A stretch of DNA of 64,000 nucleotides, taken from the NCBI RefSeq assembly GCF_000189635.1, contig NW_002476180.1, positions 166,940 through 230,939 on the forward strand. The letters run 5' to 3'. Positions 1 through 64,000 of the stretch are shown here, one piece after another. This DNA comes from Tetrahymena thermophila SB210. Lineage: Eukaryota > Ciliophora > Oligohymenophorea > Hymenostomatida > Tetrahymenidae. How positions within the stretch are numbered: the first letter of the stretch is position 1; each line of letters begins with the position of its first letter. Both the position numbers and the translations under genes were made by a program. The notes under the pieces were generated by a model. It saw nothing but the letters and a program-made list of their open reading frames with translations. It was not told where the DNA came from and did no database searches.

Positions 1-309
1 TTACAGTTGACTATCATTAAAATCGAGAGCAATAAATATTTCTCCAACTAAAAACAATGATTCTATATCATATATAGAGCTTAAATTAGGAACAACCTTA
101 ATTTCAAACTATTTGTTTTTAAGATTTTGCTTCTTTTTATGTATTTTTTTACTATTAATCATAATTTTTTGCTAGCTTAAATTTTGTTTTGTAAGTAAAT
201 CCTCAGTTTTTTCATTTACATCATCTTCTAAACTTAAACTTTATTGCTAATTGCTTTAATTCTTTATCTAAAATGTTGTATTTTACAAGACTATTATTTG
301 GTTATTCAT
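1..309 (-). CDS. Partial gene, N-terminal part, unknown protein
   Basis: The minus strand is open in the ciliate code from an ATG at 309-307 to the left edge, so only the first ~103 residues are in view and the gene continues outside. The visible part is rich in Q, N, K and S and begins MNNQIIVLQ. A more hydrophobic stretch near the edge contains DIESLFLVGEIFIALDF. I recognise no domain. Upstream of the ATG the frame stays open for some way, so a more distal start or an intron is possible. Evidence that it is a gene is the absence of TGA and a codon pattern that becomes protein-like towards the edge. Confidence 0.4.
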
Positions 310-724
310 ATTAATTTAAAATAAACCTTTCAATCCTTTTTATGATTATTTTAATCTGATAAAAAATTTTTAATAACTATTGATTCTAATCATAAACTTT
401 TTAGATTTTTTATGAACAAAAACTTGGTATCTAAATTAGGTATTTTTGTTTATTTTAAACATGAAAAACCTTAAATTTTAATATTTTTGTAAAAACTTCT
501 TTTTGGCTAAAAAATAGAATATTTTGGAAAAAAAATAAATATCTACTACTTCTATTAGACTGCTTTAATTATAAAAAATATTGAAAGATAAAATAAAAAC
601 CATTTTTTTTAATTTTAAACAATAAAGATATTTATTTTACAAAATTTAACTTTAGAAGTATTAATAATCATCTTGTTGTTATTGAATAAATATATTTTCT
701 ATAATATTTAATAAGCAGTAATTT

Positions 725-1600
725 AATTGATGCAAAGGGTAAAGGGTTCATCAGACTTAAGTCCTGCTTTAGCAAAGTGTAGTAATCTTAAAAATTTAAT
801 ACTTAATCTTAAGTAAAAACACATTATTTGATTTGGATTGTGATATTTTTTAATACAAAAATGAATTTAAAATAAAATTCTTTAAATTAATTAATTAATT
901 TATTATCTTTTTTATTTTATTTGCCTTCTTTTTTATTGTTTTTAATTTAACTCATGTTCTAATTTTAAATTTTTGATTTGAAAACATTTATTTCATATTT
1001 TTTCTAATTTTGATGTTTCAAACTAACTAATTAATTTTCTTCAAAACTTAAAAAGTAACAATCAAATTAGTGATGAAAGTTCATTAAATTTAGGCTTTGC
1101 TTTAGTAAAAGCAGTTTATTTGTTTAGGATTGAAATATTTTTAAAATAAAAATAAATTTAAAACAATAAAACTCTATTAATTAATTTATCTATTTACTAC
1201 TTTTTTATTTAATTTATTTTTAATTCTAATTCTGATTTTATTATTTATTTTATTCTTCTTAATTTAACTCTTTTTGATTGAAACTTTTGCTTTAGTTACT
1301 AATTAATTTCTTAACTCTTCATTTTTTCCTTTTAAAATTAGTTATACTTTTTTTAATATTTAGAAATTGAAAATGAAATTGGTGTAAAGGGGTCATCAGA
1401 TTTAGGTTTCACTTTATTAAAATATATTAATCTCTTAAATTTAAGGGTAAACATAGATTATTTATTTTAGATAGTGATATTTTTAATATAATATGAAATA
1501 TAAAATTATGAAACAGTATTAGTTTACTTATTTATTTACTTTTGATTCTTATTTTGTTTTTTTTAATTTAATTTAATTTAATTTATTAATTTTAATTTAA
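725..1600. repeat. Three diverged tandem repeat copies, ~330 bp period
   Basis: A recognisable core recurs at about 731-790, 1072-1118 and 1380-1431. Each core has a form of 'aaggGTTCATCAGA.TTAGG' followed by 'TTTAGTAAAA'. The flank after each core is also similar: a 'GATTG.GATATTTTTAA' block, then a 'TTAATTAATTTAT' run, then T-rich sequence. The copies are strongly diverged, so this is an old tandem duplication. No coding frame runs through them. Confidence 0.5.
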
Positions 1601-1649
1601 AATATTTTCTAATAGGGATCGACAGTATATATTGTAAAACAGTATTATA

Positions 1650-1688
1650 CAGCCGTACCGTATAAATTTCATGATATGTATACGGCTG
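1650..1688. repeat. Hairpin with 8-bp perfect arms
   Basis: The arms CAGCCGTA (1650-1657) and TACGGCTG (1681-1688) are exact reverse complements around a 23-base AT-rich centre. They stand out as a GC-rich island in AT-rich surroundings. They lie ~135 bp beyond the stop codon of the minus-strand transporter, so a role in the 3' end of that transcript is possible but unproven. Confidence 0.45.
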
Positions 1689-1821
1689 AATAATTTAATA
1701 ACTTGTAGATTTTACTACTTAAAAAGCTTAATATTTATAGAGTTTTCTATGGTATATGTGTTATATTTTTATTATTATATCTATCTAAGGAAATAATTAT
1801 GATTAAATAGAAATATATTTT

Positions 1822-3306
1822 TCAGTCTACATAACTAACACTATCTGGAGTGTTTTTATTAATACTTTAATACTCACCTTATAAATCTGATTAGTGAGGA
1901 TTATATAAATTAATGATTTCTATTTTACTTTTATCCTTTGTTTCTTTTACAATCAAAAGAGTGAAGATTGTGCAAAAAAAACAAACAAGAGAAAAGAATA
2001 TAAATAGTGGCCATAATTTATCAAAATATGGTATGGAAACAACAACTATTGTAGCACATATCCAGTTGATGCTTGTAGCTATGCTAAATTCTTTTGATTA
2101 AAGAATTTCAGAGCAATACAACCAAATTACAGGTCCGAGAGAAAAGTTAAATGCAACGTAATAACAGCTAATCAAAATGAACTAAAGAAACTATAGTTAT
2201 TAATTATCAATAATATATAAAATAGCTAGTGAAAGAAGGAAAATTCCTGATAATGTAGAACCTGACATAAGAATACCACGTCTAGAGTACTTTTCTACAA
2301 AAAAGTAACTCAAAAAAGCAGAAATCAAGAATATAAAATTGGATGCCAAGGTCAGTAAGTTAGTCATTCTAAATGAGAAATGTTCTTTCTAGAATATTTA
2401 GCCTAAATACATAAGGACTGCATTAATTCCTGAAAATTGTTAAATAATTTATAATACACATCCTACAAAGAAAGGTTTACTATTTTAAGTCTGAGCTTTT
2501 TCTTAGATTCCTTATTTAGCAGCTTCTTATTAAACTTCTTATAAGATTTGATCAACATATTATGGTTTGTAAATTTGCATAAGAAATTCTCTACATTTTT
2601 CAGATTAATTGCTAACAATATAATAGAATGGAGTATCATGATTGAAGAAAACTAAAAGTAAAATTGGTCTACTAATTGTAAATACTATTGGAAATAAAAG
2701 TACAAAATAAATGTATTTATCTTCTTTATTTGGATTTTCACTAAAGAATTGCCCATTTATACTTGCTATTAATATTCCAAATGTTATAGCAATACTATAG
2801 ACAATACCCATGATACCTGTTAAGCTAATTGGAGTTATTTCATTAGTATATTTAAGGACTAAAGAACTATTTAACCCTAAGATAAATCCTGCTAAAAATC
2901 TTGTTAATAAAAGCACATTTATATCATCATATAAGCTTAAAAACGCAAAGATTGTAGCAATTATATCTGAAAATATCATAGAGTTTTTTCTAGAGCTATG
3001 CAAAAGAAGACTACCAGGTATAATAGCTCCAAATATTGCACCAAATGGAATAGCAGCACTGAGAAGAGATGAATAAAAATTATATTGACTTTCTTTTAAG
3101 CTATAAACTACAAAAACTGTATTCTGAGCTAAAGACATAACTGAAATTTAATATCCAAAATATAAAATTCCAAGATTTGAAACTAGCACATTACTTAATA
3201 TATGCCAAAATGACAAGTATTATTACTAATTTTATTCTTGGGCTGATTACATACTATTATCTGTAGACTTGCTTTGAGCTTGCTCTTATTTAAAATCTTT
3301 CTCCAT
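1822..3306 (-). CDS. MFS sugar-porter-type transporter
   Basis: Intronless gene of 494 residues, from ATG 3306-3304 to TGA 1824-1822. It is a 12-helix-type major facilitator, probably moving a sugar or related solute across a membrane. After a ~35-residue Q/E/S-rich N-tail come hydrophobic segments and family motifs: RFLAGFILGLN after helix 4, the sugar-porter signature QQFSGIN at about residues 289-295 (one of its glutamines is a TAA codon), GPVIWLYCSEI at about 391-401, and the C-terminal KETKDKS (sugar porters have PETKG-type). The GxxxDRxGRR loop is degenerate (GSLLLHSSRK). Length is normal for the family. The start chosen is the first ATG ahead of helix 1; a second ATG lies 18 codons further in. 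The substrate cannot be read from sequence. Confidence 0.88.
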
Positions 3307-3721
3307 TTCTACTTTATCAATTTTTTAATTTAATTTCAAAAACGAATATATTTTTAATTTGGTATTGAAATTTGATTGATAGATATCTTTTTTAATTAAC
3401 TTTTATAGAAGGTTTATAAGATTGAATGAATTGAATTTGACTATTTTGAGAGCCTGATTAGCTCCTTAAATAAATTAAGAATATCAAAAGATTATTGTAA
3501 AAAAATTGAATTTATAAAATAAAATCATCCAATAATTTTTTAAAGAGAAAAATATTTCTTTTTTTTTTAAATAAAATTTTTATCAAATATTAAATAAAAT
3601 ATAAAAAAAGCAGATACTATTTAATAAATTTGTTGAATGTATTGTTATTATTTTATTTATATTTAGTTTTATAATTATTATTTAAGAGAAATTGCAAACT
3701 GTTTTATTTCTTTAAAAATAC
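3307..3721. other. Intergenic between two minus-strand genes
   Basis: 415 bp, AT-rich, with nothing recognisable. It separates the stop of the upstream membrane-protein gene from the start of the transporter and presumably holds the transporter promoter. Confidence 0.6.
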
Positions 3722-5353
3722 TCAATCATACAAGTCGTAGAGAACTATGGCTGGATTTAGAGGTATAAACTCCATCAAATATTTCTAGTAAAAGACTTTT
3801 CTACATATTGTTGATTACACTTGAATATATATTAGATTATGTTATAATTCATAAAACTTATCTGAATAAATAAAATTATATTTATTTAACATTTTTGAAT
3901 TAATTATAAGAACGAATGCATCATACTTAACTAAAATTTTGGAAAATTATAGCAAATCTTAAAATCTCATTTCGTAGTCAAATTTAATTTTTAGGATATT
4001 ACAATTAATCGAATTAGCTGCAATAACTTCTTCAAATTCTTTGATATCTATACTATTTAAAAATAAAACTTCCTAATATTGTGTTGATTCTATGAATTTC
4101 CTAATATTATCATCATCACGATATCCAACTCTGATAATTTCACAATTACAAAAAGAAGATAAAATAAGCTTTAGAGAGATATCTCTTTCACATTTGACCT
4201 TGATGAATCTCAAATTCTTAAATTTGTGTTTATTTTCTGTTAAGTAATATGAATTGCTAATATCATATATTTCAAAATATTCTGGTCCATTGAACTATGG
4301 AATTACAATATACTTCATAAGCAACTTTGTTTAAAGAAACAAGTCTAGTATAATTAGCAATTAATAAATCCAAAGATAGTTACCAAAACCAAAGATATTT
4401 TCGTTAGGTGCTATAATTAACAAATGATAATAGATGTATAATTTTTAAGTAAGAAGTGTAACTATGAATGCATTACAGCACTTAATTTAAATTAGCTCTT
4501 TCTTTTTGTAGTATTCATCACTCACTTCTCTAGGTTCTATAGATATATGACTAAATGAGATCAAAGTAATTATAAATAATTTTTATGATATTATTGCTGT
4601 GTCGATATCAGATATCCTTTTTAGGTATTATATTTGATGTATCATTGTTAAAATAACTAAAAAAATAGTTATTATTATATAATATTTAAAAATATTTTAG
4701 ATTTAAGAGCATATACAACAGCAAATTATCATGAATAATTAACTAATCCACCGATATAAGAATTACTTAGTCATTTTGGCATTAAAATAATAATTCCAAA
4801 AAAGTCCATTTTCATTTTTGAAAGCATACAAGTTATTTGTTTAAATTTCGCATATAATTAAAGCACTAAAAAGTAGAGGAAGTAGTAGCTGTAAAATTGT
4901 TATTAAATTTTATATTTCAGGCAAATTAAGGACAAAAACTATCTAAACTAAAGCCATAAAGTAGTTGATTACAAATTTATTTGATAGAAGATCATCCTTA
5001 CTCAAATAATGAATCCTTACAATTCTTTTTAGCTCTTTTTATTTTATACGAAACGCTAACTCTTCTAAAGAAAAAATCAAATATAAAATAACTTTAATTT
5101 TATCTTTTTGTGCATACTTATCATTTATTTTACAGTAATATATTAATAAAACTTTTCTTGAAAGGTAGAATACTGCCAAGCATAATATTGATAGAAATAA
5201 ACTATCATCAAAAAATTACTTTTTTTATGAAGGTTAAATCATTTAAATAAATTTTTGTAAAGTTATTTACTTCTATGATATTATATGAATTCCATAACTA
5301 AAGAAAAGTACTTATTTTTAAGCTATAGTAAATAAATCTTTCCATTCGCTCAT
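3722..5353 (-). CDS. Orphan multi-pass membrane protein
   Basis: One uninterrupted ciliate-code frame of 543 residues, ATG 5353-5351 to TGA 3724-3722. About the first two thirds carries seven or eight hydrophobic segments, for example SLFLSILCLAVFYL, LITILQLLLPLLFSALII, LFMIICCCICS and YYIIITIFLVILTM. The last ~200 residues are soluble and alternate strand- and helix-like segments (KNLRFIKVKCERD, EVLFLNSIDIKEFEEVI, CNILKIKF), which faintly resembles the rhythm of leucine-rich repeats. I recognise no family; it is probably ciliate-specific. The frame stays open upstream of the chosen ATG, so the N-terminus may be longer. Confidence 0.7.
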
Positions 5354-6138
5354 AGGCTACTCTATTGTATTCTAACTATTGGTATTCGTACATTTTAGGT
5401 CTTTATTTTATTCAGATATTTATTTAAAAAAGGAATAATTATTCAGCTTTAATAAATATTTATTTTCTAAGTTGTAATGCAAAGTAATTTAATAATTTAT
5501 GGCGACTTAGATATTTAAATAAAATATCTAAAAACTTGTTTTGATGCTATCAGAAGTGATACAAAATTTTTTATTTTCAAAATTTGATTTAAAATCAGAT
5601 TTTTTTGATGAGAAACAATATTAATTATATTTAAATGAATTTTTATGGAAATAAAATTAATTTTTTTATACTTTCATTTATCAAATATAAATTATGAATT
5701 AAGGTTAATTAAAAAAAAGGATAGATAAATATTTTTATAAATTGCTTTTATTCAATAAATAATTTTTAAATACTTACTCTATTCGACATTGCATGTTATT
5801 CCTTTAAAATTATTGTTGTATATTTTAGTTTAAAAAACATATTATTTATATTTCTTAATATATTAAATAAGAAATATATATTTTGATTATTTGTTTTTCT
5901 CTATTGTACATCCAACACCATTTATTTAATAAATATATTCATTTAGCTTTTCATATTAAGCTATTTATTTAAAATAATTATCTAAATTTATATTAAGATA
6001 TACTTTCTGAAGATAAATTTTTTTTTTTAGTTATTTAATTGTGCAAGTTAATAAATAATATTTTCCTTTCTGTAAACAATTTAAAATAAAAATCAGCATA
6101 AAATTATTATTATTTTTAAAAACAATTTTAGTAAAAAA
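5354..6138. other. Intergenic, nothing recognised
   Basis: 785 bp of AT-rich DNA between the membrane-protein gene and the 5S array, with no coding frame, tRNA-like fold or strong repeat seen. Confidence 0.6.
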
Positions 6139-6257
6139 GGTTATCGACACTGGGACTTCCCAAGCGGTCCCCCACCTTAGTACTAACCCAGCCTTAAGGC
6201 GCTTAACTTCGGAGTTCGAATGGGATCCGGTGTTTTCACCTTAGTATGGCCGATAAC
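6139..6257 (-). rRNA. 5S ribosomal RNA, copy 1
   Basis: A 119-nt 5S rRNA on the minus strand, the small RNA of the large ribosomal subunit. Seen: the terminal stem pair GTTATCGGCC and GTCGATAACC, the conserved GAACTCCGAAGTTAAGCGCC segment and the GGATCCC loop. A run of T follows the 3' end on the minus strand, as for an RNA polymerase III terminator. The Pol III promoter of 5S genes is internal. The body is identical to the other three copies. Confidence 0.97.
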
Positions 6258-6380
6258 AAAATTAATTAGAATTACTATGAAAATAAATTTAATTAAAAAA
6301 AAATTATGGTTAATATAAGAAATAAAATTAATTTATTCAATTTATAAAAAAATAAAAGCACTAAAAAAAATTAAAAAAAA

Positions 6381-6499
6381 GGTTATCGACACTGGGACTT
6401 CCCAAGCGGTCCCCCACCTTAGTACTAACCCAGCCTTAAGGCGCTTAACTTCGGAGTTCGAATGGGATCCGGTGTTTTCACCTTAGTATGGCCGATAAC
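6381..6499 (-). rRNA. 5S ribosomal RNA, copy 2
   Basis: 119 nt, same sequence and orientation as copy 1, separated from it by a 123-bp spacer. The minus-strand 3' end runs into a T tract, the expected Pol III terminator. Confidence 0.97.
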
Positions 6500-6622
6500 A
6501 AAATTAATTAGAGTAAACATGAATATAAAAATAATTTAAAATAATTTTAATTATTAAAAATAAATAAAAAATAATAAATTTTCAATTATTTATTTAAGAT
6601 TAAAAACAATAAAAAATAAAAA

Positions 6623-6741
6623 GGTTATCGACACTGGGACTTCCCAAGCGGTCCCCCACCTTAGTACTAACCCAGCCTTAAGGCGCTTAACTTCGGAGTT
6701 CGAATGGGATCCGGTGTTTTCACCTTAGTATGGCCGATAAC
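6623..6741 (-). rRNA. 5S ribosomal RNA, copy 3
   Basis: 119 nt, same sequence and orientation as copy 1, with a 123-bp spacer to copy 2. That spacer differs clearly from the other two. Confidence 0.97.
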
Positions 6742-6865
6742 AAAATTAATTAGAATTACTATGAAAATAAATTTAATTAAAAAAAAATTATGGTTAAAAT
6801 AAGAAATAAAATTAATTTATTCAATTTATAAAAAAATAAAAGCACTAAAAAAAACAAAAAAAAAA

Positions 6866-6984
6866 GGTTATCGACACTGGGACTTCCCAAGCGGTCCCCC
6901 ACCTTAGTACTAACCCAGCCTTAAGGCGCTTAACTTCGGAGTTCGAATGGGATCCGGTGTTTTCACCTTAGTATGGCCGATAAC
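6866..6984 (-). rRNA. 5S ribosomal RNA, copy 4
   Basis: 119 nt, same sequence and orientation as copy 1, with a 124-bp spacer to copy 3. It is the transcriptionally upstream end of the array; the sequence to its right (from 6985) is unrelated to the spacers after a few bases. Confidence 0.97.
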
Positions 6985-7678
6985 AAAATACACATTACTA
7001 TTGTTTATTTAAGATAGAATTAAAAAAACTTATAAAAAATAAAAATTGAAATAATATCTCTTTAACTTTTTTAATCTATTTTATTTTTAGAAAGAATATT
7101 AAAAATAGAAATTATAAAAATGTTATATGGGTATATTTAATTTTATGTTTGAAATGTTTGCTTAATTATCTTCTAATTTACACAAATTTTTAAAGTAGTG
7201 TTTATATATAGTTAAATTAATTGGTAACAATTTACTGATCTTTTATAAAATATTATGTAAAGAACCCAGAAAATTAATAATTGGTTATTTTGAATATAAA
7301 TGGATGAGAATTAGTTTTTTAGAGTCTTAGAAATTAATTAGTGGTATGTAGAAACTTATTGTTTAATGTTTAAATGGCTAATAATTAATAAGTGAATTAT
7401 TATTTTATTTAGAATTTAAAAATGAAAAAAAATCAACATTTATAATTTTACAAAATAAATATTTTAAGAAGAAAAAAGTGGAAATCAGTCTTTTCAAAAT
7501 AAATGAAAAAATAGTGTTTCAAAAGAGCAAGCAAGTATTTAGTATATTAACCAATTAATTTATTGGCAAACAAATTTTTTTAATAAATATAAGCTGACTA
7601 TACTGTTTAAGATAATCTAAGTATAATCTTTTATACTAATTAATAATAATATTAATTTTTGTTTAATACAAAAGTAAT
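6985..7678. other. Intergenic between 5S array and orphan gene
   Basis: 694 bp of AT-rich DNA with no gene seen. It lies upstream of both the leftward 5S genes and the rightward gene at 7679. Confidence 0.6.
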
Positions 7679-10060
7679 ATGAATAAATTATAGGAGAGGT
7701 AAATTTTGATTGCCCTCCTACCAAAACGATTTCAATTTCATTCGAATGATCCTATTCTAAGAAAACATCCTCATTTAAGTGGACAGAATAACTTAGAGGA
7801 GTAGCAAGAAAGCTTTCCATAGCAGATTAAAAAGTAGTAGGAGTTAAAATTGAAGCAACTTATAATGAGTAAAAAATTAAATAAATCAAAGCAGAATATG
7901 TTAAAGTAACTTGGAAACGAAGACTAAATACTTCTAAAAAATAGTCCAAAAAGCAAACGAAATAAAAAAGAAGATTTCAGAATGATAAACCTTAATTAGC
8001 TTGATAAACACTACAGAGTCCGTGGAAGCAAAATAGAATCTAAAGATAAAATTGGTTAGAACAGTTTTAATTTAGAATAAATTTAGTATGAAACTCTAGG
8101 AGAAGAAGATGAAGGAATTTAATAAAATTGCAACAAAATAGCAAATTATAAAAAAATTAATTAAAAAGATTTTTAAAATAAGCTAAATTAGCAATAAACT
8201 GAGGATTAGACTATTAAAGATGGAGAAGACATCACAGTGCAATATTAAATAAATAATATTAAAAGCCAAATATAGAATTCAAAAGATATTAGATAACGCA
8301 GAAATATGATGAAGTTAGAGCTAAATGATAAATAAAGTTTTGAAATCAAGCAAAATACTTCAAAATCTACAGCAAAATCTGCAGACTACTATCAATAAAT
8401 AGATTTATGTTTTAATAATAATTCATTAAACTCATCTTAACATTCGCCAAAAATAAAAAAAAGACTCTGTGATACTAAATTAAGGCAAGAAAATTAATAT
8501 TAAAATAATTATTTAGATTCTTTAAATCATTCTTAAATTTAAGGGATGTCAACTGTTTTTCCTGAAAATTAGAAGTAATAGTAAAGTAGTACTAATAGGG
8601 AATATAAAAATTATGCAAAATATTTGAATTATAATCTACAGAGAAAAGCTTAATAGTCAACACCTTAATCTACCAATTAAAATTCTCACAGAAATTCAAA
8701 AGAAATGATTAATGATCTTTTAAGTATTTCTTCAATTTATAATTAACATTAAGAAAATAAATTTTCAAATTCTATAACACCGAAATCTTTTTATGGTTTT
8801 CCAGTTAGTTTCGTTCCTGTTGGAGAGTAAGGGAATGAGCATACAAATGCTAAAGAATTAGATTTTTTTAAATCAAATAAAATAGATAAAAGCAATACAA
8901 ATCAAAGCTGTTATGCTACTCCATGTTAAGAAATAGGTAGTCCTTAATTTATATTTAGGAAAAAAAAGGAAACAATGAATAAGATTCTTGGATTTCTATC
9001 AAAGGATAAATAACCAAATATATATGAAAAGATGATCTTAAAAAATAAACAAATACACTTAACAGGGCATCATATTGAAACATTTAGCAGTGCTTATAAA
9101 TCTCATTTAGGAATAATAACTAATGCGCAATAATCAGTACAATAAAACTTCCAAGATTTGTATTAACAAAATAAAATTGAAACATAAAAAACTGAAAGAA
9201 TGGATACAGAACGAGAACGAGAGGGATAAGAGTTTAGTAACATCAAACTGAAGTAGTGGATTAATCAAGGCTAAAATACAAAAGATACTGCATAGTTTGG
9301 AAAAAGTGAGGATATTATAAATTATAAAGAAAAATCTTATGATAATTTTTAAGAATCTCAAATGTGTGCTTTTTATCCATATAATTAAATGGAATAAAAT
9401 AAATTAAAAAAGGACGAGCTCATTTCTGTGAATAAAATACTTATACAGCCAAGAGCTAATTTAAGAAATGCTGTGATTCAGAGACCTTTAAGTACCTAAA
9501 CAACTTTTTAGCCTAATTGCTAAAGCTACCTCTTTAATTCAAGTAACCCAACATCTCCTTCTAGATATGCAACTCCTAAAGATATTCAAAGAAAAAGTAT
9601 TAATTACTTAAATATTTATTTTTTTATTAAATTTTATTAATTAAATATTTTAATCATGCAAAAAAAATATAAAAAATAAAAGAAAAGGAATAAATGAAAA
9701 TAAAATAGATTTGATTTAAAACAAAAATTTATAATTTTTGAGTTATTTATTTACATAAGAAATTAATTTAAAATATTTAAAATAAAAGATTTGTAAACAC
9801 CTTCATCTCAAGCAGGATAGCAGGAAAATTAAAAGTCTAGGTCTAATATTTATCAAGCATCTAGAAAAAGTTCAATTAATTAAAATAGTAATTATATCAA
9901 ATAAAATTCATCTAAATAAAATGAACAATTAAAGCAAGAGAAAAAATAGCCATAAAATATATTGAATGATAATGATAAAATTGAAAGATGGATTGTGAAT
10001 GATATTGATATTGATGAAACAATGAGTCCATTAGCTGATAAAACTAATTCTTTTTTTTGA
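7679..10060 (+). CDS. Gln/Asn/Ser/Lys-rich orphan protein
   Basis: Two exons (7679-9596 and 9789-10060) give 729 residues. The start is MNKLQERQILIALLPKRF and the stop is TGA 10058-10060. The 192-bp intron has GT at 9597-9598 and AG at 9787-9788 and keeps the frame exactly; the acceptor was chosen because it rejoins the open frame. There is no TGA in ~1.9 kb of exon 1, which is strong evidence for coding in such AT-rich DNA. Most of the protein is low complexity and polar, probably disordered. The C-terminus is acidic and more ordered (KIERWIVNDIDIDETMSPL). No signal peptide, membrane segment or known domain was seen, and function is unknown. Confidence 0.75.
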
Positions 10061-11178
10061 GTAATCAGAACAATAGCTTTTCAAAGAAGCTTAATAATAT
10101 TTTTAAGCAATTCTTCTTTGATTAATTCGAGTGATAATTTTAAAAATCGTTATACTAAAAATATTTATTTATATGTTAAGATAGTGTCTTATTTATTATT
10201 TGTAAAAAATTAATTTATTATTTTATAAGTATATTATTTTATTTATATTTATTATTAACAATCTCAATATACTTTTAAAGATAATAATTTTTTTATCTTA
10301 AGTTTTTCAAATTAAGATTTTGTTGAATTAAAAATATTTATTTATTAAATTAGAAAAAATTTATAAATTTAATATTGATTAAAGTTTATTTTAATTATCT
10401 TTTTTAAACATTTATATTTTATTATTGTTTAAGAGAGAAACATAATAACTATTTAAGATAAAAAATTTTCAAATCTTTTATGGGGTAATTTATTAACATT
10501 TCCTTATAATTAAATCATTAATTTTTATGATAAAAAGAGATGAATAATTTTTTTTATTTGTTAAATTTAAGATTTTTTTGTAGCAAATTTATTAATTTTT
10601 ATAAAAAATAAGAAATAGCTAAATATTAATTATAATAATTGAATGTAATTTTATTTTTAGTATTGTTGTATTCAATATATTTAAAATTGATAGTTGAAAT
10701 AAAAATTATTTTAAGAAATCAATCTACAGCTAATTATTTATAATGTTTTTATTTTATTCACTATTGAAAGATATTTTTTATTTAAACTTATTTGAATGGG
10801 AAAATCTTAATTATAATTGGCAATAAACTTGAAAATACGTATATTCAGATTGATAAAGATATTTATTTCACATTGCATTTAATTATTGAAACTTTTATAT
10901 TTAAAAAGAATTAGATCCGCAAACAAACAAAAAATCTTCTATCTACTTTATCTGAAAGATTTTAATTCTGATAAATATGAAATCCGAGTAAAAAGAAAAT
11001 AAAATCTTTGGAGGGAAAATAAATGTATTGGATTTTAATCAGAATTTTTATTATAAATATCTGATTAACTAATAAAAGTGATTTAAAGATTAGAACAATT
11101 AAAAGTTAAATAAATTATATTAATCATTAAACATATCTAAGAATTTTTAATAATAAAAAGGATAAATTATATCTATTA
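10061..11178. other. Intergenic upstream of PARP
   Basis: 1.1 kb of AT-rich DNA with no open frame worth calling. It presumably contains the PARP promoter. Confidence 0.6.
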
Positions 11179-13740
11179 ATGCCTCCTAAAAGAGCTACTA
11201 GATCTTAATCTGCAGCAGCAGCAACTAAAGGTAAATAGGCTGCTACAAAAACTACAAAAAAAGATGCCAAGATTGAGGATAAAAAAGTGACTAGAGGAAG
11301 AAAAGCAGCCACTAAATCTCCTTCTCCTTCCCCTTCACCTAAAAAAACCCAAAAAGGTAAACCTGCAGCAGCTTCTAAATCTAAATCTAAAGATACTAAA
11401 GTCGCAACAGTAGATAAGAAAAACACAAAAGCAGCTTAGAAAACTACTTAAAAAACAAAGTAAGCAAAAACAGCACCAGCACCTTCTCCCAAAAAAACCA
11501 ATAAAAGAAAAGCTAAGAGTGTATCTCCCTCCCCAGATACAAAGGCCTAAACTAAAAAGAGTCCTGTCAAAAAAGTCAAAGATGTACCCAAAAAAGATGA
11601 ATCTGAAGATGAGAAAAAAACTGTTAAATAGATCGTTAAAGGTATTTAATTGATATTAAATAATTAACATAAAAATAATCATTATATTACTGGTATCATT
11701 TATATTTAATACTTAAATATTTTTTATAAAGGTAAATGTGCAGTTGATTAGTATGTACCAAATTCAACACAATACACAGTTCTATAAGAAGGAAACTAAA
11801 TTTACAATCTTACTTTGAATCAATCAAATGTTGATGCAAACAATAACAAATTCTATCTTGGATAGGTGCTTGTTAAAGATGGAACTAGTATAAATCCTAT
11901 TTTTTTAAAAAAAATATATTAAATTTATTTCTATAAAAAGATCAATACTCCGTTTTCTTTAGATGGGGAAGAGTTGGTGTTCCAGGACAATAAAGCATTA
12001 AAGTTTGTTCAAGTAAATTTGAAGCTATTAGCGAATTCTAAAAAAAGAAAAGCGATAAAATTAAAGGAGGTTATACTGAAATTTTCATCAAATATGGTGA
12101 AGATGATGAAGATGAAAAGCCAAAGAGTAATTTTAATAGAATTAATTAATTAATTTATTTATTTATTTTTAAAAATGTGTTGAAATTAGAAAAATAAACT
12201 ACTTAACCTACAAAGAGAAAAGATTGTACTTTATCTGCTGCAGTTCAAACCTTGATAAACGACATTTTTGATATGAAAATGATTGAGAGTACAATTAAAG
12301 AAATAGGTTATGATTCTAAAAAGATGCCTTTAGGTAAACTTGACGATAAAACAATTAAATAAGCTTACACTGTTCTCAAAGATGTAACTAGAAATTAAAA
12401 ACACTTAAAATTTAAATTTAAAATACCTTTTATGTGATATTAAATAGCTTTTAGATGCTGTAAAAAATAATAAAGTTAGTGATTATGGTCGTTATTCTAG
12501 TTAATTCTACTCCCTTATTCCTCATGATTTTGGTTTCTAAAAAATGAGTAACTTCATTTTAAAAACTGAGGAATAAGTGCGTAAGAAGCTTTCAATGCTT
12601 TAAGATTTATCTGACTTAAAAATTGCAACTCAATTACTTAAAGAATCAGATTCAGATGACTCAATCTTAGATTAAAACTATAAAAAATTAAATGCAGAAA
12701 TAAAAGAAGTCACAGATGTAAACATTTAAATTATTTTAGTTAAAAGAAATTGAGATAAAAATATCTTATCATTTTTAATGTTTGTTTTAAGCTTTAAAAA
12801 AATAAATTCTAATATCTTCAAATTTGAGAAAAGTTTAATGAAGAAAATATACAACTAAGCAAGCATAATTAAATTCATAGGTTTTGATTTAAAATAAAAT
12901 AAAAAACATTTTGAGATCTAATAGATTAAAATATTAATTTATTAAGTTAGTTAATTAGTTGGTTACACTTAGAAATCATTTATTTTTTTTTGATTAAGTT
13001 AGAATTCAAGTGATAAAGCATTATTTATTTTTAATAATTTAATAGAAAAAGACATTAGACATTATTAAGAATTATGTTAATCAAGGCAAAGGACATTATA
13101 GCCCTAAGATTTTAGAAATATTTTCAGTAAAAAGAAAAGGCGAGCAAGAACGTTACTCAAAAAATATTGGAAACGATACACTCTTATGGCATGGGTCCCG
13201 TATTTCAAACTTTGTTGGTATATTATCTTAAGGTCTTCGTATTGCTCCTCCTGAGGCTCCTGTTACTGGTATAAATTAATAATTAAATAGATAAAATATC
13301 CAATATGAATTGATTTTTTTTAATTTTAGGTTATAATTATGGTAAGGGTATTTACCTTGCAGATTAATTTACTAAATCTTGTGATTATTGTGCAGGTAAT
13401 AGTGATGGTATCCATTACATCATGCTCATAAAGGCTGCTCTAGGAACTCCTAACAAAATAGAAAAAACTGATTATAATGCTAATAATCTTCCTAAAGGAA
13501 CTCATTCTTGCTGGGGTTGGGGTACTCATGGTCCTGAAGAATTCATAACATTTAATGGAGTTAAAGTACCTAAAGGCTAGGAAGTTAGAACTAAATCTAA
13601 GGTAAATAATTTTAAAAATTACTATTTTATTCATTTGTTTCTATTTAATTTATTAGCACTATATGAAATATAACGAGTTTATCATTTATGATATTGCTTA
13701 AGCTCAAATAGATTATCTAATTAGATTTAAAAAGTACTGA
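11179..13740 (+). CDS. Poly(ADP-ribose) polymerase, PARP1/2-like
   Basis: Nuclear enzyme that uses NAD+ to build ADP-ribose chains on proteins, mostly in response to DNA damage. Eight exons (11179-11641, 11732-11887, 11941-12126, 12190-12383, 12448-12717, 13046-13268, 13330-13601, 13657-13740) give 615 residues in perfect frame. Order: a ~150-residue Lys/Ala/Ser/Pro-rich basic tail with SPSPSPSPKK-type motifs, like linker-histone tails; a WGR domain (RWGRVGVPGQ, W at ~215); the helical regulatory domain (KMPLGKLDDKTIKQAYTVL); and the ADP-ribosyltransferase domain. The H-Y-E triad is intact: H472 in LLWHGSR, Y506 in GKGIYLAD, E595 in KYNEFIIYD. This predicts a true polymer-forming enzyme. It has no PARP1-type zinc fingers or BRCT, so it is closest to PARP2 or PARP3 in layout. 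Confidence 0.95.
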
Positions 13741-14330
13741 GTTAGTTTAAAGTTATTATAAGCCATATTTCTTATGAAAATTTATTTGATAGTTTGTTTG
13801 AATATTTATTTTATGCCTTGTATTGTATTTTTATTGAAATAAATTAATTGGTAACTTGATTTTTATTAAATTTTTTTTTAAAATATTTTTGATTATTCTC
13901 AAATAGATTATCTAATTATATTTAAAAAGTACTGACTTAGCTTTTAAAAATAGTTTAAAGCTATTCCATGCTTCATATGAAATCTAATTAGTTTGTTTTT
14001 TCATTTGATTGAATATTTATTTTTTGCCTTGTATTGTTTTTTTATTGAAATAAATAAATTGGTAACTTAATTTTTATTCAATTGTCTTAAAATATTTTTT
14101 TTTATATTTTTGATTATTCTCAAATAGATTATCAAATTAGATTTAAAAAGAAAAAGTACTGACTTACTTTTAAAAATAGTTTAAAGTTATTCCATGTTTC
14201 TTATAATATCTTATTAGTTTGTTTGTTTGAATATTTATTTTATGCCTTTTATTGTGTTTTTAGTAAAATACTTAATTTTTATTCAATTGTTTTAAAATAT
14301 TTTTTTTATTTTTATTTTATATTTTTGATT
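13703..14330 (+). repeat. Three ~200-bp repeats built on the PARP 3' end
   Basis: The segment coding the last PARP residues (QIDYLI.FKKY and its TGA) starts at 13703 and recurs at 13898 and 14119, spaced 195 and 221 bp. Each copy carries the same downstream block, with 'TTTAAAGTTATT', 'GAATATTTATTTT.TGCCTT' and 'TTGGTAACTT' elements. The later copies hold a base change or a small insertion, and the third ends more degenerate. Only the first copy is joined to the PARP frame. Confidence 0.8.
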
Positions 14331-14389
14331 ACTTCTTGCAAATAAAAATTTGCAATAAGTATTTTAATAATTGATTAAAAAAAATATAG

Positions 14390-14959
14390 AAGATATATTC
14401 TTAATTCATAAAAGAAATAGAAGCCAAACAAGCATTTCTAAACTAGACAAAAGCATAAATAAAATTAATGGATAAAACTTACATCATAAATTAAATCAGT
14501 AAGATTAATTAAAGCATAGAAGAGCTAGAAAAAGCCCAAATGTTTGTGAAGAAAACGATCCCGATTTTCGAAGAGTAATAAAATGATGGGTTCACTACAC
14601 CAAAGAGCAAAAAGAGTACTTATTCATATTTAGGGAGCGATTATTAAACAAGTATTTCAGGAGATAATTTCAGCAATTACTAATAAAGCATAGGACTTAC
14701 AAAGGACGATGAATTCCCAGAGCATATGTATGAAAGCCCGAAATAAACTACCAGCTTAAAATTTAAATTTATAAACAACACTTATATTTACTTTGATGAA
14801 GAAGAAATAGAATAGTAGAATAAACTTAAGAGCTAACAATAATAGAATAAAAAAAACTTCAATAGTAATTTATACTAAAATATTTTCCATAAACAATAGC
14901 CTGATGAAAATGATTTGAGAGTTATTCTAGGCCTTCCTATATTTGAAAAAGAAGATTGA
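14390..14959 (+). CDS. Small coiled-coil orphan, first exon unresolved
   Basis: An open ciliate-code frame ends at TGA 14957-14959. The first in-frame ATG is 14468 (163 residues from there), but the frame and its charged coiled-coil character (KEIEAKQAFLNQTKAQIKL) extend upstream to a TGA at 14372. An AG at 14388-14389 is in phase, so this may be the second exon of a gene whose short first exon lies in the repeats upstream. Downstream parts include QSIEELEKAQMF, a polar TPKSKKSTYSYLG stretch and an acidic run. No known domain was seen. Confidence 0.5.
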
Positions 14960-16219
14960 GGAATTTTATATTAAATTTTTTGGTCACCTTAATAGCATTG
15001 CTATAAAATAGAATACACACAAAATATAATAAAAATTATTTGTAAATAAAAAATATAATAACAACCTGTAAAATAAACTCTAACTTATTGAATTTGACAA
15101 AATAAATACAGACTAAAATAGATTTGAAAAGAAGCATTTGCTTATATATTATAAATTATTACCTTCATATGTCTATATACCATTTATTTGTTTTATATAT
15201 TTATAATATAAAGTTATTTTGTATCAAAAATATGTTATTTAATATATACCTCTTGTTAATCACCAATAAAAATTAATATTTTCAAAAGCTATAAATCTTA
15301 TTTCAATAAAATAAAGTAAATTATTATAACAAATAAACTAAAAATAATTATTGTAATAATTAGCTTAATTTAATTGTAAAATATATTAATCTACATTTCA
15401 TTGTAAGAATTATACTCAAATAGCTTATTTCTTAAAAACATAATTATTTAATTTATTATATAAATTTAAAAAACAAATCTAAAAAATAAGGTAGGTTATG
15501 TTACTTACTTACATTAATTTAGAATACTTTAATATTTTTAAATTAAATTAGTTAATAATGAATTAAAATAATGAAAAAATTCATTTATATATTTATATAA
15601 GGATTGCTGAAAATAAATGGGATACTTGAAATTTTTAATAGAAAAATAAAATAAAAAAAAACATTACTATTAAAAATAAAACTTCCAAAAGTTAATATTT
15701 TATTTTTTCATATCTCTATTAAAAAATTTATTTAATTTATAAATGATAAAAAGAATTAATAATAAATTATAAAAAAATAGATGTTAAAAAGATAAAGTTT
15801 TTTTACATGAATTTATATAATAATTTTACAAAATAAATAAAAAGTTTATAAAAAAAAGTTTATTCATATATTTAGGGTTTATTTTTCAATAGTATTCAAT
15901 AAATTAATATTTTATTTTTTCATTATATAAGTTAAAATTTATTTTTAAATATAAATAAATATAAAAAAACTTAAAAATAAATAATAAAGAAAGTTATACA
16001 AGAATTAAGAGCATTTAATTACAATTAATAAAATAAATCAATAATATTTTATTAAAATTTTATTTTTTCAAATATTTAATTAAAATTTTTAAATATGAAT
16101 AAATAATACAAAGATTTCAAAAAAATATTAAAATGAAATTTATTGAAAAAGTGTTTGTTTTTTTTGTTAACTTGTTTAAATATTCCACTTAATTTAATTA
16201 AGCTGTTCAATTTCAATCA
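14960..16219. other. Intergenic, convergent, with degenerate repeats
   Basis: 1.26 kb between two genes that converge. It is almost pure A/T. Three weak copies of a block beginning 'AATATTTTATTTTTTCA' sit near 15690, 15905 and 16060, each followed by a 'TTAAAATTT' run and 'AAATAAATA'. In DNA this AT-rich the similarity is suggestive only. Confidence 0.45.
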
Positions 16220-19200
16220 TCAAGCAATACCAAAGCTTTCATTTCCATCTAAAATTGCTTAGAAAAGCTTCTTTTGCAAAATTTCTTTATCTTCATATTG
16301 AGGTAAATCGAGCTGATTGAAGCTTTTAGTTTTTTAATTTAAATAAATTTAAATTTTAAGATGAATAATAAATATTACCATGTATGAGCCACAGGCAAGT
16401 TTTGAGTATCGAAAATTTTACTAATTGTGAAACCCATATCTTTATATCCACCCAAAGGAATTTTATATGAGCCAGATAAAAAGAATAAGAATTTTCTTTT
16501 CATTTTATCATCAAATGTCATAAGAATTTCCCAAAACCATTAAATCAATGTACTAATTTCACTGTATCCTCCTTAATAAGTTGTATTTGCTCTTAATTCC
16601 TTAACTAAAATATTTATTCATTTAATCTATATTCTATCTTTAAAAAAAATTACAATCAATTTCTTATGCTCCTGCAATCTTAGTGCCAAGTTCCATCCAA
16701 TCAACTAGGTACAATTCAGATTTAGGGAATATACTGAAAAATCCTTCCAAGAAAGATTGAATTTGAGGCTAAATTTATTAGATCATTACATAATTAATCA
16801 ATTTATCTACATAATCTTTCTTATTTTAATCAGTAACATCAATATTTTTACCACCATTAATTAATTCAATTGTTTTTTTGTTGCCTATCTCTTCGAATTC
16901 ATATCTATTAATAAGATTTAATTATTTAATTAAGTAACATTTTGTGAAAAAATAAATTTTACATAAATGTTAGACATAAATCTTCAACAGGGTTTTCTAA
17001 TATCCAAAGGAGATTCTTAGTTAATTCTGGCTCAATATCATCTAAATCACTTATTTTTAATGGCTATCCAGTTAAATGCTTTAAAATAAATTTAGGGAAA
17101 TCTACTCCAACCAAATAACCTTCTAAGACGCTCTAGTTAAATAAAAAATTTAAAAATGTGATTATTTTTTATTAATTTATTTATTTGAATTTTACTTTTG
17201 CAATTATTTGACCTGAGAATTTGAATAAAGTTATATGATCCGGAACTAAGTATGAAGTAGTTGATGGGTAAACAATATATTTGTTAGAAGAAACTCTAAA
17301 AAGACCTTTGCGAGGGTCAAAAAGCTCCTTAGAAATACAAGAATACCATTCCCTTGTTAACCCACTTTGATCTATGCCATCTTCTTTACGGAACTTCACC
17401 TCAAATTACTTTTAAATAAGCTAGTGGGGCTTTTATCTCATAATAGTTTTAAAGGTATCTTCGAAGACACACTTTCTATCTACCTTTAGTGTTATAATTT
17501 CCATAGTACAATCTTATTCTTTTTAAGCCCTTTTAACAGCCTTTTAATGAATTGCATATAATCTTGTATCTAAATCTAAAGATCTAAGATTTTAAGGATC
17601 TTTAGAAACTACTCTTATATATTTTTGGAATAACTAATTGTCCATACCAACAAAAAGCTTTATAATTTAGCAAAATCCTTATTCCAAAATTCTCTTAAAT
17701 TCATCTACTTTCAAAATTTTATCTTCTTCTTCATTTACAATTTCAATCAATTTGTTTTAACTAATTAAAAATAAATAATCAATATTAATAAAAATTATAT
17801 AAAAAAACAAAAAAAAGGATGTGTTTTCATCAATAAAAATAATATTTAATTTAAATTTAAAAATATACTTGATAGCTTCAAACTTGGCAGAAGATTGCTG
17901 CTTTGAACTAATTCTTGCTAGCTCAGGTAAAGAATCAGATTGCTCAACATCTGATAATTGTAGGGCTACTAATGTATCAATGTCGTAATAAGGATGTAAC
18001 ATATACATAAGCTTAACAATTGGAATAAAAGACTAGAAAATTTATTATAATTCTCCATTTTCGTCATTATCTAAAACCGATGTTGACCCAGATTGTTTAA
18101 TTCCAATTATATTTGAATGTAAATATTATAATTATCTGAGGATATGAGTAAATAATTTCATTAAATTTTGATTATTTAAAACTTCTTGAAGCTTGATCAT
18201 TTCTGCTTTTTAGTCGCTTTTTTCAATTTTTTTAACTCGTTTGAAGTATAAACGCATTAAAGTTCTTAAATTGGCTGCAAAACTCTTAAAACTCTATAAA
18301 TGTAAAAAATATGTATTAAAAATATTTTCTTAATCTGTTTTAAATTTACTTCGTAAATTGGATTGAATTCTGTATCTGAAAAAATTTCATAAAGATGACT
18401 TAAAGCAAACTTTTTAGAGTTAGGGTCTTACTGTTGAAGTATTCTTTGAACATCACTAATACCTTTATTCATTAAATCTATTACATCTTGAATTAAAAAT
18501 TTAGACTAGCTTTCTATGAATTATTCTAGAATTGTAATAGTATATTTAGAGTGGCTGTTAAGTCCTTTTTTGAGGAAAGAATACAAAAAGCTTTTTGTGT
18601 TGAAATGGAGATTTTCAAAATAATAGTAGTGCAATATATTGTCTATATCAACTAAAAATATTTATACAAAGTTTAATATTTAAAAAGTGATTTAATAAAT
18701 AATATTAATTAATTACTTTATCTGATAACAGGGCTATAAATAGTGATTTGAGATTGACTTGGAGTGTCTTAAACTGATTTTCCTAAATCTATGTGGGTTG
18801 ATTTTATAAATTTAGATATTTAATTTAAGACTTAAATTTGCTTCTTATTTTCATAAATATCTACATATTTAAATTTATCTCCAAAGAGCATGATCAAAGT
18901 TTACAAGCCGCTCATTTGTTAATAATTTGTTATTTTTTTGAGTTTTTTAATTACAGATAGTTAAGGAAGGTACTACCAATGACTTGCATCTAATGTAAAG
19001 TATGCCAACAATTCGTTTTATTAGTTAGTACAAAATGTATTTCTAAAAAATGACATAGAATTGTCATATAATAATAAATAATTTTTCAAAAATAGTTGCT
19101 TTTCTCCTAACTTAGCAAAAAACTCTAAATCTTTATCATTTTTAAGCTCTTCATATTTGTCCAACTAAGGATTTACCAGCAAGAAGAATAAAGCATCCAT

Positions 19201-22200
19201 TAACTGTGGTCCATGAACAGGATTCAATAACTCATTACTTATAATTTGACTAAATGAACCAAAATAGAAGGATTAAATGATATTTTCAATAGCTTTTTCA
19301 TCATAATAAACAAGATTTTCCATATATAATTTAATTAAATTTTCTTGATTAGGTGATGAAATGACAGGACTCCATTGTCTATCATTTAGGCTTTTGCTAT
19401 ATTTTTAATGAATATTTATTAAATGCTAATTAAATGTAATTTATTTATTTTACTTTTTATCAGAGTTTTCATCATGGTGATCGTCATCTTCATCGTCCAA
19501 GTGGCTATCCTATTAAGAGTGACTGCTCTCAGAATGATATCCTGATCCGTTTCCATATTGATTGTAGTAGCTATTTTCTTCATCTTCATCATACTCATCT
19601 TCATCTTCATCAAATTCATTCTCTTCCTCACTCATGTCTTCTTCAGAGCTACTAATGTGCAGTAAATTTCTTTCATCTTCATCTTCTTCCTCTTCTTCTT
19701 CGTCACCCCCATCTTCTAAGTTACTTTCTTCATCTTCGTCTAGTTCTTCATATTCATCGTCTTCATTATTATTATTATTATCATTTTTTTTTTCTTCGTC
19801 TTAAATTTTATCTGAAGTAAAGTCCTCAAAGGCGTTTCCAACTTGCGAAAGTTGGTTCTTATTTTTTTCGTCTTTTTAATTTTATTTTTTATTCTTCTTA
19901 TTTTTCTTTGTACTTACACCTTTCAATGAAATAAATTTAGGAAACTTGGTATGGAGATATCTTTTTAAATCATCTTCATCAAGCTATTTGACGATATCAA
20001 CAAAAATGGCTATCTTTTCCTTCTGGCGTCTTAAATCTCTCAAAAACTCAAATATCTACTATTTCATTGCTTCTTACTCTTTTTTATCAATATTATAATA
20101 TTTAGCAACATTCCATCTCTCCTTTAAGACAAGATATTTATTCCAGAATTCATTTTCTGTTTTAATCTTTTCTTCGTCTTCTTCTTCCTCTTCATCCTCT
20201 TATTAGTCATTTTCAGATAATGAAAAAGATATAACGTTTTACATTTTATACTCTTCTTCACCATCCTAATCTCTAGCTTCGTTATCTCTATAGCCATCAA
20301 TGGCAAAATCATCTATTTTACCTTCTTCATCATCTTAGTAATTATTATTTTCTTCCTCCTCTTAATTTTATATTTCTTCTATATCTTTAAGCTTTTTACC
20401 ACTTTACTATCCAAAATTTTCTTCTGTAATATTTGTTATTTTTTCCATAATTTAATTTATTAAACCGTCTTTGATTTTTGATAAATCTTTCTGGTTAGAT
20501 TCACTTGGCTTGATGCTATTATCATTTACTGTTTAATTTTCCAATTTTTAGTTATTTTCTTTTATCTTTTTTCCACTTTATTTCTTTTCTCCTTCATGGT
20601 CATAGTCACTAGAATCCTCATCATCTTCATCTTTTTATTTTGGTGATTCTTTTTTTTTATTTTATTAAAATTGATCATCTTATTCAACACTATTTTCACT
20701 TTCGTTATCGTTTTCATCATCTTCCCATTCATCTTCATCATTTTTATTATCATCTTTATCTTATTGAGATTTTGTTTCTTCTTTAATTTTATCATTTTTA
20801 AATCTATTTTTTTCTTGGCTATCCTCATCACTGTCATCACCTTCTTCGCTTTCCCATTCATCTTCACTTTGTTCCTTTTTCTCTTCTTTAGATTTTGATG
20901 ATTCTGGAGTCTTTTTTTAAACTTCAACTTTAGATTTAGATTCTTCTATCTTAGTTTTTTAATTATTTATCTCTTATTTAACAATTTAAGGAACCTCTTT
21001 CTAAGGTGACTACTTTTATTATTGATTCTATTAACTATTACTGTTGACTTATTAATGGTATTAAGTAAATGTTGAACAAGCAGACTCAATTAAATTTTCA
21101 AGCATTCCAAAATCTCTTTAAATAACTACATTCTTGTAATCAAATATCCTTTCTTTATCTTATCCTAGCGAGTTCATAAGAGCTTAGTATTCTTTGAAAA
21201 ATGAAGAATAAGCTTCTTTATTTTGTAGCAAACTACCTATGTGCTTACTCAAATTTTAAGATATAAATTTATTAGGTTCTTCTTGCGTATTACTTGCTTT
21301 AGTTAATTATTTTTGATAAACTAAATTATTAAAATAGTCTAAATTCCATCTTTAAGAATTAGTCAAAGAATAATTCTTGGAATTATCTGCTTCAAACTTA
21401 ATTTGTTATGCCAAATAATTAATAAGCAGTCTTTAATATTTCTTTTCCATAGGGAAAATTAGTTATGCAACTTCAATTAATTTTGCTTGTGAAATTTCTT
21501 ACTCAATCATTTCCTTTAATTTTTGAATTAAACAAGACTTGTATTGCTCTAAAAACTCTTGATCAATAGAAACTATTTCAAACACATTCTAAATAAAATT
21601 GCTTGCAGAATTGATGTTATATTCTACATTTAATGCTTAGCTAATAATTTCTGTCAAATTATCCTTAAATATAAAAATGACCTAAGGGAAGAGATTCACT
21701 AATATATGTAATAATCTAATATTAGTTTTTTCATTATCAATAATTATTTTCATTATTTGTATGCTTAATTCATTTTATTCAAAATACTTTTTATTCTTTA
21801 TCTCTTATATTAAATTCTTTAATTCTGAAAATTTTCTTTCTTTTTAAATCAATTCTCTTATTTGCTGAGTATTAACAGCTTCTTAATAATAGCTAGGAGC
21901 AAAGAAGTAGACTGAGTACTTTTCCAAAAATACTTTGTAAGAAATGATATTTTCAACTAAATATAAAAAAATTTTTAATTATTTTTGTAAATTCAAAGAA
22001 AATTAATATAAAAAAAAGTAAAAATTTTATTTTCAACATGAATTTAATGCTTAAAAAGAAAAGTCAAACTTAATTTAAACCAAAATAATTTTATTTTTGA
22101 AGAATAAAAAAATTACCTGGAGATTATTCTTTTATGTACCTGCTATCATTTTCCAAAATGAAATCGTCCATGTTATTATTTGATTGCTGAAGATTATTAA

Positions 22201-25200
22201 TGTAATTAATTTTATCTATAATAGCTATCTTACAAAGAATTGAATCAGAATAGAATTGCTCATTAGTTTTAAGAATATTGCATAAAATATAAAATATTGA
22301 ATCATATAGGTTATTGTGTTATTAGCACTAGCTTAGCAATTAAGAAATGATGTAAAGAATATCTCCAGAATTATGTAAATCAATAAACTAAGTTAAAAGC
22401 TGTAAATATGATGCAACAAAAGCAGGCTTAACATCAATATTTTTATCTTCAGATTGTTAAGATTTATCATTTGATTCATTTACTAATTTGCATAAATGAT
22501 TATATAAGGCTATACCTCTTTTAGAATATTTGAACTAGTTTTTACTAAATGCTTGCAATCTTTTCATTAAAATAGAGTTGCTAAAATATAGCTTATATAT
22601 ATTTAATGGTATATTCTTATTTACACTAAGGAGTAACTTTTAAAGAATTTATTCGACAAGACTTTCTTCTGTTTTCTCATCAAACTTATATTAAACTTGG
22701 TCAATAAAATATAGCAGCAATAGTTCAAATTTCAGTTAAGAAGATTATTCTTTTGAACATTCTTAATCTATATTTTGCTCATCAAATTCATAAGGTTCTA
22801 TTATATGTTACAAAGAAGAAACTATAGCTAAGATTAGCTCATTATTTTATTTTCTGTTTTGAATAGAATTGGGATGAGCTTATAAACTGATGGATTTCAA
22901 GAGAGATGCAAGTTAGTTTATTTCATACTAGTTTTCTTTTATTAAATCTTCTAGCTTCTCTATCAATTATTCTTGCATTTTTTATGCAAATTATTCTTTT
23001 TCAATAACCTCTAATTTAAGTATTTATTCCAAGTAGTCGAATTTACTGCATATTTTTTCAGATTTCTCATCAATTACTTTGATAATTTTATTTTCTAATT
23101 AAGATATTTCACCTAACTATAAATTTATTTTATCAATTTAAATATCATCATTGTTCATAAACTCATTCAATATGATCTAATCAGAAAATATGTTAGTGTA
23201 TTTTTATTAATACAGCTTAACATAACTCAAATGCTTTTTATTATGATCCTATTAGCTAACATCAGCACACTTTGAAACTAATTCTTAAAATGAAGGTAAA
23301 ATTTTTTCAAAATATTGCTAAATAATTTTATCGTTTTATGTTCTTGATAAACACTAGCACATAAGAATATATCTTTCATTTAAGTTTGAACCTACTTTTC
23401 CAGTTTTTTTATAAGTGAGTGAAGTGATTTAAAGTATTTTGTCTAATAAAACACTAAATTTAATAATATTCTCAGGTTTTTCAGAAACATTGTTTAACAT
23501 GCTCAGAGAAAATTATATTAAATCAAAAAATTTTTCTCTAACTAGAGGACTTTCATTTTAATTTAAAGACTTATCAGTGTCATTTAATTCATTATTTTTT
23601 ATGCTATTTAAATAGTGAGTGTTAATTTCCTTTTGTAATTGATTGAATGATTGTCCAAATTTGTTGAAGATGTTAATATTTTTAATATAAACTTAATCTA
23701 TCTTTTTAAGGAGTTGACTTTCTTGTTATTTGCTATCTTCAATCAAATTAAAGTTGTTATTTGAAAATTCATAAAAAACACTAATTATTATGTCAATTAA
23801 CAGAGTGAATACTTGAGAGTCTAACTTTAGATTTCTAGGTGAGTGAGCTATGTAGTTTAAATATACAATGGTTTGCTAACTAATATTATGAATTTTTTCT
23901 TCTTCATCACTACATAATTAATCTATAAATTTTTCTTTAGAATTTACTCTTAATAAATACTTACCAACTCTGTCAATTATATCTTTTTTATCTTAGAATA
24001 GATTTATGATATTTTACTAAATATTAAATGTTTAAACGATCTATTTCTAGTTCAGATTAATTCCACTAAAGTGATTTCCGATGAGATTTTTTTTAGTAAA
24101 GCATGTGATGAATTGGACAAATTGAAGAGAGTATTCATAATAAATTTTAAAGAGGTGGTGGTGAGTATTTTCTTCTTCACTTGCATAATTGCTTATTGAT
24201 GTTAAAAGACCTTTTGTATTGACCATCATTTTTTCGTACTTCAAATTATTCCAAAAAATAATTCTCTTATACAAGAAAGAATATTCTTAATCCACAATCT
24301 CCTTTAAATTTAACTCTCTAAAATACTTTTTGAGCATATTCTTTTCTTAAATAGCATTTTTTATTTAAAATTCTATTTGATTTTTTAATTCAATGATAGA
24401 GATATCGTATCCTTCTTTTTTCAGTTTAAGTTAAACTTGAGAGTTGCTATTATCAAATAATCTACAAAAATTATATTTTACAATCATTCTTGTGTAAATT
24501 CCTCTTAAGTTTTCATTTTAATTGAGAATTTTTTCTGTAAAGCAAGTTATGAAGTTATCAAAATAAGGATATACTTGAATTCCCTACTTTAAAAACAAGT
24601 CAATACATTATTCAAACTTTGCAACTTTATTTTCAACTTTCCAATTAAAATAATTTTCCATTTGCTCTATGTTTGAAGACTTGAAGCAAAGATTTAACAA
24701 TAAGCAGCTCACTGTGTTTTCTCCTTCTTCATTTCTTTTTTCAGCACAATACTAAACAAGATCTTCTATGTTAAAAAATAGATTATTCAAGTATTCTTCA
24801 TAGTTTTCTGAAGATATGTTCTCCTCTATTAATTTTAAGTATACTTTGATCATAAAAAAGAATTCATCTACAGATACTTCTCTTCTATTATTTTTATATC
24901 TAGTTTATTTTTAAGAAATATTAATTTAATGCTATTTTAATTTGGATCAAAATTTTACTTGCAGTGGAGCATAGTGTTTTTTCTCACATATTTAACAATT
25001 AATTCTACACATTTAATCTAAAGTTCAGATTGCATATCAAATCTGTAAAATTCTGGGAAGACTTAGCCTGAAAAAGCTAGATAAATTTCTAATATAGCTA
25101 CATCAAAAATCCATTCACTTCTAGCAAAGCTCATATATATTTATTTATGAAGATTTAGCAACTTTTGATGTAAATCTATTAAATTTTATCTTTAGATATT

Positions 25201-26871
25201 TGAAGTTTGTTATTATATTTAAGTCATATTTTAAAATGTTTTCATTAAATATCTCAGGGACTCTACATTTTATAGAGATATTTCTATAAAATCTTTAAGA
25301 TTCATTGTGTTGCTTAAAACTACTTTAGAAATTGGATATTTCAATTGGGTATCTTAATTACAGTGTTCATAAATATCTTCAAGTACATTGCAAAAAAATA
25401 ACTCATACTTATAAAACAAAGAGCTTTTTTCATAAATAGGTGCCAATACATCGCTGCAAAATAACTTTGGATACTCTAAATTTGCTAAAAAATCTAATAT
25501 GTACTACACATGCTCGGTATCTTTGTATTTTTCAATATATTAGCTTATCTCTTCAAATAATTCCTTAGCACCTTCGCCTTTTATTTTTAAAAACTCTAAA
25601 CTTTTATATTTATTCTTATATTTTTTCTTATCGTCGTAGTAAACTTTTGATTAAAAAATATAATTAAAAATTAGTTATCCTAATTTAATTCATTCTTTAA
25701 AATAATTATAAAGCCTTTTTAAGCTTAAAATAAAATGAAAAAAAAAAATATTTGTGTGCTTATTACTTTGAGTTAGGAGAGACATGCACTACATAATTGA
25801 GTGAAAAGGAGAATTAATAAATTCACTACTTAGAGATAACTTGATGTAGTGAATTAGACAACATATTAAATTTGTTTGCATTTTCTAAGAGCTTGACTCG
25901 TTTTTATTGGGCTTTAGTATTTCTTAAGTAATTTTTCTAATAATAGAGTAGGAAGAATGTTTTTAAATATATTCATTTTCAGTTATTTGGAGAAACAATT
26001 CAACTTTCTCATCATACAGTTTTTAGTTATCATGGACAGGATAATCAATATTCAAGCAATTAATGAAATAATCATGCAAATTTTGCTTCATAGTATCTAT
26101 GTTCTTATCATAATGACTTAAGAATGCTAATATTTGATTTCTATCTTCTAATTCGTAATCGTTAATGGGTATTGCTTTGTAAATTTAAAAGTAAACAGCT
26201 GGGTTGAATGAAAGAGCAAATAAATTGACTAAATATGAGCATTATAAATCTATAAAATCTTTTAGCTTCTCTTCAGACCATCTATTCTTTCCTGTTAGCA
26301 ATAACCATTGGTAGTGATTAAGTATATCTGCTATCTTTTTTTCGATTTCTGCACATTAAATTGTATTATCTTCCTATTCTTAGCATTTCTCTAATTACTT
26401 AACTAAGCTATTTATAATCTTATCATACAATTCGAACATGCTGATAAACTCTATTTTATCAATTGGTCTTTAGTTCTAATGATGAAAATTCTTTTTTGTT
26501 GTATTATACTTAAAGAAATTGATAGCATCTTCTTCGCTTTTTATGTTTTTAACTCTCTCTAAGTAGTCTTTCAATTTAGCTTCATCTTTCTTCATATAAT
26601 AAAGACATTTAAAATGTATTTTATTTAATTGAAAAAAATTTAGATATTTATATTTAAATTCATTTATAGAAATATTATTTATACATCATTTTACTTCTAT
26701 CTATCGATCTAAATATATCAAAAAATTAGAGAATCCATTTAAAATATATTTGAAAATAAACTCATTCTCATTAGAAAAGTTTAAAAAAGTAAAAATGTAT
26801 TTGTTTACATGCAAAAAATAATGCTTAGTGAAAACGAAATTTTGTAAATCCTAATCCTTTATCTTATTCAT
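16220..26871 (-). CDS. Giant HECT E3 ubiquitin ligase, HUWE1/Tom1-like
   Basis: Transfers ubiquitin from an E2 to its own cysteine and then to substrates. The multi-exon minus-strand gene encodes roughly 3,000 residues or more. The HECT domain (about 17600-16220) shows FEVKFRKEDGIDQSGLTREW, ISKELFDPRKGLF, FKFSGQIIAK, then LPVAHTCFNQLDLPQYE with the catalytic Cys, and it ends SFGIA at TGA 16222-16220. Upstream are long Asp/Glu-rich tracts (about 19450-20400 and 20560-20930), as in HUWE1 and yeast Tom1, then a helical N-terminal region. Introns resolved: 16323-16378, 24885-24958, 26590-26694; others exist (e.g. near 16610, 21960-22115, 25650-25770). The start at 26871 uses the 26590-26694 intron; without it the first ATG is 26595. 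N-terminal DUF908/DUF913 domains are expected from the family but I could not confirm them. Confidence 0.88.
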
Positions 26872-27258
26872 CTTTCCAATAAGCTAGTAGTCTATAACTA
26901 TATACTTCTTAAAAAATTAATAACTAACTTTTAATATAAATTAATTAATTAACTAGTTAGTATATTTTCCTGAATCGAAATTTTTAGTAGCTAATTAATT
27001 TACTAATCAAAAATAATCCTTTTTTAATTGCTATGCAAAAAAGTGCTCATAAACTCATTCATTTTAAGCAAAATGCTAAACACTGTTTAATAAATAAACG
27101 ATTATTTATTCCATACAATATATTTAATAATATGTATCTTTTTGGTAGAATAAAGAATGAATTTTAATGGGTAAAAAATTTAAGATTATGAATTGAAATG
27201 AATTGCTTTTACATAAATTATATATAGAACATACTTATTTTTAAATAAAGTGAATAGC
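26872..27258. other. Intergenic between HECT ligase and ALKBH6-like gene
   Basis: 387 bp of AT-rich DNA with no gene. It is the likely HECT ligase promoter and the 3' flank of the ALKBH6-like gene. Confidence 0.6.
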
Positions 27259-28245
<987 letters not shown>

Positions 28246-28704
28246 CTCTTAATTTTCTGTATTCAAAAATAATACATTCGATAAATAAAATAGAAAAACC
28301 AAGATATTTTTTGATAATTTTTCTCCTCACAAACAAAAATCATCTGATCATAAAAATTTTTTTTTTAATTGTTATTTTTAGAACCTGAAAATACAAATAG
28401 TGTATTTGCTTGATTGTTTTTTTTTTATTAATTCTCATAAAATGAAGCTAAAAAACACATAAAAAAAATAATATGGTCATTTATTTTAAGATATTCCTAT
28501 TTGTTCAATAATTTTTAAGGGATTTGTATTTGCTTCACCTAATTTTTGTTTAAATTGTTTCATAGTTTAATTTATTATTGGTATTGGGATTGTTTTAAAA
28601 ATTTTATGGTTGAAGATTTATTCTTTTTTTATATCCAAAAGGAACTATAAATCAAGAAATATTAAATTAAAATCAAAAATTAAATAAATAAAAAAATAAT
28701 AAAA
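28246..28704. promoter_or_regulatory. Divergent intergenic region, likely shared promoter
   Basis: 459 bp separate the starts of the leftward ALKBH6-like gene and the rightward pseudokinase/E2-like gene, so both promoters must lie here. Several long T and A runs are visible but no named element. Confidence 0.5.
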
Positions 28705-30123
28705 ATGTTAGGAAATTTAGATGAAATAGCGTAAAATAATCTAATTAAAGATTATGAACTTAAAGAAATAATTACAACCCTTACAGAAATTGGAATAAAG
28801 CCTTTGAAATTCTTGGGAATCTATAATGACTTTGTAGCTATTGAAACTAGAGAGGCAGAATAATGTTAGAATAGGTAGACATTAATAACCAACAATAAAA
28901 ACATTAGTGCTGATATGATTGATAAAATAGTAAAATCCTCTTGTCAAAGTTGTTATATTTCTTAATAAAGAACTTAAAAATATGAAATAATTCATATTCC
29001 TTCTGCAAAATATACTCTTAATGACTAAAATATTCATTACAAATTTAAAGACTTAGATAAAAAAAGCTTAATTGAAATATTTACAAGGATACTCTATGTT
29101 GTTATAAGTATGTAAAAGGATGATGATTATTATTTAGGAATTAATAAAGACTCTATCTTTTTTAAAAGAAATGGATAAGTATTTCTAAATTAATTTAATT
29201 TTAAGTCCATAGACAAAATTAAACATTTAATTTAAAACATGTTTGATGATGAATTCTTAATGTATTTACCACCTGAAATATTGCAAAATAGTCTGTATAA
29301 ATCTTCCTCTGATATTTACACCTTAGGATTATTTTTTTTAGAAATACTTGGACTCTAAATCGATAAGGAAGTTGCTCTTTAATTAAGTAATTCAAATTAC
29401 TAAATAACAAATTGTTTAAAGCATTAAGATTTAGTTAGCATTATAACCTAATATATGATATGCTAAGATTATTAAAAAAGATCATCATCAATAGATTTAT
29501 TTTGGCTTTTTAAATTTCAACTTGAGGAAAAGTTAAATATTTAAGAAATTTGTATGTTCATTCAATCTAATATTCAACTCAATAAAAATGTAATCAGTGA
29601 AATTCAAAATAGTTCCAAAAATATAAATCGTAGTAGAATAATCAGTGAATATAAAATTTTTGACAATCTGATTGATCTAGAATATTATTATTAAAATGGT
29701 TGTATAGTAACTTCATTAAAAGAATGTAATTTATAAATTTTAATTTTTGGAAATGAATTATCTGAATTCGAAAATAAATATATGACCATCAATATAGAAT
29801 TAGAGAGTGGCTACCCTTACAAATCTTCTCCGTTAATTCAATTTGAAAACGGTATTAATTCTATTTTATGTGGATAAAATAATCAAATTCTTTAAACTTT
29901 AAATATTGAGTGGTCACCTGCTACTACTATTAAAGCTTAAGTAATTACGGTTGCTAGTATTTTTAATAAATCAGCTAATGATATAATATCATTTTTTTAC
30001 TGTGAAGACAATCTAAATGAAATGAATAGTCAATTATTATCAGAGGAACTGAAAAAGTTGGGAGATGTAGATATTTTATACAATTAATATAAATCTTAAT
30101 TCTTATAGAAATATGCAAAATGA
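28705..30123 (+). CDS. Pseudokinase fused to inactive E2-like (UEV) domain
   Basis: Intronless, 472 residues, ATG 28705 to TGA 30121-30123. The N-terminal half has the outline of a protein kinase C-lobe. A catalytic-loop-like stretch (YLGINKDSIFFKRNGQVFL, ~141-159) has YLG where HRD should be and NQF where DFG should be. Then come an APE-like LPPEIL (P189, E191) and SSSDIYTLGLFFLEILG. No VAIK lysine is evident, so it is a predicted pseudokinase. The C-terminal ~120 residues match the ubiquitin-conjugating fold: NKYMTINIELESGYPYKSSP (Y370-P-Y-K for the usual YPFKPP), then IEWSPATTIKAQVITV (W403, for the E2 WSPALTI). The HPN motif and active-site Cys are replaced, as in UEV proteins. I know of no named family with this order. 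The E2 call is by motif only. Confidence 0.8.
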
Positions 30124-30684
30124 AATTATAAAAAATAGTATTTAATACTTATCTTTATATTTAATAGTAAGATTTGGCTATAAATGTTATTTTATTTTAT
30201 TCTATTTAAAAATTTTTTTAATTTATTGATAACTAATAGATAGTAAATAGATATTTGGGGATAGAAATTCAAGAAAAATTTTAATTAAAAATAAAAAAAA
30301 TATTAAATATTTAAAAAATAATATATTATTAAAATTCATTTTATTTTCCAACCCTAGCTAGAATTATATATTATTTTTGAAGTTTTTTAAAAATAAAAAA
30401 AAGAGTAATATTAGAAAAAAGATAATAAGTCTACTTATTTAGTGCTTTGTTATAAATGTTTGTTTTTGTTAATATTAATTACAAATACGTATTATTAGAA
30501 TCAGTTTTTATAATCTTTGTTAAACAAATAAAAGGAAGTGGAATCAGAATAGTTATTTTAATATTGTAATTTCCATCAATAATTTTTTAAGTTAATCAAA
30601 AAATTGAAAAAATAACTATCAATTATTTTATCAATTAATAAAAAGCATAATAAATAAGTAATTTTTTATAATTATTAAAGTTAA
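30124..30684. other. Intergenic, promoter region of channel gene
   Basis: 561 bp of AT-rich DNA between two plus-strand genes. Nothing recognised. Confidence 0.6.
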
Positions 30685-33600
30685 ATGTCTTTTTCTTTTT
30701 ACGATGAATAATATGGTGAGTCTACATAGAACAGAATTTAAAAATCTTAAAAAATTTAAGTAGGAAGATGTATTTAAAATTATGACAATAGTATTCTATA
30801 TGGAATCAGCTCTATTAATAAGGCAAATAAAGAGTATGACCACATTATTGATAACGATAAGGAAAAAGATGGTAATTTAATGAAAAAATAAGATGATTTG
30901 AGATTAGGAGAAAAAAAGAGATAATAATGGCTTTTAGATATTATACCTTCCAAAGTTTATTCATCGTCTAAATTAGAATTATCTAACATTCAGTATGAAA
31001 GTTGCTTAGATAAAAAGCTAGACTAAAGCTTAGATGAAAGTAGAATTATTGAATAAATACAAGAAGGTACTCCTGAAACTTTTACTAATACTTATACAGT
31101 TCAAGATTAAACTCATTTTATACAGAGACAATAAATGAATTAAAGCTTTTAAACAGAAAATTAAGACATTCTTAGTTTGAATTCTTAGTTTAGTGGAATG
31201 AGAAAACCTACCTTCAAGAATTCTGCTAAAATGTCATAGTTTTAAAATAATTAAACTTTAAAAAAAAAACAGAGCTATAGACAAAAATTTGGCAGTTAAA
31301 ATTAAGAAGAAGATAAAGACTAAGAAAGAAAGAGTGAGTTAAAGATTAGAAATAAAAGAACTTCTCACGAGGTGTGGCTCTAAGGGTTTTTTATTATTTT
31401 GATATTTGTAAATCGTTTTATATTTAAAAGCAAAAAGAAGTTAATCTTTTTTAAACCCTAGATGCTAAAACAAAACTAACTTCAAGCAATAAACGATATA
31501 GGTAAATAATTAATTATTGTTATTAAATAAATATAAAAAAATGATAAACTCAATAACTCACTCAAATAAAAAGTATATATAAATTAATAATTAATTAATT
31601 TTTATATCAAAAAGCTTCAAGTTATAAGAGTAAAAAAGAAGATTAAGCTAAATAAGAAAAAATATTTCCAAGGTCGAGGTGGATTTTTAGAAAAATGAGA
31701 ATTTAATACTTAATTTTTAGGAAAAAAATGAAAAAGTGTATCATACCTATAAATTAGTGTTTATAAAAGTTAAAGAGCTTCATAATAAAGTTACTTCATC
31801 CTATACCAGTGATTCTTCCATTCTATAAAATATCTTTAATTTGGGATTTAATCTCTATATTATTCATCTAAATAAATAGCTTTATTATTCCTTTTGAGAT
31901 AGCATTCCTCAATGGCGATACATTTGACGAAAATTTAAAGATAGTTAGCATGATTATTTTTTTTATCAATTTTTTTATGGTCTTAAATACAGCTTATTAT
32001 GAAAATGGAATTTTATAAAAGAATAGAATTAATATTCTGATCAACTTCACAAACAAGCATTTAATAATTGAGTTTTTAGCTTTCATATGTCTTTATTATA
32101 ATCCTTTTGGCATAGCTTTACTGAGAATTTTATTTTTGATCAAATTTTTTTAATTTTATGAAACTGTATAAAATCTTATAGAGTCTCTCTAATTATCAGA
32201 TAAATATTACTTTTTAATTCACTTGGTTACACTTCTTTTTGAGATTATTTTTCTTTGTCATATATTTGCTTGCACTTGGTATGGTATTGGTTAATTTTAG
32301 CTAAATTAGAATATGTTTCCTAATTGGATTGATTCGTATGGAATTAATAATCTAGTCATAGGTTCTAGATATGTCCAGTCAGTTTATTTTGCAATAGTGA
32401 CAGTAGGTACTATTGGATATGGAGACATAAATCCGAAAAGCGATATTGAAAAAATCTTTATATCAACTATGACCTTACTATCATGTGGTGTTTTTGCTTA
32501 TATAATAAGTAATATACAGGATGTTTACAGAGATTATAACAAAAAGAAAGAAAGGTTTTTGGTTAATTTAACTGAATTAAATAAATACATGTTTACTAGA
32601 GACGTAAATCCTAATTTACAACAGATGGCTAGAAAATATTTAGAGTATGTCCATAAATAAGATTTTAAAAGAGGAGAAGTGCCTAATTAAACTTTAAACT
32701 CTCTAAGTAAATTCTTAAGAGAAGAAATTTGTGAAGAGATATTCTCTAGATCCTTAGGAAACATACAAATATTTTAAAAATTCAGTCCTTAAATATAAAA
32801 AGCTCTAGCATCTAAAATGAAGGAGACAATTTATGGTAAATATATTTAACTAATTAAATTATTATTTAAGTTATTAAAGTAACATTAAAATATTAATTTT
32901 TTTCATCAATTTTGATATATGTAAATACTTCATTTTTTTAATTGGGAAAAATTAATTTTCTATCAAATTTAAATTGAAAATAACCCTGCTACTATTAAAA
33001 TAAATTTTTTTTACAATTCAAATTTAACAAAAATATTTTTTAGATTTAAAAAAATTTTTAATAATTTTTAGTAAAGAAAATATTTTGTAAATTAATGTTA
33101 GTATTTTATAATAATAAAAGTCATATTATTAATTTAATTTTTTTTATAGGGCCTGATGAAATGATTTTAAAGAAAGGATAATTTTCTACTCCTGCTTTAT
33201 ACTATATTTTTAAAGGCAAAGTGGAAGTCACTATTGAGCAAGGGAATAAAATATGTTAAGATTTTAATAATTTAACTTAATAGTAGTCATTCTTTTAGTT
33301 AAATGAAAAAAGTACGTTTGGATAAGCTGAATTCTTTTCGTAATCTCATGAAACTTCTCTGAATGTGAAAAGTTTAAACATAACCACTGTACATATTTTA
33401 TACCTAAATGATTTTCAAGAAACAATTAAGCATTATGTTAATGATAAAGAAATATATTAAGAATTAAAAGATAAGTTAAATAATTATCAAGACTATTCAA
33501 GTAGTGGAATTTTTTGCTATTCTTGTAAAAGTAGTGACCATGTAATTAGTGATTGTCCTATTTTCTTTTATAAACCAAATAAGTAGAGAGTGGTAAATTA

Positions 33601-34561
33601 ATATCTCAAAGTTTACGACCAAGCAAAGAAGTAGATTGAAAGGTCTTGTTAAAGATTTAGTTTAAATGCATTAGCCTTTTAATATGATATAGAAGAAGAT
33701 TGCAAATATTTTAGAGAAATTAACTTCAATCAACATGAAAGTGATATAGCTGATTCTGTAAATTAAAGTTAAGACACATAAAATTAAATCCAATACAATT
33801 ATAGTAATTCATAAAGACTGATTTACAATTAATAGAAATCTGATATTGATAAAAACTAAAAAGTAACTTTTTTTGAAGTAGATCAGCATGACAAGCATAA
33901 TGATATAAATTCAGAAAAACAAAAAGAAATAAATAAGGCAAGATCTGAATTAGATTGGAATAATTATCATCAAAATCAAAATGCAGACAATGTTTATTGT
34001 AGTAGTAACTATAATTTAGATGCTCCAAAAATTGTAATTGAAACTATTTAAAATAGCTAAATTTTACCTTAGATACAATAAAACCAACAGCTCAATGAGA
34101 GTTAAATTTAATAGCCACAATAATCATAATAGAATTAGTAGTCATCATAGATGTACTTATAAGTAAGAAGTTAAAGAGAGGAATTCATAAAAAGAGTATC
34201 ACTGAGAAATACAAGATGTAAGAATAATTTAGCTATCGAAAAAAAAATAGATGAAAAATAGATTGATGGCAAAAAATTAAGCATCATTCACTTGAAAGAA
34301 GGATTATAATTAACTAATAATTCTAAAAACTCTTTAGCAATTGACATGATTAAAAAAGTTTTAGATCAGATGCAAAAAATAAACTCCAAAAAAGCCTTAA
34401 AATTACAAGGATGTGAAATTGATGATTTTATTGCAGAGTCAGTGAAGAATTTTAAATTTTATATGACGCACAATAACATTGTTTAAGTTATTTAATCTTA
34501 CAACAAGTACTATAGTTTAAAGAGCAAAAAAAAAAGAAGGATCACTATATATTAATAATGA
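30685..34561 (+). CDS. Cyclic-nucleotide-binding K+ channel (KCNH/CNG-like)
   Basis: Membrane potassium channel subunit of 1149 residues from three exons (30685-31501, 31615-32835, 33150-34561), all phase-consistent. It has a ~270-residue polar cytoplasmic N-tail, six membrane segments, and a pore with filter TIGYGD at about 538-543 (VTVGTIGYGDINP), typical of K+ selectivity. A C-linker follows (FLVNLTELNKYMFTRDVNP), then a cyclic-nucleotide-binding fold from about residue 680 (LKKGQFSTPALYYIFKGKVE, STFGQAEFFS). S4 is poor in charge (IALLRILFLIKFFQ, one R and one K), so voltage sensing is probably weak. After the binding domain is a CCHC knuckle (CYSCKSSDHVISDC, C802-C815), then a long Q/N-rich tail. 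Ciliates have large families of such channels. It fits membrane excitability or ciliary control, by family only. Confidence 0.92.
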
Positions 34562-34954
34562 TTAACTAATTAAGATTTAATTTTAAACAATTTTTAACTA
34601 AATATGTAAATTATTTATAAAACATATTTACATTCAGTCTATTTTTAATAGTATTTTACTAATATTTTCTAAATATGATTTCATTTACCATTGATTTATA
34701 TTTTATATCAAGTTATTTCTAAGATCTAATTCTGTACCATTAAAATTAATGTGAAAAAATTTTTATTTTTTATTTCATTATCAAAAGAAAAAATAATATT
34801 CAGAAACAAACGTATTCCATTTTTAATTTATTTTTTATACATTATAAAATGTACTAGTATGCTTTGTAATTTATACAAGAAATTATTATAATTATGTGAG
34901 AACAAACGACATTGCTTTAACTTTAAAATATATTTACTAATAAATAATTGATTT
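34562..34954. other. Convergent intergenic spacer
   Basis: 393 bp between the 3' ends of the channel gene and the pseudokinase-TPR gene. Only 3' flanks are expected, and nothing is seen. Confidence 0.6.
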
Positions 34955-36736
34955 TCAAATTTTTTGTTCTATTTTTTGCAATTCCCTCTCAATTTTTAAT
35001 GCCTCTTACTCTCTATTTTACTTTCTATATACCCTGCACAATTTTTTATAACAGCTAGATAACATATTACTTTTATCTCCAAATAAAAATTTGTTCATTT
35101 TTAAGCAATCTTCATAATATAATACACTCATTTGTATGTCTCCTTAGTTTTCATAAGCAACTCCTAAATTTTCAAAGCAAGCAGATATATCTGGATGCTC
35201 TTAGAAATTATATATTTTTTGAAATACTTCTATTGATTTTTAATAGTAATTTATTGATTCTTCAAACTGTTTAAGACCAGATTTCATACAAGCAATTGTA
35301 CATAAACAATCACCTATTTCTTTAACAAAATAATCCTTATATATTTTTTCATAAATTTCTTTTGCCTTTATAGCTAGCTTTAATCCCTTTTTTTCTTTTC
35401 CAAAAGCTTTATAACACCATGATAGTTCTAATAAGGATTTTGCATAAACATCACTTTGTGATTTATTAATTTTTTTGGCTAACTTTAAAGCTTTTTTACC
35501 ATAAACTAAAGAAGTTTTATACTCTTTTAATTATTTATAGTTATAACAAATTTGTTAATACTAAAATATAATATCTTTCTAACTTGAAGATTTAATTTAG
35601 TTGTATAATATAAGAGATTATTACCTATACTAATTTGATTTTTCGTACATTCCCATCTCTGTTAATTTTGATGCAGTACATGATAATACTTCTGCCTTTA
35701 ATTTAACAGGAATATTCTTTATTTTTTCATATATAAAGCTTAATGTTTTTAAATATTATAGTTAAATGTTCAATAAAAATGGTGGATTTTTACCATTATC
35801 AAATGTTTCATAATTATCTACTTCATAAATTATGGGTATAAATCTTTATAAATTTGATTATGTAAAAGGAAGCCAAGGTAAAATTTTATTTATAATATCA
35901 TATGATTAAAAGTCATCATTAACATCAGATGTTAAAAATTTATTTTTTATTATTTATTAAATATTCTGATATTGAATTTCATTTATATTTTATTTATAAA
36001 TATTGGTTTGAATTTATTTAATATCATTATTGTTATTTAAATTACAGCCTATTATTTCTAAGAATAGCCTTCCTGCACACTAAATATCTTTTTGATAAAA
36101 TAGATAATTTTAGTGATTATTTTTATTATCAAGTTACTTCTACTAATCTTTTATTTCATAAATATAGCCTTCAGCTTAAAATAAATCAGACTAGTGAGAT
36201 GGTATTTTAAAACAGTGCTTAAAGTTACTTAGCTTGTATGTTCCGTTTGACGAGATAATTATATTTTTAGAATTTATGTGTTGATGGGAAATTTTATTGT
36301 AGTGAATCATACAAATAGCATGGGAAATTTATAAAATAATTTCAGTCATAACTTCTGCAGTATGTAATTTATTTTTATTTTTAAGTTCTTACATTTCATC
36401 AAATAGGTTTTTTTAAGGATATTCTTGAACAATTATGCAAATAAAACAATCTTTTATTACAATCATATCGAAAACTAATATTATATTTTTATATGATTTT
36501 AATTATTGCATTATTACATATTCCTTTTGTAATTTATCATACTCTTCCTAGCTATTCTATGAAATCCTTAAAATGACGCGTTATTAATGTTTTAAAGAAT
36601 ATGCTGTGAGGTGTTATTCTTAATCAATAAAATCTATAAATTATAATTTTTAGTAACCCTATTTTTCTAATTCTTATTCAGTTGTCTTTAAAATATTTTC
36701 TTCTAATTTTACAAATTTTTTCCAATCTTCGCTCAT
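34955..36736 (-). CDS. Pseudokinase with C-terminal TPR repeats
   Basis: 579 residues in two exons (36736-35625 and 35582-34955) around a 42-bp intron. The kinase-like half begins MSEDWKKFVKLEEN. It shows a degenerate VAIK (RVILRIS, Arg for Lys), a helix-C Glu (QKEYVIM), a hinge-like IIVQEY, a catalytic loop ISHQHINSKNIII without the HRD Asp, and LSNFKH in place of DFG. It should therefore not phosphorylate. The C-terminal ~230 residues contain tetratricopeptide-type helical pairs, for example KSLLELSWCYKAFGKEKKGLKLA and ACFENLGVAYENQGD. They end in a charged helix IERELQKIEQKI. The likely role is a scaffold; partners are unknown. Splice sites were chosen by frame. Confidence 0.82.
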
Positions 36737-37827
36737 TTATAAATTAGGTATTAATTTTTACTAATTTTATCTGTTTATTTATAAAACATCAACTTTTTAA
36801 TATCTTCAATTTTTGTGTGTTGTTTAAATTCTTTTATAATTTTATCATATAAGTACCTTAAAACTAGACTTAACTATTTAAGTTAAAGTATTTTGATTTA
36901 TCTTAAAACAATATATGAATAAATTAAATTCCTTCATATATCTATTATACTACTAATTTTGATAAAATAATAATTTAAGACAATTAATTATACTGTTTTT
37001 AAATAAAAAAAAAATCAAAAAAATTTTTTTTTTTTTTGAATTAATTAGAATAAAATTAATTTTTTGATAAATATCAATACTCTAAATAAATAATATTCAT
37101 CATTTTTTAATAAAAATAAAATAAATCAATAGAAATTATTTTGAAAAAAATAATTGTCAAAGAATTATTTTATATTTTTAAAAATTAATATAAATTTTAA
37201 GTTTTAAAAATAAAATAAATTAATATAAAAATTAGAATATTAATAAATAAAATAACATATTTGTTTTTTTATTTAAATTAGAAGAATAAAAATTATGGTG
37301 AAATAAATAAATTTTTTCTTAATTGCCAAGTTATGTGTTAATTTTTTATTTTTGTAGGGTATTAGAGATAATTAATTAAAAATGAAATGATTATTCAATA
37401 ATTTAAAAATAATTTTTTAATTTCATATGAGATATTTACTATAAAAGGTATTAAATATTATTTAGGACATGTTAAAATAAATTTAATAGGCTTTTAAGAT
37501 ACTTACAAAAGCTTATATATTTTAAATATATCTTTAAATCTTAAAATCTATATACAAATCAAGTAGAGTAAAAAGATGTATAGATAGATAATTTATTTTG
37601 TTTATTATCACTCACTCATCAATAGTATCAGAATATAAAAGAGAAGTTTTTAAATTTACAAATTTTTTGAAAAATTAAATTACTTTCAAAAATAAAAATA
37701 AATATTATTGCAATTTGATTATCAATAGGAATATCATTTCTACCCTAAACAATTAAAGCAAATAAATAATTGAAAGCAAGCAAATTTTAGGTACAGAATT
37801 ATAACAAACAGATTTTAAGATAATAAG
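36737..37827. promoter_or_regulatory. Divergent intergenic region (pseudokinase-TPR / APC1)
   Basis: 1.09 kb between two divergent starts, so it must hold both promoters. Long A and T runs occur, including a T13 tract with its flanking A-run near 37007-37040. No gene or named element was seen. Confidence 0.5.
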
Positions 37828-40800
37828 ATGCATCACGGACACTAAACTTCTCCAGAAAAGATTTAAACTTTTATGAATAGAAATCCATTTGCGACAGATA
37901 CTGTGATCTTAGATAATTAGGAGAATTTATTGGAAGTAATTATTTTAAGTTTTAAAAAAAATGTTCCAGTCTAGGACTTACGCAAAATAAAATTTAGAGC
38001 ACATGGATGAGTTAATTAATTATTTAAAAAATAAATTTAATAGAAAGATGATAATAAAATTAGTTGCTTTTTTGCAGAAATAAATGATTTATCTGAGGAT
38101 TTGAAATATAAAAGAGTTTAATATGATCCATCTTCAAAAAAGGATAGCATTTATAAAAATAGAGAATTTAACTGCACATGCTAACTTTAAGATAAGGGGA
38201 TTATGATTATGTCTTAAGGTGGTTCTTCCTTTCATCTTCCTTTAGAGCAAGATGTACAAGCAGTCCATCCTATGACAGAAGGCCTAATAATTTAATTTCA
38301 AATTAAAAAAGAAATCAAGTTTAATGGTAAGCATTTAAAAAATTTCAAATGAAAACTTGAATAAATTTCTAGCTCAATTAACTTATTTTTACAATAATAT
38401 TTGTAATTAAGATGAAAATAATATTTTAAATTAAAGATTTTCATTGAAATTTTCTGAGCTTTTAACAGAATTATTTGCAAATAATATCAATCATTTTATA
38501 GAAATAGATAATTTATAAGCAAATTTTAAATGAATTTAAAAATAAGAAGAAGTTAAATAATAAAATTTCTAAAATTAAATTTTTGGATTGTAATACGTTA
38601 TTAATTTATTTATTATTTTTTAAATATAAGATATTATGATGATGAATAGAGGTTTTTCAAATAGAAATTAATTTGCTATGTAAGAAGAGTTCATTAATTT
38701 TGGAGTGGGTAATTAATTAGGAGGAGTTAATAGTATGTCTGAAAATTAATTGTATTCTTATGTGACATTAAATAAGCATCCTTTGAACTCTCTAAAAGTA
38801 TTAGGTATTTTGAAGAGAAGTGACGAGTCTATAATTCCTTGGTTAGAAAGCTATGAAAAAATAGTTTATGTATCAAAAGATTTACCTATCCTAGTAAGTT
38901 ACAATAGGATTCATTAAAGGCATGCTATTCATGTTATTAGAGCTAACATTGAGGAAAGCGAAAAGGAAAATACTAAACTGAATTTAACAAATAATTTCTA
39001 TAGCCTTACTCACTTTAACGATTTAAGTTAGGGATTCTTTCCATCCTCTTCTTCTGCAGCAGCTCTTGGTATTCCAAATTCTTAAATAGTAACAGAGATA
39101 TTTTTTGAAGAAAGCATTAAAGTAAACATGATGGAAAAATGTTAGATAATCAAAACAAATAACTATGGAGAATTTTTGATAGCTATGCTTATATTCGACA
39201 CAACATGCTATTTGAAATTATATTCTCTATCTTTTATTAACAATACATAAGCTTTAGACACAACAAACTTCTAAGTTAATGCACTAAAAAATTTTGTTAT
39301 CATAAATGACGTAGTTGACTTCTACCCTTTCAACCTTTTTTAAAATGAAGTTTCTATCCCTGTTATTTCTGATATTTAAAAATAGGTATTCATTTAATTA
39401 ATTAATAAGTTGATTAAAATTTCTTTAAAATAGTTCAAAATTAAAATAAATTATTTTAAATTAAATTTAAATTGTTTAAAATAAAAATATATTAAAAATT
39501 TAATGAATGAAATTGATGATAATCCTTTAATAAAAATAGATTTAAAGAAGAAGAAACGATAAGTTTAACTAGCTAAAAGTTCTACTCTCAAATGAATGTA
39601 AATTAAAATCTGGAATACTTACTCTCCATAAAAATGGCTCTTTCCAACTTCATAATGGGTTAATGAAGAGCTTAATCAAATTCGATATTTAATTTCCCTC
39701 TGTGATACCAGGAAGTTTCAGACAGATTAAGAATATATCTGAATTTAAAAGTAATATCAAAAATATATTTAGAAATATGGAGTATTATAATAAAATATTT
39801 GAATATAATTAGATGGGAGTGCTTAATTATAATTTAGTGATGGACAGAAACTTCATATGAAGATCTCTCCTCAAATTTAATCTCCTTTGATTACAATCAT
39901 AATGAATACTCTATAGCATATTTTAGATACTGAATTATATCATAAAATGCTTTCTGATGTTTTCAGAAACTGCATAGTAATTAATTATTATTATCATTTT
40001 TTATATTTTATAAAATATCAAATTATTAAAATAAATATATAGGATTTAAATGGGTTCATTTTACCAGAAAATAAATACCAGGTTAATAATTCAGCCAATT
40101 TATTTTAGCAAACTAGCAAAAATACTAATGAAGAGTTTCATAATTTTTTGTGCTACTTCATTTATCTTCTGAAAATATGCAATAAGAATGTTCATGTTGG
40201 ATAAAGTACTAAGGTTCAAGAAGAAGAAGGTTTGTTAAAAAAAGTAAAATAATAGCAATCACAGTCTTAGATTCTTATGGAATAGTATATGTAGTAACCT
40301 AGTAGTTCCATTTCAGGATAGCAAGCAGTACCACCAGGTTTAGCTTAATCTTTGAATATATAAGTAGGGAATGCTCCATAGAATATTATAAATCAAACTA
40401 ATGGAGTTTCAAATGTTAGAAATTAATGTAAAAATTGGAATAAACTTCTTATGTCTAATTATCATCAAAAAAATTTTGAATTAAACAATCAACTTTTTAA
40501 AAATCCTCCTAATTTTGTAATTCCTGATAGCCAAGCTAATTTTCCTATAAGTTAAGAGATGGGTACTTAAGCTTAAGCAAACCCCCCAGCATAAAAACCA
40601 ACTCATCATAGAAGATCATCAGACATGCCATTCAATTCGTAAAATAAAATTTTAAACAATATTTAAATTAAAATATTTTTAAAAACTTTGATTTTGCATA
40701 AATAGAAATTTATAAATTAAGTTTTAATTAAATTATAAAAAAGTGATTAAGGAGGTGCTTATGGATCTAACATTTATAATGCAAACAATAGTAATATGGC

Positions 40801-43800
40801 CTAAAGTAATAGTAACAGTGGGACTTAATAACCTCTTTTTAATAGTAAAATTGAAGTGAATGTTGATAAATTTTATGAATAAAGGATTAGAATTTTAAGA
40901 ATTTTAAATTTATTGTATCAAGATATGAAAATATAAACAATATATAAAGAATATAGAGAAAATTTAGCTTATTTTTTATATTGCTATTGCACTTATTTAG
41001 ATTTTGAGTATAGCTCTAGTTATTAAGACTATTATGTTAGAGAATTCCCATAAATTTTGATTAGATATCAAACAGATGTAAGGCTTTAATAGCTTTAAAT
41101 CTAATTCCATTACTAAAAGAATTTAAATTGGAATAAAGGAAGTACTGCAAATACAAATTATCCTGAGAGCTTGTTCATAGAAAAAGATGTTCCTGATATT
41201 TTCAAGTGGATTAACTATTTATTTACTTCTGATAACCAAACATAAAAAGTAGAATAAATCATGCCAATAATGTTTAAAAATACTTAAAAAATTTGTAAAA
41301 TATTCGAATTAATGTAATTGGGTTTAAACGCATCTCGAACTAAAATATCTGACTTAATTAAAAATAAAGCTTAAAATTTAAATAACACTATTGGCTTTTA
41401 AATGCATGGCTATGGAAATTTAACTAACCCTTCTTTCCCTCTTTTCCACTAAAAAGTTTTTTATATGAAATTCTTTGATTAAGAGAAAGACAAAAAAAAT
41501 GCTAAATTCTCAAAAATATAAGAAATCTTTCGTGATTAAAACGAAATCCTTGTATTTTTATATCTTATTAAGAAGAACATAGATTAGGATTTCATTGAAT
41601 CTCTCTCCTTTGGATTAAAAGCTCCTATTTATGAGTCATTGCGTCTCCTCAAACTTAATCTTCCTCCTCAATTATATGATGTAAATTTAATACATTTTAT
41701 TTTTTTTAAATTGACAAAAATGTTTCTTATCTTGATAGATTACTACAAAAGAAGGTTTTAAAATGATCAAAAGAGAAGATATCTTCTAAAATAGATAGAT
41801 TTATATAAAAAAGAAAAATGAATTACCTGCATATCTTTCAAAAGTCGATTTCTCATAAACTATTAATAACTTAATCAGAGGAACTAAAAATAATTAAGAG
41901 TAGTACATATTGTATGATGCTCATTTGCACAAATAAAACAATGAGTTGATTTTCGAAGAAGTAAACAGATTGCTTGATACTACTAAAGATATTTAAATCA
42001 AATAAAAATACGTTGAAGATATCAGCGAAGAAGCGTAAACTACTCAATAATTTCTTATTATTATAAATTTTAGCATTTTATTATGTATTATTTTAAATAA
42101 ATTAATTCATAAAAATATATTCATTTTTAACAAATTTAATAAAATTAATCAATTAAAAATATAGTTTTGAAGTGGAATCCTAAAATGTTTTAAGAAAATT
42201 TGTTACTAGAAGATTTTCTTGTTTGGTTGGTTAAGGAGGATTCAACTTTGGTTCTTGGTCTACTTACATGACAGAGATAGTTAAAGTACCTAAAATAAAT
42301 TTGAGTGCTGTTATGCCTAATGATATTAAAGTGACATTAGACACAAAAGATGAAAAAGATTTGAACATGTGTTTGTGGCCAGAATTCCATAATGGGGTTG
42401 CTACTTCTTTAAAGCTATCAAAGTCTGTAATGAATATGAACTCTGAAAATTTAAAGACTTGGATATTTTACTAAAAACCAGAAAATGTTGAGTATGACCA
42501 TGGTGGCTTCCTTCTTGGATTAGGGCTTTTAGGATATCTTGATTGTTTATCTCCTACTGATATCTTTTAATATCTAAAACCTAACCATGAAGCAACTTCT
42601 GTTGGTATTTTGCTAGGTATAGCTGCATCTAGGATAGGTAAATCTGACGATTCAACTTCTAAAACATTGTGTCTTCATATTCCATTCTTGCTTCCACCTT
42701 CTTATGATGTAGAAATTCCTCTTAATGTTTAAACAACTGCTCTTATTGGAGTAGGTTTGATTCACAAAGGAACAAGTATATATTTTTGTTATTCTTAACT
42801 CATTAAAATTAAAAAAAACTATTTGAATAAAGGTAATAGACTGATTACAGAAATGACTTTAGCATAAATAGGCAGAAAACCTTTAAGCGATAAGTGTTTA
42901 GATAGGGAAGGTTACTCTCTAGCTGCAGGCTTTTCACTTGGTTTAATTAATCTAGGAAAAGGAGCTTAACATACTAATATAAAAGATTTAGAACTTGAAG
43001 AGAGACTTATTCGTTTCATTGAAGGTGGTAAAATAATGGATCCTCCATAGAGTATGCTTAGCACGAATTTCAATACTGAAAACAAAAGTAGCAGTATTAA
43101 AGAAGGAAATACAGTAAATACTCATGTTACTGCCCCAGGTGCTCTTATAGCAATTTCTCTTCTATTTTTAAAATCAAATGATATTAAAGTTGCAGAAAAA
43201 ATAACAATTCCAAATTCATTTTCAACTATTGAAAATTGCAATCCAAACAATATTCTATTAAAGGTAATGGCAAAGAATATCATCATGTGGGACTAAATAT
43301 CTAACACTAAAGAATTCATTTATAACTAAATTCCAGAATTAATTAGATTTATTTATGAAAAATCATTTAAAGAAGTATACTAGAGGTAAATTGATTATTT
43401 TTATTACAAAAATAATAAAATTTTAATAAATAATATTAATGAAATAATTGAATAAATGAGAAGATAAGTTAAATTAAAATACATTTTTAATCTAATACAA
43501 ATTTTTTTTTTTTAATTAATAGATACTATCTGGTTTACAATGTCTATGAAATTGATTTTAGTACTGTTACTAGCGTGTATTTAAATATTATTGGTGGTTG
43601 TATAATGGCTATTGGGTTGAAGTATGCAGGCACTGGAGATAAAAAAGCAGTTGAAGTTATTATAAATGAAATAAGTAAAATGAGAAAGCTTAAAACCTCA
43701 AAATGTGATTTAGTTAATGATCCTTCTGCAAAATCTTTGATTGATTAGTATACACTATTTATACTTTATTCTGTTTCTGTACTTTCTTTGAGTTTGGTAA

Positions 43801-45515
43801 ATGCAGGAACTTGTGATACCCACTCAATTAAAATAGCAAGAGTTATAAGAAAAAAATTCTAAGATTCTGGTACATTCCATTATGGATTTAATATGGCTAT
43901 TAACATGGCTATTGGCTTTTTAACTCTTGGTCATGGAAATTACTCATTTAATAGAGATGATATGTCAATAGCTGCTTTATTAATTTCTATCTATCCATAC
44001 TTCCCTAACTCTCCTTCAGATAATAAATATCACTTATAAGCTCTCAGGCACTTCTATGTTCTTGCAGTTGAATAAAAGTAGCATATTTTACCTTCCTAAT
44101 AATTTATGAAATAGAATAAAATAATTTTTTAATTTAATAGGGTTTTCCATGCTGTTTCAACTGATGAAAAAAAAGTAGTTAATGTCCAAGTTGAGCTTAA
44201 ATATTTAGCAAATGAATGTATTTAGGTTGAGAAATAATTTACCCCTATATTGTTATAAGAATCTAAAAAGATACTCAGTGTTAAGGTAGTAGACGATGAA
44301 TATTATGGCTTTGAAATAGATTTTGCAATGAATTAAAAAAATCCTAAGGTTATTTACGTTAAACGTAAGTATTCAGTTTAAAATAGCTAAGCAATTTTAT
44401 CAGAAATAGGTAATCAAATTTAATAAAATAATTTAAAAGTCATTTTAATAAATTTGTTGAATTAGATTCTTACGAAGAAAAAAAGAGACTTTAAGAATAT
44501 ATGAAATAAATACCTTACGACAAAGCTTTCAAGCTTCTTGAAAAGAAAAATTTTGTAATTACTAAAAACTAATTAGACTATATTCTTCCTTTTAGAAATA
44601 AGATTAACTAAGATAAGTCAAGTGCTTTAGTTAAGCATTTAGATTAGCTTGACACTTTATATAGTTAAATCAACTAAATGATTTAAGACAAAGAGAATCA
44701 GATTTGTCCATATGATGATCAACTGTAAATAGAATAGCTTATTTAACTCTGCATTTAAGAAGATAGACTAGAGTTAATAGAGCAATAATTACATCTTCTC
44801 AAAGATTTCAAATCTTTTATGAATATGGATTGCATTTACCTTTAAAACATAAATATTCTTATCAACTTCTATGAAAATTAAAAAGGAATTAAAGGAATGT
44901 AATTGCAATCAAGTCAGCTTTTCAATCCTTAAAAGATCAATTTAATGTAGTACAAACTCTATAAATATTTTATAGACTCTTATATTTTAAATAACCAAGT
45001 AATCAATTAATTATGCAAACATTTTTTCATATTAAATTTCTTATTAATGTAAATATAAAGGATTAAAAAGCTAAAGATTTAATTGTTAGTTATTTCACTT
45101 AGCCTGAAAATTTCTAGCTAGAAAGAATCGACTTATCAGACTTCCCTACCTTACGTAATATTTTATTTTCATATTTTAATATCAATTAATATTATTTTAA
45201 ATAGAAAAACTGATGAAATTAAATACTGTGTTAAATACACCAACCAAATAGGATTTATTATTAATAAAAAAATTCTTTGATAAGCTAACTACGATAGGGT
45301 AAGTTCAAATTAAAGATGAAAAAGAAAAGCTTTGGAGTATATGTTAAATGTGCTTATTTATGTCATTCCCCTTATGTCCTTAGGATTTACTAAATACTAT
45401 AACATAATTATATTTAGGCAGCAACGATGAATAACAATCAACTGCAGATAATAACTCCTCAGCTACTGCTTAAACAGTAAATAACTAATAAAATTAATAG
45501 AACTCTTCCAATTGA
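37828..45515 (+). CDS. APC1: Anaphase-promoting complex subunit 1
   Basis: APC1 is the largest scaffold subunit of the APC/C, the RING E3 that triggers anaphase and mitotic exit. The gene has about 14 exons and encodes roughly 2,000 residues, from ATG 37828 (MHHGHQTSPEK) to TGA 45513-45515. Introns placed with confidence include 37936-38043, 38327-38631 and 39751-39812. The N-terminal half is the beta-propeller region (e.g. GIMIMSQGGSSFHLPLEQDV, HPMTEGLIIQF). The diagnostic PC-repeat region is at about 42480-43900: GGFLLGLGLLGYLD, SVGILLGIAASRIG, LHIPFLLPPS, VQTTALIGVGLIHKGT, DREGYSLAAGFSLGLINLGKG and NTHVTAPGALIAISLL, all close to animal APC1. The C-terminal domain ends in a Q/N-rich tail. 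Exon joins were inferred by frame. Confidence 0.93.
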
Positions 45516-46109
45516 TAACATCACAATCCAATATCATTCTAATTTATTGTGTCTTTTACAATTTTTTATTAATGTTATATAAAACAATTTTTAAAGTTAT
45601 AATTAAGTAAAAAATTATGTTATTTATTTTACAATAATATTTTTGTAAATGATTAGATAAAAATGTTAGCTTTTTTAATTGATTGTTTTAATTAACAGAA
45701 AACATTTAAATTAACAGCGATTTTATAACTTAAAAATTATTCATTTAAATTCTATTAATTATCAACTCATTTTATAGCTATAAATTATGTTTAATTTTTC
45801 TTCTTTTAAAAAAATAATAATCGTTTATTGATATATTAAAGCAGAGAATTCTAACTAGTTTTTTTTTATTTAACATATGGCATCTATTTTGTTACTAAAT
45901 TGGTAAATTATTACAAAAAACAATTTATGAGGATTTTAAACATTTAATAATTAAAAAAATAAGTGAAATAGAGTTGATAATAAAAAAAAAATTTGTTTTT
46001 GTTAATTTAATTATTATTAAGAATTAAAAATTAAGGTATAACAACAACGTTAAATATTAAATAGGTTGAGATAAGTACTTATAAAAATAGGCAATTAAGA
46101 ATTAAAAAA
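45516..46109. other. Intergenic, promoter side of surface-protein gene
   Basis: 594 bp of AT-rich DNA with nothing recognised. Confidence 0.6.
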
Positions 46110-49100
46110 ATGAAAATTTCTAAAGGGCTTAGGTTCATTTTATTTATGATCCTGAGCACAGCTTTTAATTGCTACTCTGAAATGCAGTAGCTAATTGATA
46201 GGACAATTATTGGAGATTGCTCTTCATAGTAAGAATAAAGATATTAGTATAATGTCTAATTAACTGATAATTAACAACCCTATTCATTATCATTTTTTGT
46301 CAACTTGTAAAATTAGTAATCTATTCCAAAATATAATATTTTATAAGTAGCTAGCAATACTTATATGTGGAATCTTTAAGTTAATAGCCTCTCAAATTAT
46401 TTAGAAATAGTAACTTCTACTAGCTTATCTCTTCAATCACCTTTAAACATTTAAGTAAATAGTTTATACTCTAGTTGGATTTCTGTTTAAGTTTCTGTAT
46501 CTCTTACAGGAATATCACTTAGAGTATAATCTACAAGAGATTAGCAATAAGAAATAACTCAGCAATTCATCACATCACTTTCCTAGCACCCTCTGGCATT
46601 TACTGTCTCTATAGCTAACTATTTATATAATTCTGCATATTCATTTTGTGGGTAGATTTAAACCCTAAAGTTCTACAAGAATATACATATAAGTAATTTA
46701 GTTAGTCAAAAGTCAAAACAATCTTTTGCAATTTCAGATTAGTCAGAAAAGGTAGCTGAGTATTTGTTTGATGAAATTCAACAAAGCAATACAATTTCAT
46801 ACCCATATGACCCTATGATGCTCATAAGAGACTATTCTGCTTGGTAGAACGATATAGATTTAACAAATATAAGCATAGCTGTTGCATCAAGAGATACATC
46901 TACTACATCACTAATTATTCATAAAGATGGAGAAGTTCCTCTTCCTAGCTTTTAAATTAATAGCTTATTTTAACCTTCATACACTATTGCTATTAGGTTT
47001 ATGGCTACTTTAGCTAATAATCCTATCCTTTTGTAAAGAGTTAATAATCAAGGTCAATACACAATATCAATATAAGCTTAAGGACTTGATGTATAATTTT
47101 GCTAAAAGACAAATGAGTGCACAACTTTTACAGGAGTGTTAGTTGGTGATAACACCCTTCAATTATTAGTAAATTTATTTTAGTTTTTAATTTTAAAAAT
47201 AATTCATTTTAAAATAAACTCTAATAAAAACAAAAAATTTAAAAAAATTTTTACAATTTTAAATTGATTTTTATATTAATAAAAATTTATTAAAATTAGG
47301 TTTTTACTGTTGAAACAAGTTTTTCTTAAAATGTTGTCACACTTTACACAAATGGTAATTCTTTAAGTTAACAAATAGTAAATCTTGATCCATAATTTAT
47401 GACTGAGTCTTACTCTGATCAATTTTATTTTGGGTCAAAACTGAATAGCCAAGCAAATGATCCAACAGCATTCATAAATAGACTTTTAATTATGAAATCA
47501 ACTAATGCTTTGTAAGGCCCTGATGCTAGTGCAGTAGTAGACAATTGCTAATTAAGCATTGGAAATAATCCGTTTATTTGTCTAACTTGTAATACAGGTT
47601 ATTATCTGTATAATGGAACATGCTTAACTTCTGCTTAATGCATATCAATAGGAAGAAATCCTACACAAGATTTCTACTGCGCCAAGGCATGTAATTCGCA
47701 ATGTTTAACTTGTTTGGCTAATAATCCAAACTAATGCATAACTTGTTCTGCCAACAGGATAAATCCTCCCCTTTGTTAATGCCCATTTAATACAATTAAC
47801 CATCCTCATATAGATTACTGCTAATGTATTCCTTCTTACTTAATTTTTTTGGATTAACATTTTATTTTTATAAAATAATAAGAATATACAAAAAACAGAG
47901 AAGTTGACATTTAAGAAATAACTGTATCAAGTTCTGGAGTTTAAACAGTTTACTTTTCTAAAGCTTTCCAAACAACTCCTTAAGTTGCTATCTTTTTACA
48001 AAGCATTCAAACAAGTACGGGAGTGAACAATAACTAATTGTTATATAGCTTTTCATAAGTATAGATATCTAATATTAACACTTCTTCATTTTAGTTGCAG
48101 ATAAATGACTTTTCAAGTAAAATAATTAAAATTGAACTAAATATAAATTATAATAAACACATTTTCCTTAAACAATATTATAGACTTAAATATAGCAAGC
48201 TTGAATTATAAATTCATAGCTAGTGTTGATACAAATAATTTACAAATATCAAGCTTGACTATAAATTAAAGTAATCTATCTCAGTTCTTAAGTAGCCTAA
48301 ATACATTAAGTATTAATGTTACATCGGTTTTTAGTTCTCAAATCCAATCTCTTTCTAGCTCTCTGTTAAATTTGGAAATCCTCTTTGGAATAGCGTACTT
48401 ATATATAAATTATTTTTTTCAATAATGATATCAAAGCTAATTTTTTATTTAAACAGAGGATTTTAATCATTCGCCCAAACAGAAATATTGCCTTGGATTA
48501 GGTTATCATTAGATAACAATTTAAATATAGTTGGAAGCATATAGTAGAATAAAATTAAAAGCTTAACGATAAGTTTGGTATTTGTGAAAAAAGATTCTCA
48601 CTATCCCAATATTAGGAATTTTAATGTAAATAATTTTGGGTTCTAACCTGTTAGTAATCCCACACAAGTTTTTTAAAGCTAAACAGACAATGTAATTTAA
48701 TAAATTAAAAGTATGTTGTTTTTTAATTTTTAATTACTAATTAGTTTATAGCATAAAGCAATGTTCAATACCCATTTATCTCAAGTATTATAGATTTAGA
48801 AATGAAAAATGATTATAGTTTCTAACTGTGGACAAGCTATAATATAATTTAGAATTAAAAATATTATTCTTAAAACATAATTACTACTCCCTCTGCCATT
48901 TTATACCAAAATTATTTTTCAGCTTTAACATTCTATTTAGTAAGTTTTTTTTAATTAAAAAAATTTATTCTTAGCTTATTTTATTTAATTCAGGCAAAAA
49001 GATGTAATCAAAATTGTTAAATATGTTTTATTGATGGTAAAACTTGCTTGAGTTATAAAATAATAGAAAACTAATGTTTCAATACATAGACTTAGTAATA

Positions 49101-52100
49101 TCAAGATCTCTTTACTCTCCCTTAAAGTGAGCAATGTTCTGATATTAATGGAGTCTGCTAAGCAACAAATTCAGGAGTATGCTTTATTTGTTCATCATTA
49201 TCAACTTTAATAGGCACAGGAAATTGTATCTAAGGTAATACAATTAAAATATAATTATTTTTTACTTATCATTCAAAAAAGTAATAAAAGATATTTCTGT
49301 TTCAAGCTAAGACTTAATACCTACATATTATTAATCTGCTTAAATATCTTAATAATCACAAGGATGCTCCTACACTATAAATAATTAATGCTCTTAGTGT
49401 AACTTTGGATATATATTTATCTCCAACAAATGTGTAAGATGTCCTTTGTACAATGATTAGTCATTAAGTTTTTGCGGATAAGTGACTAACAACTGTAATT
49501 AAGTATGCTTTGATTGCCTTTAAATATCTCCTTTGATTAATATTCCTTAACAATTTTACTCAAACGCTTTTACTTGCACAAAATTAGTAGACCTCCATAA
49601 TTACTCAATAACACTTCCTTCTAATTAAAGTAGCTTTTACATTGATTAAAGCACTTTAGATATAAAGTAAAATGCTTACTAATGTTTTCAAAATTGTTAA
49701 TAGTGCATAAATAGTTCGACTTGTATTAATTGCAATCAAGGTAATTCAAATTTCTTTATTTTTACAAACTTAAACTTTTAATTTTATTAGGATACACTTT
49801 ATCATTAGATTCTTAATCTTGCATCCCCTGTTCTTCTCTTCATTAAATGTGCACATAATGCTTTTATGGTGCTCTCATTAATGATTAAACTTTTATATAT
49901 TCACAAAATAATATAAGTTTACTCTCTCCACAATAAATGTAACTACTTTAATTAAGGTGTTCTTCTGTTTAGCCTGGGTATTACATAACTTCAGATCTTC
50001 TTAAAGTGAATTAATGCCCTTCGCCAGATACTTGCAAAGTAAAAACATAAAAATTTAGAATAATATTTATATATAATTAATTCATATAAAAAAGGAATGC
50101 GTTTTAGGATGGTACAATAGTTTTACAGGAGGTGGCTAGTAAATAATTTATAATTCTCAACAATCTAGTTAATTTTAGATTAGGTGCAGTTTATGCAAAG
50201 ATCCTATTAACATGATTTTAAACGTAGATGGTACAAGTTGCATATAAAGTAAAATTAATAATTGTAATATTTAAGGTTTTGGTACAGTTTAGCAGCTGTT
50301 AATAGATTAAATTTGGTATAGCTTAAATAATATCCAACCATCTAGCTTGAATTTTTATTGCTACGAATGTAATACAGGGTACACCCTTTCTGCTGATAAA
50401 CAATAATGCATATAGGGATGTAGTGCTAATTTTTGTAATTCCTGTTTTATGGATAGTAATAGTAATGTTTATTGCAATAAATGTTAAAACAATTACTTAT
50501 TAGATACTTAAACAAATACTTGTTCAATTGAAATGACCTGCTAGAATTAAATATAATATTGCAATTCTTGTTTTAAGTATGGTATTTAAAATAGCAATTA
50601 CAGTTCAAATTAAGTACTTCCTATTTCATTATGCAATTCATGCACAACATCTACAGTATCAATAAGCTGCCCTTAAAATTGTTTAAGTTGTGATTCTTAT
50701 TCTTCTTAATGTATATAATGTATGCCAAATTACTAACTAGATTTGATGGGTAATTGCTAATAGGCAAACTCTTTATTCTCATCTTAAGTTTCTGGACAAT
50801 AGCTTGTAAATCTTATTTTAGCAAAATTTTATTTAATTCTTTTTAAAATAATTTAGTCAAATTTAATAAGAACTGTAAATTATGTAAGTTCGTTTGATAG
50901 GTGCTAGTCTTGTCCCTTAAATTGTATATCATGCTATCAAGGGGATAAATATTTTAATGTATAGAATTACCTTTAAAATATAAAGTATTCACAAACCTTA
51001 ACTTTAGACAGTAAAATAAATCTATAAAATTTATATGGAAGTAGGTAAAAAATATTTCTAATTTATCTTATATTTTAATATAAATTAAAATTAATACTAT
51101 TTTTATTAGATTGATATGTTTGAAATGTCAAAGCGGATACATTATTAATTCTCAGGGATTTTGCTAATAATCATGTGGTTCAATGTGTAATTCTTGTGAT
51201 TCTAATATGAATTGCATATAATGCTCAACAAACCTCAAACTAACTAATTAATAACAATCAATAATGTAGTTATTAATAGTAAATTTTTATCCAAGTCTCA
51301 CAATCAATAACTTTTTATAACCTACTGGTAAATTCAAAATTTCAATTATTTGTTTTATTTCTGATTATGATCCTTTATAATTTTCTCTAACAGAATTTTC
51401 ATTTAATCACCTAGAGAGACAACTTAAAATTTTTTTTTTTGAAAATTATTTAAATAATATCTGAAATCGATTTATAAATAAACTAAACAATAAACTTTTT
51501 TAGATAATTTAAAATAGTTTTTTTTAATTTAAAATTATAAAAAATTTTTAAAAAGAAAAAATAATCATTTTTTTAAAAAAATTAAATACAAATTAAAATT
51601 TTAAAAAGGAAATAATTGCTAAATAAGTCATCCCATATGCTAGATTTCAGCAGCAATTAGTATGGATTAATCGTTCTCAACAAATATTTACTCATAGCTT
51701 TACTAAAATGGATGCTTAAAGTGTTCTTAAAATTTAGTTTCATCTATTTATGGAGTTAATTCATAAACAGTATATAATAGTAATTTAAGAAGATGCACCA
51801 CTTGCCATAAGACAAATGGATGCATAAGAACATTTACAAAAACTACTTATTTTACCTGCCAAAGTTAGAAAAACAGTATAACTTAGGATGGGTCAAAATA
51901 AAATCCTTACAGCTTAGATAAGTTAAATTCTTAAGGAGATATTTTTTACCCTAATATACTTGATTTAACTTAACAAATACTATATCTGCTCGAATTAGGA
52001 ATAGAAGAAATGGAAATTGATATCATATTAATTAGCACCTTATATCAAGGTTAAAGTAATTGTGTCTTAGAAGGAAGCGTTACGATAAATACCAATTTAC

Positions 52101-55100
52101 TTGAATAGGTTCTCGGATTGAAAAAGCTCACTCTTAACTTAAAAAGCGATGATCCTAATAACAGCTTTATTTTTAATTTAAATAGCAATGAAAACTTAAA
52201 AATATAAGGTTTTACTGATGTTAATATTCAGAATTTGTAATTTATGAGCAGCTTATAAGTAATAAAATAATCCCAAATAAGCTTAAATACAGGAGTGAAC
52301 TTAAGCATTAGTAATTGCAATTTTACTAATACCTAAACTTTTATTTAGATAGGAGGTCAGTTTTCTTAGGTTTAACTCCTTTCTTGTATATTTACAAGCG
52401 TAGAACTAGTAAAAGATAATAGCCTGATAGATATTCTTCCCAGTATATCTTTGCCTGATAGCTTTCCACACTTAAGTATCAACATCGCTTAATCATAGAT
52501 AATTCAATCCAGCTTTTTATCAAATGGGTTACTCAACATCATCTCCCCTAATTTCAAAGTTTAAATTACGTTAAATTAGTTAACAATTTTAAATAGTATT
52601 TTTGGAGCTTCCTCGTACTTGATTTCTTCAGAATAATAAAGCTCTCAGCCTAATAAAAGCATTTAAATGAGTATAAACAACCTAAATTTTACTAATAATT
52701 AGATTTCCTCTTACCAACCAACTTTGTTTTATATTCAAGATGCTACTAATATTTAAATAAAGGATTTTACAATTCAGAATTGCAATATCATTTAACTTTT
52801 TAATTAAACTAGCAGCTTAATAGCGTCTTCATTATTATCAATTAATGGAGGAACTATATCAAATTTTTATTTAATTAACAATACAATCTCTTATACAAAA
52901 ATATTGCAATCAGCTTCAATTTAATCAGGATAATAATATCAAGCTGCTTAAAGTAATAATCAATAAAAAATCATATACATCATGCAATTGAGCAACATTT
53001 AATTTTATAATAATACAATCATATCATCTCCTTCTTAAGGTGTCAACTTTTATTTAGCATAGTTTGGAAATATTTAACAATAACATCTTCAACTTGAAGT
53101 CTAAATATAAAATTTGAATGTAACACAAAACTTTTTCTAGTACACTTTGATACAAACTACAAGTAATACTAACAAAAGAAATCTTCAATTATAAAATGAT
53201 ATTGGCAAATCAATTGAAGAAATATAAATGTATTAATAGTAAAAATAAGTAAGAACTCTTTAGACAGTAGATCAGTACACATAGTCTTACCCATTTCAAA
53301 ACGAGAATAGCCTGATTATGGTCCAATCAATATACCTATTCAACTTAACATAAACTTAAATATAAGAAACTCCCTAAATTAAATTATTGATAGCTGATTA
53401 AATTTTCCAATTAATAATTAGTATGTTAAGTATTTCTTCAGCAGCATTATAATAATATCCTGGATTGCTTAAGATTTCTTCTATCTACAGCAACTTCAAC
53501 TTTTAAAACTTTAATATTAGCAATGTTTATTCATAAAAATCAATAATTTAAATTGATCAAAAAGATATTTATGTTGATTCAAAAAACATACAAAATTATC
53601 TTCCAAATGGAATACAAATCACTGGTATTTAATTTTAGTAAATAAAATTCAACTTATTGACATATGGGTCCGTAGTATCAGCCATATAATTTGAAGATAT
53701 TAATCAATCTATGCTTAATATGACTAACATAATTATCAATTCAACATCTATTGATCAACCATCATTCGTTCCTAATTAAATTTTATCTAATGGGTTACTT
53801 ATATAATCTTAATCTAGTACAGTCATATTAAACCATGGACAAATACTAAATTCGTAAACATTTGTAGGTTCAAATGGGATGTACATAAGTGCGAAGGTCA
53901 TTCAAATACAAAATTCAGCATTTGCCAATGCAAATTAAAACATAAACAATTTAAGCTAAATAATAGTTTAGGGGGGATTTGGAACTCTTTAAGCATATTC
54001 ATAGCTTATGATTTAAGGAACAACTTTCACTTAATCCTTCGCAAATTATGGTGGAGCTCTTTATATAATAGCTCAATAAGGTTGCTAAGTAAATATTTAA
54101 GGTTCTACATTTGCTAATAACTAATGTGCATAAAATGGAGGAGCTATTTACTTTTTATCTCAAACTATTAATAATTCCTTTACAGTTGGTGGAAATAGCG
54201 TTTTTTAGAGCTGTTAAGCTGGTTTTTTTGGCGGTTGCTTGTACTTCGATGTTATTTCTTTAACATAAATAACGATTTCATAATCTACAATATCTTCCTC
54301 TTAAGCAAGAAACTTTGATGTTTTGTCTCTATAGCCTTAAGTAAAAAATTGAGTTTGAATCCTAAGAAAATTTTTGTTTGTTTTGAGTTTTAATAATAAA
54401 TTTATCATAATATTTTTTTTAATTTATAAAATTAATTGATAATAAAAAATTATTTTTTATACAAAAACTAATATTTTTAAAAACTATTATCGATATAAAG
54501 GGCCAGTCATGTAGTTTGAAGATGGATGGAGTAATTATTAATGGATAAAATAGCTCAAATAAAATAGCAATTTAAGCAACAAATTTAATCAATATAGATG
54601 TGAATAATGTATAAGCTAACTTACTTTACTAGTAAATATTATACTTTGAATAGATAACAACTGTAACAATTACCAATAGCGTATTTGGTAATAGCTAATT
54701 TTACTAAAAAGTGATAATAGATATTGAAAACTGTAATACGCTGCATTTAAATAACACATCCTTGAGCTAATCAACTTATACAAATGGGTATAAATTGAAA
54801 AGTTTATACATATTTGCTAATATTTAAGATATTTCTGTTTTTAATTTGGTATGTGCGTAGTAATTTTGTTTAACTTGCTACACTGGAATAATATTCTTTT
54901 AATATTCTAACTCACTTAGTATATCAAATAGCACTTTTACCAACAATACAGCATTCTTTGGAGGTGCAATTTATATTCACCATAACATAGTTTCTAGTAC
55001 TGACTTGCTTAAAAATTATCAGCTTAATTTAAATAAAATATAGCATACCAATTTTACTAATAATACTGCATCTTATTGGGGTGGTGCAATATATTTAGAA

Positions 55101-58100
55101 AAGGTGAACTAAATGTAATTTTATAATAATATATTCTAGTTGAATTAGGCTATGCAAGGAGCAGGTATTTATTATTATTTATTGAATAATTAAAATGCTT
55201 ATTTTTATACAAAAAAAATAATTATTAGGTATATACAACGCCAATCCATAGCATCATTTCAACATTTTATTAAGGAAAAATAGCTTTATTTAGAATTTAG
55301 CAACATAAGTAGGAGCTGCTATTTATTCACAATTTTGTATTATATACAGCTAGGCATATCCAAGTTCTAGTCTATTTGTAAATTTGACAGATTACAATTA
55401 CTATAGTTATATTACTCAGACATTTACAGGTTTTACTAACACTTTTAGTAATAATTCAGCATTGATGTATGGAAACAATATTTACACTTTTCCATAATAT
55501 ATTCGTTATTTATATGCAGAAACTCAAAGTATAATTGATTTTTCAGATAAATCACCTATTAAAAGAATCTAGGTTTCAAGTGGCCAACCACTTTCACAGT
55601 TGTATATAATATTTGTTGATGAAGATTATAGAATTATTAATAAAATTTTCAGCATTTCTAGTAATTCTACCTACTTGTAGATTTAACTTTAAATAAAAGA
55701 TAATGGATTTAATTTAGAAAATAATATGGTAACTTTTTCAAATTAAACTGGATATTTTGATGGCTCCAATTCAGTTTTAAATGCTTAATAACTCAATTAA
55801 ACTACTTCAATAATTTGTTAATCTTCCTTAATCTAACAAAATCCTCTCTCTTCATAAATTCCTTTCGAAATACCAATTTAATTTAACTAATGTAATTAAG
55901 GAGAGGAGCTCATTATAAAGTAACTTAATATCTTTTTTTTTTACTAAAAATTGATTCATATTTTTTTTAGTGATGAAGGATGGCAGACTTGTTCGTAATG
56001 TCTTGAAGGGTTTTATTCTTTAGTTTAATCATAAAAGTGTAAATTTTGCATTTATTTAGATGGCTCAACCGAATAAACAGTATGTCCTGGAGGCAGCACT
56101 ATCCTGTAAAATAAATATAAATTTCATTTTAAAATTTATTAATCAACATTATTTAAAATTAATATAGACTTCCACCAGGGTACTGGAGGTCAGATAATTA
56201 GTCAGAATAAATAGTTGAATGTATAAATAATCCAGCTAATTGTATTGGTAACAGATAATAAGATATTTCATCTAGAGATTCAAGTTTCCCAATTCCTTAA
56301 TCATCAATGATTGATATTAATGTAAAATTTTTTTATTTAATTACAATTTTAAGTATTAAAATTTTAAATATTATAATAATAGAATTTTTATTGCGATGAA
56401 GGTTGTTACGGAGCTTTATGCTAAGTTTGCGATATTAAAGGATAAATTTGGGGAGTTTCATACTCTAATTATTAAGAATTTTCTTGTTTTAAATGTAGTA
56501 ATGCTGGCATACTATCATTTAAATTGATTTGGTCCATATTATTATTTGTTTTTCTTCTTCTTTTGAGCGCAAAAAGGTAAACTTTTAAAATTTAATATAA
56601 ATGATAATTTTAATAAAATTACCATAAAAATATTGTTTAGTGCATATTTAGTATTCTCTAATGGAGTATTCTCTCATGTTATGATTAAGAGTGTATTTTT
56701 GCAAGGAGAATCAAAAGAAGCTGTTCATGCAATAAAATCATTCAATCCTTCAGGAATATATCTCAAAATGATAATGAACTATCTTTAAGTATTCAAAAAT
56801 TTACATATTTTAGAAGTTCATTATAATTAAAAATATTTTGTATCTAAAGGTTATTAGTGTATTACTAAATTTCTAGATTTCTCTTCCTAATTCTGTATCA
56901 AATATGAACATAAATATTTATAACCCATTTAGCGGAATGGGTAATACCTGGGATTGTGTAATTAAAATATTTTAGCCAGTAATGCCATTTAACTATTTTA
57001 GAGTTCTTTGGTTTGTAATAGCTCCTCTCATATTAATAGTCATTTTTATTGGAATATATTACATATTATAAAAATATAATATGATGAAATACAAGATCAC
57101 CATAGTTTATTCCATACTATGCTACCTCTTCCTTTACGTTTAACCACCAATTGTTAGCTCTCTTCTTTCATAGGTAATTCACTTCATTTTAATTTATTTA
57201 GAGAAAATTTTTGTAGATAAAGTGATCTTTATTATTATTATTATTAAGATAATGTATAAAACTTCATCTTGAAATGTTTCTCTGCTCTTTTTAAAGAGTA
57301 TGAGTTCCTCTATTTCAAACAGAAATAATTTTTATAGAAATTAGTATTTGATTAATTAACTAATATCGATTAAGTAATAGATTAACTGATTAAGAAATTA
57401 AATTCAATAAATCCATAAAGAAGATAATTTACATCATAATAATTTTAAATTAATTTAAATTAAAATAAGATTGCATGTATAAATATTGCTGGGTAGAGTT
57501 ATATCAAAGGAAGTACTGATAGAATTTGCTATGATGATGATTACTATTATTATGGAGTATTCTTAATAGCACCATTTCTCATTATTTGGATTATTCTTCT
57601 ACCTGGGGTTTTATTTATAAAGTTATATATGATCAGAAGAAAACTTTATTATATCAGATCTAAAATAATTCTGGGTTTCTTTTATTCAGATTATAAAACA
57701 AAGTTTTTTTATTGGGAAATCTTTAGAATGGGTTATCGTATTTTAATTATAGCAACTGAAAATATTCTTTATGAAAAGATTCATGAAAAAGCCATGATTT
57801 TGGTCTTGATAGTATACTTTTACCAGAGAATTCATAAAAAGGTAAACCAATCCTAAATAAATAAATACAATTTTTTATTAACCATATTATTTTTATATTA
57901 AAAAAGTATAACCCTTATCTGACTCAAGATTTAAATAGATTAGAAAAGAAAATAACCTAAGTTATATTAATTAGCTTTATTTTAGGTAGATTGGCTTATA
58001 GTAATCCTTACCCTACTATTTAATATATGTGTCTGATTGTGCTAGTTTTAATTAACTTTTGGCTATTTTTGTATTTGATTAGAAGATTAATTTAGTCGTA

Positions 58101-59096
58101 CTCGAAATAGTTAGAATTAATGATTTCTTACATAAAGGTTTAAATATTTAGGAGACTTCCAAAAGTTGGAAAGTTTTTTAAGCTTAGTGGCATATCAATA
58201 ATATAATCTTAGAATTTATGGAAGAAAGTATAAAATTATGTATGGGATTTCTTTGAAAGAAAGGAGAAAGATAAAACAGTTAAGCTATTTGATTAAACTC
58301 TATACGTTAAGTATGATGAAGAATAATAAGAAAATAATGAGCCTTGTAAATTATATAATTATTCTATACTATTTTTTAAATATTTTAAATAGTAATAATC
58401 AAGCAAAAGCGTTAATGGGAAGAATCACAAAGGAAATATTTGCTTTAAAAGCAGGAAGAGAGAAGTAAATAAATGAACAGTTCATACTTTAACTAAAATC
58501 AATGCGCAGATAGCATATTATAGTATTAAATTAACAATTATAAATTAATTAACTTTAAATATTTAAAAAAAAGAATCGATGCACAGTCTATCAATAACAC
58601 TAATATTAGTCCATTGATATCTAACTTTAATACACCAAGGTAAGAAGATAAATTACTTATGGATTAAACATAAGTATCTTAAGTTTCTATTTTCAACTTG
58701 ATGCATCAGACAAAGTATAATATAACAATTTACTTAAATTTAAAGTATTAATAATGCATTATTAATTTGTAAAAGTGAACTATCTAAGAGAGAAAATGTG
58801 AAAGAAACTAAAGAATAAAAGACTAATTTTAGAAAAGAATCAAAAGAAGAAGATATTAGCTTTTCATAAGAAAGTGAAAGACAGTAAGATTTCTATTTTA
58901 TAGAAAGTAAAATTAAAGATTATTCTAGAAGAATCAGTGATGAAAATGCTGAATAGTTAAGTTAGTAAGGTAAAATAAATTAAAAATTTTAAGGAGTTTT
59001 TAAAATAAAATAAAATTAAATTAAATTAAAAAAGTTTAGATAAATTCAAATGACGGATCTAACTTAATTTTAGAAAAAAAGAGTAATTAATCATGA
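46110..59096 (+). CDS. Giant Cys-rich, beta-helix, multi-TM surface protein
   Basis: A ~13-kb multi-exon gene of roughly 3,700-3,900 residues, probably on the cell surface or in the secretory system. It starts with a signal peptide (MKISKGLRFILFMILSTAF). Next is a jelly-roll (laminin-G/concanavalin-like) region at about 46850-47500 (TTSLIIHKDGE, NVVTLYTNGNS). Furin-like Cys-rich modules follow at about 47540-47850 and 49000-51400 (CLTCNTGYYLYNGTC, CLTCLANNPNQCITC). A long right-handed beta-helix region lies at about 52000-55700 with FTNNTASYWGGAIYL, NYGGALYI and FGGAIYIHH rungs. Another Cys-rich module at 55980-56480 contains PPGYWRSDNQ and CYGALCQVCD. Then come several membrane helices (about 56510-58100) and a charged, probably cytoplasmic tail ending at TGA 59094-59096. 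This layout is a known large ciliate family of uncertain function. Most exon edges are approximate. Confidence 0.82.
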
Positions 59097-59922
59097 TTCT
59101 TTTAAAGCTCATATTTTAAAAAGATAGTGAGTTTAATCAAATTAAATTGTAAAAAATAATGTTTTTTTGGTTTTTAAATGTAAATGAAATATACATAGTA
59201 TTTGAATCATGGCTTTTTTTTGAAAAATTTAATTAAATTTTTATAGTCAGTAAGTAAGTAAATTACTTAGCTACTAAGTATTTTTTAATTAATTTCTTTT
59301 ATTTTTTAGATCATAAATGTTCCTAGTTATTTTACAAAAGAATTATTTGTATTTTAACTATAATTTTGCAAATATTTAAAAATAAAAATAAAAATTCAAA
59401 TGAAAATTTTGAATTAAATTTTAATCAACTTTACTTTTATATTACATTTAGAAAAAATTTAATCTATCTTAAATATTTAAAATAAATATTTTTTGTTGAA
59501 TTATGTATAGACTTAAAACTTCTTAATGTGTTTTTTTGAAATAATTTAAGTAATTTAAAAAGATTTAATTTAAAACAATAATAATTTATAAAAATAAAAG
59601 CTTAAAAATTGAAATAAAGACTTATCAAAAATAAAAATCTTTGATAATTTCAAAATTAGTTTGTAAAAAAATTTTAATATTCATGTTGATATAAAATAGT
59701 TGAACTCATTTTTTAATTTAATTTATTTTTATAATAAAGATTAAAAATATATTTGATAGAGTTTGTATTTTTTTATAGTTGATAAATTAAAATTTTATTA
59801 ATTTATTTTTAATAGGTACATTTTTTTTATTAAACTAACACCTAAAGTAGTATGGTGAAGTAATTTAAATTTATTATTAATAGATTATAATTACTTACTT
59901 ACTAGTTTGCTCAAAATATTTT
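59097..59922. other. Convergent intergenic spacer
   Basis: 826 bp between convergent 3' ends. It is AT-rich, with no gene and no clear repeat apart from short TAAGTA/TACTTA inverted motifs near 59250-59280. Confidence 0.55.
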
Positions 59923-61434
59923 TCATTTATAGACACAATTATATGGAGTTATTTTAATGATTTATCCAGGCTAGTTTACGAATATACAAAAACGATAGCT
60001 TTAGTTCCTTTCGATTGGATTAGTATTAATGATAGAATTATTTTAAATTTAATTTTATTATTATTATTTGATATTTTAGTTAGTTTTTTTTGTAGGAGAT
60101 TAGCTGCTTTTAATTTAATTTTCTTGTCTTGGAACTATTCTTAGAATATTATCCTTTATACAAATTTGCACATGAAAATTCAAATCACTTTTATTGTATT
60201 CCAAGATTTAACTTCCATTTCCAATACTTATTAGACTATTTAGTTTCTCTAAGCCCTTCATTATAGAAAACTAATAAGAAGAATTCATGTAGATTAATGT
60301 ATCTTTATAATCATCTGCTATTAAACCAAAGCAAATTCCCTATTTGCTGTTGCTAGATATTTTATTTTTGAAGGTTATTTAAATATCATAGAATTTATCA
60401 TTTTGAAGGTTGTATGAAGAATAAAATTAGCACCCTATTTAAGAAGAAATTTATTCAGGAATATCTATTAAAATGAATTAATCATACTCATTTCGTATTT
60501 ATTTAATTTTAGCCATTTCGAAGTTAAGTGAGCATTCTATTCCAAACCTCTCATCGTAATTCATTTAATTTAAAAACTTATTAAATTGAGGGGACGCAAT
60601 CGAAGATTTCATATCAGAAGATGACTTTTTGTGGTATTATTATTAAGGTGAGTTTTATAGTGAATTATTCATTTAGTTTGACTAATATTACATGGCGTTT
60701 TCCACTTAATTTTTTTTAGATTGCTTAAAGAAAGTACTTTAGTTTGTTTTGTAAAAAGATATATTTTCTAAACTTTAGGAAATAAATCTTTCCAACTCAA
60801 GGCCTTCTTGGATAGAAAATTACTAAAATTGTTCTTTAAATTCATTGCATTATCTCTTTAATACCTCATTATTTTATTCAACTTACTAATAAGTCTAATC
60901 AATATATTTATCTATTTCCTTTTCCATTTATTCTAAACTTGATCTATTTTACTAAATTCTATCAAAGAAAGCAGACGCTGATATCATAGATAGATACTGC
61001 TAATGCAGCTTTTCACCTTGAAGGTAAATTTATTATACTTAAAAGAGTGTTTTTGCTTTTGCTGTTTCGATTTTCTAGATTATGGTTTGTTAGAATCTTT
61101 CCCAAAACTCATTTGCTACTTGTTAAAGCTTACTATTTTAGTGTATTTAAATCTATTATTCTACTTCTTTAATTAATACTTCATCTGAAGGCGGCCAATT
61201 TAATAGTTTTTATCCTTCTCTATACTCTATTGCCTGTTTAATTGATATATTTTTAGCTCCATTATTTTAAGAAATGCATTCCATGCAGGCTAATCTTCTT
61301 TGCTTATTCTATCCATTGCTTGAATTTTGATGTAAAAATATATTAGTAATTGCTTCTTAATGAATACTGCATTTTTTAAGAGCTGTTTGATCAGCTATAT
61401 CTTTCCATCCTAAATCTTTAGATAAAAATGACAT
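59923..61434 (-). CDS. Zn-binding coiled-coil protein, ciliate-type, copy 1
   Basis: Intronless, 503 residues, ATG 61434-61432 to TGA 59925-59923. The N-terminus (MSFLSKDLGWKDIADQ) carries a possible zinc site, KKCSIHQEA then ACMECI (C-x2-H ... C-x2-C), spaced like half a B-box. It is followed by a long coiled coil (EVEQQIQIHQNSKLQQVANEF, SLEQMEKEIDKYIDQTYQQV). The last ~170 residues look like a beta-sandwich of SPRY type (GICFGLIADDY, SISIGNGSQ, FCIFVNQPGQIIKITPYN). The order zinc site, coiled coil, SPRY-like resembles TRIM proteins, but no RING is seen. The next gene to the right has the same plan. Confidence 0.7.
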
Positions 61435-61746
61435 TCAATAAATAGAGGTAAATATGCACAAATATAATTTAATTATTTCTTCAAAATCAAAAATTAAAAT
61501 GCAAAACGATTAGAGTAAATGAAGAAAATAACAAATAATAATAAAATAAGTCAATAATATGAGTAAAATAAAAGATATATATATATACAATATTTTATGC
61601 TTATATCAAATTAAAAGAATTTTTAAAGTAAAAAATTTAAAAGAATATTTAATATGCAAACACAAAATACAAATACAATTAAAAAAATAATAACAAGGTA
61701 AGAGTATTTATTTTCTCAATTTTGTCTAAGCTCTGTTTCTCTGTCT
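61435..61746. other. Spacer between tandem paralogues
   Basis: 312 bp of AT-rich DNA including a short (TA)n run near 61577. It is the promoter side of copy 1. Confidence 0.6.
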
Positions 61747-63096
61747 TCAATTTTTCTTAGACTCCACTTTGACAATTTCAAACTCAATACTAGGAGTTGA
61801 GTTCACAATAAAAAAGCAATATTAAATTGATTGATCAAAAATAATGTTATTTTCAAAGGTATTTGATGATGATTTATCTTCAGTTTAAATCTTTGCATAA
61901 TTTTTACTTATGTTAAATTTAAAAACGAAAACTTTGTTTTCACCATAGCAATCGCTAATATCAGCTCCATACTCGACGAATGTCAACCCTTCATATTAAC
62001 TTTTAGGATTAAAAACTTTGGCGATTTTAGTATTTGAGATTAAAGGCTCAGTATTTTTAGAGATATCTGCTAAACCAATACTAAAAACTGAGTTTTTTGA
62101 GTAGTTATTAACTTTGAAAAAGATTCTATAAGTCTTTTAATTATCTAGAATGTCACTATATACTTAATTTATCATCTTTTTAGCCTTAGTATCATCAATA
62201 ACAAGTGTTTGCAAATTATCCCTTTTTTAATTAATTTTAAAGGGTTAGTAAAACTTTTTAAGATTACCACCTAACTCCTATTATGATAATTGAATTATAT
62301 CTTCACCATAATTTTGACTTAAATTTTCTTATTTTAAATATATTTCTTTCTGAACAGTTATTGCAGAAGATTAGCTTTATTCCATTTTGATGTTTTCTTA
62401 CCTTACAAAAGAAATTTTCTTGATAGCTTCTAAAATCTTCTTGCTTAAATTGGCTGAAAATTCCATCTTAAAAGTATTCAGCTTATCAATATATTGTTAT
62501 GTCTTTTATTTTATTTCCTAATTGTTTTATGGTAATTAAGAATAAATGTTTTAAATAATTGTATTGAAATTAGTGAGTAAATTATCATAATCAGTATCAC
62601 TCTCAAAGCATTTTCTAATCTTATCGCAATTTGTTATTGTTGTGAATGAGTCCTTCATTTCGTCTCCCTTTTCTCTGATATCTTGTATTAGCTACTTAGC
62701 CTATTCTTCAATAGCTTTAACTTCCTCTTTTAATCTGTCTGAGAGACTATCAAAGATTCTTTCAATTTCTTGATCAAACTCTAATGAGTTTGTAGTTTAG
62801 ATAGCTTTTAATACATCCTATTCAATCTTTTGGTTTAACTCTGGGAATCTGAAAAGAGATTATCTATGTTAAACTTTCAAAGCCTAAATAAGTGAAATGA
62901 CTTTACAACCCTTATATTGTCTCTCAGCAATACAGTAGGAACAACCAAATAAGCTATCTTTGTCATTTTTTTGTCTTAGGAAAATGAACTAAAGTTGCTG
63001 ATTTTCATGACCTATTACTTCGCAACCATTTAAAATATATCCATTTTATGTATAATCCTCAACAGATTCACATCTTTATCTCGTATTTGTCTCCAT
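61747..63096 (-). CDS. Zn-binding coiled-coil protein, ciliate-type, copy 2
   Basis: Intronless, 449 residues, ATG 63096-63094 to TGA 61749-61747. It has the same plan as its neighbour. A zinc-type pair GCEVIGHENQ ... GCSYCIAE sits near the N-terminus, with KGCKVISLIQAL matching NISIKQAI of copy 1. A coiled coil follows (QEIERIFDSLSDRLKEEVKAIEEQ). The C-terminal beta-rich region (RIFFKVNNYS, SVFSIGLADIS, CFFIVNSTPSIEFEIVKVE) corresponds to the SPRY-like end. Pairwise identity looks low, so the duplication is old. It is the last gene before the telomere, about 0.9 kb from it. Function is unknown. Confidence 0.7.
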
Positions 63097-63980
63097 TATT
63101 GATACTTTTTATATATTTTATTTTAATTTGTATTTTTTTGTATTTATTAGTTTATAATTAATTAAACGATGTTTCAATAGTTTTATTATGTTTTTGCAAT
63201 TAGAATATTTAAAAACTCTTTTGTTTTAATATTTTTAATATTTAAAAAAAGTTAATAAATAATTTAAGTAAAATTTTTATAAGCTTAAGAAAAAGATATT
63301 AATATATGATATTAATATTCAATTTTTGTTTCCTTTCTACTATTTTAGAGAGACATATCTCTTTCTAAGATATCAAAAAAAGTATTTTATTTTCTTCTCT
63401 CTATGAATGGTGATTCCTTTAGAAATCCCTAATTAATTATCATAAAATAAGATTTTTTACTCTTTAGAAATATAGTTATTAGATAATTTTTATATTCTAA
63501 TATCCTTTCACTCTATTCTTAGAAAACTTACATTAAATATTTAATATAAATATATTCTTACAATAAAAAAAAGAGTTTAAATTAAAGTCAAAGCAAAATA
63601 TTATTTATTTATTTTTTCACACCAATTATAATTCTTATATTTAATTTAGAATATACCAAATTAGAATATGTTATGTATAATTAACTGAATATAAATTTAA
63701 AAATTCTAATAATTCTTAAATATTCTAAATCAATTAATGAATGTAGTACTTTAGATTGAGAAAGAAGAATAACTAAATAAATAAATAATGTAAAAGTATA
63801 CTTTTTTATTTTAAATGATCAATTTAATTTTGATTTTTTTTAAAAAATTTGTTAATAAAAAAAATGTTAATTTAAATAAGTAAAATTCATTTTTTTATTT
63901 TACTAAAACTTTTTTAACTTGAAAAATAGAAAGCACTTTACTTCAAAATAAATTATTTATATTAATAAAAACAGCTTATT
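63097..63980. other. Subtelomeric AT-rich DNA
   Basis: 884 bp with no gene or repeat array seen. It is the upstream flank of the last gene and runs directly into the telomere, so the subtelomere is very short. Confidence 0.6.
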
Positions 63981-64000
63981 GGGGTTGGGGGGTTGGGGTT
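63981..64000 (+). repeat. Telomere, G4T2 repeats
   Basis: The last 20 bases read GGGGTT, GGGGGGTT, GGGGTT. G4T2 is the Tetrahymena/Paramecium-type telomere repeat. The G-rich strand runs 5'->3' to the right edge, the orientation expected for a right-hand chromosome end. The middle unit has six G instead of four. Confidence 0.93.

Follow-up and report, generated by a model that had tools for sequence, protein, structure and literature searches.

A single open reading frame of Tetrahymena thermophila SB210 (28705 to 30123, plus strand; 472 codons, then TGA under NCBI code 6) very probably encodes a protein in which two dead domains, one kinase-like and one E2-like, are joined in one chain. All positions are those of the window, the whole stretch of 64,000 nucleotides that was analysed. 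An earlier note on this DNA had read the frame as a pseudokinase joined to an E2-like domain that lacks its cysteine, and Pfam matches, profile scores set against those of shuffled sequences, and alignments bear out that proposal. Structure prediction agrees with it as well, the C-terminal part being modelled as a UBC fold and the N-terminal part as a kinase C-lobe; the outcome that the note had named as refuting it, a C-terminal part lacking the UBC fold, did not arise.

The frame is unbroken, as the earlier note had described it: under code 6 it runs stop-free through 472 residues (28705 to 30120) and closes with TGA at 30121-30123. Since table 11 places 28 stops ahead of the last one in the same frame, the ciliate code, with TAA and TAG as glutamine, was assumed for 28705 to 30123; read with code 6, several further open reading frames (ORFs) in the window match Pfam families clearly. 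TGA makes up 1.74% of all window triplets on both strands, a frequency from which the chance of 472 open codons is ~2.5e-4 per given start. Codon scoring, with five other window ORFs as the training set, gave log-odds above zero in all nine 150-base segments from 28714 to 30063, and the query frame was the top of six frames in eight of them, with a minus frame scoring slightly higher in the segment 29164-29313. The following segment (30064-30213) scores negative, with 57 of its 150 bases coding and the other 93 lying beyond the coding end. The ATG at 28705 is preceded by an A-rich stretch, and the frame stays open upstream to 28414; because the part between 28414 and 28705 has a low GC content (0.15 to 0.19) and no clear codon bias, 28705 is likely the start of the 472-codon frame.

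The run of 472 codons free of TGA and the in-frame codon bias of 9/9 segments up to 30063 argue against a decaying or very young functionless gene, in which duplicates of a kinase and of an E2 were fused by chance and are losing both active sites. Such an origin would fit the loss of both catalytic centers, the faintness of both homologies, and the searches of viral and prokaryotic contig collections, where no homologue was found for the full chain (viral and genome contigs) or for the C-terminal half (viral contigs), collections of viruses and prokaryotes being uninformative on ciliates. It fits poorly with the retention of structural landmarks while catalytic ones are lost, and we consider it improbable.

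A short linker separates the two domains (around residues 291 to 311; 29575 to 29637, plus strand), in the same frame and with a GC content like that of its flanks, and the codon-bias signal does not drop where the kinase-like and E2-like halves meet. Two separate genes read as one were considered and rejected, given a linker of about 20 residues, no TGA between the halves, and continuous codon bias. A scan for introns, limited to the donor/acceptor form GTA[AT]G[TA]...TAG, gave candidate pairs at 29108 and 29552, some with lengths divisible by three. Their GC content (0.20 to 0.24) is not below that of the gene, and since the candidate GT-AG pairs are no poorer in GC than the gene, an intron at the junction is not indicated.

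The pseudokinase region covers roughly residues 25 to 290 (28777 to 29574, plus strand). Its C-lobe (about residues 115 to 284) is well supported; its N-lobe (25 to 110) is uncertain and is placed there by inference. Pfam Pkinase matched the N-terminal half at residues 185-247 (E 5.6e-4, 19.8 bits, under the cut-off of 31.7) and the whole chain with an E value of 0.0022, likewise under the cut-off. In a phmmer search of the PDB, the N-terminal half matched 31 distinct sequences at E <= 10 over about residues 113 to 265, the best being PAK6 (E 0.0049), followed by NEK1 and STK24. A profile of 10 fetched kinases scored this half at 14.6 bits, compared with 8.1 for the top of 4,000 shuffles, of which hmmsearch scored 3,241, the remainder falling under its report limit. 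Applied to the ORFs of the window, the kinase profile gave 37.3 for another kinase-like ORF, 13.2 for that of the query, and 4.9 for the next. The kinase homology is weaker than the E2 match described below, yet above chance.

For the model of this half, an alignment of 10 of the 16 kinase loci was used (A7); L003 and L018 were omitted because their N-lobe was truncated, L010 because it is near to L008, and L004, L011, and L016 by choice. Two other alignments of the N-terminal half (A4 and A6) were not used for folding, their N-lobe being poorly aligned, and a joint full-chain alignment with kinases and E2s (A5) was misaligned and discarded. AlphaFold2 with the 12 rows of A7 gave a model with a mean pLDDT of 66.1 and a pTM of 0.65, in which the ten-residue blocks over residues 115 to 284 reach pLDDT values of 61 to 91, and eight of the first nine blocks, in the N-lobe, stay at 50 or below, the remaining one at 62. 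Foldseek returned 1,999 matches at E <= 10 (1,727 at E <= 0.001), the best 50 of the 1,999 being kinase structures, for a model of moderate confidence that its kinase alignment leaned toward the kinase fold.

The C-lobe marks named in the earlier note are in place, and the catalytic motifs that it had reported missing are indeed replaced. At the APE position (29269 to 29277, plus strand) the chain reads P189-P190-E191, with P190 and E191 retained; SDIYTLG follows at residues 202 to 208 (29308 to 29328, plus strand), its F-helix aspartate D203 being invariant in A7, and R259 farther downstream is nearly invariant there. In alignment with PAK6 and NEK1, the HRD position (29131 to 29139, plus strand) reads Y143-L144-G145, without the catalytic aspartate, and in alignment with PAK6 the DFG position (29191 to 29199, plus strand) reads Q163-F164-N165, without the metal-binding aspartate. 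MAFFT puts K74 at the position of the beta-3 lysine, where confidence of the model is low. With YLG and QFN at these sites, the domain is a pseudokinase in the sense of having lost at least one of the beta-3 lysine, the HRD aspartate, and the DFG aspartate.

The other kinase-like ORF of the window, on the minus strand (34958 to 36805), carries TPR repeats (TPR_12 2.9e-18, Pkinase 2.5e-9), and its kinase also looks inactive, with HQH for HRD and NFK for DFG. Paralogy of the query with this pseudokinase was rejected: BLASTP of the kinase regions gave 24.3 bits, equal to the best of 500 shuffles (341 of which gave a match), and the full chains gave 25.0 bits. Elsewhere in the window, a minus-strand ORF at 16902 to 18386 matches the HECT ligase model (E 5.6e-15) at its positions 3-114 of 306 only, the remaining part probably lying in another frame or exon. 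On the plus strand, at 31545 to 34558, an ORF matches an ion channel model (Ion_trans 7.6e-15) and is followed in another frame by a weak cNMP_binding match (7.4e-4, under the cut-off); the two are perhaps one channel gene of the cyclic-nucleotide-gated type split by an intron.

The E2-like (UBC) domain was analysed as residues 301 to 472 (29605 to 30120, plus strand) through Pfam UQ_con, phmmer against the PDB, and a model searched with Foldseek. UQ_con (PF00179) matched the C-terminal half with an E value of 4.4e-7 and 30.0 bits, over its cut-off of 27 by a small margin, and the whole chain with 2.1e-6 and 27.9 bits; it was the sole Pfam family for this half at E <= 10. Neither UEV (PF05743), the TSG101-type model, nor RWD (PF05773) matched the half at E <= 10, an absence to be read with the HMMER filters in mind, which drop weak matches. 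RWD matched weakly in four of four other E2s, and an RWD domain in place of UBC was ruled out for the half of the query by this lack of a match. In phmmer against the PDB, each of the best 60 of 134 rows was a ubiquitin-conjugating enzyme, the first at E 7.1e-4. With a profile built from 12 fetched E2s the half scored 30.8 bits, compared with 10.3 for the top of 4,000 shuffles (2,964 of them scored by hmmsearch, the remainder under its report limit), 9.2 for the highest-scoring of the 180 remaining window ORFs with at least 150 amino acids, and -0.8 for the reversed chain.

The alignment for this half (A3) took 12 of 24 distinct E2 loci, L001 and L002 being the same. Left out were L021 and L023, with stops within the match, the divergent L038 to L041, and L025, L029, L031, L033, L034, and L036, judged by eye to lie close to included rows. 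From its 13 rows AlphaFold2 gave a model (mean pLDDT 64.3, pTM 0.55) that passes from helices at the N-terminus through four strands to further helices, the order expected for UBC. Foldseek against the PDB gave 643 matches at E <= 10 (152 at E <= 0.001), and each of the best 50 of the 643 was an E2 or an E2-containing complex, with a best E value of 2.1e-5 and TM scores of 0.41 to 0.57 by query length. As A3 holds the query and E2s only, the model, of moderate confidence, leaned toward the E2 fold and is not independent of the sequence. Judged by its sequence, the half is homologous to E2s without being an active one.

Some of the loci collected for comparison are noteworthy in themselves. Three Pseudomonas loci encode strong E2 homologues (L019:896-1342, L020:899-1345, and L022:902-1345; UQ_con E 4.1e-46 to 1.3e-48) that keep HPN and have Ala, Gly, or Thr at the position of the catalytic cysteine, and the site of L019 and L020 looks shared, since similar ORFs flank both on either side. 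On a viral contig (IMGVR_UViG_3300010885_064935; L001:905-1369) lies the gene of a full E2 that has both HPN and the cysteine; over 79 residues it shares 72% identity with a fragment of a Toxoplasma E2 (PDB 2ayv).

How much of an E2 has been retained in the query? Alignment to human UBE2D2 puts S386-I387-L388 at the HPN position (29860 to 29868, plus strand) and I395 at the catalytic cysteine (29887 to 29889, plus strand), in keeping with the losses that the earlier note had listed beside the E2 marks YPYK and WSPATTI, both present. None of the five active-site positions H75, P76, N77, C85, and D87 of UBE2D2 is kept (S, I, L, I, and Q in the query); D117 and L119, near the active site, face D and L at a place where the alignment has an insertion. 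The cysteine nearest to the catalytic position is C389, opposite I78 of UBE2D2 and six residues ahead of the usual site, and it is hardly credible as a displaced ubiquitin-accepting cysteine. Structural parts remain: helix 1 (K317-C333 against R5-C21 of UBE2D2) aligns gap-free with 5 of 17 residues identical, and QKYA at residues 468 to 471 (30106 to 30117, plus strand) ends the C-terminal E2 helix as in UBE2D2. YPYK at residues 370 to 373 (29812 to 29823, plus strand) places P371 and Y372 at P61 and F62 of the E3-contact loop of UBE2D2, and WSPATTI at residues 403 to 409 (29911 to 29931, plus strand) retains the S-P-A of an E3-contact loop.

In the excerpt of the UbcH5a-CHIP structure report that was available (PMC2396629), the E2 contacts include R5, P61, F62, S94, P95, and A96. 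These six positions read K, P, Y, S, P, and A in the query, four of them identical and the other two, R5 to K and F62 to Y, similar changes. At a background of 25% the identity of four in six has a p of ~0.04, for positions picked after the alignment had been seen, and folding alone may account for the retention of P61, P95, and S94. The conservation of the ligase patch is a modest lead, not proof.

The earlier note had thought of UEV proteins as partners of active E2s, and the half would then pair with an active E2, as MMS2/UEV1 pairs with UBC13, and hold the acceptor ubiquitin while the pseudokinase places the pair. The absence of the catalytic cysteine and of HPN suits this proposal, as does the loss of the GG turn: P44-Y45-x-G47-G48 of UBE2D2 corresponds to E-F-x-N-K in the query and N-Y-x-N-R in MMS2, and the full E-F-E-N-K is much like the N-Y-E-N-R of MMS2. 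Chain C of 3e95, from the Plasmodium PfUBC13-PfUev1a complex, stands at Foldseek rank 16, and this chain matches MMS2. In BLASTP, however, the C-terminal half scored 39.7 bits with UBE2D2, over its own residues 42-171, and with MMS2 24.6 bits over 40 residues, pair scores that compare one active E2 with one UEV. At the S-P-A shared by the query and UBE2D2, MMS2 reads Q-N-S, and its short C-terminus is without the C-terminal E2 helix that the query retains. The Pfam UEV model, as stated above, also gave no match at E <= 10. The pairing with an active E2 is less supported than the presence of both halves in one frame, and we regard it as unlikely; the kinase-regulated platform that the note had suggested is speculative.

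Like MMS2 and UEV1 of the UBE2V family, the query combines a UBC fold, here predicted, with the absence of a catalytic cysteine, and it is a UEV in that general sense; unlike them, it is fused to a kinase-like domain. Membership in the MMS2/UEV1 subfamily is not indicated, given the higher score with UBE2D2 and the presence of the C-terminal helix. With UBE2D2 the query shares helix 1, YP, WSPA, and the C-terminal helix, and UBE2D chains are among its best matches; Cys85, HPN, and D87 of UBE2D2 are absent. The UBC half resembles an ordinary E2 of the active type, without its active site but with much of the surface by which E2s grip RING and U-box ligases.

Carrying ubiquitin is impossible for an E2 that has lost its cysteine, and no phosphate transfer is expected of a kinase that lacks the aspartates of HRD and DFG. 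Since all of these residues are lost, we infer that the protein is unable to phosphorylate or to carry ubiquitin and works by binding. Our preferred reading, a tentative one, is that of a scaffold in which the dead E2 serves to dock a ubiquitin ligase and transfers no ubiquitin. The UBC half would bind the ligase and act as a decoy, a brake, or a recruiting handle, and the pseudokinase half would bind another partner. What makes ligase docking the first choice is the identity of four of the six CHIP-contact positions, set against none of the five active-site positions kept. That the chain stands for a conserved ciliate class, in which a dead E2 with a ligase-docking face is carried by a pseudokinase and links kinase-type scaffolding to ligases, is more doubtful.

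Regulation through binding is known both for pseudokinases and for inactive E2s, and ciliates have very large sets of kinase genes. A chain that joins both dead enzymes would offer a simple case of a scaffold that links phosphorylation to ubiquitin pathways, and it would suggest that, in the ciliate lineage, an E2 can be retained for its ligase-docking face alone. It would be of little importance if it were a lone decaying gene.

Among known architectures, the nearest involves the RWD domain, which is related to the UBC fold. GCN2 has the domain order RWD, pseudokinase, kinase, HisRS-like, and CTD, as given in the available part of PMC6824675, and so resembles the query, on that description, in holding a noncatalytic UBC-related fold and a pseudokinase domain in one chain. 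The order is reversed in the query, whose second domain is of the UQ_con type rather than RWD by Pfam and whose 472 residues comprise two domains, without an active kinase, HisRS, or CTD. AKTIP/FTS is likewise an E2 variant without the catalytic cysteine, with Asp at that site and HPL for HPN in the accessible text of PMC4481533, a likeness drawn by description only; AKTIP keeps the HP of HPN, which the query has lost, and that text mentions no AKTIP kinase domain.

As GCN2 already joins RWD and a pseudokinase, the general idea of setting a UBC-related fold next to a pseudokinase has a precedent, and the query might be a plain module of the GCN2 or AKTIP kind, whose UBC-like fold binds a partner unrelated to ubiquitin and whose pseudokinase serves as a regulatory or scaffold surface. 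The RWD of GCN2 binds GCN1 (PMC6824675, part available), and AKTIP, through its UEV domain, binds TRF1 and TRF2 directly (PMC4481533, accessible text). The reversed order, the lack of an active kinase or HisRS part in the 472-residue chain, and the lack of an RWD match at E <= 10 in the Pfam search of the C-terminal half point the other way, and this reading is rather doubtful.

Divergent protist pseudokinases, such as those of the Nek expansion of Giardia (PMC3218828), form another near system, in which the excerpt of the source mentions no UBC domain, and any Nek relation of the query is one of single PDB matches. A review likens UEVs and pseudokinases as parallel inactive enzymes and, in the portion available, describes no fusion of the two (PMC3014569). 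The literature searched, through titles and abstract openings of the hits listed and mostly without subscription papers, names no pseudokinase-E2 fusion. Set beside these systems, the query is a real combination of two known kinds of dead enzyme, and probably an unusual one.
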